Source: Lacrimispora xylanisolvens
GTDB lineage: Bacteria > Bacillota > Clostridia > Lachnospirales > Lachnospiraceae
Assembly (NCBI GenBank): GCA_017084465.1
Contig: CP070896.1
Location: forward strand, 2,407,001-2,471,000
Reading direction: 5' to 3'
Length of the DNA stretch: 64,000 bases
The notes beneath the pieces were generated by a model. It was not told the origin of the DNA. It ran no database searches and saw nothing but the letters and a program-made list of their open reading frames with translations. Of this stretch, positions 1-64,000 are shown in pieces (the first letter of the stretch is position 1; each line of letters starts with the position of its first letter). The translations under genes and the position numbers were made by a program.

Positions 1-822
1 TGTAAGTATCACATTACTCAGACTTCGCAGCTCACTGTCAATTGGAAGTGGCTCCGTTTCAAACACATCAAGACATGCACCAGAAATTTCTCTGTTTTTT
101 AACGCATCTATTAAGTCTTCTTCATTTACAATCCGGCCACGGGCTGTATTGATAAATAGCGCTGTGTTTTTCATTTTCCTGAATACTTCTTTGTCGATCA
201 GCTTTTGGGTTTGCTGATTTAAAGCTGAATGTACCGTTACAATATCTGACGTTCTTACAAGATTATCAAAATCAGTTATCTGAACATTCTCATAAGACTG
301 TACAGCAGTATTTCTTGTGTAAACCAGTACATTCATATCAAACGCCTTGCATAACCCGGCTACTTTTTTACCAATCGCCCCAAATCCAATAATTCCAATG
401 GTTTTGCCTTCTAACTCGCTTCCTGTATACTCCAACTGATTTTGATCTGTCTTATTTTTCATGAAACCGTCAAGAAGCGGTATGTTTTTATAGTAAGACA
501 ATATGAATGCCATTACATGCTCGGCCACTGCATTGGCATTCACTCCAGCTGCATTGGCTGCCCAAATACCCAGTTGTGTGCAGGCATCGATATCTACATT
601 ATCGTATCCCGCACCTGTTTGTACCAATTTTAATTGTCTTGCTTTTGAAAGTAGATTTCTGTCAATTTTAACATGCTCTGGTATAATCACCTGGCAATCT
701 TCAATATGATGCAGCATTTCTTCCCCAGGCGGAACAATTACGATGTCCCATTCTTTTGGAAAACAATTTATAATATTCAATTTTGATGTTTCAGTGAAAT
801 AACCGACAATGAGAATTTTCAT
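1..822 (-). CDS. D-2-hydroxyacid dehydrogenase, NAD-binding, 3' end outside window
   Basis: The gene starts at the ATG at 820-822 behind a GAAAGGGG ribosome site and runs off the left edge after 274 codons. The N-terminal catalytic part includes VQTGAGYDNVD, followed by a Rossmann loop reading GIIGFGAIGKK and later NTARGRIVNEEDL, all typical of the phosphoglycerate/D-lactate dehydrogenase superfamily. The family reduces 2-keto acids or oxidises D-2-hydroxyacids in the cytosol; the substrate cannot be read from sequence. No frame breaks are seen. The C-terminal end is missing, so the usual catalytic His cannot be checked. It is the last minus-strand gene visible here, and a gap of about 100 bases separates it from the DtxR-like gene. 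Confidence 0.85.
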   Translation of the reverse strand, partial: MKILIVGYFTETSKLNIINCFPKEWDIVIVPPGEEMLHHIEDCQVIIPEHVKIDRNLLSKARQLKLVQTGAGYDNVDIDACTQLGIWAANAAGVNANAVAEHVMAFILSYYKNIPLLDGFMKNKTDQNQLEYTGSELEGKTIGIIGFGAIGKKVAGLCKAFDMNVLVYTRNTAVQSYENVQITDFDNLVRTSDIVTVHSALNQQTQKLIDKEVFRKMKNTALFINTARGRIVNEEDLIDALKNREISGACLDVFETEPLPIDSELRSLSNVILT

Positions 823-930
823 TTTAAAACCCCTTTCATATTTTTAAATAAAAATTTTATTTTCTTGATTTAGTATAGTTAGTCCCATCTATACAGTCAA
901 GTTCTATTCTTAAGGCAGAGTGGACTTACT

Positions 931-1323
931 CTAACCAAAATATTTTTTCAGAGCAAAAACAGAATCATTACTAATAATATGCTCCATTTTGCAGGCATCT
1001 GCACTTGCAGTCAGTTCATTGACATTACAACATGCAATGAGAAAATTTTTAATTATCTGGAACTTAGCTGTAATAATCTCACCCTGTTTACGTCCTTCCT
1101 CAGTGAGCTGAATTTCTCCACCTAAAGGTTTGATTACCAGCCCTTCATCCTGCAATGCATTTACTGCACTATGGACGCTGGGCTTGGAAACCCCTAAATA
1201 TACAGCAATATCAATCGAACGTACTAATTGGGCTCTTTGAGAAAGCATATAGATAGCCTTTAAATATTCTTCCCTTGATGGACTAAGTTTCTTTCTTATT
1301 AAATCATTCTTATCCTGTTTCAC
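931..1323 (-). CDS. DtxR/MntR-family metal-dependent transcriptional regulator
   Basis: This is an iron- or manganese-type repressor of about 130 residues. An N-terminal winged helix (SREEYLKAIYML, then SKPSVHSAVNAL as recognition helix) is followed by the dimerisation helices, including ACKMEHIIS, which matches the C-x-x-E-H metal segment of DtxR. The GTG at 1321-1323 is preferred over an upstream in-frame GTG because TTGGAGG lies directly before it. The upstream region would encode the second operator copy instead. Compared with DtxR/MntR, a helix that normally carries a His ligand reads AKFQIIKNFL, so at least one ligand appears replaced. No SH3-like third domain is present. It lies downstream of the small His-rich gene in one transcript. 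The metal sensed is unknown. Confidence 0.85.
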   Translation of the reverse strand: MKQDKNDLIRKKLSPSREEYLKAIYMLSQRAQLVRSIDIAVYLGVSKPSVHSAVNALQDEGLVIKPLGGEIQLTEEGRKQGEIITAKFQIIKNFLIACCNVNELTASADACKMEHIISNDSVFALKKYFG

Positions 1324-1354
1324 CGTTAATCCTCCAACTTTAAACTGTAGCGTA

Positions 1355-1377
1355 AAGTGTATAGTTACCATACTCTT
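1355..1377. promoter_or_regulatory. Second, imperfect DtxR-like operator copy
   Basis: Arms AAGTGTATAGT and ACCATACTCTT pair at 9 of 11 positions around a central T at 1366. The core GTATAGTTAC-CATAC closely matches the perfect palindrome at 1654-1676. It sits just before the chosen GTG start of the DtxR-like gene, between it and the small upstream gene, as expected for autoregulation (inference). Confidence 0.6.
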
Positions 1378-1385
1378 TGTCACAA

Positions 1386-1622
1386 TTATTTTTTTATCTT
1401 AGAACTCTTATTCTTCTCAATATCCGCTGGTTGATTTTTAAACAAATCAGTTTCTGTAAATACAGAACGGTCATATGGATAAACAGGTGCACTGAAGCAT
1501 TGAGAAAATGAATTAAAAAATGCTTCAAGTAGTCTTTGGTTGACTTTGAGTTTTTGTTGATACTGCTGTTCGCTAACCTCACTATGATCATGAGTATGAT
1601 GTTTGGTTATTTTCTTTTTCAT
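1386..1622 (-). CDS. Small histidine-rich protein of unknown function
   Basis: The 78-residue product begins MKKKITKHHTHDHSE, a cluster of five histidines within 12 residues, and continues as a charged, probably helical chain ending in a Lys-rich tail. It has no signal peptide or membrane segment. A strong AGGAGGG site precedes the ATG. It is the first gene after the perfect operator and lies upstream of the DtxR-like regulator, so a metal-binding or metal-handling role is an inference from the His cluster and the location. I do not recognise the family. An overlapping reading frame of similar length on the same strand has no ribosome site and is disregarded. Confidence 0.6.
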   Translation of the reverse strand: MKKKITKHHTHDHSEVSEQQYQQKLKVNQRLLEAFFNSFSQCFSAPVYPYDRSVFTETDLFKNQPADIEKNKSSKIKK

Positions 1623-1653
1623 GTTAGTCCCTCCTAACTATATACTGTGAAAA

Positions 1654-1676
1654 ATGCGTATAGTTACTATACGCAT
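1654..1676. promoter_or_regulatory. Perfect 23-bp palindrome, DtxR/MntR-type operator
   Basis: Two 11-base arms, ATGCGTATAGT and ACTATACGCAT, are exact inverted repeats around one T. The site lies 32 bases upstream of the small His-rich gene and recurs in imperfect form at 1355-1377. Its size and position fit an operator for the DtxR-like protein encoded downstream. Confidence 0.75.
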
Positions 1677-1687
1677 ATGCAAAATTT

Positions 1688-2160
1688 TTATTTGATTATA
1701 TTTTCATCAAAATTTTGAATCTTGTTAATTAAGCCTGACAAGAAATCTGACAAAAATTTTATATCCGAATCTGTAGCATCTTGCAATTCACTTTCCACCA
1801 TGCTGTTTATGATTGCATGATAATACATGTGATTTTTATGAGCGTTTTCTCCTTTTTCTGTAAGGCTCAGTAAATATCTGGATAAATTTAGTTCATCAAC
1901 TTCTTTTTTTTAACCAGAGCCTTTCTCTCCAGCTTTCTGAGAATTTCAGAAGCAGCTCCCTTTGTTACACCCAGAATATCCGCCAGACCGCCCACGTGAA
2001 TGGAAGGGTGTTCTGCTATGGCCTTTATTACATGAATTTCAGAGTGGTAAATTGGTACATCCGTTCCGTAGTAACGTGTTTTTTATCTAATTCCATTAAT
2101 GCAAACGCCAATTCTAAGGATTCATATGCGATTTTATGTTTGTTGTTTTTTTTTTTCCAT
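1688..2160 (-). pseudogene. MarR-family regulator, broken at three A/T runs
   Basis: Reading through three frame changes gives a MarR-like protein of about 155 residues. The segments are ELAFALMELDKK, then YYGTDVPIYHSEIHVIKAI, a winged helix containing HVGGLADILGVTKGAASEIL, and a C-terminal half with LSRYLLSLTEKGE. The breaks are at T-runs near 2146-2156, 2079-2084 and 1904-1911. All three are homopolymers, so sequencing error is as likely as genuine decay. The start ATG at 2158-2160 abuts the long run, so it is uncertain. It lies between the FocA-type channel gene and the DtxR operon on the same strand. MarR proteins usually sense small molecules and control adjacent genes; no target is evident. 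Confidence 0.65.
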
Positions 2161-2249
2161 ACCAACAGTATATGGTTGCCATACGCTTTTGTCAAGAATA
2201 ATTTCTTTATGCATAGTGAGGCACATATCCCACGGTATTTTTTTTATTG

Positions 2250-2297
2250 TAAAAAAAAAAAAGAGCAGGGTACATATTTCTATATACCTTGCTCTTG
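2250..2297 (-). terminator. Intrinsic terminator after the FocA/NirC-type gene
   Basis: On the minus strand AAGAGCA pairs with TGCTCTT within a longer imperfect stem (2261-2296) and is followed by a run of about twelve T. It lies directly after the channel gene stop. Confidence 0.85.
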
Positions 2298-2320
2298 AAA
2301 GAAAAAAACTAATTTTATTC

Positions 2321-3097
2321 TTACCCGACTGACTTTGATTTGGATGCATACCAATAAGGTACTGCAAGCAGAAGAGATCCCCCTACCATATTACCAACGG
2401 TAACAATCAAGATGTTTTTTATTACAGCCAAAACAGTTAACCCCGCTTCATGGGGCAATATTAGAGCAATTGAGAAAATCCCCATGTTGGCAATGGAATG
2501 CTCAAACCCGGAAGCTGAAAATGCCAATACACAAAATAGCATCATAAACAGCTTTGCACTTTCTTCTTTCATCTTGTAACACAGCCAGATTGCTAGACAA
2601 ACTACAAAGTTACACAGTACAGCGCGGAAAAATAGCTGTGCCCAAGGTATACCAAGTTTTGAAAGTGCTGTTTTTTCAATAAATACATCAGAAATTCCAA
2701 TCATAGCTTTACTTTGCACATAAATAAAAGATAATACCACGCAGCCCAGGAGATTTCCAATATAGTTTATCAGCAACAGCTTTGCTGCCTTTTTTAGACT
2801 TACCGTTCTCTCCAGGCAGCCGACAGTAAATACAAAACAATTTCCGGTAAAAAGTTCACCTCCAGCAAATGCCAACAGCCCAAGGGCTACCCAAAAAGTA
2901 AGCCCGATTGCTATCTTTCCATAAAATTTCCCTTCTACCTGGGTAATTGCAGCTACGGAAAAGGAGAGAGCAACTCCTATGATAATAAAAAATCCGGACA
3001 TCATTGCCAACACAATATATTTTGTGAGGTTTCCGCTTAAAAAATCGCTTTTGTTCTGTGCTGACTCTGCAACTTTTTTAATATCATCTGCATACAT
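2321..3097 (-). CDS. Formate/nitrite transporter family (FocA/NirC) channel
   Basis: The 258-residue integral membrane protein carries the family signature GGELFTGN near residue 80. Six hydrophobic segments (residues about 28-50, 65-85, 105-125, 155-175, 185-205 and 225-250) match the aquaporin-like FNT fold, which forms a pentameric anion channel for formate, nitrite, acetate or hydrosulphide. The start ATG follows GCAGGT. The substrate cannot be assigned because there is no neighbouring formate lyase or nitrite reductase. A strong terminator follows, and the alpha/beta hydrolase gene lies 17 bases upstream on the same strand, so the two may be co-transcribed. Confidence 0.88.
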   Translation of the reverse strand: MYADDIKKVAESAQNKSDFLSGNLTKYIVLAMMSGFFIIIGVALSFSVAAITQVEGKFYGKIAIGLTFWVALGLLAFAGGELFTGNCFVFTVGCLERTVSLKKAAKLLLINYIGNLLGCVVLSFIYVQSKAMIGISDVFIEKTALSKLGIPWAQLFFRAVLCNFVVCLAIWLCYKMKEESAKLFMMLFCVLAFSASGFEHSIANMGIFSIALILPHEAGLTVLAVIKNILIVTVGNMVGGSLLLAVPYWYASKSKSVG

Positions 3098-3114
3098 AAC
3101 TGTACCTGCCTTTA

Positions 3115-4329
3115 TTAAATTTCCTCCATGTTACAGTCAAATACTTCATCCATCCAGTCAAACATGACCTGATGGAAAAGTGCATGATTTCCCTCCTGGC
3201 AATGCTCTTCCGCTCCTTCTTCAATGGTAAATACACGGACTGTCTTGGGAGCCTTTATCTCTTCCAGCAAAGTATCCAACTGGTCTTTGGACACAAAGTG
3301 GTCTGTTTCTCCCATGGTAAGCAAAACAGGACATTTAATATTTCCGGCAATTCCTTTTAATGAAGCTTTTTTCATCTCCTCAAACACTTCATAACGATGC
3401 TGTAAGCCAAACACCCATTTTCCATTGTTAAGCATCCATTTTAAATTAGAATTGTGTTCCTCTGCCATAGCAAGCATCTGCTCTCTTTTTTCCTCTGGAA
3501 GCTGTAATACTTGCGCCAGCTGTGGATTTTGATTCAGGGTAGAATCAAAGGTATCATAAAATACATTGAAGGCGATACAAGCTTTAATCCGCTCATCAAA
3601 TGCCGCTGCTCTCGGTGCAAAATAACCACCAAGACTCATGCCAAGCAGTGCCAGCTTCTCCATATCAACCTCTGATCTCGTCTCTAAATAATCAAGAGCA
3701 GCACTTACCGGAACTTCTGCATCATGGCGCATGAAGAGATTCTGTTTCCGTAACGCTTCTCCCTGCCCTGGCATTTCAAATACAAGACAATGATAGCCTC
3801 TTTTAATTGCTGCAGCGGCACCGCAGAAATACAGTTCCTGTAATGTGGAATCATATCCGCCTATAAATACCAGAACCGGACGTTTTCTAAGCTCTCCTTT
3901 TTTATCCTCTGATGCACCGTAAAAATATCCTTTCAGATGAGTTCCTTCGTAAGGGATTTTAACAACTTCAAAATGTGTGTCTAAAAGCTCCATTCCCTTT
4001 TCAAATGCCATTACACTTTTATCAAAATTTTCCATTCTTCTTTCGTCAGTTCCATCTAGAAAGAATTCTCCAGTACGATAGTAGTTATGGGCTCGTAAAA
4101 ATGCCTCTCTGGCGCTTACCTTATGCTTTCTATTTAAACAATCCATTGCCGTCTGGTAGGTTCTGTCCGCTGTTTTTTTCCACTCCAGAAACCAGCTTTC
4201 AAAGTTTCCTTCTTCCATTTTTGCTGCGGTTGCAAGGCACTCCCCTATTTCTGCTCCCTGATAACCTGCGTATGCTGCTGCCCTTAATAATTCAAATGAA
4301 AATGCCTGATCGTCAAAATAAAATTTCAT
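3115..4329 (-). CDS. Alpha/beta hydrolase (FrsA/pseudooxynicotine-hydrolase-like)
   Basis: The product is 404 residues, with an alpha-helical N-terminal half of about 130 residues and a C-terminal alpha/beta hydrolase core. The nucleophile elbow reads LLGMSLGGYFAPR, the acid probably lies in TMGETDHF and the catalytic His in EEHCQEGNHALFH. This two-part layout resembles FrsA-like esterases and 2,6-dihydropseudooxynicotine hydrolase, which cleave ester or C-C bonds. The protein lacks a signal peptide and should be cytosolic. An AAGGAGG site precedes the ATG. The physiological substrate is unknown; the FNT channel gene follows at 17 bases. Confidence 0.8.
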   Translation of the reverse strand: MKFYFDDQAFSFELLRAAAYAGYQGAEIGECLATAAKMEEGNFESWFLEWKKTADRTYQTAMDCLNRKHKVSAREAFLRAHNYYRTGEFFLDGTDERRMENFDKSVMAFEKGMELLDTHFEVVKIPYEGTHLKGYFYGASEDKKGELRKRPVLVFIGGYDSTLQELYFCGAAAAIKRGYHCLVFEMPGQGEALRKQNLFMRHDAEVPVSAALDYLETRSEVDMEKLALLGMSLGGYFAPRAAAFDERIKACIAFNVFYDTFDSTLNQNPQLAQVLQLPEEKREQMLAMAEEHNSNLKWMLNNGKWVFGLQHRYEVFEEMKKASLKGIAGNIKCPVLLTMGETDHFVSKDQLDTLLEEIKAPKTVRVFTIEEGAEEHCQEGNHALFHQVMFDWMDEVFDCNMEEI

Positions 4330-4423
4330 GTTGGTTTCCTCCTTGTAATTGTAATATTAATTGGTATAAGTTGTTTGATAACTATTTCATTGAACAATCA
4401 GTGAATATTATTTTTTAAAAACT

Positions 4424-4455
4424 ACCTGGAAAATTATCCATTCTATTTTCCAGGT
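4424..4455 (-). terminator. Hairpin terminator downstream of the BMP lipoprotein gene
   Basis: An 11-base perfect stem (ACCTGGAAAAT with ATTTTCCAGGT) and a 10-base loop are followed on the minus strand by AGTTTTTAAAAAAT. It lies between the BMP gene and the hydrolase gene and ends the cyclase-BMP transcript. The rest of 4330-4603 is AT-rich and shows nothing else I can support. Confidence 0.75.
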
Positions 4456-4603
4456 TAAAAATTATAATCAACATTTTCATTCACCATTTGTTCAATCAAT
4501 ATTATATATCAATGTATTTTAAAATGCAATAGTTTTTTTATTGATAAATTATTACATCGTAGCCATAGGTTTACACTGATTAAAACAACTTTATTGACCT
4601 CTT

Positions 4604-5718
4604 CTATTTTAAATATATTACCTTTGCAGCCGCTAAATTAAGATCTGCTGTTGTTGAATCATCTGTTTTATTATAAATAATAACATTCCCTGCTGCTAGC
4701 TTGCCAAATATTGCATCATATTCCTGCTTTGAAAATGTACTGAATTTAGATGTTTCCATTGGAAGTCCTATGCCATTATTTTTAACTGAATAGGTCTGAG
4801 GGGCTCCCCCATGAAAGGAACCGGTATAGTAGTCCTTTAAAACATCATAAACCACTGGTTTCAGCATTTTCATGGCAGATGTAATTACTGTCTCCGATTC
4901 TGAGCTTTGATCAAGATCAACACCAATGACCTTTGCCTTATTTTCTTCTGCAGATTTCATAACCGATTTACCAATAGCTCCGCCGCATGCAAAAATCACT
5001 TGAGTACCCTGGTGATACCAATCGTCTGCTATTGACTTGATTTCCGGTGACTCAAAGAACGTACCTGTATAGTTATATGTTATTTCAACTTTTATTCCCA
5101 TTTCTTCTGCTGCCAGGTTACAGCCTTGTACGAACCCATAACCATAACGAATTACGGAGGGCACCGCCATTCCCCCCCCATAAACGCCAGCTTCTTATAG
5201 CCATCCTTTACTGCAGCATATCCGGCTAAAAATCCTGCCTGCTCCTCCGAAAATACCAGTGATAAAACATTATCGTTTATTCGGGTTTCTGTATAGGATG
5301 CATTATGAGGTTGTCCGTCAATCAAAACAAATTTTACATCCGGATATTTATCCTGCTCTATAAAGACAGGTGTTTCAAACAAAAAACCAGGGCAAACAAT
5401 TATTTTGGCGCCATTTTCAACTGCCAAATCAATCTTCTCGATGTAATTATCTGAAGTAGCTTCCTCTGGCTGATATAATTTATACGTAATATCATGTTCT
5501 TTTGCATACAGTTGGATTCCTTCCCATGTGGCCTGGCCAAAGGAATGGTCCTGGGTTGTTCCAAAGAACGATACCAAGGCTATTTCATATTTTTCTTCGT
5601 TAACAGCGGCCGTTACACTCTCTTCCGATTTTACCTTCTCTGAGTCATAACCACTGCTGCAACCAGATAAAATCATACAAACACTTGCAATTAGGAAAAA
5701 ACTTTTCATCCTCCGCAT
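4604..5718 (-). CDS. BMP-family (PnrA-like) lipoprotein, frame break at a G run
   Basis: The protein has a lipoprotein signal (MRRMKSFFLIASVCMILSGC, lipobox Cys near residue 20) and a BMP/Med ligand-binding fold: YEIALVSFFGTTQDHSFGQ, IIVCPGFLFE, and GYGFVQGCNLAAEEMG. BMP proteins bind nucleosides or related ligands outside the membrane, usually for an ABC importer. The frame changes at the eight-base C run at 5172-5179 (G on the coding strand), where homologues read GGMAVP; error is likely. The ATG at 5716-5718 is chosen over an upstream TTG because GAGGAG lies before it. It starts 12 bases after the diguanylate cyclase stop. No transporter gene is nearby, which suggests a sensory role. Confidence 0.8.
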
Positions 5719-5729
5719 CCTTTTACTCC

Positions 5730-7203
5730 TCAACTCTCTGTCATTTTCAGCTGATTTTTTCCATTTTTTTTCGCTTCATATAACGCCCTGTCCGCCGCTT
5801 TATATAGATTACTAAAATCTTGTGCGTCGTTGGGGTATAAGGAAGCACCTGCACTGAAGGTACAAGGTTGTACGTTTCCCTCCGTCTGGGATAAGACTTG
5901 CAGGCATTCCCTCATCATTTTAATTTGTTCTGCTACTTCTTGTTCCAGAAGAATGTCTTTAACAAAAATGATAAATTCATCACCGCCGATTCTGCCTACC
6001 ACATGGTGTTCACCATAAGTTTCTTTCAGATGTTGTCCCACTCTTTTTAAAACCGCATCCCCTTCTGCATGTCCACGGCTGTCATTGATATTTTTAAAAT
6101 TATCAATATCCAATATAAACAATACCCCTCCTGCACGAGGATAATCCTTTATATACTGCATAATCTTGCTCTCTGTTGCCATCTTATTATATAATCCGGT
6201 GAGCAGATCCATATTGGCTTGCTTTAGCAGCTTCTTGTTTGTATTATTATAAATAATGCGCATTACAATCATGGTTCCTATTAATACAATGACAAAGGTA
6301 ATGATCAGAGCAAGTAAATAGTCGATTAACTTTTTTATATTTCCCCACTCTCTTGTTAACAGATCATCATATAATTTCTTGTCAAACCCAATTGTAATAT
6401 ACCAGTCATTAATCCCCACAGGTGTACAAATCACATATTTATTATACGTTTGACTTGTAAAGGCAGCTATTTTTTTATTACTATTGATCGCCATCTGTAA
6501 TTGATCTGTATCGGTCTTAACATCCCAATCCTTTAATAATTGAGTTATCGTTGTTCCCTTCGGCGGTTTTTCTTTCAAGACTTCTGTGGTTATCACAATG
6601 CCATCATCTACGCTAAATATAAAATTGGCGTTATTAAATAATTTATTTTGATGAAAGAGCTTCTTAATACGGCTGACGGAATAATACATTAATATGTAAT
6701 TACTGACAGTCCCCTCCCTGACAACTGGAATTACTGAGACAACTGCTTCCGCCTGCATAATCCGTTCTTTTTGAATGTATGCATAATAAGGGGCATTCCC
6801 TGCATCTGGATGAAGCAATTCATCTTTCTCAACATTTACTTTAATACCATTTTGTGTAACTCCTACCCCATCCGTATCACAATAAACCACCATATAAGCC
6901 TGGGAATTCGCACCCAAAGTTCCAATCAAGGGTAATGTGTCCATTGGTTTTTCAATGGGTAAAGCAACTATCATATCACGAAATGCAATTCCCATGCGGG
7001 TCATATTGTCAAGATCCTCATAAATCTGGGAGGAAAATCCTCCAGCACTTGCTGCAATCTCATCCTCAACGATGGTGATGGCCGTCTTATTACTGCTAAC
7101 ACCAAATTTATATAATGTCACAAGTATTAGTATTAGCAATACGCTTATTGGCAAAATTATTGCTAAAACCTTTGGATTAGGGAGCCTTTCCGTTAATTTT
7201 CAT
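5730..7203 (-). CDS. Membrane diguanylate cyclase with extracellular dCache-like sensor
   Basis: The reconstructed protein is about 490 residues: a TM near 15-35, an extracellular region of about 250 residues with dCache-like features, a second TM (YLLALIITFVIVLIGTMIVM) and a C-terminal GGDEF domain. The active-site loop RIGGDEF is intact at about 406-410, so it should make cyclic di-GMP from GTP. The RxxD inhibitory site is absent at its usual place. The natural start is the ATG at 7201-7203 behind GGGAGGAG (MKLTERLPNP), which is out of frame by one base in the T run 7197-7200; otherwise only a weak internal TTG is available. The adjacent BMP lipoprotein may present the ligand to the sensor domain (inference). 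Confidence 0.85.
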
Positions 7204-7359
7204 ATAACTCCTCCCATCATCTGATCTATTTTGACCTCATTAGAACACTTGAATCTATCATATATTCCAAAACTCAGTTTGCACGTTTTATTAAATTCAG
7301 TTTACTATATTTCACATAAACCGTCCATAACAAGTACTGGTCTTCCATATAAAAAATAA

Positions 7360-7396
7360 GCTGGCACTCTATGGAATTACGCCTTAGAGTGCCAGC
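7360..7396 (-). terminator. Duplicated terminator hairpin of the gene remnant
   Basis: GCTGGCACTCTA pairs with TAGAGTGCCAGC around a 13-base loop. It is the counterpart of the hairpin at 9434-9484, but here the flanking T run is weaker. Confidence 0.65.
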
Positions 7397-7428
7397 TCAT
7401 TTTTGATTTATAATCTTATTTTGTAGTC

Positions 7429-7581
7429 TTATTTCTGTATAACCGGAATCCATATCTCAGCACTATATCCTGATTGTAAATCGCCAATATACATTTCCAC
7501 ATCAAAATCACAGTCAGCATGCTCATAGCTTGCTACCGGGGACCATTATGAATAGATTCTTCCCCAGACTTCATGCAACTT
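7429..7581 (-). pseudogene. 3' fragment of an AraC/effector-binding regulator gene
   Basis: The minus strand encodes about 50 codons matching the C terminus of the 9511-10384 product: [11 protein letters not shown], then [17 protein letters not shown], ending EIWIPVIQK. At the position where the intact gene has GAA (Glu) this copy has TAA, so it is inactive as well as truncated. It is a relic of a duplication. The remainder of the gap, 7582-7849, is AT-rich and contains one TTGACA/18/TACAAT promoter-like sequence at 7591-7620 that points to the plus strand and could serve the sigma gene. Confidence 0.75.
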
Positions 7582-7849
7582 CTAATCCCTTTGACATATA
7601 TAAGACTATTATCATACAATATCTTTATATATTTATCAATATTCTATAGAATAGATACCTTTATTCGCTCAAACTGAGCTAAATTTTATACGCCTTAAAA
7701 ATAACTTCAAATTACCAGTAAATAATTTACTTTTCCAATGTAACGAATTGCTTCTAAAATGGATATATGTTTTGGAAGGTGATTCCATTTATAAATAAGT
7801 TATTTACTTAAAGAACGATACAAAGTGATATGGCTGAGGAGGTGATTGT

Positions 7850-8330
7850 GTGTGGGAAATGGATGGGATTTACAAAGAACATGCAGACTTAATTTATAAA
7901 TACTTGTTTTCCCTGTCTTTAAACGCTCATACAGCAGAAGAATTGACACAAGAGACTTTTTATCGTGCCATGTTATCCATTAATACATATAACGGAAACT
8001 GTAAACTGTCTACATGGCTCTGCCAGATCGCGAAACATCTATGGTTTCAGGAATTGGATAAAAAACCGACGAAAAAAAACGGAACCATTGGATGAATCTT
8101 TTCCTGATTATTCAAAATCCGTTGAGTCTACTGTGTTAGATAAACAGGATAAAATGTCTATATACCGTATGCTTCACAATCTGCCCGAGCCTATGAGAGA
8201 GGTTATGTATCTGAGGCTTTCCGGAGAACTTAGTTTCAAAGAAATAGGAGATCTTTTAAATCAATCAGAGACATGGGCACGGGTAACCTTTTATCGAGGT
8301 AAGAAAAAATTAATGGAGGGGTTGGAATGA
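7850..8330 (+). CDS. ECF-type RNA polymerase sigma factor (frame break at an A run)
   Basis: Reconstruction gives about 160 residues. The N-terminal sigma-2 region contains AEELTQETFYRAMLSI and LSTWLCQIAKHLWFQEL. After a linker, the sigma-4 region reads LPEPMREVMYLRLSGELSFKEIGDLL with a recognition helix. Frame changes at the eight-A run at 8072-8079, and dropping one A joins KKPTKK to TEPLDESFPDY. The GTG start follows GGAGGTG. The stop overlaps the ATG of the anti-sigma gene (ATGA), so the two are translationally coupled. ECF factors are usually held inactive by the partner and recruited by envelope stress or peptides. Target promoters cannot be read here. Confidence 0.87.
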
Positions 8331-9286
8331 AAAATACATTAGATTGTAATATCGTTCGGGATATGCTCCCATTGTTTATTGAAAATCTAACTAGTGAAGA
8401 TAGTAATAATGCAATCAATCAGCATCTGGAACAGTGCGAGTACTGCAGAAAATACCTTGAAAATATACAAAAGCCTATTGACTGCCCGACAGTGCCAAAA
8501 AAGGAAATTGATTATATGCGCAAAGTAAAGCACTCCTTTAAACAGAGAGCTTATATCTTGTCAGGGGTTATTACTATTTTTTGCATTATACTAATTGGAA
8601 TTTTTCTCCGCTTATTTATAATTGGAACTCCTATATTTATTGGAGACGCACCCATTAATTTTAGATGGAATTATGATATGGATAGTAAGGTTTATTCGAT
8701 ACATGGAACTATTGAAGGAACAAATACAGGTGCCAGAATCAAAATGTATGAGGATAAAAAAAATAATCAAATAAAGATTAAGATATATGAGATTATGCCA
8801 TCTGTTTTCTATTCCAATAATCAATTCTCAGTTAAAATTCCATGGAATGGAGAAGCAGATATTGTATGGCAAGGAAATGAGAGGCAGCAAATTATTACAA
8901 GTTCTCAATATTTAAATTTGTCCATTTCCAAATTTCAAAAAGGGGATTACCAAAATATTGTAGATTTATATGATGTAAATGGGGCATCTATGATTAAAAG
9001 GTTGTATGATGATGCTACGGAGGTATCTAGCAAGACTCTTATGTCTTTTGATGAAGAGAAATATGACAAATACTTTATTATCAGCTTTCCTCTCACCACC
9101 GGTATATACTCTGAATGGATTAAAGACAATAAGGCATCTCAAAAAGAAGAAATGGATGATCGTGTTTTTCTATATCAGGAAGACGGACAATATTATTTTT
9201 ATAAACAGGGACAACATCTGAAAAAAATATCTGAAGATGATATGAATAAAATATTAGATTATATAAAAACTAAGAAAATCAGTTGA
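8327..9286 (+). CDS. Membrane anti-sigma factor with zf-HC2 domain
   Basis: The 319-residue product has a cytosolic N-terminal zinc-binding anti-sigma domain (Cys near 7, then HLEQCEYC near 33-40, the H-x3-C-x2-C pattern). One TM follows around residues 80-105 (ILSGVITIFCIILIGIFLRLFII). The remaining ~210 residues are extracytoplasmic, polar and rich in beta-strand-like segments; I do not recognise that domain. It should bind the sigma factor encoded just upstream and release it on an external cue. Base composition is AT-rich, like the rest of the 7.8-9.3 kb segment. Confidence 0.85.
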   Translation: MKNTLDCNIVRDMLPLFIENLTSEDSNNAINQHLEQCEYCRKYLENIQKPIDCPTVPKKEIDYMRKVKHSFKQRAYILSGVITIFCIILIGIFLRLFIIGTPIFIGDAPINFRWNYDMDSKVYSIHGTIEGTNTGARIKMYEDKKNNQIKIKIYEIMPSVFYSNNQFSVKIPWNGEADIVWQGNERQQIITSSQYLNLSISKFQKGDYQNIVDLYDVNGASMIKRLYDDATEVSSKTLMSFDEEKYDKYFIISFPLTTGIYSEWIKDNKASQKEEMDDRVFLYQEDGQYYFYKQGQHLKKISEDDMNKILDYIKTKKIS

Positions 9287-9402
9287 AAAAGTATTCTCAG
9301 ATCAGAATATTATCAAAAAAGATAATGCCAGTTATAAAGGTTCAAGATTTAGAAAACTCGTAGGGTAGACCTGCCATGTCTACCACTTGCACTGTAATTA
9401 AA

Positions 9403-9663
9403 CCCGTCCATAACAAATACAACTCGTAGATATAAAAAAAAGCTGACACTCTATGGATTACGCGTTAGAGTGCCAGCTTTTTTTAATGTATATACTCTTA
9501 TTTTACAGTCTTATTTCTGTACAACTGGAATCCATATTTCAGCACTATACCCTGATTGTAAATCGCCAAAATACATTTCCATATCAAAATCACAATCAGC
9601 ATGCTCATAGCTTGCTACCGGGAACCATTCGGAATAGATTCTTCCCCAGACTTCATGCAACTT
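9403..9663. repeat. Copy B of the ~260-bp direct repeat
   Basis: Intact counterpart of 7321-7581. It covers the terminator and the 3' end of the AraC/effector gene. The interval 9287-9402 between the anti-sigma stop and this repeat shows no gene. Confidence 0.85.
9434..9484. terminator. Bidirectional terminator between anti-sigma and AraC genes
   Basis: Stem AGCTGACACTCTA/TAGAGTGCCAGCT is flanked by A8 on the left and T8 on the right, so it can end transcription from both convergent genes. Confidence 0.85.
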
Positions 9664-10384
9664 TTCATCATCGTTTTCACTTTTCCATTCCGTTTGAAAT
9701 ATTGCCCATGTTTGCTTTGGTATGGACAGAGTCTTATATTCAGGTGAAACTACCTGATCCATTTTAATACAGCCAACCATATAGGACATGTCTCCATTCA
9801 CATTATGGTCATATGTTACGCCTGCATCAATCACCTCACCTGTCTTTTTTCCAGCAGTCTGTAAGAGTGCCTGCCCCCGCCCATCCTGTCCACAGGCCAT
9901 CCAAAACTCAGGGATATCTTTATAGCATTGTCCATTAACAACAGTTGTCTTTAGCTCAAGTCCAAATACCTCGAATGGTTCTTTCTCTTCAATACGATAA
10001 TTCATCTCCGATACTCCTTTGATCGATATTGAGAAGGTCATTTTAGGAAAAGCTTTGAGCGAAACACCTATATCCCGCGCTGATATCGGCATTACACCAT
10101 GAAGATTTAAATGCCCGACTAAATGCTTCTGGTGATTCATATCCGTACTTTATCGCCACATCAATCACTTTAATATTGCTTGTCTGCAACTCAAAGGCTG
10201 CCAATGTCAGACGTCTTCGCCTGATATACTCAGATAACGGCACGCCCGTGATGAATGAAAACATTCTTTGAAAATGATATGTGGAACAACATGCGATCTG
10301 CGCCAGTTTCTCGTATGAAATTTCATCCGTGAGATTTAATTCAATATAGTCTACAGCATTGTTCATTCTGTCAATCCATTTCAT
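9511..10384 (-). CDS. AraC-family regulator with GyrI-like effector-binding domain
   Basis: The N-terminal ~110 residues form the AraC double HTH ([25 protein letters not shown], then [24 protein letters not shown]). The C-terminal ~160 residues are a GyrI-like/SOUL-type small-molecule-binding domain ([22 protein letters not shown]). Such Rob/SoxS-like fusions sense drugs or metabolites. Frame changes at about 10104-10112 in a TTTAAA stretch; losing one base joins SRAF to LHGVMPISA as in related proteins. The ATG follows GAGGAGG. A partial, inactive copy of its 3' end lies at 7429-7581. Targets are unknown. Confidence 0.87.
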
Positions 10385-10511
10385 TAATCTACCTCCTCTC
10401 CAGAGTTATATTAACATATTGGACTGTCTGACACCTTGCATTTGATGTACAAAAAAATCATGTTGCGGTATGTCGCATTCTATTATTTTCTGCATAGGTG
10501 GCATTTTGTCT

Positions 10512-10923
10512 CTATATCACTATGCCATCGCAGTGGTCTATCTCATGTTGTATAATCTGTGCAATCCACCCGGAAAACTTCTGATACTGTTTTTTTAAAT
10601 TAATATCCTGAAACTCCACCTCTATATCTTTATATCTGGTGGTATTGCGTACTCCCAATCAAAGAAAGACAGCCTTCCTCCGTCTCGTACATACCTGACT
10701 TCTTTACAATCACTGGATTAATCATGGCAATATTGGCAAAACCTATACTCACTGCTATTATTCTCTTCCTGATACCAATCATGTTAGCCGCCATTCCTAC
10801 ACAGCCTTCTTCATTCGCTTTTAATGTATCAAGCAAATCCTGAACCACCTGCTTGTCTGCTTCCGTTGCTGGCTCTGACTTCTGATTCAGGAAAACGACA
10901 TCCTTCATTACTGGTCTAATCAT
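10512..10923 (-). CDS. def: Peptide deformylase-like protein
   Basis: Reconstruction across a one-base shift at the C run 10654-10656 gives about 136 residues. Motif II EEGCLS and motif III QHEIDH, which together hold the catalytic metal and Glu, are both present. Motif I reads CVGMAANMIG, so the usual Gln of GxGLAAxQ is replaced. Deformylases remove the N-formyl group from new proteins. The short, Gln-less form suggests an accessory or divergent enzyme rather than the housekeeping one (inference). The ATG follows AGAAAGG-like sequence. The GNAT gene lies upstream on the same strand. Confidence 0.75.
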
Positions 10924-10983
10924 TACAAACCTTCTTTCATTTACTCAAAATAGTTAATTATACTATTTCACTAAATCAGTATT

Positions 10984-11508
10984 TTATAATTTATTAGTAG
11001 TTGTAGTAATACTAAATTTATACATATTTTCATTATCCTCTTCATCGAAAACTGTTCCTAATAATTTCCCATTATTCTTTTCTATAATTTTTTTTGAAGC
11101 TATATTATCTACGCTGCAAGTCAAAACCGCTTCTTTTATTCCAATCTTTTCCGCTTCAACTACCGCTAATTTAAGAATTTGATTTCCATAACCTTTATTT
11201 CTACAGTTTGGTGAGATATCATACCCGATGTGTCCAGCTGTTCCTATTTCCTGGTGCCTAATTCTTACCACTCCCACAACCTCATTATTATCAATCAACC
11301 AAAATGTTGAAGTCGCAACCCATCCTTTTTCTACATCTATCCCCTTAGAGTTATTGCGTAACCCATTTAAATACTCATCAAAATTCTCTAGCCCTTTTTC
11401 ATATATATCCAAATAATTATTATCATTTACACTTTTATACGCTTGGACATAATTTTCAAAGCTCTTCTGGTATTCTTTAGCAGGTCCAGCCAAAAATAAA
11501 TTCTTCAT
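10984..11508 (-). CDS. GNAT-family N-acetyltransferase
   Basis: The 174-residue protein has a central GNAT core: VGVVRIRHQ (beta strand 4 region), then acetyl-CoA loop CRNKGYGNQILKLAV matching R/Q-x-x-G-x-G/A, and TCSVDNIASKKIIEKNNGKLLG at the C terminus. It should transfer an acetyl group to an amine in the cytosol; the substrate is not evident. The family member resembles small enzymes often annotated as antibiotic or amino-acid acetyltransferases. GATGGGG precedes the ATG. No operon partner is certain. Confidence 0.82.
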   Translation of the reverse strand: MKNLFLAGPAKEYQKSFENYVQAYKSVNDNNYLDIYEKGLENFDEYLNGLRNNSKGIDVEKGWVATSTFWLIDNNEVVGVVRIRHQEIGTAGHIGYDISPNCRNKGYGNQILKLAVVEAEKIGIKEAVLTCSVDNIASKKIIEKNNGKLLGTVFDEEDNENMYKFSITTTTNKL

Positions 11509-11598
11509 AATATATACCCCATCTTTACATATATTAATTTGTAAAATTTTATTGTTATGTTAACCTATTCATTAAATAATTCAACGACAGTTCAAGCA

Positions 11599-12574
11599 TT
11601 ACTGTTTTTTACCCTTTTGCTCCAGTTGCTTTATGCTATCCAAGTAATCCTGCTCCACGCTACTCAACGTTTTAGCTTTGTATTTCTTATATTCTGTCTG
11701 CGCCTTATCCATAGCCTGTATATGGCTGATGCTTCCATTCCCAGTCAGAAGATTTTCACCTGTAGAGGTCAAGATTCCATCGAGGTGCTTGGCCCACTCC
11801 TCCATCGTCATCGGGATTTCCCGTTCTGCCTGTCTTTCTGCAAAATCAAGATATCCTGAAACAAGCTGTCCCATTGCTCGAAGTTCTTTATCATTCAAAT
11901 AGTTCTTTGCAATCTTCGCTTCGCGGAGTGTTGGCTGGTCTCCCGAAAAAGTCATCAAGCCCATAAAATCCTTCTTTGCATCCACACGATGGTAGATGAC
12001 CTCAGCGGCAGTTTCTCCGGAAACTGCATAATGAATTTTGTTCTGCACTCTCTTGAAACTGAGCGGAAATCGCTGCAGTGGGATTGTAATCAACACTGGT
12101 CGCATAGATTTCCAAAACCTGTCGATAGAACACTTTTTCAGATGCTCGGATGTCGCGGATTCTCTCCAACAATTCCTTAAAGTACCCGCCGCCACCCAAT
12201 TCCTTTAAGCGGTCATCATCCATTGCAAAACCTTTTTTGATGTACTCCTTCAATATATTTGTTGCCCATATACGGAACTGCACACCACGCTGGGATTTCA
12301 CACGGTAGCCTACAGAAATAACAACATCTAGGCTATAAAAATCAATCGGTTTATCAGAATGAGCAATGTGCAAATTTTGCACATTGCTTTCTGGCGATAA
12401 TTCGCCTTCTTCAAAAACATTTTTTATATGTTTTGAAATAACACTTCGGTCTCTTTGAAACAGCTCTGCCATCTGGCTTTTTGAAAGCCAAACTGTATCG
12501 TTTTCAAATGATACATCTATTTTTGTCAGACCATCTTCTGTCTGGTAGATTATAATATCTCCGTGTTCGTCCAT
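11599..12574 (-). CDS. RhuM-family protein (Virulence_RhuM)
   Basis: The reconstructed protein is about 325 residues. The start (IIIYQTEDGLTKIDVSFENDTVWLSKSQMAELFQRDRS) and SVISKHIKNVFEEGEL are hallmarks of RhuM proteins, which look like DNA-binding proteins and are found in genomic islands. Frame changes at the AAA at 12056-12058; removing one base joins ISAQF to KRVQNKIHYAVSG. The C-terminal part (DYLDSIKQLEQKGKKQ) is charged and helical. GGAGGATG precedes the start and overlaps the stop of the small gene upstream, so they are coupled. It is the last gene of the accessory block. Function is not established for the family. Confidence 0.82.
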
Positions 12575-12578
12575 GTTG

Positions 12579-12798
12579 TCATCCTCCTGTTCCTTTTTGA
12601 TTCAGTAAGTTTATAACTCTAAGCCACAGATTTATCAATAGAGTGATACAACGTTGTATGCCGCCCCATTCATCAAACAGCTTCTGCTTTAATTGGGCAA
12701 GCGTGATTTCATCCTGAAACTCTGATAATTTTCCAATTAGCTTACCCACCGTCTCAACTTTTATTTTCAGAAATATCATGATAGTCCAAATAACACAT
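12579..12798 (-). CDS. Unknown small protein between helicase and RhuM
   Basis: A short frame of ~72 residues results if one base of the T run 12759-12762 is dropped, joining MCYLDYHDISENK to VETVGKLIGKLSEFQDE. The rest reads ITLAQLKQKLFDEW and a hydrophobic CITLLINLWL segment near the end. Without the correction only 66 codons from a downstream ATG remain. Its TGA lies inside the RhuM ribosome site. No clear ribosome site is seen for its own start. I do not recognise it. It could be a residue of a larger gene. Confidence 0.4.
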
Positions 12799-12817
12799 AA
12801 ACGCTATCTTTATCTAA

Positions 12818-15800
12818 TCACATAAAATATTTTTCTATTAAATGTTTTATTACAGCCGAGTCAATACCTCCGTTAAGGGAGTCTTGGGAAACAATAAGAT
12901 TTTCGTCTTCTACAATGTCATGTTTTTTATACAAAGTTTTCTTCTCTTGCCAGTGTTTACTGTATCCACTATCACCCAGCATACCGCAATGTTCCCAATA
13001 GAAGCAAGTTCCACTTTCAGCATCCTCAATCGTAAAGTCAGGTATACGAATACCATCTTCACCTAAATCAAGTTCTTTTTCATATTCATACTCGATTCCG
13101 GCTTCAAAAAGCATATTTGCAATTATAACTTCTGATTTCGAACGTACCAAGTCCCCCTTCAAAGTGCGATGAATCAAAGCCTGCTCATAATACTTTTTCT
13201 TGTATTCCACAATATTTGGCACTTCAAACAAGCAGGTAAATCTTCTGGCAACCTCTGAACAAGCCATCGAAGAATAATCCCTCAGACGATAAGCAGCGTC
13301 ATTGTATAAAATAACCAGTTTATCCTTCTGCCGTGTAATTGCCGTATACAATAGCTCCTTAGAAAGCATTCTTCCCGGCTCACCAAGAACAAGAATAGCC
13401 TTTCCAAACTCGCTGCCTTGGGCCTTATGTACAGTTAGTGCATATGCCAATTCCAAGTCAGATGTCCCTTCATCAGCAACTACTGATGCCCAGTTATAGT
13501 TGTAAGTGGGCTGAGAAGAAAAAATTACCTGATGTGTATTTTTCTTTGCTTTTGGTTTCTCCCAGATGCGCTCAACGATACCAACTTCACCGTTTGCTAC
13601 ATATCCATCTTCTACTGAACGGGTTTGTGTATTATACCCCTTCATTTTCTGATTACGGATATTAATAACTTTGTCACCAAACACAATACCGTCAGTCCCA
13701 AGTATATGCTTTGTTCCACGCACTTTACAGGTCTTAAGGGCAAGCATCTGCTGTGAACGATACTTCTCATGAATGTATCTATTTATGGTGGCGGTGCCGA
13801 TAGCTTCATCATTTCTGTATGCTGAAAGAATTTGCCAGTTTTCAACTTTCCTCGGCTCTGCTCCAAAGTTCATCCATTCACCACTGGTAGTGCCACCAAT
13901 GGAAACATTAAAACCTTCAATGTCATCAACATCAGTCATTTCTGTTATTTCAGATATTGTTTCAAAGATATTCTGTTCCAATTCTTCTGGTGTACTCCAT
14001 GACTTAAATGCCACATGTTTTCCAAGGTTACCACTTTGTAATTGAAAGAAAATATTGTCATCTAGATTTTCTCCATCACCAGTGTATCATTTGGAAAGCT
14101 CCGTATCTCCACGTGGTTGTCCATCATCAGATTGTTGGCGCATGGTTACGGTCAACTGTCCAAATCCTTTACCCACCCTTGGAAAGTCCATTATCTCCTT
14201 GTTAAGGCTACGTACCAAATCTACAAAAGGCCTACCTGCTCCGATTGGTGGTAGTTGGTTAGGATCACCCACAAAAATGATGCGCTGTGCCTTTTTGCGC
14301 AGAGCCTGCAGGAGAGCACCAAACATCTCCTCAGTCAGCATGGAGCTTTCATCAATAATAACTGTGTAAGGAACGTTCTGTGCTTCTTCATTTGACAGAT
14401 GATATTCCATTGTATATCCATTAAATCGCTTACTTTCACTCAAGAACTGTGCCACGGTCTTTGCTGTACTATCAACACCTTGTTGCTTCATAGCCTGACC
14501 CATGCGGACTCTGGCCTTTCCCGTTGGTGCCAACAGCAGCACTCCACCATCACGTATTTGCGGTGATTTGCATAGCAAAGCAAGTAGTGTCGTTTTCCCG
14601 TCCCAGCACCACCAATTAAAACTGATAATCTTGATTCTGCTAATTCTTTTAGGATTGCAGATTTCTCAGTTCTTGCTCTCTCTTCAAATTCTGTTGACTG
14701 TTGACCTTCAAAAGCACTGTCTACGATACCTCTCCAATTTTCCTGTATTTCATGTCGTTTGCCCTTAAGACGCTTGCCAATAGAAGAACGAATGACCTCG
14801 TCAATCTCAAACAGACGCATCAACTGATATGCTTTGCTGCCATCAGCACATTCCACTATCCAAAGTTCTTCTTGTAAAAAATCAGCAATACTATTCATAA
14901 TATCGCTCGTAACATGACATACCGGCTCAATTGGCATTATGTTTATCTCTTCAATAATTTTATCCAAAGGATATACCGTATGCCCCCACTGTGCCTGTAA
15001 CTCTAACAGACTGATAGTATATGCACGGATTCTTCTTTTATCATTTTCAGAATCCAACGCAGACGGCTTCGGCAATGAATTGGCATTTCTAATTATTTCA
15101 GGCGGAAATACTGCCATATCCACTTTCTTTACTGGAATCAAACTCTCTGGTACACTTCGTCTACTTTGTTCATAAAGGATATACGGGTTTGCAATTATAT
15201 CTTGATCACTGCAATGAATACCATACTGTCTTCTCAACTCAGGATTGAAAACAATCTCTGCCTGTTCATCAGATAATGACATGCGAGAAAGAAGCCAGAA
15301 CAGCTCTTTTCTCTCACCCGAAAGCGACAAGAAGGTATGAATCTCTGTATTACCAAGTGTTGACAATACCAAAGGCGAGAAAAAATCCTTTGGTGATTTC
15401 AAAGCGCCCTGCAATAACGTTTCATAATCAGAAAAATCAGTAATGCGTGCTTTTACTTCCCGTGCTATGATTTCACCACGACGAAATCCGACTGCATTCA
15501 GCATTGATCCCAGTCCAGGAAACACACCTCTATCAAGCCAGACTTCGCGCAAGCGTTCTTTCGTCCATGAAATACACTCATTCCAGTTACCCGATATACA
15601 TTCTTTAATAATTTCAAGTGCTTTAATGGTCTGGAGTAAAACGCTAATCACAGCATCATAAGATAGCTGCTCTGTCGCATAAGAAAACTCTTCAAAATAG
15701 TCATCCTCTCCAAATACTGCAATAGAATTTATATCAAAATCCGGATGCTCCTCGGCATACTCCATCATCTCACGGTATGGAAGGAGGAAGCCATTCTTTC

Positions 15801-16502
15801 TGTCATCACGAATCGAATGCCCCACCATTGTCTCCCAAAGAATAGAGCGCAATGTTCCCGCATCTGTATGGTTATGTTCAGGCGGCTCTTTCAGAGATGT
15901 TACCACACCTATCCCCATAACTACGCGCTTGGCATCATCTATAAAAGGAACCTGTTTTGCGTATGGAATCACCAATGAACAGCCAATATGCACATCTTCA
16001 TAAAATGATTTGAAGATAGCTCTTTGGTTTGCTGCATCCTGAACCCAATTTGTTATGAATGGTAAATCCGGCTCTCTTGATGGATCATAATCAATTCCAA
16101 GACGTTCTGCCAATCCCGCAATGTTAGCATCGCCTCGGTCATCACCTTTTCTCTCAGCATCGTCCAGCCAAACGGTCTTGCTGGAAGTGAATACGGAGGA
16201 TAAACCAATTCGGTCTCCAAGAAATGACCATGCGTACCACCATTTCCTTTTTTATATGGATGCACTGTTGTTTTGAAATACGAATCTGCTGACATGAAGC
16301 AACCGCCTTCTGATAAGCATGGTATCTCTGTTTCATGCCCAGCAATAGGGCAGCCCGCCAGCCTTGCCTCTGCCTCATCGTCGCGGCTATCAGCTATATT
16401 TTTCAGACGCAAACAAGCATTATTATAGCAGGGCTTGTTACATACCAACCCCGAATACCCATTATCTTTCCAAGGTACTCTGATAGATAAATGTCGAGCC
16501 AT
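12818..16502 (-). CDS. Giant RecD-like helicase with N-terminal Cys region and C-terminal PD-(D/E)XK-like domain
   Basis: Reconstruction gives about 1,228 residues starting at the ATG 16500-16502 behind GGGGGGAGG. Parts in order: a Cys-rich N terminus (VCNKPCYNNAC, then CPIAGHETEIPC and GGC); a long helical middle; Walker A GGAGTGKTTLL; Walker B VIIDESSML; FVGDPNQLPPIGAGRPF; AYALTVHKAQGSEF; LLYTAITRQ; and a C-terminal segment with SKSEVIIANMLFEAGIEYEYE, IPDFTIED and FYWEHCGM, which fits a PD-(D/E)XK nuclease core. Two one-base shifts occur at 14593-14596 and about 16174-16181, and there is an in-frame TGA at 14087-14089. It probably unwinds and cuts DNA. Similar large AAA ATPases occur in defence-type islands (recollection, unverified). 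Confidence 0.8.
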
Positions 16503-16646
16503 TCGACTACCTCCCCCCTCATGATTTCTATATTTATTCAATCAACTGCTGCCTAATTCCGCAATACCGTTGGCTTTCAATATTTCATTAATTTCATAAA
16601 TGCTATTAACAGCGCAAGCTCCTAGAATACACTTATACACATATTC

Positions 16647-17047
16647 TTAATCCTTCATGGAAATCAATTTAAAGTCTGTTTTATCAATTAACATTTCTGC
16701 TTCTGGAACAGATAATCTCAATCCCACACATAATCCTAAAACAGATTTAATTGTAGTTGGATACTCTTCATCATTTCTTAGTCTCTGAATAGTCTTTTCA
16801 CCAACTAAGGATGGGTCAGCCAATTTCTTGTTTGATAGCTTTCTCTCAGCTTGGAACTGCACAAATGTTTCGGCAAATGAGCCCGGATATCCTCGCAAAG
16901 CATTTGACCAATTTTTGAATTTTTCATTTGCTCTAATAATATACTATTATGATCATTCATCTCAAATGAAAATTCCTGAGCCGTTACTTGCCCTGGTATT
17001 TTATACATCATTTGAGTGAAACTATTCAGACTATTTATTAAAAACAA
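16647..17047 (-). CDS. XRE-type helix-turn-helix protein, probably N-terminally truncated
   Basis: Joining two frames at the AAA 16897-16899 gives a C-terminal HTH reading SFAETFVQFQAERKLSNKKLADPSL, GEKTIQRLRNDEEYPT and TIKSVLGLCVGLRLSVPEAEMLI, a pattern common in XRE regulators and in ImmA/IrrE-linked proteins. The N-terminal part (MMYKIPGQVTAQEF) lacks a recognisable domain, and the open frame continues upstream to about 17120 without a start, so a 5' part may be lost. After its TAA an in-frame run of 33 codons (16542-16640) continues to a TGA; I cannot say if it is translated. The gene precedes the helicase and may regulate it. Confidence 0.55.
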
Positions 17048-17152
17048 CCCTTTGAAATGTTTCCGCAGAACGTACAGTTTAGACCTTGATTTAAATATTT
17101 TCTATTTCCTGATAGCAGAAAAGTCCTGAAATTAAGCCTTTTTTACACTTCC

Positions 17153-18522
17153 TTATTTCACTTTAGATATCAGAACTACCGTCTCCACATGTGTCGTCCA
17201 GGGAAACATATCACACCCTCTCACCCGGTTAAGCTCATACCCGCTCTCCGCCAGATACTTCAAATCCCTTGCCAACGTCGCAGAGTCGCAGCTCACATAC
17301 ACCACCCGCTTCGGTCCCATCTTCACAATGGTCTCCAGGCATTTTTCATCGCACCCTTTTCTTGGTGGGTCAACCACAATCACATCGGCATAGACCTGAT
17401 TCTTTTCAAACTGTTCCGGCAGTACCTCCTCCGCCTTTCCTACAAAAAACTCTGCGTTCTCAATTCCATTTAACCTTGCATTCTCCCTTGCATCATCAAT
17501 GGCCTGGGGAACGATTTCCAACTCCATAGACCTTCTTCGCTTTCTGAGCCAGAAACAAAGAAATCGTACCGATTCCGCAATACAGATCCCACACTGTTTC
17601 ACCACCGGTAAGTCCCGCATACTCCAAAGCAGTTTCATATAGCTTCTTAGTCTGAACCGGATTAACCTGATAGAAAGAAAGAGGGGAAATACGGTATTGA
17701 ACGGAGCCAATATAATCGGTAATATATCCAGGTCCAAAAAGATTCTCCACCTTGTTACCCAGAATCACATTGGTCTGTTCCTTATTCACATTCAGAGATA
17801 TACTTGTCATTCCCGAAATCTCAAGCAGGCTTTTCACCAGCTCCTCACTGTGCGGAAGCTGATTCCCGTTAATCACCTGACACACCATCAGCTCACCTGT
17901 CTGAAATCCTTTCCGGATCAACGTATGGCGGATCAGTCCCTTATGAGTGCTCTCATCATAAGGAGCCAGATGGTATCGCTCCATATGGGCCTTAATACGA
18001 CCTAACACTTCCCGGTTCTCTTCCACCCCTAACAGACAATCCTCGCACCCGATAATGGCATGAGTCCTCCCTGCATAAAAAACCTGCCACAGGTCTCCCA
18101 TCCTTATCCAGTCCCCAGGGAAACTGTGCTTTATTCCGATATCTCCATGGCTCGTCCATCCCCATAATAGGAAGCATGGGAACATCTTGAAAGCCGCCAA
18201 TCCGGGTAATATTTCCGTAGATTTTGCGTTCCTTGTAGCGAAGTTCCTCTTCGTAGCTCATGGACTGAAGCTGGCAGCCTCCGCACTGCTTCGCTACCGG
18301 ACACAGGGGGGTAATTCTGCTTTCTGACGGCTTGATAATCTGTTCTAAATGCGCAAAGCCGTAATTTTTCTTCACCTTCATGGCTTTTGCTTCCACCTGA
18401 TCACCAATTACTGTATCCTTTATAAACCAGGTAAAACCATCCGTTTTACCAATTCCTTCTCCTGTCTCACTCAGATCCTCAATGATTAACTGGATCCTGT
18501 CATTTTTCTTCCACTCTGCCAT
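17153..18522 (-). CDS. rlmD: 23S rRNA (uracil-C5)-methyltransferase, RlmD/RumA type
   Basis: Three frames join to a protein of about 455 residues. A TRAM domain comes first (NDRIQLIIEDLSETGEGIGKTDGF), then the Fe-S segment CPVAKQCGGCQLQ, the SAM motif WDLYCGIGTISLFLAQKAKKVYGV, and the catalytic region DVIVVDPPRKGCDE and VYVSCDSATLARDL. It methylates a uridine in 23S rRNA using SAM. Frame changes lie at the A run 18077-18082 and at CC 17518-17519; both corrections restore canonical sequence (GFYAGRTH and YGVEIVPQA). The ATG at 18520-18522 has GGAGG before it; a longer upstream frame would overlap the DEAD-box terminator and is rejected. Confidence 0.88.
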
Positions 18523-18583
18523 TTCGTCCTCCAATTGACTCCTCATTTGAACTAATTGTATCCTGTTTTTTCTCAGGAAGCAA

Positions 18584-18646
18584 GAAAAAAACAGGAGCCA
18601 AACAACTCCCGCAAGACAGGACGTCTTCCTTCGTTGTTCAGCTCCC
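18584..18646 (-). terminator. Intrinsic terminator after the DEAD-box gene
   Basis: Minus-strand GGAGCTGAACAAC pairs with GTTGTTTGGCTCC across a 26-base loop and is followed by TGTTTTTTTC. It begins a few bases after the helicase stop. Confidence 0.8.
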
Positions 18647-18652
18647 GAAAAT

Positions 18653-20332
18653 TTATTTGCCTTTTCCGTTGGCTTTTTCCATATGGATATTTTTACCTTT
18701 GATTTTAACATCTTTCATTGCAGTTAATACGGCGTCAGCGCTTTCTCTTGGAACTTCTACAAATGTATATTTGTCATACATGTCGATGCTTCCAACCATC
18801 TTGCCTGGCATACCGGATTCTCCAGCAATGGCACCAAGAATATCTCCTGGTTTGACGTTCTGGTTCTTACCGATGTTAATGAATAAGCGGGCCATGTCAT
18901 CTCTGGTAGAAGAATCATATCTTCCGCCGTTTCCTCCGCGGCCGCCGCTGTTGCTTCTGCCTCTGCCTCTGCCGTTTCCGCCTCCAAAGCCTTCCAGCTC
19001 GTCAAGGGAACGTGGCTCTCTAGTATCGATGATGTCTTCGTTTTCCTCACCCATCATCATACGTAAGAGGGCTGCTGCCAGATCAAGAGAGGTATAATCC
19101 TCTTCTAACAGCTTCTTCTCAATGATATTAACGGTCTTGCTTAAATCAGTATCACCGATGGTTGCTGCAACGCCTTCCAGGATCTTGTCTACCTTAATTG
19201 CAGTTACATCGTTAAGAGATGGAATTGCCTGAGGTACGATCTTGGTCTTGCAGTAACGCTGAATGTCACGAAGCTTGTATACTTCCTTGCCAACAACAAA
19301 GCTGAATGCGATTCCTTCACGTCCTGCACGACCGGTACGGCCGATACGGTGTACGTAGTATTCGTCATCCTGTGGAAGGTCATAGTTAAATACCGCTTCT
19401 ACGTCGTCTACGTCGATTCCACGGGCTGCTACGTCGGTAGCCACAAGAATCTCTGTCTTACCGTTACGGAAGCTGTTCATGACACGGTCACGCTGAATCT
19501 GCTTTAAGTCTCCGTGAAGACCTTCTGCAAAATATCCTCTTCCCTGAAGAGACTGTACCAGCTCATCAACCTGCTTCTTGGTGTTACAGAAAACAACGGA
19601 AAGCTTAGGTGCATACATATCTAACAGACGACACATTACTTCTAATTTACTCTTTGGTTTTACTTCATAATAATACTGGGTCACTTTCGGGACTGTCAGT
19701 TCTTTCTTCACTACTTTAACATTTACCGGCTCCTGCTGGAACTTTCTTGCAATATCAAGAATTGCCGGAGGCATGGTAGCGGAGAACATAACGGTCTGAC
19801 GCTCTTCGGGAAGCTGGCTTAAAATCGTTTCCATATCCTCTAAAAATCCCATGTTCAGCATCTCATCTGCCTCATCCATAACAACTGTATGGACAAAATC
19901 AAACTTAACGGTTTTCCGGCGCATATGATCCATAACACGTCCCGGAGTTCCGATGATGATCTGAGTACCGTCTTTTAAAGAACGGATCTGTTTCACAATG
20001 TCCTGGCCTCCGTAGATAGGGAGAACCTTCACACCATGCATATATTTAGCAAGCCTGCGGATCTCATCTGCCACCTGAATAGCAAGCTCTCTGGTTGGAC
20101 AGAGGGCCACCGCCTGAAGCTTTACCTTAGGGTCAATTTTCTGTAACAGGGGAATACCAAAGGCAGCGGTCTTTCCAGTTCCTGTCTGGGCCTGACCAAT
20201 GATATCTCTTCCCTCCAGCTGTACCGGAATTGCCTGGGTCTGGATCGGAGATGCCTCTTCAAATCCCATATCTGCTACTGCCCGCAGAATTCTTTCATCT
20301 AATTGTAACTCATCAAATCTAACTGTTTCCAT
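18653..20332 (-). CDS. DEAD-box ATP-dependent RNA helicase with DbpA-type RNA-binding domain
   Basis: The 559-residue protein has the Q motif region (FEEASPIQTQAIP), Walker A AQTGTGKT at 48-55, DEAD near 155, SAT, RGIDV and HRIGRTGRAGR. After the two RecA domains comes a Gly/Arg-rich linker (GGGNGRGRGRSNSGGRG) and a C-terminal RRM-like domain (MARLFINIGKNQNVKPGDILGAI, KYTFVEVPRES) as in DbpA/DeaD/CshA proteins. It remodels RNA in ribosome assembly or decay, often in the cold. AGAAAGGAA lies somewhat far from the ATG. It has its own strong promoter and a leader hairpin. No frame errors are seen. Confidence 0.93.
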   Translation of the reverse strand: METVRFDELQLDERILRAVADMGFEEASPIQTQAIPVQLEGRDIIGQAQTGTGKTAAFGIPLLQKIDPKVKLQAVALCPTRELAIQVADEIRRLAKYMHGVKVLPIYGGQDIVKQIRSLKDGTQIIIGTPGRVMDHMRRKTVKFDFVHTVVMDEADEMLNMGFLEDMETILSQLPEERQTVMFSATMPPAILDIARKFQQEPVNVKVVKKELTVPKVTQYYYEVKPKSKLEVMCRLLDMYAPKLSVVFCNTKKQVDELVQSLQGRGYFAEGLHGDLKQIQRDRVMNSFRNGKTEILVATDVAARGIDVDDVEAVFNYDLPQDDEYYVHRIGRTGRAGREGIAFSFVVGKEVYKLRDIQRYCKTKIVPQAIPSLNDVTAIKVDKILEGVAATIGDTDLSKTVNIIEKKLLEEDYTSLDLAAALLRMMMGEENEDIIDTREPRSLDELEGFGGGNGRGRGRSNSGGRGGNGGRYDSSTRDDMARLFINIGKNQNVKPGDILGAIAGESGMPGKMVGSIDMYDKYTFVEVPRESADAVLTAMKDVKIKGKNIHMEKANGKGK

Positions 20333-20408
20333 AAATGATTAATTCCTTTCTCATTGCCAGCCGGGTTCTTATGTTGCCGACGGCCGCACAAACACACTAT
20401 CGCAAACA

Positions 20409-20453
20409 AAACGAGAGGTATCAGGCACGTTTCAGACCTTCATCCTCTCGTTT
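20409..20453 (-). promoter_or_regulatory. Leader hairpin with U tract (possible attenuator) of the DEAD-box gene
   Basis: AAACGAGAGG and CCTCTCGTTT form a 10-base stem with a 25-base loop; on the minus strand the stem is followed by TTTTGTTTG. It begins within about ten bases of the predicted transcription start and lies about 75 bases before the start codon, so it could terminate or shape the leader. Confidence 0.6.
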
Positions 20454-20466
20454 CACACGAAAGTAA

Positions 20467-20495
20467 AGTATAACAGGTTTTTTTTTTCATGTCAA
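20467..20495 (-). promoter_or_regulatory. Strong sigma-A promoter of the DEAD-box gene
   Basis: TTGACA (20490-20495) and TATACT (20467-20472) are separated by exactly 17 bases on the minus strand. The start point would be near 20460. Confidence 0.85.
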
Positions 20496-20549
20496 GGGAT
20501 TCATATTAATTTTTCTTCTGTAAAATGGGATTTTTATTCCTGTTTCCTG

Positions 20550-21480
20550 TTATTTTTTTAACCACCCTTTTTTTGTAAAATACCATATTTCCAATCCAAT
20601 CAAGAGAATGCTTAAAAGAATACAAAGGGGATATCCATAAGTCCAGTTAAGCTCGGGCATATTTTTAAAATTCATGCCATACCAGCCAGCTATGAGAGAC
20701 AGGGGAGCAAAAAACAGCGGTCACCATAGTCAGAAAGGATAATGCGTGATTCTGCTTCATTTCCATTCTCACCTGATACATCTCCCGAATCTGCTGAGCG
20801 TATTCTCTCAGTTCTCTCCCATATTCCGAAAGCCTTGCCATTCTACCGGCAAACAGATGAAACAGTGCCCGTTCTTCATCCTTTAACAGACCATTATAAT
20901 TCTCCGTTAAAGTCTGACTCATATTCATCAGCTGCCCATAATAAGACGCCACCTTAGCCAGTTCCTTCCTGGCCTTTAAGATGATTCCCAGCACGTCTTC
21001 CTTTTCCCTTCTGCCGCTCATGATTCTGTCTTCCATTTCCGTTAAGTATTCCTCATATTTCTGAAGATATTCAATGTCATCTCTGACCTGATATTCCAAA
21101 AACTCGAACAGGAGATGGGCCGGATAAGTCTTCTCAAAAATCTGTGTCTTATCAATCTCCTTTAGCATTCTATCAGCTTCTCCGCTGTCATCAATCAGGA
21201 TCAGACGGTTTTCATTCATATAATAACCAAATATCAATGGGCGTTTCAAAGGATTTTTCTTCACAGGTATTACAAGGGTTCCTACCACACAGTCTTTTAA
21301 CAAATCTGTTCTGCAGTACTGGCCCCGTTCCAGACTCCGGATTAATATATGATCCTCGTAACGGGTATGATGTCCCTTTAAATATTCTTCTTTGCTTAAA
21401 ATATCAATCAGTACATCATCTTCAGATACTGTTTCCGCCCCCTTTACAGGAATCAGTCTTTTGTCTAATTTATATCTCAC
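20550..21480 (-). CDS. corA: CorA-type divalent-cation channel
   Basis: Correcting one base in the A run 20709-20714 gives about 310 residues. The N-terminal cytosolic funnel domain carries [28 protein letters not shown] and long helices ([15 protein letters not shown]). Two C-terminal membrane segments follow with the YGMNF signature and a Lys-rich tail (KKGWLKK). CorA homologues form pentameric Mg2+/Co2+ channels or Zn2+ transporters. The GTG start lies behind AGGAGG; the overlapping ATG would stop at once. It is a single gene, with the DEAD-box promoter lying downstream. Confidence 0.85.
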
Positions 21481-21570
21481 ATCTGTTTCCTCCTAAACCC
21501 GATACTCGGTCCTGTTTTCTGACCTGCCTTTTCTAAGTTTAGTACCTGATATTTCACTTGTCAATAGAAC

Positions 21571-21623
21571 AGGCCTTTTGGGCAAACCTTCGGACTCCCA
21601 TCCTAGTTTCACCAAAAAGGCCT
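21571..21623 (-). terminator. Possible terminator hairpin after the cytidylate-kinase-like gene
   Basis: AGGCCTTTTGG and CCAAAAAGGCCT can pair, with a 30-base loop. The T tract after it on the minus strand is poor, so it may be an mRNA-stabilising stem instead. Confidence 0.4.
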
Positions 21624-21651
21624 ATTTTAATAGGAAACTTCTGAATTCATT

Positions 21652-22248
21652 TTATGATTCAAATAACTGATGTACAATCTCTGCGATTAACTTTGCGGTT
21701 CCAGTCACGCCAAGTAAAGAGGAGTCAATCATCAGCTGCTTATGCTCCGGATCACCAGGTAAATAGCCTGCATATTTTTTATGATATGCGTTGCGGGCTT
21801 TGTCTACGGAAAGAATCATCCGTTTCGCCTCAGCCTCTGTCATACCTAGTGAATCAACGCAGTTTTGCAGACGTTTCTCATAAGAAGCGTAGATGAATAT
21901 GTTGATATTATTTTTTTCTTTTTCGAGAAGAAAATCAGAGCATCTGCCAACCAGGATACAGCTTGATTTTTTTGCCAGATTAAGAATAATATCCTTCTGC
22001 ACATCAAATATAATATCCTGCATATATTCCTCATCAGTTCCAAGAGGGAACATTCTTGGAAAAAAGCTGTGCCTGGATTTTTCCTCTTCATTGCTGACTG
22101 TTGAAACCGGCAGATTCAGCTTATTTGCAACTTCCTCCACAATATCCCGGTCATAAAACTCCACTCCCAGAATCTGTGACAGCTCCCTGGCAATGGAACG
22201 CCCCAGACTGCCAAACTCACGGGTAATGGTGATCGTAAACTTCTCCAT
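21652..22248 (-). CDS. Cytidylate kinase-like protein
   Basis: The 198-residue protein matches the cytidylate kinase-like family: TITREFGSLGRSIARELSQILGVEFYDRDIVEEVA at the N terminus (P-loop-like GSLGRS), SSCILVGRCSDFLL in the middle and KARNAYHKKYAG with Arg/Lys residues near the lid. It differs from housekeeping Cmk in its short, modified P-loop, so the substrate is uncertain. It starts 15 bases after the second amino-acid permease stop and is probably the last gene of that operon. No explanation for that pairing is apparent from sequence. Confidence 0.8.
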   Translation of the reverse strand: MEKFTITITREFGSLGRSIARELSQILGVEFYDRDIVEEVANKLNLPVSTVSNEEEKSRHSFFPRMFPLGTDEEYMQDIIFDVQKDIILNLAKKSSCILVGRCSDFLLEKEKNNINIFIYASYEKRLQNCVDSLGMTEAEAKRMILSVDKARNAYHKKYAGYLPGDPEHKQLMIDSSLLGVTGTAKLIAEIVHQLFES

Positions 22249-22263
22249 AACAGATGTACCTCC

Positions 22264-22926
22264 CTAACCGGTTACAATTGTTTTCTGATATCCCCTGACT
22301 ACACAGCTGAGGGCAAAACAGATGGTAAAATAGCAAAGTGCCTCGAAAGCAAACAACAGCATCATTCCTCTGACATCGTAGATACTGCCAAGCACTACGG
22401 CGCAGTTTCTCATGAATTCTGCTACGTCTACCATCTTTAAGAATGAGGTATCCTTAATAATGGTTATAACCTGGCTTAAGAGAGCTGGAATCACCTTCTT
22501 ATATGTCTGAGGCAGTACAATGTACCACAATGTCTGAAAAAAGCTGAAGCCCTGGGACTGAGCCCCTTCAAACTGCCCCTTGGGAATGGAATTTAATCCA
22601 CCCCGAAAGATCTCTGCCATAACTGCAGAAGTGAACAGGGTAATAGCAAATACCGATACTCCCACTTTATTCCCTTTTACAGTAAAATAGATCCAGAGAA
22701 TCCATAAAAGGTTGGGGGTACAGCGGAAGAACTCTGTATAGACTGCTACCAAAGTTCCGGCCCACTTCCATTTACCAGAAGAATAAGTACGAATCAGTGC
22801 CAGTATGGTTCCGAAAAATATACTGAGGATCGTAGCCAGTACGGCAATCATGACCGTCATCTGTAAGCCCTTCAGCATGAAAAGTACATTTGCCGGCGTA
22901 AATATCTGTTGAAATAATTCTAACAT
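22264..22926 (-). CDS. Amino-acid ABC transporter permease (second)
   Basis: The 220-residue protein is a HisM/GlnP-type permease with five hydrophobic segments. The cytosolic EAA-like loop reads GGLNSIPKGQFEGAQSQGFSFFQTLWYIVLPQ. It should pair with the other permease and the ATPase to import polar amino acids. Its ATG overlaps the stop of the upstream permease (GCATGTTAG), so translation is coupled. Gln/Glu or another polar amino acid is the family default; the substrate is not shown. Confidence 0.88.
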   Translation of the reverse strand: MLELFQQIFTPANVLFMLKGLQMTVMIAVLATILSIFFGTILALIRTYSSGKWKWAGTLVAVYTEFFRCTPNLLWILWIYFTVKGNKVGVSVFAITLFTSAVMAEIFRGGLNSIPKGQFEGAQSQGFSFFQTLWYIVLPQTYKKVIPALLSQVITIIKDTSFLKMVDVAEFMRNCAVVLGSIYDVRGMMLLFAFEALCYFTICFALSCVVRGYQKTIVTG

Positions 22927-23653
22927 GCTGCCTCCTCGTCTGCCTGTATATCAAGCTTTTTGGCAACTGGCAGCCGCATGGAGCGGATCTCTAAATATCT
23001 TGCCAGTCTGGCTAACGGGAAACAGATAATAAAGTACATCACTGCACTTGTTAAATATGCCTGGGCAAAATACCCTCTGTCAGCGCCCCAGGAATCTGTA
23101 AAATACATCAGATCCATGCCCGCAACCATGGCGAGTATAGAAGTATTCTTAACCAGATTTAAAGCCTGATTGGCGAGAGGCGGCATAATAATTTTAATGG
23201 TCTGAGGCAGAATGATATGATACATGGTTTCCAGATAGCTAAAACCCTGAGATGCTGCTGCCTCAGACTGCCCCTTTGGAATCGCTTCAATTCCGGTTCT
23301 TATGACCTCAGAAATATAGGCACCATGATAGACGCCTACCCCGATGACCCCTAATACAAACTTAGGAATACGAAACCCGGAACTGGAAAACAGCATGGGT
23401 AGAACCGAGTAATAACACATGACCTGTAAAGCCAGAGGCGTATTCTGTATGAATTCCACATAGATCCGTGAAATGATCTTAAGCAGCTTCCACTTAGATG
23501 ATGAGAACATGCCAAATATCACTCCAAGGACCAGCGCAACCGCCAGTCCTACCAGTGATATTTTAAGTGTCATAAGAAATCCAGGGATATAATATTCGGG
23601 GAATGCCGCAAAGAGGGCACTCCATCGTTTTCCATCAAAAGACCTTTAATCAT
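22920..23653 (-). CDS. Amino-acid ABC transporter permease (first)
   Basis: The reconstructed protein is about 244 residues. Adding one base to the A run 23637-23640 (T on the coding strand) joins the start MIKGLF to DGKRWSALFAAFPEYYIPGFLMTLK, and a ribosome site AAAGGAAAAA precedes that ATG. Without the correction only 217 codons from an internal ATG remain. The EAA-like loop is TGIEAIPKGQSEAAASQGFSYLETMYHIILPQ. It belongs to the HisM/GlnP family and lies between the binding-protein and second permease genes. Confidence 0.87.
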
Positions 23654-23679
23654 GTCATTTTTCCTTTACTTAAAACAGC

Positions 23680-24576
23680 TTACTGTAATCCCCACTGATC
23701 CTGAAGTTTCTTCATGGAACCATCAGAAAGCATGGAAGTAACTTTTTTCTCTACTGCCTCTGCAAGACCTGTATTTCCCTTAGCAGCTGCAACACCGTAA
23801 TCCTGCTCTGCGAAGCGGTCTTCCAGAATCAGATTGCCGTCATTTACATAACCTGCAAGGATGGCGCGGTCAACAGAGAAGCAGTCAATCTGCTTGGTTG
23901 CCAGTGCCTGAGCCAGTGCAGGATAACCGTCAAATTCCTGGAACTGCGGATTTACCTTTAATCCCTTTTCATCCACATACTTTTTAAATCCGTCCTTTGT
24001 TGTGGAAGACTGTGCCACACCGATTACTTTGCCGTCTAAATCCTGAATGGATTTAATTCCGGAATCTTTGTTTACTAAAAGACCAACTGCATCGGTATAG
24101 TATGGTGTGGAGAAATTATAGGTTTCTTTTCTTTCTGGTGTAATGGTAAAGGTTGCAATAACCAGATCAATTTCCCCATTCTCTAATAAAGGTCCTCTTG
24201 TTTTAGCCGTTACACCCTGGAATTCCACCAGTTTCTTTTCCTTTGCCTCAGCTGCGCTGCAACCGAAGATGGATCCGGCGATCTCATATGCAAGATCATC
24301 TTCAAATCCTTCGTACTGTCCAGTTGCTGTATTCTGTAAGCTGAACTTTGGAATATCTGATTTACAGCCTACTTTTAACACTCCGCGGTCAATAATTTTC
24401 TGCACGTCTTTTGCAGCTGTACCTGCTGCACCTGCTCCGGTTGTTGCTTCTGCAGAAGAACCTGCTGCTTTGGTATCTGCCGGTGCTTTCGTTGCCTCCG
24501 GTGCTTTGGAACCGCATGCGGTTAAGGTTGCCGCCATAGCAAACGTCAGTGCCAGTGATAACATTTTCTTCATCAT
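23680..24576 (-). CDS. Amino-acid ABC transporter substrate-binding lipoprotein
   Basis: A lipoprotein signal (MMKKMLSLALTFAMAATLTAC, lipobox LTAC) precedes a low-complexity Ala/Thr linker and a family-3 solute-binding fold: RGVLKVGCKSDIPKFSL, GFEDDLAYEIAGSIFG, GEIDLVIATFTITPERKETYNFSTPYY and DGKVIGVAQSSTT. Anchored outside the membrane, it delivers an amino acid to the permease pair. The ATG at 24574-24576 is selected because GAGGAGGAAAC lies before it. It sits between the ATPase and the first permease, in the middle of the operon. Confidence 0.92.
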   Translation of the reverse strand: MMKKMLSLALTFAMAATLTACGSKAPEATKAPADTKAAGSSAEATTGAGAAGTAAKDVQKIIDRGVLKVGCKSDIPKFSLQNTATGQYEGFEDDLAYEIAGSIFGCSAAEAKEKKLVEFQGVTAKTRGPLLENGEIDLVIATFTITPERKETYNFSTPYYTDAVGLLVNKDSGIKSIQDLDGKVIGVAQSSTTKDGFKKYVDEKGLKVNPQFQEFDGYPALAQALATKQIDCFSVDRAILAGYVNDGNLILEDRFAEQDYGVAAAKGNTGLAEAVEKKVTSMLSDGSMKKLQDQWGLQ

Positions 24577-24618
24577 AATTGTTTCCTCCTCAATCATCTT
24601 ATTATATTAAACATCACC

Positions 24619-25347
24619 CTAATGAAGGATTTTGCTTAAGAACGCTTTTGTCCGCTCATGTTCCGGACATTCAAAGAAGTGTTCCGGTGTTCCCTCTTCC
24701 AGAATATACCCACCATCCATGAAAATTACTCGGTCTGCAACCTGACGGGCAAAGCCCATCTCATGTGTCACACAGATCATGGTAATATTCTCATGAGCCA
24801 GCTCCACCATAACATTTAAAACCTCCTGCACCATCTCAGGGTCCAGTGCTGAAGTTGGTTCATCAAATAAAATCAGTGGCTGCTTCGTGCATAATGCTCT
24901 TGCAATTGCCACCCTCTGCTGCTGTCCGCCGGAAAGCTGTACCGGATAATTACCCGCTTCTTTTAAACCCACACGTTCCAGACACTTCATTGCTATCTTT
25001 TTTGCTTCTTCCTTGGGAACGTGCTGAAGTTTAACGGGTGCCAGTGTCAGATTTTCCAGAACAGTCAGATGGGGATATAAATTAAATTGCTGAAATACCA
25101 TAGACGAATATTTTTTTGCCATTTCCAAATGATTTTTCTTTGTAACCTGTGTTCCTGCCACGGTAATGGTCCCGCTGGTAGGCTCCTCTAAATAGTTAAT
25201 ACAACGGATAAACGTGGATTTTCCGGAGCCGGATGGTCCGATGATAACCAGTTTTTCCCCTTCCCTGACCGTAAGACTGATATCCTTTAACACCTCAAGG
25301 TCTCCGAAGTTCTTTTTTAAGTTTTCAACTTTCACCATATCTGGCAT
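24619..25347 (-). CDS. Amino-acid ABC transporter ATP-binding protein
   Basis: About 242 residues from the ATG at 25345-25347. Walker [11 protein letters not shown]-loop [12 protein letters not shown], signature [15 protein letters not shown], Walker [16 protein letters not shown] and switch His CVTHEMGFA are all present, typical of GlnQ/HisP. It powers the permease pair encoded downstream. GAGAGGGGCTGG lies before the start; a longer in-frame start would run into the leader hairpin. First gene of a five-gene operon. Confidence 0.93.
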
Positions 25348-25376
25348 GTTTCCAGCCCCTCTCTGCGTAATTTCTG

Positions 25377-25424
25377 AAAAAAAGCACAAAGGCGCCTAAG
25401 AATCTTAAGTTCTTAGGCGCCTTT
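25377..25424 (-). promoter_or_regulatory. Leader terminator hairpin (probable attenuator) of the amino-acid ABC operon
   Basis: Fifteen-base arms AAAGGCGCCTAAGAA (25388-25402) and TTCTTAGGCGCCTTT (25410-25424) pair perfectly; on the minus strand the stem is followed by GTGCTTTTTTTC. It lies between the predicted start point near 25445 and the ATPase ATG. No peptide-leader, T-box or riboswitch is apparent to me in the ~100-base leader. It may also end the upstream peptide operon. Confidence 0.65.
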
Positions 25425-25451
25425 GCCTGGTTGCGTTTTGATATTGTTGTT

Positions 25452-25480
25452 ATTATAAAAAGTTTTGCATCAAAAGTCAA
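25452..25480 (-). promoter_or_regulatory. Sigma-A promoter of the amino-acid ABC operon
   Basis: TTGACT (25475-25480) and TATAAT (25452-25457) with a 17-base spacer on the minus strand; the -35 box overlaps the end of the dppF-type gene. Confidence 0.85.
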
Positions 25481-26471
25481 GAATTATTTTCCCCTGCATA
25501 AGGGCAGGATACAAAATGACCGGGAGAAAATTCCACCATTTCCGGTATATGGTTTTTACAGTCTTCTCTGGCATACATACATCTGGTATGGAAATGACAA
25601 CCGGACGGAACATTCATGGGGCTTGGAAGCTCACCGCTTAGCATCACCCGTTTTGACTGGGCTGCCAGCTTTGGATCTGCCAGCGGAATGGCGGAAAGCA
25701 GCGCCTTTGTGTAAGGATGAAGGGGGGTTTTCATACAACTCATCACTGTCTGCAATCTCCACCAGCCTTCCTAAATACATAACACCGATCCTGGTTGAAA
25801 TGTGACGCACCATGGATAAATCGTGGGCAACAAACAGATAGGTAAGCCCCATCTCCTTTTGTAAATCCTCTAACAGATTAACCACCTGAGCCTGTATGGA
25901 TACGTCCAGAGCGGAAATGGGCTCGTCACACAGAAGAAACTCCGGTTCCACTAATAATGCTCTTGCAATTCCGATTCTCTGGCGCTGTCCGCCGGAAAAT
26001 TCATATGCATATTTATACATATCATCCGGTTTCAATCCGACCTTTTTTAAGATCTCTTCCATTCTGCCTTCCATTTCATCAGTAGATAATCCGGAAACTG
26101 CAGTTAAGGACTCTTTTAATATCTCCCGCACATTGTGGTGGGGATCTAAGGAAGAATAGGGATCCTGGAAAATGATCTGCATCTGCTTGTGAACAGGAAG
26201 AAGCTGCCTTCCCTTTAATCCGGTGATATCCTGATCTTTAAACAAAATAGAACCGGAAGTCGGATCATACATACGGATTGTACGGCCAAGGGTGGATTTT
26301 CCGCACCCGGATTCGCCTACCAGACCAAAGGTCTCTCCTTTTCGTATGGCCAGATTAATATGATCAACTGCCTTTACCTCTGCTTTTTTCCTTCCAAAGA
26401 AATCTCTGGCTGGAAAATACTTACAAAGATCTCTGGCTTCCAGAAGTATCTCATTAATTTTTATTATCCAT
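25477..26471 (-). CDS. dppF: Peptide ABC transporter ATPase, DppF/OppF type
   Basis: About 331 residues after two one-base corrections. Walker [12 protein letters not shown], signature [15 protein letters not shown], Walker [14 protein letters not shown] and HDLSMV are present, followed by the C-terminal oligopeptide motif with CHFHTRC and CMYAREDC. Shifts occur at the T run 26458-26462 (joining MDNK to [11 protein letters not shown]) and at the G run 25722-25727 (joining YENP to LHPYTKALL). The ATG at 26469-26471 overlaps the stop of dppD. This subunit powers peptide uptake with DppD. It is the last gene of the operon. Confidence 0.9.
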
Positions 26472-27491
26472 GGGATTTGACCTCCCCTTCCTTATGATCA
26501 AGCTCTTCCCCGGAATAGATGCACAAAGCTCTCTGGGTTTCGCTGTAAGTGCGGTACTGGGGAATTTCTTTCCTGCAGTCTTCACAGGCGAATTTGCACC
26601 GTTCCGCAAAAGGACAGCCAGATGGCGGATTAATCAGTGATGGTGCCATGCCCGGTATAGGTTCTAAGCGTTCTTTCCCTCCTGAATGGGGTTTTGGTAC
26701 TGCATGAAGAAGTGCCCTGGTATAAGGATGCTTAGGGGAATAGAAGATCTCCTCTGTGGTTCCCTCTTCCATTATAAGTCCGCCGTACATAACAGCAATT
26801 CTATGGCTTAAACTGGCTACCACCCCTAAGTCATGGGTAATGAGAATAATGCTCATACCGGTCTCTTCCTGAAGACTCTTAAGAAGATCCAGAATCTGTG
26901 CCTGAATTGTAACATCAAGAGCAGTAGTAGGTTCATCGGCAATTAAAAGCTTTGGCCTGCAGCAAAGAGCCATGGCAATTAAAACCCTTTGTCTCATTCC
27001 TCCGGAAAATTCGTGGGGGTACTGCCCCAACCGCTTCTCCGGTGAAGGGATTCCCACCTGGTTTAATACTGCAACCGCTTCTTTTCTTGCCGCTTCTTTG
27101 TCCATTCCCCGGTGGCGTTTTAGTACCTCCATCAAGTGAGAGCCAATGGTCTTTAAAGGATTTAAGGCAGTCATGGGATCCTGGAAAATCATGGCCATTT
27201 CTTTTCCCCGCATCTTTCTTAACTGCTCCGGATCCATAGCCAGCATATTCTGTCCGTCAAACGAAAGCTCATCAGCCTTCACCTCTGCATTATCCGGCAT
27301 CAGTCCCATAACCGATTTCATAAGTACACTTTTCCGCTTCCTGATTCTCCAACCACTGCCAGAATCTCACCGGATTCCACATACAGACTGACTCCACGCA
27401 CTGCCTGCACGGTCCTGCCATGAGTATGGAAGGTGGTCCGAATGTCTGCAGCAGACAGTATTTTATCTTTCTTTTTTAATGTCTCTTCCAA
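26464..27491 (-). CDS. dppD: Peptide ABC transporter ATPase, DppD/OppD type
   Basis: About 342 residues once the T run 27330-27333 is corrected, joining VVGESGSGK to SVLMKSVMGL. Other motifs: FQDPMTALNPL, FSGGMRQRVLIAMAL, LLIADEPTTALDVT, ITHDLGVV, and the C-terminal CPFAERCKFACEDC with HPYTRALL. The probable start is the TTG at 27489-27491, ten bases after AAAGGAGGG; no ATG is available in that frame. It forms the ATPase heterodimer with DppF. Confidence 0.9.
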
Positions 27492-27506
27492 TTCTTCGTC
27501 CCTCCT

Positions 27507-28385
27507 TTACTCTTTCTCACCGCTCATTACCTTTGGTTCTACATAAACGCGGAGCAGATTACCCAGCTTATTAAAAGCAAAAATTGTAATAATAATTAAA
27601 AGACCTGGTATCAAAGCCATATGAAAACTGTTCTGCATGGTACCCTGGGCATTTTGCAGAAGGCTTCCCCAGGAAGACATGGGCTGCTGAATACCAACTC
27701 CAAGAAAGCTTAAGGAAGATTCCGTCATAATGGCATTGGCCATGCTGGTGGTAGCTGCCACAATAATGGTCGGGAAAACCGACGGTATAATATGGCTGAT
27801 AATTATTTTCCATTTACCGACTCCGGAAAAACCAGCGTAAAGAATAAACTCACGCTCTTTTAAAGACAGCGTCTCGGCCCGCACAAGCCGCGCAATCTCC
27901 ATCCATGTAAAAAGACCAATAACCAGTATAATAGACTGAATACCAGGCTTTAAGAAAATGCTGACAACGGTAACCAGTACCATCCACGGTATGGAATGAA
28001 GGATGTCAACAATTCTCATTAAAATCATATCCACGATACCGCCGGTTAGACCTGCTATGGTTCCTGCAGCCACACCAATGGTTAAACTTGTGAGCATGGC
28101 TAAAAACGCTACGATCAGGGAAACCCTGCCGCCATAGATCACCCTTGCAAAATAATCTCTTCCCACTTCATCCGTACCAAACCAATGGGTAAGTGAGGGT
28201 TCTTTCAGTCTGTTGGCAATATCCGTTGCATTTGGCTCCATGGGAAGAAACGGTGCCAGAAGTGCAAACAGGATAATAATACCTAAAAGGATCAGGGAAA
28301 TAACTGCCGCTTTATCATGCTTTAAGGCCAGCTTAACACTGTCAATCCGTATTGATTTATCTTTATTTCTCTTTTCTTTTATCAT
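27507..28385 (-). CDS. dppC: Peptide ABC transporter permease, DppC/OppC type
   Basis: The 292-residue protein begins with a cytosolic stretch and a TM (VISLILLGIIILFALLAPF), then the OppC N-terminal motif HWFGTDEVGRDYFARVIYGGRVSL and five further TM segments. The EAA loop reads AETLSLKEREFILYAGFSGVGKWKIIISHIIPS. It pairs with DppB for di/oligopeptide import. Its start lies seven bases after the dppB stop. No frame breaks. Confidence 0.93.
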   Translation of the reverse strand: MIKEKRNKDKSIRIDSVKLALKHDKAAVISLILLGIIILFALLAPFLPMEPNATDIANRLKEPSLTHWFGTDEVGRDYFARVIYGGRVSLIVAFLAMLTSLTIGVAAGTIAGLTGGIVDMILMRIVDILHSIPWMVLVTVVSIFLKPGIQSIILVIGLFTWMEIARLVRAETLSLKEREFILYAGFSGVGKWKIIISHIIPSVFPTIIVAATTSMANAIMTESSLSFLGVGIQQPMSSWGSLLQNAQGTMQNSFHMALIPGLLIIITIFAFNKLGNLLRVYVEPKVMSGEKE

Positions 28386-28391
28386 GTCCCG

Positions 28392-29345
28392 TCACCCCAT
28401 TTCCTTAATCCGCGGATCGATCAGACAGTATAAGATATCCGACAGCAGGTTTCCCAGAATAACCAGAGTGGAGGAAAGCACCAGAATGATCATAACAATT
28501 GGGTAATCCATTCCCTGAATCGCTTTGATGAAATAAGGACCTACTCCCGGCCAGCTGAACACCGATTCCGTGATGATGGCCCCTGTCACCAGAAGAGGCA
28601 GTGCCATACCAAGGCGCGTAATTACAGGCAGAAGCACATTTTTACATACATGCTTAAACATGATCTCACTTTTCGTTGCGCCAAAAGCACGCTGCACCAG
28701 AACATAGTCTTCAGAAAACTGGGTCAGGGTGGAGGAGCGGACAAACTTAATGTTTGCAGGCATAAAAGAAACCGTAAGTGTAAGAAACGGCATAATAAAG
28801 TGCTTTAAAAAATCAGCTATGGAAGATTCCTTACCCACTGCGTGCATTCCTACAATAGGCAGAAGTTTAAGCTTATAGCCCAGAGCAAAAATAAGAAGCA
28901 TGGCAAACCAGAAGGAAGGAACTGCAATTCCCACGGAAGAAACCGCATCTATGATCTTATCCGCTTTTTTGTTTTTATTGGCACCAGCAATAAGACCCAG
29001 AACAACCGCCAGGATATAAGCGGTTATAAAAGCGGGAAGTACCAGTTTTATCGTATTGGGAAGCCTCACCGCGAGATCTGCCGCAATACTTTGTTTTGTC
29101 ACGATGGAATATCCGAAATTACCGTTCATAATCCCGTCAAGCCAGCGGACATACTGAATATACACTGGCTGGTCATAACCGTATTTTGCTTTGATTAAAT
29201 TAATTGTCTCCTGTGACATCTTAGGGGTTGTCATGGCGTCAATGGCGTCATAGGGCGCAAAATGCATCAGCGCAAAGCATAGAACCGTTATGAGAAGGAC
29301 CATAGGGATGGCTGTTAATATTCGTTTCAATATATATCTGGCCAT
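28392..29345 (-). CDS. dppB: Peptide ABC transporter permease, DppB/OppB type
   Basis: The 317-residue protein starts with the canonical MARYILKRILTAIPMVLLITVLCFALMHFAP and has six TM segments. The cytosolic loop reads LTQFSEDYVLVQRAFGATKSEIMFKHVCKN. The start ATG follows TAAGGAG. It is the first permease of the peptide importer. A stem-loop in the 85-base gap separates it from the binding-protein gene. The substrate could also be nickel or another peptide-like ligand, as in many Dpp-type systems. Confidence 0.93.
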   Translation of the reverse strand: MARYILKRILTAIPMVLLITVLCFALMHFAPYDAIDAMTTPKMSQETINLIKAKYGYDQPVYIQYVRWLDGIMNGNFGYSIVTKQSIAADLAVRLPNTIKLVLPAFITAYILAVVLGLIAGANKNKKADKIIDAVSSVGIAVPSFWFAMLLIFALGYKLKLLPIVGMHAVGKESSIADFLKHFIMPFLTLTVSFMPANIKFVRSSTLTQFSEDYVLVQRAFGATKSEIMFKHVCKNVLLPVITRLGMALPLLVTGAIITESVFSWPGVGPYFIKAIQGMDYPIVMIILVLSSTLVILGNLLSDILYCLIDPRIKEMG

Positions 29346-29370
29346 ATCATTTCTCCTTAATAAAGAAAGA

Positions 29371-29402
29371 GGTGTCTGCTGCAGTTAATGCAGCGAAACA
29401 CC
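29371..29402 (-). repeat. Stem-loop between dppA- and dppB-type genes
   Basis: GGTGTCTGCTGCA pairs with TGCAGCGAAACACC across a short loop in the gap. It has no U tract. Such structures often protect the 3' end of the abundant binding-protein message (inference). Confidence 0.6.
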
Positions 29403-29430
29403 ATTCTCTCTCATTTTTTTGCAGATGCAA

Positions 29431-31065
29431 TTACTTTTTCTGTAACTTAGATGTATCCTCAAAGGTATAAACAGGAACCAGCTTTGCAGCATCAATGCCT
29501 GATACATTCTTAGAAACAACTAAGAGGCGTTTGTTGGAATATAACGGATAGAAGCAGGCTGTATCCTGAATCTTCTTCTGAATATTGGTGTAAATTTCTT
29601 TCCGTTTTGTCTCGTCTGTTTCTTTACGTCCCTGTGCAAACATTTCGTTGATTTCAGGCTGATCATAATACATATAATTGTATGCAGCGCCTGTTTCAAA
29701 TAAGCTGGAGAAGGTGTCAGGGTCAATTCCCATAATATAACCGCCAAAGTACATATCATAGGTATTGTTCTTATCCTTCATCTGCTGGCTGAGCGCCTTG
29801 GAATCGATACCGGAAAGAGTTACTTTAAATCCAGCTTTTTCAAGCTGTTCCTGTACCAGTAAAGCAGAAGTAGACTGTAAGCTGTCTGATCCGCTGTATG
29901 CAAGATTCAGTTCAGGCTTCTGTACGCCGGAAGCTGCAAGATATTCTTTGGATTTCTCAAGGTTCTGCTCGTATTTTTCAACATCTTCTGTAAAGAACTT
30001 GCTGTTCGGCGGCATGAAGCTCCATGGCAGATCATAATAATCTGAGCTTAAAAGAGCTGCATCTGCAATTGCCTTCTTATCAAGCGCATACAGAATTGCT
30101 TTTCTTAAATCCTCATTCTGAACACGTGCTGCATTGATCATCATATATGCCACACGGCCTTCCTGATAAGGATAAACAGTTAAGTTTGCAGAATCAAGAT
30201 TCATCTGAGCAACCTGAGCCGGTGTTCCAATCCATGCATCTACTTCGCCGCTCTGGATTGCTGTCATGGCTGTATTCTCATTTTCAATAATACGGTATAC
30301 GATATTATCAATAGAAGGTGCTCCCAGGAAATAGTTCTCATTCTTTGTGAACTTCACATAGGAACCTGCTGAGTATTCAGACATTACATAAGGACCGGTT
30401 CCCACTGGTTTTGTATTGACATCATTATTTTCAAAATTAGTTACATTCTCATACACGTGCTTTGGCATGATGAAAATCTGGGAGAACATCTCCACTGCTG
30501 CGGAGTTAACAAAAGGCATGGTTAATTTAACAGTATAATCATCAACCTTTTCGATCTTTACCGCACCTTCCTTATAAACTAACTGGGAATAAGCCCAGCC
30601 TGCGTTCTCTTCCTTCTCCATAGCCTCGAATGTAAAGACAACGTCATCAGCGGTAAATTTCTCTCCGTCTGACCACTTTACATCATCGCGTAAATGCATG
30701 GTATAAGATAAATTATCATCGGAGGTATCGATGCTTTTTGCCAGGAAATAGTTAATTCCATCCGCATTATACATATATAATGGGGAATAAATCATCTTGA
30801 GAGTCATAAGACCAAAACGGTCACTGGTTGTAATTACATTTACGTTGGCACCCGGATCACCTGCGATAGCATAGGTAAATGTACTTTCTCCTCCTTCAGT
30901 CGGTTTAGCCGCCTCTGCTGTGGTCTCACCAGCCCCTGCTGAGCTGCCGGATACTGCTGTTGTTCCTTCTGCTGCCGGATCTTTGCCGCCGCACGCGGTA
31001 AGTCCTCCAAGCACCATAACAGCTGCCAAAAGAATGCCCGCACGTTTCATAAAATTCTTTTTCAT
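29431..31065 (-). CDS. dppA: Peptide ABC transporter substrate-binding lipoprotein, DppA/OppA type
   Basis: The 544-residue protein has a lipoprotein signal (MKRAGILLAAVMVLGGLTACGG), an Ala/Thr-rich linker, and a family-5 solute-binding domain: YTMHLRDDVKWSDGEKFTADDVVFTFEAM, KPVGTGPYVMSEYSAGSYVKFTKNENYF, and a C-terminal YPLYSNKRLLVVSK. It captures oligopeptides outside the membrane. GAAAGGAG precedes the ATG. It is the first gene of the operon and is driven by the promoter at 31131-31160. Confidence 0.92.
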   Translation of the reverse strand: MKKNFMKRAGILLAAVMVLGGLTACGGKDPAAEGTTAVSGSSAGAGETTAEAAKPTEGGESTFTYAIAGDPGANVNVITTSDRFGLMTLKMIYSPLYMYNADGINYFLAKSIDTSDDNLSYTMHLRDDVKWSDGEKFTADDVVFTFEAMEKEENAGWAYSQLVYKEGAVKIEKVDDYTVKLTMPFVNSAAVEMFSQIFIMPKHVYENVTNFENNDVNTKPVGTGPYVMSEYSAGSYVKFTKNENYFLGAPSIDNIVYRIIENENTAMTAIQSGEVDAWIGTPAQVAQMNLDSANLTVYPYQEGRVAYMMINAARVQNEDLRKAILYALDKKAIADAALLSSDYYDLPWSFMPPNSKFFTEDVEKYEQNLEKSKEYLAASGVQKPELNLAYSGSDSLQSTSALLVQEQLEKAGFKVTLSGIDSKALSQQMKDKNNTYDMYFGGYIMGIDPDTFSSLFETGAAYNYMYYDQPEINEMFAQGRKETDETKRKEIYTNIQKKIQDTACFYPLYSNKRLLVVSKNVSGIDAAKLVPVYTFEDTSKLQKK

Positions 31066-31130
31066 AATTTTCTCCTTTCATATACTGTCCCTTAAAACTT
31101 ATCTGTCATTAATCAGAAAAAGTTAAAATC

Positions 31131-31160
31131 ATTATATAACGAACTACCTACTTTTATCAA
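31131..31160 (-). promoter_or_regulatory. Promoter of the peptide ABC operon
   Basis: TTGATA (31155-31160) and TATAAT (31131-31136) with an 18-base spacer on the minus strand, about 65 bases before the dppA start. Confidence 0.75.
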
Positions 31161-31232
31161 CATATTTCGACATATATCCTATTTTTCTATAGTTTTTATA
31201 TGTTTATAGTAGTTTCACCATAACCCAAGTAG

Positions 31233-31270
31233 TAAAAAAGGCAGTCGTCAAGCCGGACAACTGCCTCTTT
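31233..31270 (-). terminator. Terminator after the unknown protein at 31324
   Basis: GAGGCAGTTGTC pairs with GACGACTGCCT and is followed on the minus strand by TTTTTT. It separates the unknown gene from the peptide operon. Confidence 0.8.
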
Positions 31271-31323
31271 TGGCATATGATATATTTATTATGAACAATC
31301 TTGCAAATATGACTCTGCTTTTT

Positions 31324-32963
31324 TTATATATTTCGAATGAAAAACGTTCTTTCATAAGGAGTATAGTCATTTAAGTAGAGAGTAAAGCCTGTAGTGTTAA
31401 TTTCCTCTCCTGAATAATGACCGCCGAATTCATGCGTTCCGTAACCCGGTCCAATGAGAAGCTTCTGATCTTCGTGAATCAGATTGACAAAACCGTCTCT
31501 AAGAACCATCTCTCCTGCTTTTTCCGCTCTCATATGGAAATGCTCATTTTCCAGAACACTTCCTGCCGGAATACAAATTTCCACACGAAGAGGGGCTTTA
31601 TCTAGTCCTTCTGCCTTAACAGTCACTTCCATACCGTCAGCTAATTCTTTCAGTGTAACTGTCATATGAATTTCACTGCTGTTTAAAATCTCACGTTTTT
31701 TATGATCCATCTTCCACCAGTCAGTTGTATCCTGCTTTTCCTTAAAGGGAAGATAATACCAGCCTTTGGCTACAGAAGTCAGAACACAGACCCCGTCTTT
31801 TTCTTCAATGGTCTGGGGAACGAAATTACGTATATCACAGTAGCTTTCGCCTATTTTTAAATATACCAGAGTTTCTTTAAATTTCAAGAACAAAAATGCA
31901 CTTTTTCCCTTGAGAATGCTATAGCCATAATTGGAAGTCTTTCCTCTGATTACACCTGCTTCTTCAAAATGCTTGTGATAGGTATCCAGAAAGCCGTAGC
32001 CCTTAAACTCATACTGTTCCATAAAATCATGAAGCATGATTATATGCAGACATTCCGGTGCCATATCCCCCCGCTCCATATTGTCTTTGATGATTTTATG
32101 AGCGGCGCGGTCAAAGATTTCTTCTCCCGTTTTTGCAGCCATATATAAATACTGGTAGAAATACTTGTCCGGATAATCGGCTTTGCCCTGATCCTGTCTG
32201 GTTGAATTCTGTGTGAAAATGGTATCGTCCGGGTCGATGTAAAAGAGCATCATTTTAAATTTCGCTCTACATAGCCAAGGTAATTTTTATCGTCGGTTTC
32301 TTCATACATTGCCATCATGGCATTGTTAACCACTGCATTATAATTGCCGGTGGAACGTTCTGCGTATTCCCCTTCCTCGTTACCGTCAATTCCTTCTGCC
32401 AGATACTGGTCGGCCCGTGCAAGAAGCTGAGCCGCCAATTCAGGATTGTCTTCTTTTACAAGATTAGCACCCTGCATCAAAGCTGCTGTAATGCCCCAGC
32501 GGTGGTTTGGAGTGTGAAAACCGCCAGTTAAAAGAGCGTTTAGGGATTCTTCCAGTATAAAGCGGTAACCATCTTTCAGTTTGTCCAGTTCGCCTTCCCC
32601 GGTATATTTTAAGAACAGACGGTAAGTTGCGATGAGACGTTTAAAGCAAAAAGAGGTGTCTGGGGCAGATTTAAAATTGCAGGATGGATAATCAAAGCTT
32701 CCATCTTCTCTCTGACAGTTTGCAATAAAGGTAACGGCTGCCTCCATGGCACGAAGAAGAGCGGCATCCTTGTAATATCTGCTTTCAGGATTTAAATAAA
32801 CCGAAGCTGCATCTGCCATCACATAAATGGTTGGCTTTACCTCTAAAATGGCACGTTTCATTCCGCCATAAAATGGATCCTTCTCATTGGTGACCTGAGT
32901 GCTTAAAAAATGATCCACCCGCTTCTCTGCGGAACGTATCAGATGTCCCATATATCGTTTCAT
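31324..32963 (-). CDS. Unknown protein, probable alpha-toroid plus beta domain (one gene or ATGA-overlapping pair)
   Basis: An N-terminal half of 237 residues ends YLGYVERNLK and overlaps (ATGA) a 309-residue frame starting MMLFYIDPDD. The text flows naturally across the junction (FTQNSTRQDQGKADYPDKYFYQYLY), so one protein of about 546 residues interrupted at the T run 32253-32256 is likely. The N-terminal part has helical pairs and GRWGIT-like loops (HTPNHRWGITAALMQGANLV) reminiscent of (alpha/alpha)6 toroid glycosidases or lyases; the C-terminal part (ISYCDIRNFV, GFTLYLNDYTPYERTFFI) looks beta-rich. No named family is certain. It lies with a ROK kinase gene and may act on a glycan. Confidence 0.6.
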
Positions 32964-32983
32964 AATTATTGTCCTCTTTTCTT

Positions 32984-33936
32984 CTAGTCTAATAAAGCAG
33001 CTCCGATAAGCCCTGCATCATTGTCCAACACAGCCGGAACGATTCTTGTCCTGCGTTTTGAGGTTCTTGCATAGTCTCCCTGGTCAATCATCTTTTTCAA
33101 TGGTTCTAAAAGCAAATCCCCAGCTTTGCTGATGCCTCCGCCGATGCAGATTAACTCCGGCTGGAATATATTGATTAAATCCAGCAGACCCGCTGCCAGA
33201 TATTCAATGTACCGGTCAAAAACCTTAAGCGCCGTTTCATCCTGTCTTCTGACACCGTCAAAAAAAGTGTCTTTCCTTCCACAAGCTCAATCTCCCCGCC
33301 GCAAAGTTCCCAGAGAATGGATTGTGTGTTTTCAATCATCGCCTCTTTTGTCTGGGATATCAGGGCAGTGGCAGACGCATAAGCCTCAAAACATCCTTTT
33401 CTTCCGCAATTGCAGGGAATTCCGTTCCGGTCTATGGTGAAATGTCCAAATTCTCCTGCTGCATAATTAATACCCTCATAAAGTTTTCCGTCAAGGATAA
33501 TTCCGCCGCCTACACCGGTTCCCAGAGTAACCGCCAGCATGGATCTTACACCTTTTCCGCTTCCTGCTATATATTCTCCCCAGGCAGCCGCATTGGCATC
33601 ATTATCAAAACGAATTTTTTTACCAGGAAGTGCCTTCTCCATCATGGAAACCACTGGCTCATCATAAAATCCCAGATTATTGGCATATTCCACCATGCCG
33701 GTTTCCTTGTTGGCTGTACCTGGCACTCCAAGTCCTACCGCTTCAATCTCTTCCCAGGCAATATTGCCTTCCTCCGCCGCCTTCTTAGCCAGGTCCGCCA
33801 TATCCTGAACAATTTCCCCTGCACTTCTTCCGCTTTTGGTTGGTACAGACAGGCGGGTAAAAAGTGTTCCGTCTTCTCCTACCAGACCTGCGGCTATATT
33901 GGTTCCGCCTAAATCTATTCCGATATAATACTTCAT
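32984..33936 (-). CDS. ROK-family sugar kinase (glucokinase-like)
   Basis: About 317 residues after one correction in the A run 33260-33266, which joins EGKTLF to FDGVRRQDETALKVF. The phosphate loop MKYYIGIDLGGTNIAAGLV starts the protein; DNDANAAAWGEYIAGSGKG carries the substrate Asn-Asp; CNCGRKGCFEAYAS is the ROK zinc motif. The C terminus reads ELICIGGGISKAGDLL and IGAALLD. It phosphorylates a hexose or amino sugar with ATP, as in glucokinase or ROK fructokinase. GGAAGGGAG precedes the ATG. It lies 20 bases upstream of the unknown toroid-like gene and is probably co-transcribed with it. Confidence 0.85.
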
Positions 33937-33999
33937 TTTCTATCTGCTCCCTTCCGCACACAACTGCCGGAGCGCAACAACGCCCCGGCACTCTTTTCT

Positions 34000-34725
34000 C
34001 TACTGCACTCTCCGTTTATGAAGAAACCAGGACTCCAACTGCTTCATGTCTGCATTTACCACCAGTTCTTCCGGAAAATCCAGGCTGTTTAACAAGAATA
34101 GCGCTTCATCAAACACTCCCACACTTCGGCAAAAATGAGCATCAGAGCTGACTATCACGGGAACGCTGTATTTCATACATAATCTGGCAATGGTCCGGCA
34201 ATTATCTGCAGAACTTTTCCTGACACGAAAGGTTCCTTCATTAATTTCTACCACCTTGCCATTCTTTCCAAAATCAGGTATCACCCGTTCATAATCATAT
34301 TCGTAACATGCAGTCCCGCTGTGACCAATTATATCCACCAGCGGATTTTCTGCTGCACGAAGATACGCCCTTGTATGATCCGCTACGCTTCCCGGTGGTA
34401 TCACATCATCATGAAAAGAGGCTATGGTATAGTCCAGACGATTAATTATGGTATCAGGGCTTAAATCAATTTCACCTTCGAAGTTTGTGAAATTCAGTTC
34501 AGCCCCACGATATACACGGATACCGTCCACCCACTCCGGTATTACCCTGAGGTTTCTAAAATGACCTTCAGGCGCCCCATCCGGGTGAGCCGGACAGTGG
34601 TTGCTGATTCCTACAGCCATTAAACCAGAATCCTTTGCTGCCGTTATGATTTCATAAACGGTACTGTAAGCATGACTGCTTATGTCTGTATGAGTGTGCA
34701 AATCTGCAGCAAGATGTTTTATCAT
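34000..34725 (-). CDS. PHP-domain metal-dependent phosphatase (YcdX-like)
   Basis: The 241-residue protein carries PHP motif I AADLHTHTDISSHAYS, GISNHCPAHPD, GAELNFTNFEGEID, ASFHDDVIPPG, IIGHSGTACYEYDYERV and SSDAHFCRSVG, giving all three-metal His/Asp ligands of the PHP fold. This family contains phosphoesterases such as YcdX and histidinol phosphatase; the substrate is not evident. Only a weak ribosome site (GTGGGA) precedes the ATG. The ROK kinase gene follows on the same strand after about 60 bases. Confidence 0.85.
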   Translation of the reverse strand: MIKHLAADLHTHTDISSHAYSTVYEIITAAKDSGLMAVGISNHCPAHPDGAPEGHFRNLRVIPEWVDGIRVYRGAELNFTNFEGEIDLSPDTIINRLDYTIASFHDDVIPPGSVADHTRAYLRAAENPLVDIIGHSGTACYEYDYERVIPDFGKNGKVVEINEGTFRVRKSSADNCRTIARLCMKYSVPVIVSSDAHFCRSVGVFDEALFLLNSLDFPEELVVNADMKQLESWFLHKRRVQ

Positions 34726-34847
34726 AAAATTCCCACTTTACTTTTTTTCATTTTCTTACCCGATGAGTATATCCCTTTTAACCGCAAAGCTTCTACATTA
34801 TTTTTGTCTTTCTTTCCATAATTATTGCAATTTTTGTTTTTCTCATT

Positions 34848-35540
34848 CTAACCGTTCACTGAATCAATCCGTTTATCGTTGGACAGACGGATAACCAGAT
34901 CATTTTTTTCATAGCCTGCAGGATAAAGCAGATCAAGTTCAATCTTTGTTCCGTCCTTGGATTTCCCTATTTTTACATTCAGCACCTTAACCTTATCCTC
35001 ATTTAGCTTATGAAATAACTCTGTAATAACGGCGTCATAATGGGATGTGTTAATTTTCAGCATACACCGGTAAGGTTCCTTGGACAAAAATGGTACATCG
35101 TGGAGCAAAACCTGTATCATAATCAACAGAAATGCGGAACCACAGCCCAGGTAATAAGCACCGGCCCCTACCGCCATTCCAACTCCTGCAGTCGCCCAGA
35201 TCCCGGCAGCCGTAGTCAGACCGCTGACTGAATTATTCTTTACAAAAATGACGCCCGCTCCCAGGAAACCAATTCCCGATACGATCTGGGCGGCGATTCT
35301 GGAGGCATCAAACTTGGGAATATCCTGAAAGCCGTACTTGGATACAACCATCATAAGAGCGGCTCCCATAGCCACAATGGCATGGGTTCTCATTCCAGCC
35401 CCTTTATTCCGGTTTTTTCTTTCGTATCCGATTAAATATCCTGAAAAACCGGCCACGACGATTCGTAAAAGCAAACTGGTCTGATAGACCAGATCATAAC
35501 GCTCTACCCAGCCAATTACCAACTGTTCCAATTGATACAT
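34848..35540 (-). CDS. MgtC/SapB-family membrane protein
   Basis: The 230-residue protein has the MgtC core: TM segments SLLLRIVVAGFSGYLIGYERK, the conserved GMRTHAIVAMGAALMM, DASRIAAQIVSGIGFLGAGVIF and GLTTAAGIWATAGVGMAVGAGAYYLG, followed by a ~90-residue cytosolic ACT-like domain (MLKINTSHYDAVITELFHKLNE). MgtC proteins modulate Mg2+ homeostasis or membrane ATPase; the exact role varies. AAAAGAGGAG precedes the ATG. It appears to be a single gene. Confidence 0.85.
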   Translation of the reverse strand: MYQLEQLVIGWVERYDLVYQTSLLLRIVVAGFSGYLIGYERKNRNKGAGMRTHAIVAMGAALMMVVSKYGFQDIPKFDASRIAAQIVSGIGFLGAGVIFVKNNSVSGLTTAAGIWATAGVGMAVGAGAYYLGCGSAFLLIMIQVLLHDVPFLSKEPYRCMLKINTSHYDAVITELFHKLNEDKVKVLNVKIGKSKDGTKIELDLLYPAGYEKNDLVIRLSNDKRIDSVNG

Positions 35541-35705
35541 GACAACTCCTCTTTTCTGTAATGAACTATATCTAATAAAATATGCTATTAATTTAACATG
35601 TTTGAACGGAAACGTCAGCGCAGAAATTGCTTTTTATATGCTGGTTACTATGCACTTTTTGTACTTTTTACGGCCAGGATAATAATTTAAGGAGGGCAGC
35701 AGAAA

Positions 35706-36439
35706 CTACTTCCAGTCTTTGCGGACAAAAGAGCGTATGCCGATCATAAAATAGGCGAAAAATGTGACCAGAAGAATTAATATAAATGAAATTGGTTCCA
35801 CTTGGGGAGAAAGATTTATCCCTGTGGGAACATGGCGTAATACGGGGCTGAAAATGGGAACCATGCCCCTAATGAAGCAGGAAGTCCTGTCAGAACAATA
35901 TTTGGAATTACAGAAGAAATGCAAAGCAATAGTGCAACGCCAAAAGATTGAAAGCGGGTAGCCAGCCATATCTGTAACATGGCAAGAGGAAAACAGGCCA
36001 GCCAGCCTCCTATAATCCCCTGCAAAATACATTTCCATGGAATCATACCCTCCGCATCAATTATATTTCCCGTTATTAAATATTCTGCCAGATACAAAAC
36101 CTGCATCAAAGCAATCAAGGTAATTAAGGCTAATAATTTGGACAGGAGTACTTTAAAACGCGGATAGGGCATTGTAAGTAACTGCTTCCATCCTCCGTCT
36201 TTATGTTCATAAAAGCATAGAAGTGCAGCAAAAACACCTGTGAAAAGAGGCAAAAAAAACATACCATGAAAAGATACTGCCTGAAAATAAAGTGTCGTCC
36301 AATTATAGGGGAAATAGTAGGACAAAGACTTAGTATTGCCCGCAGCGAGAATCCATGTTAAAACGCCTTCCAATAAAATTATCATAAGAATAAAGAGCCA
36401 TTTTATTTTTTGATATTCTGAATAAAGTAATCGATACAT
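35706..36439 (-). CDS. Lantibiotic-immunity-type ABC permease, LanG-like
   Basis: About 244 residues after correcting the GGG at 35826-35828, which joins SAPYYAMFP to TGINLSPQVEPISFIL. Six hydrophobic segments are seen (IKWLFILMIILLEGVLTWIL, FFLPLFTGVFAALLCF, LLALITLIALMQVLYLAEYLI, GGWLACFPLAMLQIW, FGVALLLCISSVIPNIVLTG, and the C-terminal FILILLVTFFAYFM). The ATG at 36437-36439 is used because AGGAGTG lies before it; the longer frame read from upstream is part of the neighbouring gene. It forms the second permease of the exporter. Confidence 0.83.
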
Positions 36440-36450
36440 ATTGTACACTC

Positions 36451-37163
36451 CTATTTTATTTCTAAAGAACGAAACCGCATAGCACCTGCTGCAAGCAATA
36501 TCAGGCCTGATCCCACAGCGATAGCTATCCACGTTGTATACCCTTCAATGAATGGGCTTGACATAGAAGGATATGACCAAGGAAGAATGTATAAAACATC
36601 ACCATGCGTAATTCGAGGCAAAAAAAGAGGCTTGATATTGCACCAGTCACACCCAAACCAAGGGGAAGTGTTTGATTGGGTATGGAAATGGAAAAAAATA
36701 ACTGGATAGATAGTACGGGAAACGAAGCCGCTAAACAGCCAAAAATCTGTTTTATCAAAAATGAAAACGGCAAAATTTTATCTGTATACAAAAGCCATAT
36801 CAGGCAGAAACCGCCTAAGACCAGAATGCTGTACCAAAGCATCAGAACAATAACCCAGACTGCTTTTGTTACGTACAAAGCCGTACGGTTTACTGGTGAG
36901 GCAAAAAGAAATTTGAGACCCTGGGATTGATGTTCCGTTTCAGATACCATGCTGCAAAGCAGCGATATTGTCAGCAGCATACTAAAAGACAAAAACATAT
37001 AAATAATATTTAAGCCTGCATATATTCCTGAATCTCCTTGCCTGAAGTATAAATACCACTCCAGACAAGTGAATAAAATTAATACCACAGCACTAACAGA
37101 AGGGACGATATAGCAAATTCTCCTTGTCTTATAAAACTCTGCAAAAAATAACCGTTTTATCAT
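36451..37163 (-). CDS. Lantibiotic-immunity-type ABC permease, LanE-like
   Basis: About 237 residues. Correcting the A run 36620-36626 joins GAISSLF to LPRITHGDVLYILPWSYPSMSSPFIEGYTTW, ending at the TAG 36451-36453. The uncorrected frame stops early at 36525. It has six TM segments including IVPSVSAVVLILFTCLEW and VIVLMLWYSILVLGGFCLIW, and starts with the N-terminal MIKRLFFAEFYKTRR basic helix typical of LanE/ABC2 permeases. Its ATG overlaps the ATPase stop, so expression is coupled. Confidence 0.82.
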
Positions 37164-38068
37164 AAGCTACCATCCATTCCAGTCAGGTTCAGAAAGATTT
37201 CTTCTAAAGAAACCGTTAATTCCTGCATATGCTGTATGGAAAAAGATTGAAGAATATTGAACACTCCTGCCTGATCCATTTCGTCCGATAAAGATATAAG
37301 CAGTTCTCCCTCCTGTAAAACTACATCGGCACCAGCAGCTGACAGTACGCGGAATGCCTCTTGCTGATTTTCAGTCCGTATCAAAAGTCTGGCCGGACTT
37401 TTTTTCTCCAGTTCCTGTATACTGTCTTGAAAAATAAGCCTGCCATTTTGTATAATCCCAATTTCATCTGCTATCGTCTGAATTTCACTTAAAATATGGC
37501 TGGATAAAAAAATGGTAATTCCTTGTTGATGGCAAAGTGATAACATTAAGTTACGAATTTCCTGAATGCCTGCGGGATCAAGACCATTCATCGGTTCGTC
37601 TAAAATAAGCAGTTTCGGCCTGCGGATTAATGCCTGAGCAATACCGAGACGCTGCTTCATACCAAGAGAGTAGCCTTTTACCGTTTGCCTGGCAAAAGGA
37701 GATAACCGTACAATTTCAAGGAACTCGTCAATATCCTTCTCAGGCAGATCCAAAAGATTGCAGATTATTTTAAGATTTTTATATGCTGACAGATGTCCAT
37801 AGTAAGAAGGACCTTCCACCAGTGATCCAACATTTCTCAGAATCTTTTCACGATCCCGTTGTAAAGATTGTCCCATAATCCGTATAGAGCCCTCATCCCC
37901 ACGAATTAAGCTGAGGAGCATACGAATTGTTGTGGTTTTTCCTGCACCGTTTGCTCCCAAAAATCCGTAGATTTTTCCTTTTGGAACCCGTAAATTAATA
38001 TGATCTACAGAAACATGTTGACCATAACGTCGTGTCAACCCATCCGTTTCGATGATATATTCAGACAT
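37160..38068 (-). CDS. Lantibiotic-immunity-type ABC ATPase, LanF-like
   Basis: The 302-residue ATPase carries Walker A GANGAGKTTTIRMLL, the E-loop-like SLVEGPSYYGHLSAYKNL, signature YSLGMKQRLGIAQAL, Walker B LLILDEPMNGLDPAG and LSSHILSEI; the C-terminal ~90 residues match the LanF/BcrA tail. This subfamily couples to two small permeases and expels or detaches cell-wall-active lantibiotics. CAGGAGGA precedes the ATG. It lies 90 bases after the histidine kinase gene. Confidence 0.9.
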   Translation of the reverse strand: MSEYIIETDGLTRRYGQHVSVDHINLRVPKGKIYGFLGANGAGKTTTIRMLLSLIRGDEGSIRIMGQSLQRDREKILRNVGSLVEGPSYYGHLSAYKNLKIICNLLDLPEKDIDEFLEIVRLSPFARQTVKGYSLGMKQRLGIAQALIRRPKLLILDEPMNGLDPAGIQEIRNLMLSLCHQQGITIFLSSHILSEIQTIADEIGIIQNGRLIFQDSIQELEKKSPARLLIRTENQQEAFRVLSAAGADVVLQEGELLISLSDEMDQAGVFNILQSFSIQHMQELTVSLEEIFLNLTGMDGSL

Positions 38069-38158
38069 AAAAAATCCTCCTGTATTTTCTTTCTGACAGG
38101 AGTATACATAATTACTCTAACTTCCAGGTAAACAAGAGTAAAATGTATATAAAATCGT

Positions 38159-39257
38159 TCAGTTAACTAAAACAGGCAGTTCAAAAAATATAAAGCTGCC
38201 TTGCCTTATCGTACTTTCAACGTGAATTGACCCATTATGCAGCTCAATAAATTGTTTGGCGATGGACATACCAAGCCCCGAACCTTCTGTAGGACAGTCT
38301 GTCGGCGTTCCGCGATAATAAGTGTCAAAAGCCTGCTTTTTGTTTCTTCATCCATCCCATTTCCATTATCTTTAATTTTAATTAAAAGCTTGTTTTGTTG
38401 TTTGCTCACAGATACGTTGATTTCTGTTTCAGGGGGATTGTGTATTATCCCGTTAATAAGAATATTCTGTAGGGCTCTCTGTATCAAAGTTGTATCTATC
38501 GCCATAGGCAAGCTATCCAAGTCTGTCTCAAAAGAAAACACATAATCAGAAAATTGTTGAGAGTTTGCTATATCTAATACGCAATTGCGTATAAATCCAA
38601 CAACCTCCACTTCTGTTTTGTGCAGAATAATTTTTCCATCCTTCGATTGAAAAGAAAGATTCAGATCATCAATCAAATCTTTTATATGCCTGGACTTTTC
38701 CTCAATTTTTTTTCCAAAATCTATAATCTCTCCTTCCTCCCACTTATATTCCTGTGCGGATATCATAGAGGCATACCCCTGAATATAGGTCAGCGGAGTT
38801 TTTAAATCATGTGTTATTCCAGCAAGCCATTCCCTTCTGCTTTTTTCCAGTGCGACCTGATCAGCCTCACTTTGTTTCAGTTTATTACTTAAGCTGTACA
38901 TCTGCTGCAAAAGTTCCCTGTACAAAAAAACCGTGACCATCTGCTGAGCAGAAAATTTCCGCCATGTAAACAACTGGCCGGTTCATTAAAATTCCCTCCA
39001 GCTAATGATTGTATCCAGTGAATCACATATAAAACAGGTCGTAAAACAAATATAAAAAACAGGCTTGCAACAAGAACTGCCGAAAGAAATATGGCTGTGT
39101 GGCGCATGTTTTCTTCATTTGCAAGGCCTATCAGAGGGCATACCTTGTGCAGAAATAAAAACAATCCCATAAATACGCGGACACTGAACAGGTAAACAAC
39201 TAAAGGAGTGATCATTAGCAGCAAAACTTTTCCTGTTGTCCGAAAGACACTTCTCAT
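38159..39257 (-). CDS. Sensor histidine kinase of the lantibiotic-resistance cluster
   Basis: Joining three frames gives about 366 residues: two TM segments (VLLLMITPLVVYLFSVRVFMGLFLF and FLSAVLVASLFFIFVLRPVLYVIHW), a HAMP-like LAGGNFNEP, the HisKA box WLAGITHDLKTPLTYIQGYASM, the N box NILINGIIHNPP, and the catalytic DNGNGMDEE and GSGLGMSIAKQF. Frame changes are at the TTTT at 38338-38341 and near 38975-38990; the second junction is uncertain. With almost no extracellular loop it belongs to the intramembrane-sensing (BceS-like) class. It pairs with the response regulator just upstream, whose stop overlaps its start. Confidence 0.82.
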
Positions 39258-39970
39258 TACAGTGCCTCCTTCTTATGGGGAATAAATTTATACCCCAATC
39301 CCCGAATATTGTGAATATATTTTACTTTATCTGTTTCAGGTTCTATTTTTTTTCGTATCCTGGAAATATGCATAACAACGGTTTTCTCATCTCCAAGATT
39401 TATCTGCTCCCATACATTTTCATATAATTGTGCAGTCGTAAATATCCTGTTGGGATGTTCTGCAAAATATAGCAGTAAGGAGTATTCAAGTGCAGTAAAC
39501 TCCAAAACACCTCCATTTTTTTTAACCTCACAAGAATTCTTATTTATGCTGAAATCCTCAAAATCCAGCATATTACTTTGATCAATTTGAGAATACAAGT
39601 GCTGGTGTCTCAGCTGTACCTTTATTCGTGCGGCCACCTCCATTGGGTTAAATGGCTTGGTAATATAATCGTCCCCTCCCATTGCAAAACCGGTCAGCTT
39701 ATCATAATCAGATGTTTTGGCCGTCAGAAAAAGCACTGGTACATCTGTTTTTTTACGCAGTTCCATACAAAACTCCAGTCCGTTAACATCTGGAAGCATG
39801 ACATCTAATACGATAAGTCTGGGATTGAATTCCTGAATTAACTGAGATGCAGCCTTGCCTGTCTGTGCTTTTTTGATATTACGAAATCCTTCTTTTTTCA
39901 AAACAATCTCCAGCATATCTAAAATTCCTTCTTCATCATCTACCAGAAGAATATATTCTTCCATTTTCAT
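39257..39970 (-). CDS. OmpR/VanR-family response regulator of the lantibiotic cluster
   Basis: The 237-residue protein has a receiver domain with phospho-Asp in RLIVLDVMLPDVNGLEF, the conserved Thr in LFLTAKTSD and Lys in YITKPFNPMEV, then a C-terminal winged helix (LEFTALEYSLLLYFAEHPNRIF, VVMHISRIRKKIEP, IHNIRGLGYKF). It probably activates the ABC exporter downstream in response to a cell-wall peptide. The ATG follows GGAAGGAG. It is the first gene of the five-gene cluster RR-HK-LanF-LanE-LanG. Confidence 0.9.
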   Translation of the reverse strand: MKMEEYILLVDDEEGILDMLEIVLKKEGFRNIKKAQTGKAASQLIQEFNPRLIVLDVMLPDVNGLEFCMELRKKTDVPVLFLTAKTSDYDKLTGFAMGGDDYITKPFNPMEVAARIKVQLRHQHLYSQIDQSNMLDFEDFSINKNSCEVKKNGGVLEFTALEYSLLLYFAEHPNRIFTTAQLYENVWEQINLGDEKTVVMHISRIRKKIEPETDKVKYIHNIRGLGYKFIPHKKEAL

Positions 39971-40067
39971 TCTCCTTCCTGAATCAATAATCCATATAAG
40001 AATATCACAGTATTTTTTACAATGAAAGTAATAAAAAGGGGAGGTTATGGAATGCCAAAGACTGGAT

Positions 40068-40106
40068 TAAAAATCGGCAGGCAGTAAATACTCACTGCCT
40101 GCCGAT
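40068..40106 (-). terminator. Intrinsic terminator of the iol operon
   Basis: ATCGGCAGGCAGT pairs with ACTGCCTGCCGAT over an 8-base loop and is followed on the minus strand by TTTTTAAT, downstream of iolG. Confidence 0.87.
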
Positions 40107-40135
40107 ACATATGAACCATTTTATTACAGTTCCAT

Positions 40136-41149
40136 TTACATTGTGATTTCAGAGATTTTAACCGGTCTGTGCTCTTCAACAGATTTCTTTGCTGCGATTC
40201 CCATTAATACCGGTTTTAAACCATCTAATACGCCAAGAGGAGTGTCTGTATCATTCTCAATGGCCTGGATAAAGCAGTTCACTTCTTTTGCGAAGGACTG
40301 CATATAACGCTCTAAGAAGAAGTAAAGAGGTTTCTCGCCAGTCACACCGTCAGCAGTGCTTAAAACTGCACTGGATTCTGTGTCGTTGGTGGTTGCAACC
40401 ATACCCTTGGAGCCGAATACTTCTGCTCTCTGGTCATAGCCGTAAGCAGCTTTTCTGGAGTTGTCGATTACTGCAATTGCGCCGTTCTCCATCTTGATGG
40501 TGATAACAGCAGTATCCACATCGCCAGCTTCTCCAATAGCAGGATCAACTAAAACTGCAGACTGTACATAGATCTCTTCTGCATCACATCCAGCCAGGTA
40601 ACGTACCATATCAAAATCATGAATGGTCATATCAAGGAACATACCGCCGGATACTGCTGCATATTCTGCGCTGGGTGGCTCAGGATCTCTGGAAGTCACC
40701 TTAATAATATGGGGATCGCCAATTTTTCCTGCTGCAACTGCATTTCTCACTGCTTCAAAGTTGTGGTCAAAGCGGCGGTTAAAGCCTACCTGATATTTAA
40801 CCTTGCTGTCCTTTAATGCATCGATAACTTCTTTGATTTTATCTACATCATGATCAATTGGCTTCTCGCAGAATACATGCTTTCCAGCCTTAATTGCTTC
40901 TACAGAGATAGGAGAATGAGTGTTTGTAGAGGAGCAGATTAAAACTGCATCAATCTCTGGATCTGCCAGAATTTCTTTATAATCCTTGGTTGTATTGGAT
41001 ACACCCATGCTCTTTGCCCAGTTTGCTGTTTCTTCGTTCATAAATGGGTCAGCGATTGTCTTAATTGTTGCGTTCTTAACGATATTGCAGATGCTTGCGG
41101 TATGAACCTTTCCGATTCTGCCTGCTCCGATAATTCCTACGGTTACCAT
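40136..41149 (-). CDS. iolG: Inositol 2-dehydrogenase (Gfo/Idh/MocA family)
   Basis: The 337-residue protein starts with the NAD loop TVGIIGAGRIGKVHT, has CEKPIDHD with the catalytic Lys, and GGMFLDMTIHDFDMVRYL with the catalytic Asp/His. It oxidises myo-inositol to 2-keto-myo-inositol with NAD+, the first step of the pathway. Position at the end of iolC-D-B-E-G supports the assignment. AAAAGGAGAAG precedes the ATG. No frame breaks. Confidence 0.95.
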   Translation of the reverse strand: MVTVGIIGAGRIGKVHTASICNIVKNATIKTIADPFMNEETANWAKSMGVSNTTKDYKEILADPEIDAVLICSSTNTHSPISVEAIKAGKHVFCEKPIDHDVDKIKEVIDALKDSKVKYQVGFNRRFDHNFEAVRNAVAAGKIGDPHIIKVTSRDPEPPSAEYAAVSGGMFLDMTIHDFDMVRYLAGCDAEEIYVQSAVLVDPAIGEAGDVDTAVITIKMENGAIAVIDNSRKAAYGYDQRAEVFGSKGMVATTNDTESSAVLSTADGVTGEKPLYFFLERYMQSFAKEVNCFIQAIENDTDTPLGVLDGLKPVLMGIAAKKSVEEHRPVKISEITM

Positions 41150-41176
41150 AATATTCTTCTCCTTTTATCCTTTAAA

Positions 41177-42076
41177 TTAAAGACCTGTTTTTTCAGCAAT
41201 GAACTTTCTTGCGCGGATTGCATACTCTAACGGATTGGCCTTAGCCGGATCCTGCTCTGCTTCCACTACCATATATCCCTCATAAGCTGCCTCTTCCAGC
41301 ACTTTGAAGATCGGCTCAAACTCTACACAACCATCGCCTGGAATGGTGAATGCGCCTGCGCGAACGCCTGCTAAGAAGCTCATCTTCTCTTCTCTCACCT
41401 TTTTCACTACTTCCGGACGGATATCTTTTAAATGAACATGTTTAATACGTTTGATGTGCTTTGTTACCATCTCAACCGGATTCTCTCCGCAGTAAGCAAA
41501 GTGGCCGCTGTCAAAAAGCAGGCTTACGTATTCCGGATCTGTGTGTTCCATCATGCGGTCTGTCTCTGCAGCTGACTGAACTACGGTTCCCATATGATGG
41601 TGGAATGTTAATGCCACACCGTATTTTTCTTTGGACAGTTTGCCAAGACGGTTTAAGCCTGTGCACAGAAGATCCCATTCTCTGTCGTCCATCTCATGCT
41701 TTCCTTCGAAAACCGGCTGGTCCTGAATTCCCTGAGTGCTGTAGCTCTGCTCGGAAACACCAACTACTTTGGCACCCATGGCTGCTAAGAACGCTACATG
41801 CTTCTCAAACTCTGTCTCAGTCTCTTCGTAAGGCTTGCTGATTAAGAATGTGGAAAACCATGCATTGCAGATCTCAACCCCTCTTAATTCCAGAGCCTTC
41901 TTTAAAACCTCCGGATCTTTGGGGTATTTATTACCCACTTCAGAACCGGTAAATCCTGCAAGTGCCATTTCGCTGACACACTGCTCGAAGGTATTCTCCT
42001 TACCTAAATCCGGAAGATCATCGTTTGTCCATGCAATTGGTGCAATTCCTAATTTAACTTTCTCCTTGTTTAACAT
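41177..42076 (-). CDS. iolE: Myo-inosose-2 dehydratase
   Basis: The 299-residue TIM-barrel protein carries [54 protein letters not shown] and [11 protein letters not shown], matching IolE metal and substrate residues. It dehydrates 2-keto-myo-inositol to a trihydroxycyclohexanedione. The ATG at 42074-42076 is used because GGGAAGG lies before it; a longer in-frame start has no ribosome site. It lies between iolB and iolG. Confidence 0.95.
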
Positions 42077-42146
42077 TTTTGCTTCCCTTCCCTGTCTTGT
42101 CATATTTTTATACCGCTGGTTTCGCGGCGATTAACCCCTGTGTTAT

Positions 42147-42932
42147 TTAAAACTCCGCATCATGCAGCCACACGAATCGTTCATCTTCGTTGCGGTCAGT
42201 CTGATTCCATGGATTGCCCTCCAGATGGCGGATCATCCAACAGGTATACATCTGGTATCCCGGAGCCACTGCCTGGGGATGAAGCTCCCCTCCCGGAATA
42301 GCGGAAAAGCTTCCGTCTGTGCTTTTAAATACCTGGTCGCCTACGAAGCTTGCACCGAATCCTTCCGGGTGGTCAAAAAGGAAATAGTAGGTCTCCGGCT
42401 GTGGATGTCTGTGAGGAAGATAACCGGACCAGTTTCCCCGGTCATTTAAAACCTCTCCCAAAACCATATTGGAGTAAGGAGCGATCTCTATATCAAAAAT
42501 CGTATTTACCCGCCGTTTTGCCACATTGCCAAACTTGCCCACAGAAGAATACTTCCATGGCGCATCTTCGGGCTGATACAGTTTTGCTTCAAAGGTTCTT
42601 TTATTTTCTGCTGACTGGACTAAAATTTCTGAATCCTCTTTTGCTTCCACGGAAATCTCTGTTCCTGCACAACCATGCAGACACCATGGTCCCTCCGTAA
42701 AAACATCAGTTCTTGAGGCTTCCTGTTCCACATTACCGCCACGGTATACGACTTTTCCCTTTAAAAGAAGCACAGCAGTTTCCTCTTCCTCTTTTAAAAA
42801 GGTTCTGGTTTCCCCGGCTTTCATGCGGTAAACACGAATGTCCATGTTCATCTCCTTATACTCATTGGTATAAGTTGTTAAAATCTTTTCTCCGGACTCA
42901 TCAAATTCCGGATATCCGAATACCTGACTCAT
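42147..42932 (-). CDS. iolB: 5-deoxy-glucuronate isomerase
   Basis: The 261-residue cupin protein includes LPHRHPQPETYYFLFDHPEGFG and GGELHPQAVAPGYQMYTCWMIRH, with the metal His/Glu pattern of IolB. It isomerises 5-deoxy-D-glucuronate to 2-deoxy-5-keto-gluconate. The start is the ATG at 42930-42932 behind GGAAAGGAAG; longer frames overlap iolD. Confidence 0.95.
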   Translation of the reverse strand: MSQVFGYPEFDESGEKILTTYTNEYKEMNMDIRVYRMKAGETRTFLKEEEETAVLLLKGKVVYRGGNVEQEASRTDVFTEGPWCLHGCAGTEISVEAKEDSEILVQSAENKRTFEAKLYQPEDAPWKYSSVGKFGNVAKRRVNTIFDIEIAPYSNMVLGEVLNDRGNWSGYLPHRHPQPETYYFLFDHPEGFGASFVGDQVFKSTDGSFSAIPGGELHPQAVAPGYQMYTCWMIRHLEGNPWNQTDRNEDERFVWLHDAEF

Positions 42933-42963
42933 AATTTCTTCCTTTCCGGTCATGTCCGGCCGT

Positions 42964-44895
42964 TTAATACTTTCTTGCTGAATTTCTGCCTTCCATGACT
43001 CTACCAAACGCTTCGTTTACGCTGGTTTTTTCTGAAGTATCTGCAAGTCCCACATTCCACCAGGATTCATATCCGTCGGACATGGTCTTTGGAATTACCT
43101 TTAAGTCAAACAGACAGGCTCTCTCCTGGCTCTTGGCATCATTTAATGCCTCTTCCAGTTCTGCAATGGTACGGCAGGTATAAGTCTTTAATCCATAACC
43201 CTCTCCTACCTTTGCATAGTCAACAGGGATTAAATCGCCGGTTGGTTTTTTCCCGTCTGTATAGCGGTATTCTGTTGCAAGGCTTCCAATTCCATGGTTC
43301 ATCTCCAGGTTATTGATACAGCCAAAACCACAGTTATCAAAGATCAGGATATTGACTTTTTGTCTCTCCTGCATAATGGTCATAATTTCACTGTGCAGCA
43401 TCTGAAAACTGGAATCGCCGACTACGCAGTAAACCTCATGTTCCGGCTCTGCAAATTTAACGCCCAGGGTTGCTGCCACTTCATATCCCATACAGGAATA
43501 CCCATACTCAGCGTGATATCCGCCCCGCTTGTCAGTGGTCCACATACGCTGCATACAGCTTGGAAGGGAACCTCCTGCGGTAATGATTGTAGCATCTGCA
43601 TCGATCACTCTTCTGATTGCTGCCAGTGCTGCAGTCTGAGTGATCTTACCATTGGTCAGACGGACAAATTCCGGAATCGTTCTGGGATCTCTTGCTTTGA
43701 TAATGGGTTCGAAATCATCTCCTGTATACTCAATGCTGCCCAGGCGGACCATCTCTTCATCCCACTTTTTCTTTGCGTCTGTGATCTCATTCCGGTACTG
43801 GGATACATACTGTTTTTCTCTCAGCTTTTCTGTCAGTGCCTCTACGGTTACTTTTGCGTCTCCCACTGCCATGGATGCATCCATCTTATAGGCATGGAAT
43901 CTGCTGTTATTTATGGTAACAAATTTCACATTTTCTCTTTTAAACAGCCACTTGGAGCTGGTAGTAAAATCGCTCAGTCTGGTTCCTATGGCGATTACCA
44001 CATCTGCATCCTTTGCAATGACATTGGAGGCATAAGTACCGGTCACTCCAATTCCTCCAAGGCAGTACGGATGGCTTGATTTGCAGGCACTCTTTCCAGC
44101 CTGGCTCTCTCCAAAGGGAATCTTAAATTCTTCACAGAATTTTTCTACTACTTCTCCTGCATCTGAGTAACGAACTCCTCCGCCCACAATTACAATGGGT
44201 TTTTTCGCTTCTGCAATAATTTCAGCAATCTCTTCCAGTTCTTCTTCCACTGCCACAGGTCTGGTAATCTTATGAACCCGTTTCTTAAAGAAATACTCCG
44301 GATAATCAAAGGATTCTCCCTCTACATCCTGACAGAGGGAAATACAGCAGGCTCCCGTTTCTGCAGGATCTGTGAGCACACGCATGGCGTTAATTAAAGC
44401 GCTCATAATCATCTCAGGTCTTGTAATTCTGTCCCAGTACTTGCATACCGGTTTAAATGCATCGTTGGTGGTAGTCGCAAGGCTGCTGCTCTGCTCTAAC
44501 TGCTGAAGTACCGGATCAGGCTGTCTGGATGCGAAAGTGTCCGCAGGAAATACCAGCAGCGGAATGTTATTAACGGTAGCAGTGGCACAGGCAGTCACCA
44601 TATTAGCAGCGCCAGGTCCTACTGAGGAAGCACAGGGAATAATTCTTCTGCGCTGGTTCTGTTTTGCAAATGCAATGGCTGTATGGCACATACCCTGCTC
44701 GTTTCTTCCCTGAAGAACCCGAAGCTGTCCCGGATTCGTGTCCAGTGCCTCTCCCAGACCAACTGCAATACCATGGCCGAAGATTGTAAAAAAGCCTTCA
44801 ACAAACTTGATTTCTGTTCCATCCACTGAAACATACTGGTTATCCAGGAACTTTACAAGTGCCTGTGCTGTAGTCATTCTTATTGTTTTTGACAT
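42964..44895 (-). CDS. iolD: 3D-(3,5/4)-trihydroxycyclohexane-1,2-dione acylhydrolase
   Basis: The 643-residue thiamine-diphosphate enzyme has an N-terminal PYR domain (TAQALVKFLDNQYVSVDG, GHGIAVGLGEALD), a central domain with PIVIVGGGVRYSDAGEVVEKF, and a C-terminal PP domain with GDSSFQMLHSEIMTIMQERQK and NCGFGCINNLEMNHG, the TPP-Mg motif. It hydrolyses the inositol-derived dione to 5-deoxyglucuronate. GGAGAGCGG precedes the ATG. Long open frames on the opposite strand here are shadows. Confidence 0.96.
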   Translation of the reverse strand: MSKTIRMTTAQALVKFLDNQYVSVDGTEIKFVEGFFTIFGHGIAVGLGEALDTNPGQLRVLQGRNEQGMCHTAIAFAKQNQRRRIIPCASSVGPGAANMVTACATATVNNIPLLVFPADTFASRQPDPVLQQLEQSSSLATTTNDAFKPVCKYWDRITRPEMIMSALINAMRVLTDPAETGACCISLCQDVEGESFDYPEYFFKKRVHKITRPVAVEEELEEIAEIIAEAKKPIVIVGGGVRYSDAGEVVEKFCEEFKIPFGESQAGKSACKSSHPYCLGGIGVTGTYASNVIAKDADVVIAIGTRLSDFTTSSKWLFKRENVKFVTINNSRFHAYKMDASMAVGDAKVTVEALTEKLREKQYVSQYRNEITDAKKKWDEEMVRLGSIEYTGDDFEPIIKARDPRTIPEFVRLTNGKITQTAALAAIRRVIDADATIITAGGSLPSCMQRMWTTDKRGGYHAEYGYSCMGYEVAATLGVKFAEPEHEVYCVVGDSSFQMLHSEIMTIMQERQKVNILIFDNCGFGCINNLEMNHGIGSLATEYRYTDGKKPTGDLIPVDYAKVGEGYGLKTYTCRTIAELEEALNDAKSQERACLFDLKVIPKTMSDGYESWWNVGLADTSEKTSVNEAFGRVMEGRNSARKY

Positions 44896-44916
44896 GTTCC
44901 GCTCTCCTTTATAGTT

Positions 44917-45951
44917 TTATACACGGGCGATCATCTCACCGAATTTTTCCTTTTCCTCTTTTATAAATGAATGCACTTCCTCTGGTGTGGGAAGAGAGTC
45001 TGAGCAGTTATTGCTCTTTACCATCATGGACGCTTCTGCAGAACCAAATTCCAGGCAGTCAATAATATCCCAGCCCTGATACAGACCATATAAGAAACCG
45101 GAACCGTATCCGTCTCCGCCTCCAAAGCCTTTTCTTGCCTCTACCGGGAACGGTTTAATAGAAAAGGACTGGCCGTCGCGGGTATATGCGGTAGACCCCT
45201 TCATACCATGCTTAATCACCACGATTGCTGCATGGTATCCCTGCCATAAAGCGGCACTTTCTTCATCTGTCATACCAGGTTTAATCAGCTTTTCTGTCAG
45301 ATCAAATTCTTCTCTTGATCCCATGATAATATCCGCTTCTTTAGCAACAGTTGAGTAGTAAATGGATAACTCATCTGTATTTTTCCAGTTATATGCCCTG
45401 TAATCAATATCAAATATAATTCTTACATCGTTTCTCTTAGCCAGCATCACAGCCTTGAGAGCCGCTTCTCTTGACGGGCTTTCGGCAAGTGCAGTACCTG
45501 AAATTAAAATGGCTTTTGCCTTTTTAATGTATTCTTCGTCGATGTCTTCCACACTCAGCTGTAAATCAGCAATGCAGTTTCTATACATCAGAATGCTGCT
45601 TTCGCTGGAGGACAGCATCTCTGTAAAAGTAAGTCCCAGTTTTTCTCCGTTTTTGCACTTTGTAATATGGGTGGTATCAATCCCCTGTTCATTAAAATAA
45701 TCCACTACAAATTCGCCGAACTGGTCATCGGATACTTTGCCAAGAAATCCAGCTTTCATACCATGTCTTGTCACGCCTACGGCAATGTTGGCAGGAGAAC
45801 CGCCTACAAATTTTTCAAACATGTGAACCTTTTTCAGGGGTTTAAATTCTTCCTTCACCTGCTCATTGTAAGCAGGGTTAAAATCAATGGCCACTCTGCC
45901 AAGAAGTATTAAATCCAGCTCTCTGGCTTCGTTAAATTTTATATATTCCAT
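44917..45951 (-). CDS. iolC: 5-dehydro-2-deoxygluconokinase
   Basis: The 344-residue PfkB-family kinase carries the N-terminal GRVAIDFNPAYNEQ, FVGGSPANIAVGVTRHGMKAGFLGKVSDDQFG, and the C-terminal GGGDGYGSGFLYGLYQGWD, where the usual GAGD catalytic motif reads GGGD. It phosphorylates 2-deoxy-5-keto-gluconate with ATP. It is the first gene after the operator-bearing promoter at 46006-46034. GGGAGAGGTG precedes the ATG. Confidence 0.95.
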   Translation of the reverse strand: MEYIKFNEARELDLILLGRVAIDFNPAYNEQVKEEFKPLKKVHMFEKFVGGSPANIAVGVTRHGMKAGFLGKVSDDQFGEFVVDYFNEQGIDTTHITKCKNGEKLGLTFTEMLSSSESSILMYRNCIADLQLSVEDIDEEYIKKAKAILISGTALAESPSREAALKAVMLAKRNDVRIIFDIDYRAYNWKNTDELSIYYSTVAKEADIIMGSREEFDLTEKLIKPGMTDEESAALWQGYHAAIVVIKHGMKGSTAYTRDGQSFSIKPFPVEARKGFGGGDGYGSGFLYGLYQGWDIIDCLEFGSAEASMMVKSNNCSDSLPTPEEVHSFIKEEKEKFGEMIARV

Positions 45952-46005
45952 CGTTACACCTCTCCCATCTGTTTGCGTGCTTTTTCACTCATCTCATGTG
46001 CCTAC

Positions 46006-46034
46006 ATTATACCACGCACGCAGTCCGCGTGCAA
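46006..46034 (-). promoter_or_regulatory. iolC operon promoter with operator palindrome in the spacer
   Basis: TTGCAC (46029-46034), 17-base spacer, TATAAT (46006-46011) on the minus strand. The palindrome GCACGC-AGTCC-GCGTGC (46016-46032) lies between and over the two boxes. A further half site (GCGTGC) sits at 45975-45980. A LacI-family repressor bound here would block polymerase. Confidence 0.85.
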
Positions 46035-46051
46035 GTGATTTCGCTTAGTTA

Positions 46052-46098
46052 ATAAAAAAAATCAGGACCTGTTTTATATCCTGAACAGACCCCTGATT
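46052..46098 (-). terminator. Terminator after the LacI-family gene
   Basis: AATCAGG and CCTGATT close a stem-loop with additional pairing (CTGTT/AACAG) and are followed by eight T on the minus strand, separating the regulator from the iolC promoter. Confidence 0.8.
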
Positions 46099-46109
46099 CC
46101 ATGGTGATT

Positions 46110-47129
46110 TTAAATATTGTATTTTGTTTTAATAATAATATCCGTGTAAAAAAATTCCTGCTCTTTTCCACTCCCGGACTGCATGATATCCGTAAGGATG
46201 AACAGGGCACGGTACCCTTGTGTATAACCGTTCTGGTCAATGAGAAAATCCGCAATTCCTTCTTCCAGAGCTTTGATATTTCCCGTGGTCAGATCATAGA
46301 TAATGATATGGGGCTTTTTTTCCAGCTTCAGCTCTTCAAAGGCCTTTTTTACGCCCCCCTGGCCTCCTGAGAATATCACCGCCCCCTGCAGATCCGGATA
46401 AGCAGTCAGGGTGTTGACAAGGATTTTTTCCACCTCTTCCTTTTCGTCAAAGCTGCTTTGTACACCTACAAGCTCTAGCCCGGGAAATGTCCTCTTTATC
46501 TCATCCACAAACCCATCTACACGCATACTGTTAACACTATTCCCAAAATATCCTGTAATAGCAAGAATCTTTCCCTGTCCGCCGGTGAGCATTCCCATAA
46601 GCCCAGCTGCCGTGCGTCCGCTTCGTTTATTGTCCTGGCCTACAAAGCAGCTTCGTTTTGTCCCTACAATATCCGTATTAAAAGTCACGACCGAGATCCC
46701 CTGCTCAATCAGGGAATTGATTTTATCCCTTATTTTATCACACTCCACAGGCATGATTGCAATGCCTGACACCTTGTTTTTTTCCAGTCTTTCCATGGCT
46801 GCAAGCTGCTCTTCCTCACTTACAGTGACACACTCTTCCATTACAAAGACAATTCCTCTTTTTTTCAATTCTTTTTGTGCATCTTCTAACCCTTTTCTGA
46901 TGGGAATCATAAATGACGATTTAGCCAGCTGGGTTACGATGCCGATTTTAACCGATTCCTTTTTTACTGCCGTCTTTTCTTTTTTCGGCACATAACCGAT
47001 TTCGTCTGCTATCTGAAAGATCCGTTCTTCCACTTCCTTGTCTATCCGCCCCCGTTTATTCAACGCGCGGTCAACAGTACCTCTGGACACGCCTGCCCGC
47101 TCCGCTATTTCCCGAATCGTTCCCGCCAT
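46110..47129 (-). CDS. LacI-family transcriptional regulator of the iol region
   Basis: The 339-residue protein has the LacI HTH TIREIAERAGVSRGTVDRALNKRG and hinge, then a sugar-binding core (KIGIVTQLAKSSFMIPIRKGLEDAQ, ITGYFGNSVNSMRVDGF, IIIYDLTTGNIKALEEG). It lies between iolA and iolC on the same strand. GCACGC palindromes sit in its own promoter and in that of iolC, so autoregulation and control of the catabolic operon are likely (inference). AAAGGAGAG precedes the ATG. The ligand is presumably an inositol intermediate. Confidence 0.9.
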   Translation of the reverse strand: MAGTIREIAERAGVSRGTVDRALNKRGRIDKEVEERIFQIADEIGYVPKKEKTAVKKESVKIGIVTQLAKSSFMIPIRKGLEDAQKELKKRGIVFVMEECVTVSEEEQLAAMERLEKNKVSGIAIMPVECDKIRDKINSLIEQGISVVTFNTDIVGTKRSCFVGQDNKRSGRTAAGLMGMLTGGQGKILAITGYFGNSVNSMRVDGFVDEIKRTFPGLELVGVQSSFDEKEEVEKILVNTLTAYPDLQGAVIFSGGQGGVKKAFEELKLEKKPHIIIYDLTTGNIKALEEGIADFLIDQNGYTQGYRALFILTDIMQSGSGKEQEFFYTDIIIKTKYNI

Positions 47130-47160
47130 TTGTTCTCTCCTTTAACAATTCACTTCCCCA

Positions 47161-47207
47161 ATCATATCACACATAAAAATAGCACGCAAGGGTATGCGTG
47201 CTATTTT
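47161..47207 (-). promoter_or_regulatory. LacI gene promoter fused to an operator/terminator palindrome
   Basis: Arms of 13 bases (47176-47188 and 47195-47207, containing GCACGCA and TGCGTGC) form a hairpin followed on the minus strand by T5, which can terminate iolA. The same arm contains TTGCGT (47184-47189), and 17 bases on lies TATGAT (47161-47166), giving a promoter for the regulator. One element seems to act as terminator and as operator. Confidence 0.65.
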
Positions 47208-47224
47208 TTCAATAAAAACAAATT

Positions 47225-48736
47225 TTAGATTGTTCCATCCCAGGTATTAACAGCCGTGGACTCTCCGGTTTCTTCGTCGAACCATCTGGTGGTAACAACT
47301 TTATTCTCTGTATAGAATCTGAAACCATCTTTTCCTAAGCAATGAAGATCTCCGATAAATGACAGCTTATTGCCGTTGAATGGGAACATACCAACCGGAA
47401 CCGGAATTCCTACGTTGATACCGATCATACCGCCGTCTGTATGTCTTGCAAACTCTCTTGCATAGCGGCCGTTCTGTGTAAAGATAACAGAACCGTTGGC
47501 AAATGGATTGGCATTCATCACTGCAAGTCCTTCCTCGAAGGTCTTTACTCTCTTAATGCAAAGTACTGGTCCGAAGATCTCTCTTTCGCCTACGGTCATT
47601 TCAGGAGTAACGTGATCAAGAATTGTTGGCCCTAAGTAAAAGCCGTTTTCAAATCCTTCTACTACCACATCACGGCCGTCCAGTACCACCTTGGCACCTT
47701 CTGCGATTCCTGTCTCGATCCATTTTACAACAGAATCTTTGTGTGCCTGATTGATAACCGGTCCAAGATTTGTGGTTTTGTCATAAGCTGGCCCCACTTT
47801 TAACTTCTTAGCCTGAGCTACGATTTCTGCTACAAGTGCATCAGCAATCTCTTCCTGAACAACTACTACCGGAAGAGCCATACATCTTTCACCAGCACAG
47901 CCAAATGTGGAGTTGATGATACCTGCTGCCACACGTTTAACAGGAGCATCTTTTAATACAAGAGCGTGGTTTTTAGCTTCGCAAAGAGCCTGAACTCTCT
48001 TTCCTGTTGCTGCAGCTGTGGAATAAATATGTTTTCCTACAGATGTGGAACCTACGAAGGTAATTCCCTTAACATCCTCATGTGTAAGAAGAATCTCTGC
48101 TTCATTTCTGGTACAGGTAACGATATTAATTACGCCGTCCGGAAGTCCTGCTTCTTTGTACAGTTCAGCGATACGCATGCTGGACTGAGGAGTAAAGGAA
48201 GCTGCTTTTAATACGATGGTGTTACCGCATGCGATACACATAGGAGTCATCCAGCCCATTGGAATCATAGCCGGGAAGTTAAATGGTACGATACCTGCAA
48301 ATACGCCAAGAGGCATACGATATAATACTGTGTCAAATCCACTGGAAGCGTCCATTAAGCTTTCACCCATCATCAGTGACGGAGCGCTGATGGCCTGCTC
48401 AGTTCCTTCTTTTGCTTTCAGCACATCACCCTGAGCTTCTTCCCAGTTTTTACCGTTTTCTTTTGCTACCAGCATGGTCAGTTCATCCATATGCTCGATC
48501 AGTAAATCTCTCAGCTTATAAAGAATCTGAACTCTTTTAATAACCGGGGTTGCTGACCAGGATGGAAATGCTGCTTTCGCTGCTGCTACAGCCTCTTCCA
48601 CTTCATCCGGAGTACAGCATGGTACTTTCGCAATCACTTCACCAGTGCTTGGGTCAAAGGCATCTGTATACTTCGTTGTTTTAGATTCCTTCCACTGACC
48701 GTTTACAAAATACTTTAATGTTTTTACTTCTCCCAT
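47225..48736 (-). CDS. iolA: Methylmalonate-semialdehyde dehydrogenase (CoA-acylating)
   Basis: The 503-residue aldehyde dehydrogenase carries DVKGITFVGSTSVGKHIYSTAA, KNHALVLKDAPVKR, the catalytic Cys in STFGCAGERCMALPVVVVQ and the terminal FNGNKLSFIGDLHCLGKDGFRFYTENKVVTTRW seen in MmsA/IolA. It oxidises malonate semialdehyde to acetyl-CoA and CO2, the last step of inositol breakdown. GAAAGGAAAGG precedes the ATG. It lies 50 bases after iolJ. Confidence 0.95.
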   Translation of the reverse strand: MGEVKTLKYFVNGQWKESKTTKYTDAFDPSTGEVIAKVPCCTPDEVEEAVAAAKAAFPSWSATPVIKRVQILYKLRDLLIEHMDELTMLVAKENGKNWEEAQGDVLKAKEGTEQAISAPSLMMGESLMDASSGFDTVLYRMPLGVFAGIVPFNFPAMIPMGWMTPMCIACGNTIVLKAASFTPQSSMRIAELYKEAGLPDGVINIVTCTRNEAEILLTHEDVKGITFVGSTSVGKHIYSTAAATGKRVQALCEAKNHALVLKDAPVKRVAAGIINSTFGCAGERCMALPVVVVQEEIADALVAEIVAQAKKLKVGPAYDKTTNLGPVINQAHKDSVVKWIETGIAEGAKVVLDGRDVVVEGFENGFYLGPTILDHVTPEMTVGEREIFGPVLCIKRVKTFEEGLAVMNANPFANGSVIFTQNGRYAREFARHTDGGMIGINVGIPVPVGMFPFNGNKLSFIGDLHCLGKDGFRFYTENKVVTTRWFDEETGESTAVNTWDGTI

Positions 48737-48785
48737 CTTTCTATCCTTTCCTTTCTTAGCGGTTTTATTTATTTGATAGTTAATA

Positions 48786-49632
48786 TTATAGCGGCTCTAC
48801 ACAGTTAAAGATCTTAATATGCTGCTTCACATTCTCATATACGCCCTGGACCATGGCTTCATTCAGTCCAAAGTAATCATGTCTGCCTTCTGATTTCAAA
48901 TACTTTTCAGCTTCCCTTGTAAGACTGTCAAAGCTGGCTGTTGCAATGTTGATCTTGCGGATTCCAAGTCCAACCGCTTTTCTGAAGTCTTCTGGAGTGA
49001 TTCCGGTTCCTCCGTGGAGTACCAGGGGAACACCTGTCTTTTCATCAATTGCCTTTAAAACATCGAAGGCCAGTCTGGGTGCTACCGGATAGTTGCCGTG
49101 GGCATTGCCAATGGCTACTGCCAACGCGTCCACACCTGTCTTTTCACAAAATAGTTTGGCGTCTTCCGGATTGGTGCAGCGGATTCCCTCATCTGTGCTC
49201 CCATCCTCACTACCGCCTACAAGGCCAAGCTCCGCTTCTACGGTGGCCCCATATTCTTTTGCCAGACGGGCTGCTTCTAAGGTTTTGATAATGTTCTCTT
49301 CAAAGGGAAGGGTGGAGCCGTCCATCATGACTGAGGTAAATCCATATTCCAGAGCCTGTTTCAGCACACCAATGGTTTTGCCGTGATCTAAATGAACTGC
49401 AATCTCAACCTTTGCGTTCCTTGCAGCTTCCACCATCATAGGCCCCATGAGTGACAGCGGGGAATGTGGCAGACGGACTTCTGCAATCTGTAAGATAATG
49501 GGAGTGTTCATTTCTTCAGCTGCCTTTACCGCACCTTTGATCATCTCTAAGTTCCCAACACTGAATGCTCCCACCGCCCGATTTTGCTCTGATGCCTGAT
49601 TCAGCAAATCTTTCATTTTTTACTAATCCCAT
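48786..49632 (-). CDS. iolJ: Class II aldolase, 6-phospho-5-dehydro-2-deoxy-D-gluconate aldolase
   Basis: About 281 residues. The family signature AVHLDHGK with zinc His, EAELGLVGGSEDG, AVAIGNAHGNYP and PLVLHGGTGITPEDF are present. It splits the phosphorylated keto-deoxy sugar into DHAP and malonate semialdehyde. Dropping one base of the T run 49616-49621 links the upstream ATG at 49630-49632, which has AGAGGAAACAGG before it, to the frame and gives the usual MGLVKMKDLL; the ATG at 49614-49616 has no ribosome site. Generic fructose-bisphosphate aldolase is the alternative, but iol context favours IolJ. Confidence 0.9.
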
Positions 49633-49701
49633 GTCCTGTTTCCTCTCTCTTCCTCCCTTTATGAGTATGTTTTGATTTTGTTTTTGTAATGTGTTGGTTA
49701 T

Positions 49702-49730
49702 ATTCTAACACCTTAATCGAGAACGGTCAA
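49702..49730 (-). promoter_or_regulatory. iolJ-iolA promoter
   Basis: TTGACC (49725-49730), 17-base spacer, TAGAAT (49702-49707) on the minus strand, about 70 bases before the iolJ start and back to back with the deoR-type promoter. Confidence 0.75.
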
Positions 49731-49779
49731 GATCTACTGAAAAAAATTTTTCTTAATTTGGTGATCTATTGGTGATTTC

Positions 49780-49808
49780 TTGATATTTTTGCTTGTGTCT
49801 GATATAAT
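49780..49808 (+). promoter_or_regulatory. Promoter of the DeoR-family regulator
   Basis: TTGATA (49780-49785), 17-base spacer, TATAAT (49803-49808), 50 bases before the ATG at 49858. A direct repeat GGTGAT (49760-49765, 49771-49776) just upstream may be an operator half site. Confidence 0.75.
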
Positions 49809-49857
49809 AGGTCAATAACAGCAGAACAATGGAATCGCCATATAAGGAGTACAAGCT

Positions 49858-50638
49858 ATGAGAATTTCCCGAATCGAACAATTAGAGCAATATATACTGG
49901 AGCACAAATCCGCATCCATCGATACCCTGTGCGAATTATTTCAGATTTCCAAAAAACACGCTGCGCCGGGATCTGGAGGTGCTTGTGGGAAGAGGAACTG
50001 TGGAAAAAGTATATGGAGGCGTGATTGCCTCTGAAAATATTCCTCCAATACCAGATCTCGTCACATTTCAGGACAGAGCCAGCCGTAATTTTTTAAGCAA
50101 ACAGCGAATTGCATCTCTTGCCGCTTCCTTTGTACGGGACAGAGATATCATATTCATTGACAGTGGAACCACTACCATGAATATTGTAGACTTTCTTACT
50201 CATTTAAATACAGTCACTGTCATAACAAACAGCATTCAGGTCATTAACAAATCCATGAATTATCCCAATATTGACTTAATCGTGCTCCCAGGCACTTTAA
50301 AAAGGGATACAGCTTCTCTGACAGGCAGCTCCTGTGTGGAATATTTAGAGGATTATAACATCGTGCGCGCATTTATGGCATGTACCGGTATTTCCGTGGA
50401 ATCAGGAATCTGTAATGCATCAACCGATGAGTATAATATAAAAAAAGCAGCATTAAAAAAAAGCCAGAAGCATTATCTTCTGGCAGATTCTTCCAAGTTT
50501 GGCCGGGCATCCCTAATGACCTATGGAGATATGAATCAGTTTGATTATATTTTAACTGAAAAGATGCCGGAAGACGCGTTCTGCTCCTATTGCAAAGAGC
50601 AAAACTGCGCCATTTCCATTGCTTCTTATGAGGATTAG
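49858..50638 (+). CDS. DeoR-family regulator, IolR-like
   Basis: Correcting the A run 49951-49956 joins the start MRISRIEQLEQYILEHKSASIDTLCELFQISKN to TLRRDLEVLVGRGTVEKVYGGV, completing the DeoR HTH. The rest (DIIFIDSGTTTMNIVDFL, VITNSIQVINKS, LTGSSCVEYL, HYLLADSSKFGRASL) is the DeoRC sugar-phosphate-binding domain. It is about 260 residues, with AAGGAG before the ATG. It is divergent from iolJ, as IolR is in other Firmicutes, so it probably represses iolJ-iolA. Its TAG overlaps the TAA of the convergent GH28 gene. Confidence 0.88.
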
Positions 50639-51954
50639 ATGGTGATTTCCTGTGAGTGGCTTAAGGTGACATCCTGTTTGTAGAACGGTCTCATACTTTC
50701 CGCCACCTGGATTTTTACATGTTCAAACCGGATATCCTTTGCATACTCCGCATAAATTCCGGATATTTTAGTACGAATCAGTCCATCTCCCTGGCAGGGG
50801 CGGATATCATATCCCTCAATCTCCCAGCGGGAGTTTTTCTCCAGAGTGAGGTGGATGTTTTCAAAACTCACGTCTTCAATATAGTTATCTTCACTTCCCC
50901 GGATAAAGATTCCGTTTTCACCCTTGCAGCTGATATTCTCAAACCGCACATTTCTAATTTTTCCGGCCTTTACACCCGGCTTTCTGTCATGGGCTGTGAT
51001 GCAGATCGGTTCTGCCCTTCCCCACCACTCATGGGAGAAGCGGCGTGTTTCAATGGTAATATTGGAGAATACCACATTCTCTACATTTCCTCCGTCCCTG
51101 ATCTGTATGGAGATACCACGGTTGCTTTTACTGATGGTACAGTTTTCTACGAGGACATTTCTAAAATCACTTTCCCCTTCTGTTCCGAACTTGATCGCTG
51201 CACTGGTAGAGATCAAAGTACAGTTTGAAATTACAATATTCTCACAGGGACCGTACTGTTTATAGTCGCCTGAATTTTTTAATACAATTGCATCGTCGCC
51301 GCATTCAATGTGGCAGCCGATAATCCGTACATTGGTACAGTGATCCGGATCAATGCCGTCGGAATTAGCCATCTGTAAATTATTAAGAAGGCGGATTCCC
51401 TCGATTAATACATCGTTGCATCCCACCAGATGAACGGTCCAGAATGCGCAGTTTACCAGCTTCACGTCACGGATTGTGAGGTGGTTGAATTTTTCTAACA
51501 GCATCAGGGGAATTCTTGGATAATAAGTTCCTTCAATGTGATAACCGGAATTATCCCCGTAAAATATGGCCTCATTGGCATCTATGGTACCAAAGCCGGT
51601 GATTGCCACGTTCTCCTGGTCATAACCGTATATAAATGCATGAAATGGTCTGCCATTATATTCACTGTTTAAAAAAGATGGAAGACCGGATTCATGAGCC
51701 ACGATCTTTCCGCCGTTGGCCAGAGGATAATAATCATTTAAATCATCACTGGCCTTTAATACCGCCCCCATCTCTAAATGAAACTCTACATTTGATTTAA
51801 GAAGAATTGAACCGCTGTTATAGATATATCCGCCGGGAAGGAGTACACGGCCGCCGCCTGCGCCGGTGCATTCGTCAATTGCTTTCTGAATTGCTGCAGC
51901 GTCATTTGTTTTCCCATCGCCTTTTGCTCCGAATTCCAATACATTGTAAATCAT
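50635..51954 (-). CDS. Glycoside hydrolase family 28 (polygalacturonase-type)
   Basis: The 439-residue protein is a right-handed beta-helix enzyme. It starts MIYNVLEFGAKGDGKTNDAAAIQKAI and carries ANSDGIDPD and CGDDAIVLK with the catalytic Asp residues, then RGISIQI. It lacks a signal peptide and should be cytosolic, acting on imported oligogalacturonides or related uronides. The ATG at 51952-51954 follows GGAGG. It lies downstream of the sugar ABC permeases and is separated from them by a terminator; a TATAAT at 52006-52011 may belong to its promoter. Confidence 0.9.
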   Translation of the reverse strand: MIYNVLEFGAKGDGKTNDAAAIQKAIDECTGAGGGRVLLPGGYIYNSGSILLKSNVEFHLEMGAVLKASDDLNDYYPLANGGKIVAHESGLPSFLNSEYNGRPFHAFIYGYDQENVAITGFGTIDANEAIFYGDNSGYHIEGTYYPRIPLMLLEKFNHLTIRDVKLVNCAFWTVHLVGCNDVLIEGIRLLNNLQMANSDGIDPDHCTNVRIIGCHIECGDDAIVLKNSGDYKQYGPCENIVISNCTLISTSAAIKFGTEGESDFRNVLVENCTISKSNRGISIQIRDGGNVENVVFSNITIETRRFSHEWWGRAEPICITAHDRKPGVKAGKIRNVRFENISCKGENGIFIRGSEDNYIEDVSFENIHLTLEKNSRWEIEGYDIRPCQGDGLIRTKISGIYAEYAKDIRFEHVKIQVAESMRPFYKQDVTLSHSQEITI

Positions 51955-52044
51955 AATTTCCTCCATTTCCTGTGCCTTAACCTGATTGTACTACTAAACT
52001 GCCCAATTATATCAATTTAGACTGACAAATGAAAGGTCTAAACC

Positions 52045-52095
52045 GAAAAAAATAACAGAGGCGCACAAAAAAGCTGTTTTTTGTACTGCCTCTGC
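52045..52095 (-). terminator. Terminator after the sugar ABC operon
   Basis: AGAGGC-(GTACAAAAAA) pairs with (TTTTTTGTGC)-GCCTCT and is followed by TTTTTTT on the minus strand. Confidence 0.8.
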
Positions 52096-52101
52096 CATAT
52101 T

Positions 52102-52948
52102 TTAACCTTTTAATCCAGATGTGCTGATTCCTTCCACCAGATACTTCTGCAGGCTGATAAAGATAATAACTGCAGGCAAAATGGATAGTGTTGCCATTGC
52201 AAACATGGCTCCATAATCAGAGGAGGAACCTGGATCACAGAACAATTTTAATGCAAGGCTGACCGGATACTTTGCCGATTCATTAATGTATAAGAGGGCG
52301 GAAAGAAAATCATCCCATCTCCACATGAATGAGAAAATGCTTGCAGTTATTAAAGCCGGTGTAATTAAGGGCAGTATAATTCTTGCAAATATACCGTAGT
52401 AGGAGCATCCGTCAATCTTAGCCGCTTCATCAAGCTCCCTGGGAATTCCGTCAATGAAGTTAATCATCAGGTAGATGAAGAAGCCCTGAATTGCAAAATA
52501 ATAGGGGACAATCAGGGGGTCTGTAACTTCCTACCCACCCCAGCTTCTGGTACCATAAATACTGGGGAATCATTAATACCTGCGCCGGCAGCATCATGGA
52601 AAGAAGCATGGCTACGAACAGGAACTTTCTTCCGAAAAATCTGCATCTGGCCAGTCCATATGCCACAAAGGCAGAGGAAAATACCGTACCAAGAGTTGCA
52701 ACAACAGCAATAAACATGGAATTTCTTAAAAATACAGCGAAACCTGTTTTTGCAAATCCCCTCCAGCCGGTTGCGTAATTGGCAAACACAAACTTTTTGG
52801 GTATCAGCTGACCTGCTGTGATAAAAATAGTATTGCTCTCCTTAAACGAACTCATGATCATCCAGACAAGAGGGTAAATCATGATCAGACCAAGGCCGCA
52901 GACGATGACGTGATAGACAATCCCGCCGATTCTTTTCCTTGTTTTCAT
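52102..52948 (-). CDS. Sugar ABC transporter permease, MalG-like
   Basis: About 282 residues after correcting the G run 52515-52519, joining GWVGSYRP to LIVPYYFAIQGFFIYLMINF. Six TM segments and the EAA motif ELDEAAKIDGCSYYGIFARIILPLITPAL identify a CUT1 permease. It starts six bases after the first permease stop. It works with the MalF-like permease and the lipoprotein; a shared MsmX-type ATPase would be encoded elsewhere, since none is here. Confidence 0.88.
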
Positions 52949-52953
52949 GAATA

Positions 52954-53865
52954 TTACACTCCTTCCGTATAGACCCAGAATTTTTTAGTAGCAAATAAGA
53001 TTAACGTGATCAGTCCGATGATCCCCAGCATGACCCATGCCAGAGCCGCACCATAACCGGTATTGTAAAACTCAAAGGATTGCTGGTACATATAAACCGT
53101 GTAAAACAAAGTGGAATTTAAGGGTTTCCCCTGTGTAATGATAAAACACTGAGTAAATGCCAAAAATCCATTGATGGTCTGCATAACCAGATTAAAAAAT
53201 ATGGTAGGCGTCAGAAGAGGCAGCGTGATCTTAAAAAACTGGGAAAAACGGTTTGCCCCGTCCACTCTTGCGGCTTCATAAAGCGTAACTGGAATCTGTT
53301 TCAGTGACGATAAGAAGATCAGCATGGAAGAACCAAACTGCCAGACAGCCAGTATAATCAGAGTCCAGATGGCTGTATTTACATTTCCAAGCCATGGGAA
53401 ACTGGTTTTGATTCCAATAATCCGAAGCAGCTGATTTACCACTCCGTCAGTTGCAAATATACGCTTCCAGAGAATCGCCACCGCCACCGAACCACCGATA
53501 ATAGACGGGAGATAGTAGGCCGCCCGGTAGAATGCCGTAGCTTTTGTAGTCCTAAACAGGATAAGTGCTACAATCAGGGCAAATACCAGACGCATGGGAA
53601 CCGATACAAATGCAAAATAAAAGGTGACTCCGATGGTTTTTAAAAACACCGGATCATCCGTAAACATCTTTATGTAATTTTTCATTCCTACAAAGACTGG
53701 CGGTGCCAGAATGTTGTAGTCACAAAAGGAATAATAAAGGGACAGCCCCATGGGAACTACCATGAACATGAGAAATCCTATGCTAAACGGAAGGCTGAAT
53801 ACGAATCCTGCCGTACTTTCCCTGTTCATAAAATGTCTGAAGCTTTCCCTCTTTTTTTCTTTCAT
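52954..53865 (-). CDS. Sugar ABC transporter permease, MalF-like
   Basis: The 303-residue CUT1 permease has TM segments including GFVFSLPFSIGFLMFMVVPMGLSLYYSF and LIILAVWQFGSSMLIFLSSL, and the EAA motif LYEAARVDGANRFSQFFKITLPLLTPTI. No frame breaks are seen. It is the second gene of the transporter operon after the binding protein. Substrate is probably an oligogalacturonide or related oligosaccharide by context. Confidence 0.92.
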   Translation of the reverse strand: MKEKKRESFRHFMNRESTAGFVFSLPFSIGFLMFMVVPMGLSLYYSFCDYNILAPPVFVGMKNYIKMFTDDPVFLKTIGVTFYFAFVSVPMRLVFALIVALILFRTTKATAFYRAAYYLPSIIGGSVAVAILWKRIFATDGVVNQLLRIIGIKTSFPWLGNVNTAIWTLIILAVWQFGSSMLIFLSSLKQIPVTLYEAARVDGANRFSQFFKITLPLLTPTIFFNLVMQTINGFLAFTQCFIITQGKPLNSTLFYTVYMYQQSFEFYNTGYGAALAWVMLGIIGLITLILFATKKFWVYTEGV

Positions 53866-53944
53866 ATACGTCCCCTCCGTTCACATATCACTGTTCTGAT
53901 TGAAAACGGGGCAGAGCGTTCTCTGCCCCGCATATTACCGGTAA

Positions 53945-55318
53945 TTATTTCTGGCTCATGATCTTATTAGCGCCGTTAAAGAATTCCTCAGCAGCTGCTT
54001 TTGAATCAAATGTACCATAGCAAAGCTGTTCCTGAACCTGATTTAACAGATTAAATACCTCACTTGCTCCATCTGGCTGGGGAGGATTGATCGGTGAACT
54101 GTTAGGTGTTACAACTTCGTTGATATAGCGGATGATCTCCTGGTTGATGGCATCCATCTTGGGTGAAAGCTCCTGTGCAATCTTGCTGGATGCAGGAACG
54201 CCTCTTTCACCTAAAAGAATATTATTTGCATCACTTGAATTAACCAGATAATTTAATACCTTTACTGCTTCTTCCGGATTCTTGGTATGAGCTCCGATGG
54301 AGAAGAACTGGCTGGATTTTAAGTAGCCGGACTTCTTGGGATCAGGAGAGGGCCAGGTAGTCATGCCAATGGTCACACCTTCCGGGAGCAGCGTTCTGAA
54401 CTGCTGTCAGCTGGTTTGAGTTTGCAAATGCGCACCAGGACATGGTTTCCGGACTGGAACCGTTTACAAGTGGATCCTGCTCAACAGAACCAATGGAGAT
54501 CTCTGCAAATACACCCGGATCGATAAGCCATCCCTCTTTTAAGCCTGTCTCATACATCTGGAAGAACGGAATATAGCTCTCTGCTGTTCCGCCCATCTTC
54601 TTATCACCAAATAAAACCACATCGTATGCTCTCATAAAATAGTCCAGATAAGTCTGGGCTGTACCATAAACGATTGATGTCTTATATCCGGTTTTTTCAT
54701 ATACCTGACGGCAGACTGCCTCAAAATCGTCGATGGTCATATAGTCCTTGATTGTGATACCGTTTTTATCAAGTAACGTCTTGTTATACATCATGGCAGG
54801 AGAGTTAATACCTGCACAGATTGCATAAACGCCTCCGTCTACGGTACCGGAAGCCATGGTGTTTTCCGAAATATTGGATACATCCAGGTCTCCCTTTTCA
54901 ATATAAGGCTTTAAATCAACTAACAGATTGTTCTTTACATACTGATCTATGTACATGTAATCCATCTGAACAAGATCAGGAAGTGACTGGCCTGCTGCCG
55001 ATGTAGCAAGCTTATTCCAGTAATCAGACCACTCGGAAAACTGTCCTTCAATGGTTACTCCTTTATTCTGTTCGGAATAAAGGTCTAAAGCTGCCTGTGT
55101 TCTCTCATTTCTGACCTGGTTCCCCCCCACCAGCTCATCGTGAGTTTTACATCTCCACTTCCACCGGAGGCTTCCTTAGAAGGAGCCGTCGTGGCCGCCT
55201 GTGTGGTTGCAGGTGCCTGAGTTGCAGCTGTGGTAGCGCTTGCTGAACTACCTCCGCAACCTGCCAGAGAAGCTGCTGCCATACAGCAGGACATCAGTAA
55301 TGCAATTTTTTTCTTCAT
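53945..55318 (-). CDS. Sugar ABC transporter substrate-binding lipoprotein
   Basis: About 457 residues after two corrections. Signal and lipobox: MKKKIALLMSCCMAAASLAGCGG, then an Ala/Thr linker. Family-1 binding motifs include LTMSWWGGN, LPDLVQMDYMYIDQYV, PAMMYNKTLLDKNGI and RGVPASSKIAQE. Frame changes at the C run 55122-55128 (joining SWWGG to NQVRNERTQAAL) and at GGG 54384-54386 (joining NAAP to EGVTIGMTTWPSPDP). It captures an oligosaccharide for the two CUT1 permeases downstream. GGAGGAAGG precedes the ATG. Expression is probably controlled by the divergent YesN-type regulator. Confidence 0.88.
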
Positions 55319-55362
55319 AATACCTTCCTCCTTAAAATTAATAACTCATCTTAGGTAGTTTT

Positions 55363-55391
55363 ATTATACGTTTCTAAGACTAAGCAGTAAA
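55363..55391 (-). promoter_or_regulatory. Activator-dependent promoter of the sugar ABC operon
   Basis: TATAAT (55363-55368) with a weak -35 (TTTACT, 55386-55391) on the minus strand; the direct repeats at 55393-55428 abut the -35, the expected layout for an AraC-type activator. Confidence 0.65.
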
Positions 55392-55392
55392 T

Positions 55393-55428
55393 GTGGAAAA
55401 CCGAGTTCAAAGTGGAAAAAACCGAGTT
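55393..55428. repeat. Two direct repeats, likely YesN/AraC-type binding sites
   Basis: GTGGAAAA-CCGAGTT at 55393-55407 and GTGGAAAAAA-CCGAGTT at 55412-55428; the CCGAGTT cores are 21 bases apart, about two DNA turns. Confidence 0.65.
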
Positions 55429-55453
55429 TTTTTGTATAATTTGTATATTTTTG

Positions 55454-55482
55454 TTGTATTATTATCGTGTTTTATATATAAT
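55454..55482 (+). promoter_or_regulatory. Promoter of the YesM/YesN operon
   Basis: TTGTAT (55454-55459), 17-base spacer, TATAAT (55477-55482), 40 bases before the histidine kinase start. Confidence 0.65.
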
Positions 55483-55521
55483 CTGTTTATCAGACCAGGG
55501 CTGTCCCGTTAAGGAGGACGT

Positions 55522-57279
55522 ATGAAAGCATTTATCCGGAATCTTACGTTAAAAAAGAAGATTCAGTCCATTGTATTTCTATGTATCCTGCTCCTTACTT
55601 CCGTTTCTATATTTAATATCCGTATGATCTCTGTGGCTCACCAGAAGGTTCTTTATCAGACAGTTGCTTCCTCTTTGTCGTTTTCAGCCAAGGAACTGAA
55701 TAACCATCTGGACGTGATCAGCACTATGGCGGATATGGTGCTTGCAGACAGTACTATGCAGAAAAATCTTGGAATTCTAAAGGATACAGAGCAGATCCAG
55801 GAACGCACCGTGGCCTATAAGGCGATCTATGGTATGTTATATGAATACTATTTTAACTTCAGAAAAAATAACATCCGCTACATGAGTCTGTACCAGGGTA
55901 ATTTTTCCATTCACACCCACATTATCAATAAAGAAAAACTTCCCGATTCCATACGCAAGGACTTAATTTCACAGGCTGAGGCGGCAAAGGGAAAGACCAT
56001 ACTGGTAACGGATTATAGCAACCAGTACGGACTTTTTATGGTTAAGAACATCCGCCGCACCCAGTTTTTAAAGCTGGATTCCATCGGCAGTCTGATCATA
56101 AACATTGATATGAAGCTGCTGATTGATTCCTCCACGGATAACAGTCATCTCTATGAATCCGCCGATTATATCCTGTATGATGGAGAAAATTTAATCTATC
56201 AGTCGTCCTCCGTCATTGACAAAGATCCTTCGGTGGTCTCAAAGATTTTTCAATCCCGTTACGGTCTGTTTCAGTCCATGGGAAAGAACTACTTCTATGT
56301 GAGACAGGCCCTTTCCAGTTATAACTGGGATTATGTCTGCATCATTCCTTATGACAATATCCTGGCTTCTCTTACCACAAGTTTTCGGTTCTCTTTTTTT
56401 ATTACAATTATTGCAGTGATTATATCCAGTATCCTTTCTTCCGCGCTGATTGACTCCATAATCCGGCATTTTAATAACCTGCTGTTAAAAATGAAGAACT
56501 TTGCTGACGGGCAGAAAGAGCCCCTCAACATTCCTTATGATTATACAGGGCGGACCGATGAACTAGGCATACTTCATACCCAGTTTGATCAGATGGTAAA
56601 TGAGGTAAATATACTGATTCAAAACGGCTACTTAAACGAAATTTTAAGAAAAGAAGCACAGCTAAAGGCCCTGGAAACCCAGATGAACCCCCACTTCCTT
56701 TATAACACACTGGAATCCATCAACTGGAGAGCCAAATCGGTGGGCGCAAAGGATATCTCTTCCATGGCTGAGAATCTGGGCACACTTTTAAGAATTACTC
56801 TGGATCAGAAAAGCAAAGAAGTTCCTTTAAGGAGAGAACTGGAACTGGTACAGTGCTATATGACCATTCAGAAGTATCGTTATGAAGACCGGCTGGAATA
56901 TAAAATTACAGTACCGGAGGATCTTTACTCCTGTTACGTGTTAAAACTCACACTGCAGCCATTGGTGGAAAACTCCATACGATACGGCCTGGAAGAGAAT
57001 ACAGAGGGCTGTTTTATTCACATATTGGCAGAACGGTCTTTGGATGTTCTTTATGTTTACATAAAAAATAATGGATCTGCTTTTGAAGACCAGCTGTTAG
57101 AAAAGCTGAAGACCAATCAAATCAGTCCCCATGGCTTTGGAATCGGGCTGCTTAATATTCTGCAGCGGATGCAGCTGACCTATGGGGAGGAATACGGTCT
57201 CACCCTTTATAATGAAAATGAACAGGCAGTGGCAAGGCTTGCCTTTCCTCTTGTCCGAAAGGAGAATGGAATTTGCTGA
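55522..57279 (+). CDS. YesM-family sensor histidine kinase
   Basis: The 585-residue protein has TM1 near 16-34 (SIVFLCILLLTSVSIFNI), an extracellular sensor of about 250 residues, TM2 (FFITIIAVIISSILSSALI), a HAMP domain, and the HisKA_7TM-like phospho-acceptor LETQMNPHFLYNTLESINW. The ATPase part contains LTLQPLVENSIRYGLEE and GFGIGLLNILQRMQLTYGE. It phosphorylates the adjacent regulator. GGAGG precedes the ATG. No frame breaks; divergent from the sugar transporter it probably controls. Confidence 0.93.
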   Translation: MKAFIRNLTLKKKIQSIVFLCILLLTSVSIFNIRMISVAHQKVLYQTVASSLSFSAKELNNHLDVISTMADMVLADSTMQKNLGILKDTEQIQERTVAYKAIYGMLYEYYFNFRKNNIRYMSLYQGNFSIHTHIINKEKLPDSIRKDLISQAEAAKGKTILVTDYSNQYGLFMVKNIRRTQFLKLDSIGSLIINIDMKLLIDSSTDNSHLYESADYILYDGENLIYQSSSVIDKDPSVVSKIFQSRYGLFQSMGKNYFYVRQALSSYNWDYVCIIPYDNILASLTTSFRFSFFITIIAVIISSILSSALIDSIIRHFNNLLLKMKNFADGQKEPLNIPYDYTGRTDELGILHTQFDQMVNEVNILIQNGYLNEILRKEAQLKALETQMNPHFLYNTLESINWRAKSVGAKDISSMAENLGTLLRITLDQKSKEVPLRRELELVQCYMTIQKYRYEDRLEYKITVPEDLYSCYVLKLTLQPLVENSIRYGLEENTEGCFIHILAERSLDVLYVYIKNNGSAFEDQLLEKLKTNQISPHGFGIGLLNILQRMQLTYGEEYGLTLYNENEQAVARLAFPLVRKENGIC

Positions 57280-58814
57280 AATTAATGATTGCAGATGACG
57301 AACGTATGATACGGGAATCCATTTCCAGTTTAATAGACTGGAACAGTCTGGGAATCGAGCTGATCGGAAGCTGCAGCGATGGCATCGAGGCCTATAACAT
57401 GATACTTGATGAATCCCCTGATATTGTTCTGACCGACATCCGTATGCCGGGAATTTCCGGTCTTGAACTGGTTGAACGGATCTCACAGACAGACATGGAT
57501 ATCCAGTTTATTATTCTTTCCGGGTTTGGGGAATTTGAATATGCCAAGCAGGCCATGAAATACCGGGTACACCATTACCTGCTAAAGCCCAGCAATGAAG
57601 AGCAGATTATCGAAAGTATGAAAGATGTGATTAAGGAATATTATCACAGGCGTGCGTTTAAAGATCTGCAGGACAGGCAGAAAGCACTGACCTTCCACCT
57701 TCATTACAGTGTGCTGGCAAATATTATTAACGAAGGAATCTTTATGGAGGATGGGTCCGGTCCCGCCTGGGAAGTCTATTCCGGCTTTATGGATTTCTGC
57801 TACACCGGTTACGAGCTGTGCTACCTTCATTATCTGGAGGAACCCCTCCTGGAAACAGCCCTCCAGCTGATTTATGACTACATGACCGAAAGCGCGCCAG
57901 GCATTGCCGTATACAGCATCTACGTTAAAAACACCCTGATATTGTTTTTTGAAAGCCACCAGGTATCCTATGATCTTCTGGATGATTTTATGAGACAGCT
58001 GGCATTAAACGATCAGTCTGTTACACTGGATTATCACAGAACCACCTATCCAAATCTGATTCAGCTGATCGATGCATTAACCGCAAAAATCAGACGGTAT
58101 GGTATGATATATTTTATGAATGGCTTAAGACCAGTACCAATCTGTAATTATAAAAATCTGATTGAGAAACTGGAACAACTGACCACTCTTTTGATGGAAA
58201 CAGATATGAAAGAACAGCAAATGGGCCTAAAAGAACTGAATGACACGCTTCACGATATCAGCAACCCTGATTTTTTAAAGCAGGCAGGTTCCCGCATTAT
58301 TATTAAATTAACAGCTGGAAACCGCTATGGCTCCTCAATTGTAGCCACTGAATATTTATTGACCTTAAACCAGCAAACGGATCCGGAAATCATACGCAAT
58401 ATGCTGATGGAGAAAATAAACGGGATACTGGAGGACTCCTTGGAAACCACCAGGTCCTACAGTCCGTTCATTGAAAAAGTCATACAGTATGTGGAAAACA
58501 ATTTAGACAATCCAAGTCTGACACTGAAATGGATTGCTGACAACCACTTATTTATGAACGTGGATTATGTAAGTGCCCGTTTTATGAGAGAAACCCGGCA
58601 AAAATTTTCCAATTACCTGACTACCCAGCGAATCCAGAAAGCAAAGCAGCTTCTGGCTGAAGGGCACACAGAACAGATTCAATGGATCGCAGAGAAGGTG
58701 GGTTGTGGAAACAACCCCCAGTATTTCAGCCAGATCTTTAAGAAGAATACAGGTATGTCGCCTAGCGCTTACGTGAAACAGATGAATGGAGGGGATTTAT
58801 ATCCTCCCAATTGA
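57273..58814 (+). CDS. YesN-family AraC-type response regulator
   Basis: The 513-residue protein begins with a receiver domain: acidic pocket MIADDERMIRESI, phospho-Asp in DIVLTDIRMPGISGLEL and Lys in HHYLLKPSNEEQI. A long linker of ~270 residues follows, then the C-terminal AraC double HTH (SLTLKWIADNHLFMNVDYVSARF, QWIAEKVGCGNNPQYFSQIFKKNTGMSPSAYV). The TTG at 57273-57275 overlaps the kinase stop. It should activate the divergent sugar ABC operon through the direct repeats at 55393-55428 (inference). Confidence 0.92.
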   Translation: MLKLMIADDERMIRESISSLIDWNSLGIELIGSCSDGIEAYNMILDESPDIVLTDIRMPGISGLELVERISQTDMDIQFIILSGFGEFEYAKQAMKYRVHHYLLKPSNEEQIIESMKDVIKEYYHRRAFKDLQDRQKALTFHLHYSVLANIINEGIFMEDGSGPAWEVYSGFMDFCYTGYELCYLHYLEEPLLETALQLIYDYMTESAPGIAVYSIYVKNTLILFFESHQVSYDLLDDFMRQLALNDQSVTLDYHRTTYPNLIQLIDALTAKIRRYGMIYFMNGLRPVPICNYKNLIEKLEQLTTLLMETDMKEQQMGLKELNDTLHDISNPDFLKQAGSRIIIKLTAGNRYGSSIVATEYLLTLNQQTDPEIIRNMLMEKINGILEDSLETTRSYSPFIEKVIQYVENNLDNPSLTLKWIADNHLFMNVDYVSARFMRETRQKFSNYLTTQRIQKAKQLLAEGHTEQIQWIAEKVGCGNNPQYFSQIFKKNTGMSPSAYVKQMNGGDLYPPN

Positions 58815-58868
58815 TATTTCTTTACTTTAGAAAAGGGATTGACATTTATGTAAAAGAGATTTAAGCTC

Positions 58869-58900
58869 TTATTACCAGTGGTAATTACCATTAGTAATAA
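58869..58900. promoter_or_regulatory. 32-bp near-perfect palindrome, TetR-type operator
   Basis: The outer halves TTATTAC and GTAATAA flank a centre TGGTAATTACCA; two mismatched pairs in 16. It overlaps the presumed start point of the tetR-type gene. A TTGACA (58839-58844) with a weak TAAGCT 17 bases later lies just upstream. Confidence 0.8.
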
Positions 58901-58914
58901 GAAAGGCGATCAGT

Positions 58915-59523
58915 ATGAAAAAAAGTATATCAAAAGAACAAATAATAGAAACGGCACTTGAATTGTTAAAGGACAAAAGCAATATTCGAGAAATAAATCT
59001 TCGTGAAATCGCTCGTATTCTTGGCTGCGCTCACACGAATTTATATAATTATTACCCCTCTTTTAATGATTTGCTTTGGGAAGCCCATATAGAAATAGGG
59101 ACAAAGTTTATTCAACAAATGAACTTGACCCTTGAACGCATACAAGACCCTAAGGCTAAGCTTTATCAGTTTTACTATTTTCTGTCAGAATTTTATTTGG
59201 ATAATAAAGGCTGGTTTCGTCTTGCGTGGCTGGATTACATTGATGTTGTGCGACCGGATAAAGATAAGATCATCACAGAGAAAACTGTATCGGAAATGGT
59301 TGAATTGTTGAGAAATATCTGGATTGGTATTTATTCCAATGAGCTTGATAGAAATTTAATACACCGTGTGTTACATGATGTGCATTGCTATATTGTTGGT
59401 GAGGTATCAAGTTATATAAATGGCAGAGGAATCATACATGACAAAGAAATACTTAAGCAGCATATTGCGGAAACTTCGGTGACTTTATTTACGCTTTATT
59501 TAAAAGAGGAGTGTGATATATAG
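58915..59523 (+). CDS. TetR/AcrR-family transcriptional regulator
   Basis: The 202-residue protein has the TetR N-terminal HTH: KEQIIETALELLKDKSNIREINLREIARILGCAHTNLYNYYPSFNDLLWEA. The C-terminal ligand domain is helical and unremarkable (FYYFLSEFYLDNKGWFRLAWLDYI). AAAGG precedes the ATG. It lies behind the large palindrome, so autoregulation is very likely. It forms an operon with the methyltransferase gene, whose ATG follows two bases after its stop. The pair has lower GC than its neighbours, hinting at transfer. Confidence 0.88.
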   Translation: MKKSISKEQIIETALELLKDKSNIREINLREIARILGCAHTNLYNYYPSFNDLLWEAHIEIGTKFIQQMNLTLERIQDPKAKLYQFYYFLSEFYLDNKGWFRLAWLDYIDVVRPDKDKIITEKTVSEMVELLRNIWIGIYSNELDRNLIHRVLHDVHCYIVGEVSSYINGRGIIHDKEILKQHIAETSVTLFTLYLKEECDI

Positions 59524-59525
59524 GC

Positions 59526-60422
59526 ATGAAGGTCAGCGTGACAGAATTGGTTGATGTTGTAAATCAGCAGTTTCAGCAAAGCTTGTTTAAAAACTTGTTT
59601 TGCACTGTAGAAAATCAAATTCATTTTAATATAAATACGATAAAGGCACTTCAGCTGCTAAATGAACAGAAATCAGATGAATTTACCAATGAAGATATGG
59701 ATGTTCTTTTACAGAATATTATAAACAGATTTTTTTTGACATTTTATAGAACAGATCCTTATATTAACTTTAACGCTGAAGATAAGTTGATAATTCGACA
59801 AATCTATTTGTTGATGTTACGTGATGTTTCTAAATTTCAGATTGAGGAAATTGAGAAACGTCATTATGAACGAATATGTTGGTTTATTAGAAAAACAAAT
59901 CCAGGCATTTACCAAATCAACAGTAACTCAGATAGGTATGCGAAGCATTTCACATCAGCTGAATATTCGTCAGCTTTTCAAATGGAGTTACTAGGTATAG
60001 ACAGGCAGCATTTAAAAGAACCTATATTGGATATAGGTTGTGGAGAACACGGATATTTAGTCAGATATTTAAGAGAACAAAATTTGGAAGCTTTTGGAAT
60101 AGATCGCTTGCAGATAGACAAAGACTATTTTTTTAACGGTAACTGGCTTGAATTCGAATATGGAAATCAGAGATGGGGAACGATTATCTCCAACCTTTCT
60201 TTTAGCAGTCACTTTCTCCATCATTTTTCCCAAAAGGATGGTTTGGATATTTATTATGCAAAAGTTTACATGAAAATTTTGAAGTCACTTGTAACAGGAG
60301 GAACCTGGATTTATGCCCCGTCTGTCACTTATATTGAAAATTTGCTGCCAGACAACAAATACCTGGTTAGCCAATCACTAATAGATACAGGCTCTTATAA
60401 AACTGTTATTCGCAAGTTATAG
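59526..60422 (+). CDS. Class I SAM-dependent methyltransferase-like protein
   Basis: The 298-residue protein has an N-terminal helical part of about 150 residues with no family I recognise, then a Rossmann SAM site: motif I EPILDIGCGEHGYLVRYLRE, an acidic loop AFGIDRLQID, and TIISNLSFSSHFLHHF in the position of motif IV. The substrate is unknown. It is expressed with the TetR regulator, so its activity may counter or process the TetR ligand (inference). No signal peptide is seen. Confidence 0.75.
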   Translation: MKVSVTELVDVVNQQFQQSLFKNLFCTVENQIHFNINTIKALQLLNEQKSDEFTNEDMDVLLQNIINRFFLTFYRTDPYINFNAEDKLIIRQIYLLMLRDVSKFQIEEIEKRHYERICWFIRKTNPGIYQINSNSDRYAKHFTSAEYSSAFQMELLGIDRQHLKEPILDIGCGEHGYLVRYLREQNLEAFGIDRLQIDKDYFFNGNWLEFEYGNQRWGTIISNLSFSSHFLHHFSQKDGLDIYYAKVYMKILKSLVTGGTWIYAPSVTYIENLLPDNKYLVSQSLIDTGSYKTVIRKL

Positions 60423-60475
60423 ATGGAGATTTCTCATATAACTATAAGTTTTATACTTCCAACAGTATAACAGGA

Positions 60476-60505
60476 GGAAGGTACTGCCATATTTCAGTAC
60501 CTTCC
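60476..60505. terminator. Convergent hairpin between the methyltransferase and isomerase genes
   Basis: GGAAGGTACTG pairs with CAGTACCTTCC over eight bases; no long T tract is present on either side, so efficiency is doubtful. Confidence 0.5.
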
Positions 60506-60516
60506 ATTATATCTGA

Positions 60517-61364
60517 TTAAATCCGTTCCAATATTTTTATCAGAGCATCATGTGCCATGGTAAATGCCTCTTCCCCGCTCATCTTCTTCTTTTGCTCTCC
60601 ATGCTGTTCCAGTGCGGAGAAACCGGCAAAGTCACTGAGATGGGGTTCCAGGGATAAAAGCCCTGATATCCACTCTCTTTTAAGTTTCCAAGTATCTTTT
60701 CCACATTTCCGTCTCCCATACCTGCGGGAACCACGCTTGCATCCGCCCAGAGAGCATCCTTTATATGAATGTAGGAAATATAGGGTTTTAACATCTCATA
60801 AGCTTCCATGGTATCCTGTTTGCACTGGACGAAGTTAGCAAAGTCAAATACTGCCTTAAAATGATCCCCGTAAAATTCTTTCATGATTTCCAGGCATCTG
60901 TCTGCCATATCCCCATAAATATCCTTCTCATTTTCATGAAGAAGAATCACTTCATTTGCTTTAGCGTAATCCACAAACTGACCCAGCTGATCCATGACCT
61001 TGTTTTTATAAGGCTCATAGCTGGAATTTTCCGGCATAAAAAAGCTGAACATACGGATATTGGGAGTTTCCATTACATGTGCCAGTTCCACAGTATGTTT
61101 AAATAACTCCATATGAGGAGCAAACTCATCTGCGATTTTAATTTTTCCAATGGGAGATCCTACGGATGATAATTTAATTCCATTGCTGTCAAGGCGTCTT
61201 TTAATTTCTTTTGCCTCTTCTGTTGTATGCTCCACCAGTCCCTTACCATCTACTCCACGCATCTCTACATAAGACATTCCCAGTTTCTTAAGCACGTTCA
61301 TCTGAACGTTTAAATCCATATCAATCTCATCTGCAAATCCGGATAGTTTTATTTTGTCCCACAT
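60517..61364 (-). CDS. Sugar phosphate isomerase/epimerase (AP endonuclease 2 family)
   Basis: About 282 residues after correcting the A run 60656-60659, joining ESGYQGF to LSLEPHLSDFAGFSALEQHG. The xylose-isomerase-like TIM barrel has IKLSGFADEID, MRGVDGKGLVEHTTEEAKEIK, LHENEKDIYGD, AVFDFANFVQC and YIHIKDALW, with the expected Glu, Asp, His and Glu metal ligands. It probably isomerises a keto-sugar made by the two oxidoreductases upstream. GGAGAGAG precedes the ATG. Last gene of the operon. Confidence 0.87.
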
Positions 61365-61400
61365 TATGCTCTCTCCTTTTATTAATAACTTCCTTCAGTA

Positions 61401-62538
61401 TCAAATACCACGCCAGTTCCCTCCTTTTTTTCTGGAAGCAGCACGTCTTTTATTTAATTCCTCTAAAAACAGATTTTCATCAAATGGAATTTCAACTTCC
61501 TGGTTCAGCCAGCTGGATAAGTGCATGGCGTTTGATAAGGTCAGTCCATTGATTCCTTCCACCCCTTCTGCCACCAGAGGTGTTCCTCTTAAAATTTTTC
61601 CTGCAAATGCCTTTAATACTCCCACATGCTGTTCATTGATACCGTCTGTCTCCACCTCTGTGACGGTACATTCTGGTGTATCAAATCCGCCTTTTGCGGT
61701 TTTGCAGAAGGTTCGCTCATTTTCCGCCAGTTTATAAAGCATAAGGCGGTCATTTTCACAAACCACTTTACCCATCTCCATGGTAATCTCGAACCGGTTT
61801 GTACCGGGTGCATCTGCAGTTGTGGTTACAAAGACTCCTGTTGCCCCGTTTGGATATTCCAGATAGGCTGTCACATCATCTTCTACCTCAATATCATGCC
61901 ATTTTCCGTTGTGGCAGAATGCACGTACCTTATCCGGCATTCCGCAGATCCATTGAAGCAGGTCCATATTGTGAGGGCACTGATTTAGCAGTACGCCTCC
62001 CCCCTTCTCCGTCCCAGGTTGCTCTCCAGCTGCCGGAATCATAATAGGACTGCGTTCTGTACCAGTCAGTCACAATCCAGTTCACCCGTTTGATTGCTCC
62101 TAACTCTCCGCCAGTTACCAGCTCATGCAGCTTTCTGTAAATGCAGTTGGTTCTTTGATTGAACATCATGGCAAATACACGGTCAGATTTTTGCGCTGCT
62201 TCATTCATCTCTCTTACTTGAGCTGTGTATACGCCTGCGGGCTTCTCACACAGAACATGATGACCGTGCTCCATAGCATAGATAGTAAGTTCCGGATGCT
62301 GATAATGAGGTACAGCAATTAATACAGCATCACACACTCCTGCATCGATTAAATCCGATCCTTCTTTAAAAAACAAAGTCCCAGCAGGCATATATTCTTT
62401 CGCCCAGGCAAGTCTTCCGTCCTCCCTGTCAGCTACTGCTGTCACTTCAATCTCCGGAACCTTTCCTTCCTGAATGCTCTTCAAATGGTTGGTACCCATA
62501 TTACCAATTCCGATAATTCCCAGTCTCACTTTTTCCAT
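61401..62538 (-). CDS. Gfo/Idh/MocA-family oxidoreductase (second)
   Basis: About 379 residues after dropping one C from the run 61999-62004. The NAD(P) loop is RLGIIGIGNMGTNHLKSI, the catalytic Lys lies in LCEKPAGVY and the C-terminal catalytic GGGVLLNQCPHNMDLLQW spans the frame break. It should oxidise or epimerise a sugar or sugar acid. GAGGAGA precedes the ATG. It follows the first oxidoreductase with a gap of three bases, so the two are probably co-expressed. Confidence 0.88.
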
Positions 62539-62541
62539 GTT

Positions 62542-63561
62542 TTATTTCTCCTCACTTCCTGCAGATTCATAGATATCCATCATTGTTTTAAATGTAAGCC
62601 GGACTGATTTAAGATCATTTCCATAGGCTTTTCCTGTGCTGACGCAGTCATAAAAATCGTGAATACAAGCTTCATGACCACTGCCCCAGTAAGATTTTCC
62701 CGGTATAAGGTTTTTTTTCGAACGCCAGATAACAGGTTCCATCTCTCCAGCCTCCTGATAAGTGACAGTATCTCCTTCCACACGGATAAATCCTCTTTCC
62801 CCCGCAATCTCAATGAGAACAGGAGCGTCACTGACGTATGCAGTCGTAGCGTAGAAGCTAGCTCTTACAGGATCTTTTCCTTGGGTAAACTCCATATAGG
62901 CTTCCAGGGTATCTTCGACTTCTACAATACCCTTTAAGTGATGGTTGCTCATGGAAGCTTCCGTTTTAACCGGCTTGCCAAGCCACCGAAGCAATAGATC
63001 AAGAGCGTGTATGGACTGATTCATAAGGACTCCGCCGCCTTCTGACTCCAGCTTTCCTCTCCATCCGCTTTCGGTGTAATAAGGTGCATTCCTGTTCCAG
63101 GTAACAAACGCTCTTCCCCCTCGAAGGGCTCCAATTTTACCTTCCTCAATCAGCTCTGTGACTTTTTTTGTTGTCTCGTTATACCGGTTCTGAAAGCAGA
63201 ATCCAAGCCTTGCACCGCTTTCTGACGACGCCTTCTCTAAATGTTCAAATTGCTTTCTGCTAATAGCCGGCGGCTTCTCCATAAATACGTGAAGGCCCTT
63301 CTTTAAGGCCATTTCCGCCATGGGAACATGACAAAAATGAGGCGTACAAATATGAATTCCATCCAGCTCTTCTTTCTCAAGCATCTCTTCTAATGATTCA
63401 TATGCATTTCCTTTTCCTTCCGTATATTGGCGGCAGAATTCCTCTGCCCTTTCTATACGAATATCAGCCATGGCGCAGAGCCTGACTTCTTTTAATTCTT
63501 TTAAGATCATGGAATGGACTTTTCCGATATTTCCGCATCCAATCACTCCAACCCGAACCAT
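62542..63561 (-). CDS. Gfo/Idh/MocA-family oxidoreductase (first)
   Basis: The 339-residue protein has VRVGVIGCGNIGKVHS, a MEKPPAISRK Lys segment and GGGVLMNQSIHALDLLLRWLGKP with the catalytic Asp/His, all standard for the family. The ATG at 63559-63561 is preferred over an ATG six bases upstream because AGAGGA is then at a usable distance. It is first in the operon downstream of the shared AraC intergenic region. Substrate unknown; the two oxidoreductases plus isomerase suggest breakdown of an inositol- or uronate-like ring or amino sugar (inference). Confidence 0.88.
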   Translation of the reverse strand: MVRVGVIGCGNIGKVHSMILKELKEVRLCAMADIRIERAEEFCRQYTEGKGNAYESLEEMLEKEELDGIHICTPHFCHVPMAEMALKKGLHVFMEKPPAISRKQFEHLEKASSESGARLGFCFQNRYNETTKKVTELIEEGKIGALRGGRAFVTWNRNAPYYTESGWRGKLESEGGGVLMNQSIHALDLLLRWLGKPVKTEASMSNHHLKGIVEVEDTLEAYMEFTQGKDPVRASFYATTAYVSDAPVLIEIAGERGFIRVEGDTVTYQEAGEMEPVIWRSKKNLIPGKSYWGSGHEACIHDFYDCVSTGKAYGNDLKSVRLTFKTMMDIYESAGSEEK

Positions 63562-63602
63562 AATCATTCCTCTTTTCTTTTCCTTGTTTCTTCTGTATTT
63601 CT

Positions 63603-63668
63603 ATTATATAATTATTTTAACGCAATTTGTTTGCGCAGATTGACTATAAACATGCGTAGATTGTCTAT
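63603..63668. promoter_or_regulatory. AraC-type direct repeats and promoter in the divergent intergenic region
   Basis: TGCGCAGATTGACTAT (63632-63647) and TGCGTAGATTGTCTAT (63653-63668) are 21 bases apart and differ at two positions. On the minus strand TATAAT (63603-63608) has no good -35, and the repeats occupy that position, as in class-II AraC activation. Confidence 0.7.
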
Positions 63669-63682
63669 TTAAGGAGATGCCC

Positions 63683-64000
63683 ATGAAAAAGGAAAGCCCC
63701 TATCAATACAGCGAATTTTCCGATCCCATCAGCTGTGATTTCACCACCAGCAATATGGCTGGTAATGTGGATTTTCACATGCATAACAGCCATGAAATTT
63801 ATCTTCTGGTAGATGGCCATATCCAGTATTTTGTTGAAAATGCATGCTATGACATGAGTCCCGGCAGCCTGATTCTCTTTTCCAACCGGGAGATTCATAA
63901 AGCAATCAATACCTCCAATGAACCCTTTACCAGACTGGTGATTCACGTTAATCCATCTTACATCCGGCCTTATTGTACCCCATCAACCAATCTCTTAGAC
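63683..64000 (+). CDS. AraC-family transcriptional regulator (N-terminal part; gene continues beyond window)
   Basis: The first 106 codons give an AraC ligand-binding cupin: SPYQYSEFSDPISCDFTTSN, VDFHMHNSHEIYLLVDGHIQYFVEN, YDMSPGSLILFSNREIHKAIN and FTRLVIHVNPSYI. The HTH domain lies outside the window. AAGGAG precedes the ATG. It is divergent from the oxidoreductase-isomerase operon and probably activates it through the adjacent 21-bp-spaced repeats. The open frame on the opposite strand here is a shadow. Confidence 0.87.
   Translation, partial: MKKESPYQYSEFSDPISCDFTTSNMAGNVDFHMHNSHEIYLLVDGHIQYFVENACYDMSPGSLILFSNREIHKAINTSNEPFTRLVIHVNPSYIRPYCTPSTNLLD

What the first reader, a model, noticed from the sequence alone, without database searches (positions are those of the whole stretch)
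11599..17047. Accessory operon: HTH gene, giant helicase-nuclease, small unknown gene, RhuM
Four same-strand genes sit in tight order between housekeeping genes. A RecD-type helicase of about 1,228 residues with a C-terminal PD-(D/E)XK-like segment, an island-associated RhuM protein and an XRE-type gene make a plausible uncharacterised phage-defence or DNA-processing module. RhuM is coupled to the small gene, whose stop lies in its ribosome site.
Basis: partly seen in the sequence, partly recalled or inferred. Interest (0 to 1): 0.75.

Follow-up and report, generated by a model that had tools for sequence, protein, structure and literature searches.

The report
Phage-defence helicase-nuclease in variable hotspot
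At a spot where related bacteria swap genes in and out, this bacterium carries a large DNA-unwinding enzyme that ends in what looks like a DNA-cutting domain; related enzymes sit beside several different bacterial immune systems, which suggests a plug-in weapon that many systems share.

Summary
On the minus strand lie an XRE-like HTH gene, a RecD-type helicase with a C-terminal PD-(D/E)XK-like domain, a 66-codon ORF and RhuM. HTH, helicase and RhuM are frameshifted in this assembly, as is the flanking 23S rRNA methyltransferase gene. The helicase pieces together match PADLOC's uncharacterised candidate PDC-S68 nearly end to end. The region is an insertion: one same-genus genome has the empty site, and in 12 of 12 fetched same-genus loci synteny stops at the same gene end, where four carry Gabija, RM genes or RhuM. 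Of 18 relatives with the whole gene, 14 lie near PADLOC-detected genes (BREX, type I and III RM, Druantia E and others); 7 of 18 directly adjoin a TmtA-like GHKL/sacsin gene. Two closely similar type III RM operons hold PDC-S68 genes only 26% identical in the same slot, as if effectors were swapped. RhuM was near PDC-S68 in 0 of 31 other occurrences, so the four-gene 'operon' is not supported as a unit. Best reading: an ATP-driven helicase-nuclease defence effector plus a separately acquired RhuM. Function is untested; this copy may be broken.

The parts
11582..17174 (.). accessory island: absent from G646, where 189 bp separate the sequence matching window 11581 from that matching window 17175
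16647..17047 (-). XRE/Cro-C1-like HTH gene in two overlapping frames (17047-16805 and 16898-16647); weak family match
   Evidence: PF13443 E 0.08
12818..16541 (-). PDC-S68 RecD-type helicase-nuclease in four overlapping frame pieces; likely start codon at 16502
14614..16502 (-). N-terminal region of about 600 residues, with C21/C30/C62 (L014 numbering) invariant in 15 of 15 relatives; no PDB match at E<=0.001 for the model of relative L014
13184..14613 (-). SF1B RecD-like motor: Walker A at 14613-14593, Walker B DESSM, UvrD_C_2
12821..13183 (-). C-terminal PD-(D/E)XK-like domain: E295, PDF325-327, WEH340-342, K358 (numbering of window:12821-14014), invariant in 17 of 17
12579..12779 (-). 66-codon ORF; 29-residue match to a BrxA model (26.5 bits); remnant or leader ORF
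11599..12574 (-). RhuM family gene (PF13310, PDC-S05) in two frame pieces; paralogue in own genome, intact relative in G648
17153..18711 (-). 23S rRNA m5U methyltransferase-type gene (TRAM + PF05958) flanking the hotspot; three overlapping ORFs here, one ORF of 459-554 codons in 12 of 12 fetched same-genus loci

Best explanation
The island is a horizontally acquired anti-phage defence insertion at a variable site beside the 23S rRNA methyltransferase gene. Its main gene is a PDC-S68 helicase-nuclease. Inferred mechanism: the ATP-driven SF1B (RecD/Pif1-like) motor loads on exposed or single-stranded ends of invading or replicating phage DNA, translocates 5'->3', and feeds the strand to the C-terminal PD-(D/E)XK-like nuclease, degrading it. 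The unusual N-terminal region of about 600 residues, with a conserved cysteine cluster, is the likely place for docking to a partner (BREX, RM, a GHKL/sacsin protein) or for substrate gating. In other genomes the gene serves as an effector fitted to systems that tell self from non-self; here it stands without such a system. RhuM is a second candidate defence gene, acquired independently and placed downstream; the HTH gene is the probable local regulator. Shown: sequence family, motifs, island status, neighbourhood pattern. Inferred: polarity, nuclease activity, loading, regulation, defence phenotype.
For: PDC-S68 matches for all four helicase pieces, E 2e-156 to 1.1e-38. Motor: best solved-structure matches RecD2 (3gpl E 2.2e-10) and RecBCD RecD (5ld2_D 4.9e-9). 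Nuclease-like motif invariant in 17 of 17, in helix-strand-strand-helix-strand order in the model. 14 of 18 relatives with the whole gene near PADLOC-detected genes, including a BREX operon brxA-brxB-brxC-pglX-pglZ-SNF2-TmtA-like-PDC-S68 in G556. GHKL/sacsin (TmtA-like) gene directly adjacent in 7 of 18; in the family sample 3 of the 5 genomes with a relative of that protein have PDC-S68 beside it, against PDC-S68 in 7 of 298 non-own genomes overall. Slot swap: type III operons of G035 and G296, Snf2 97% and Res 91% identical, PDC-S68 26%. Variable site: synteny ends at window 17166-17204 in 12 of 12 fetched loci and in 23 of 24 genus genomes by their listed matches (G647 is the exception), with Gabija + TmtA-like, type II/IIG RM, type I MTase or RhuM there in four. 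G190, another genus, has PDC-S68 beside a methyltransferase gene of the same family.
Against: No activity of a PDC-S68 protein was found in print. The lysine expected two residues after the second acid is missing (WEHxG; an invariant K358 lies in the next helix), so nuclease activity is not assured. Foldseek's 50 listed matches did not pick out the nuclease domain. Pfam gives only sub-threshold matches: for the window piece DUF7200 at E 0.071, for two relatives TPD at 0.013 and 0.03. 4 of 18 relatives showed no defence neighbour: one ORF beside L014 was scanned without a hit; neighbours of L033, L070 and L071 were not scanned. PADLOC's PDC models were themselves built from neighbourhoods, so part of the association is circular; L026 rests on PDC models alone. 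In 8 of 11 viral-collection contigs no neighbour matched my small set of defence proteins. HTH, helicase and RhuM are all frameshifted in this assembly.
Confidence: 0.72

Rival explanations
1. One reading: HTH, helicase, small protein and RhuM form one co-functional defence operon, for example with RhuM as sensor or regulator and the helicase-nuclease as effector.
For: Same strand; small ORF stop in the RhuM ribosome site. A loose parallel in L026: the PDC-S68 stop overlaps a PDC-M59A gene followed by a Fic gene, PDC-M59B; that Fic gene matches the C-terminal part of PDC-S23, a model whose N-terminal part matches window RhuM.
Against: RhuM near PDC-S68 in 0 of 31 other occurrences; RhuM without the helicase at the same site in G648 and elsewhere in the own genome. 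DNA homology of those RhuM genes to the window stops at the RhuM start codon, so the small ORF does not travel with them.
Confidence: 0.12
2. Decayed remnant of a larger BREX-type operon: core genes deleted, leaving the accessory helicase, a scrap of brxA and a later RhuM; now non-functional.
For: BREX operons with PDC-S68 as last gene exist in the family; the small ORF matches a BrxA model over 29 residues at E 9.6e-7; HTH, helicase and RhuM are frameshifted; both RhuM copies of this genome are split near the same place, which random errors would not readily give.
Against: The BrxA match is short, with no BLAST similarity to the BrxA of G556; the housekeeping methyltransferase gene is split too while a single ORF in 12 of 12 relatives, pointing to assembly errors; the motif residues are conserved.
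Confidence: 0.15
3. A DNA repair or replication helicase (RecD2-like) carried on mobile DNA, with no defence role.
For: Motor matches RecD2 and RecD. Copies without a seen defence neighbour exist (L014, L070). Four viral-collection contigs (L094-L097) carry it near ORFs that by eye look like phage tail genes.
Against: RecD2 equivalog cut-off (500 bits) not reached by any piece; patchy distribution; repeated placement in operons with BREX, type III RM, DruE and TmtA-like genes.
Confidence: 0.1

Closest known systems
PADLOC PDC-S68 (phage defence candidate, models PDLC05064-05066)
   Same: the four helicase pieces match in order, positions 5-1219 of 1221 of PDLC05065 with gaps at the breaks
   Different: no paper in the library searched names PDC-S68; here beside RhuM rather than in a larger known system
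RecD2 / RecBCD RecD (SF1B helicases)
   Same: motor domain; best solved-structure matches
   Different: extra N-terminal region of about 600 residues and a C-terminal nuclease-like domain; equivalog cut-offs not reached by the pieces
BREX with auxiliary nuclease effectors (PMC12839542; outline, twelve passages and part 1 of section 35 read)
   Same: PDC-S68 is the last gene of a BREX operon in G556; the paper describes auxiliary PD-(D/E)XK and other nucleases fitted to BREX
   Different: its main text has no 'RecD' or 'RhuM'; the window has no BREX core genes
Hachiman HamAB and Druantia DruE (starts of abstracts seen)
   Same: a helicase coupled to a nuclease as defence machine
   Different: other proteins: Hachiman has its nuclease in a separate subunit, HamA; no sequence relation to PDC-S68 was tested for Hachiman
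RhuM family, PADLOC PDC-S05, PF13310
   Same: both window pieces match
   Different: not near PDC-S68 in 0 of 31 other occurrences, i.e. no linkage seen

Membership tests
PDC-S68 | match over the profile, in order | tested here: met
   pieces cover 5-125, 127-642, 639-793 and 823-1219 of 1221
PDC-S68 | embedded in or next to known defence systems | tested here: inconclusive
   met for 14 of 18 relatives; for the window itself only RhuM, itself a candidate, and the variable site
RecD2 (TIGR01448 equivalog) | curated cut-off of 500 bits | tested here: not met
   pieces score 90.1, 72.4 and 31.0 bits, searched apart; intact relatives were not run against NCBIfam
SF1B helicase | Walker A and B and the C-terminal motor half | tested here: met
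PD-(D/E)XK nuclease | acidic motif residues in the family's fold | tested here: inconclusive
   E, PD and E conserved with fitting secondary structure, but no lysine at the usual place and only sub-threshold family matches
BREX | brxC, pglX and pglZ present in the island | tested here: not met
   no such match among the nine island ORF pieces scanned; the rest of the genome was not searched for them
RhuM (PF13310) | score above the Pfam cut-off of 33.7 bits | tested here: met
   161.4 and 165.9 bits for the two pieces
Working defence system | protection against phage | not testable with these tools
   needs a plaque assay

The most novel reading that the evidence does not exclude
PDC-S68 is a universal plug-in effector: one helicase-nuclease cartridge that docks, through its unusual N-terminal region, onto unrelated self/non-self systems (BREX, type I and III RM, Druantia-like, GHKL/sacsin proteins), is exchanged between distant lineages within one operon slot, and can also work alone or with a local partner such as RhuM.
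Probability: 0.35. Interest if true: 0.78.

Novelty: new member of a known kind. Interest (0 to 1): 0.5.

Why it matters
If PDC-S68 is a shared effector, it would show a defence part traded between otherwise unrelated immune systems, and would give some methylation-based systems an extra DNA-degrading arm. The pair of closely similar type III operons with unlike PDC-S68 genes in the same slot makes this testable by swapping.

Tried and rejected
MADS: PADLOC 'mad2' hits in L025 and L013 rejected; the L025 gene is the TRAM + PF05958 methyltransferase, and mad2 also matches ordinary RM methyltransferases. In my notes the gene between the SNF2 helicase and PDC-S68 in the BREX-like operons was first guessed to be a methyltransferase; Pfam shows sacsin/GHKL ATPase instead.

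BrxA for the small ORF: the 29-residue HMM match is kept as a lead only; no BLAST support.

Integration element: no tRNA in the window, no direct or inverted repeat of 9 bases or more between the two 301-base edge stretches compared; mechanism of insertion unknown.

Plasmid and phage collections: no plasmid record holds 80% of the region, 35 records hold 60-80% identical pieces; two unannotated phage records match one helicase piece at 23-27% identity.

N-terminal region: model with mean pLDDT 85 but no PDB match at E<=0.001. The second structural aligner was not available. The viral-collection scan kept 80 of 166 relatives; only L091-L101, which cover most of the query, were examined; the other 69 were dropped unread as mostly helicase-core matches. 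The tree used 25 C-terminal pieces and left out L028, L034, L069, L093-L095 and L100.

Full report
WHAT IS THERE. On the minus strand, between a methyltransferase gene of the 23S rRNA m5U type (18711-17153; TRAM + PF05958) and an acetyltransferase-like ORF (11508-10984, named by eye), lie an HTH gene, a large helicase, a 66-codon ORF and RhuM. In this assembly the helicase reads as four overlapping frame pieces, RhuM and the HTH gene as two each. The methyltransferase gene is in three pieces here but one ORF of 459-554 codons in 12 of 12 fetched same-genus loci; the genome is rated 89.5% complete in one contig. I therefore think assembly errors the likelier cause, but decay is not excluded: both RhuM copies of this genome are split near the same place, while G648 has an intact one.

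THE HELICASE. All four pieces match PADLOC PDC-S68 in order, from profile position 5 to 1219 of 1221 with gaps at the breaks. An alignment of 16 intact relatives shows Walker A, Walker B, a QLPPIG motif and C-terminal motor motifs. Solved relatives are RecD2 and the RecD subunit of RecBCD. The last 120 or so residues hold an invariant glutamate, a PDF and a WEHxG motif (17 of 17), in a helix-strand-strand-helix-strand order that fits a PD-(D/E)XK core (model mean pLDDT 79.9, pTM 0.60). The lysine expected two residues after the second acid is absent; an invariant lysine lies in the next helix. Pfam gives only sub-threshold matches in 4 of 10 domains scanned: DUF7200 for the window's, TPD and NucS_N for relatives; that TPD is a PD-(D/E)XK family is recalled, not from a call. 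The first 611 residues of relative L014 give a confident model (mean pLDDT 85, residues 12-38 poor) without any PDB match at E<=0.001.

AN ISLAND AT A VARIABLE SITE. G646 of the same genus lacks the region: 189 bp separate the sequence matching window 11581 from that matching 17175. For the helicase region no DNA match is listed in any of the 24 other genus genomes (at most 12 candidates per genome are scored). Matches to the methyltransferase side begin at window 17166-17204 in 23 of those 24 (in G647 the match begins later). I fetched the site in 12 of the 24 and found the same limit in 12 of 12. From five of these twelve I scanned ten ORFs against PADLOC: G645 has GajA, GajB and a TmtA-like gene, G637 type II and IIG RM genes, G640 a type I methyltransferase, G648 RhuM; the one ORF of G633 had no hit. 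Several of the other loci hold ORFs that by eye are not defence genes, so the site is variable rather than defence-only; G643 has a RhuM fragment there. G190, of another genus, carries PDC-S68 554 bp from the end of a methyltransferase gene of the same family.

COMPANY KEPT ELSEWHERE. PDC-S68 (E<=1e-50) is in 7 of 298 non-own genomes of the family sample, 9 of 391 of the order sample and 5 of 397 of the phylum sample; samples overlap. With four loci, 21 non-window occurrences were found; neighbourhoods of 20 were read (G986 was not fetched). In two of the 20 (L028, L034) the gene is partial; in two (L023, L069) it is whole but broken by a stop codon. PADLOC detects genes of its models in the stretch fetched for 14 of the 18 whole ones: type I RM (L013, L069), BREX-like operons (L015, L022, L030), TmtA-like with DpdF further on (L023), type III RM (L024) and the same type of operon by BLAST with an HKD-Snf2 PADLOC hit (L027), TmtA-like (L025, L031), Z1 helicase + PDC-M33 (L016) and PDC-M59 (L026), DruE (L032), GajA + NERD helicase (L072). 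L015's PglZ and SNF2 are assigned by BLAST clustering. None was seen for L014 (one ORF scanned), L033, L070 and L071 (not scanned). In L013 the RM genes start 3.7 kb away and in L072 GajA lies on the other strand, so those links are loose. Of 11 viral-collection contigs, 3 (L091, L092, L098) have a neighbour matching my reference set of defence proteins, 8 do not.

A RECURRING PARTNER. In 7 of 18 (L015, L022, L023, L025, L030, L031, L069) the gene next to PDC-S68, on the same strand and within 35 bp or overlapping, encodes a protein like PADLOC TmtA; Pfam, run on the L022 protein only, shows sacsin/GHKL ATPase; for L030 the assignment is by BLAST clustering. 'Tiamat' as the system of TmtA is recalled. 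In the family sample 5 of 299 genomes have such a gene at E<=1e-20 and 3 of these 5 have PDC-S68 adjacent. The window has none.

SLOT SWAP. G035 and G296 share an operon: Snf2 97%, DUF4391 85%, Res 91% and Mod 50% identical. 21-22 bp after Res both have PDC-S68, but these are only 26% identical, and listed DNA homology ends at the Res stop. On a tree of 25 C-terminal pieces the two lie on distant branches, and the window's nearest three relatives (72-81% identical) have three different settings. This suggests an exchangeable effector module.

RHUM. A tblastn search with the intact RhuM of G648 found none in 37 loci that cover 31 other PDC-S68 occurrences, 20 from host genomes and 11 from the viral collection. 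Pairing of RhuM with PDC-S68 is thus known to me only from this window.

LITERATURE. PDC-S68 is named in none of the papers searched. PDCs are described as unvalidated candidates found by guilt-by-embedding (PMC12988326, passages; PMC12482510, passages). The BREX survey PMC12839542 has no 'RecD' or 'RhuM' in its main text but describes auxiliary nucleases fitted to BREX (section 35 part 1). A search for Tiamat with RecD found nothing; in a search with sacsin and BREX the ten papers listed of 77 hold no 'sacsin'. The library lacks most subscription papers and bioRxiv's own collection.

VERDICT. A mobile defence-type helicase-nuclease is well supported as a reading of sequence and context; its mechanism is inferred; the four-gene module with RhuM is not supported.

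Noticed in passing
L029:9928-10901 (own genome, region of base 1,237,030): A second RhuM copy (91% and 87% identical in its two parts), also split near the same place as the window copy, close to ORFs that by eye look like an IS66-type transposase set.
   Followed up: partly
L025:3495-8519, L069:13891-18774, L031:11740-16104: Long variants of the TmtA-like partner carry a C-terminal stretch matching MkoA helicase models: a GHKL ATPase apparently fused to a helicase (L031's is in pieces).
   Followed up: partly
L030:4065-7703: 1212-residue protein with TPR repeats and a PIN-TPR-GreABC domain next to the end of the BREX + PDC-S68 operon; no PADLOC hit.
   Followed up: no
L069:9530-10192: YgjP-like metallopeptidase gene between hsdR and PDC-S68.
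   Followed up: no
L094-L097: PDC-S68 in contigs of the viral collection near ORFs that by eye resemble tail genes: possible prophage-borne cargo.
   Followed up: partly
control genomes: The PDC-S68 search rings in Methanocaldococcus jannaschii (1 of 14 control genomes), so the family may reach archaea.
   Followed up: no
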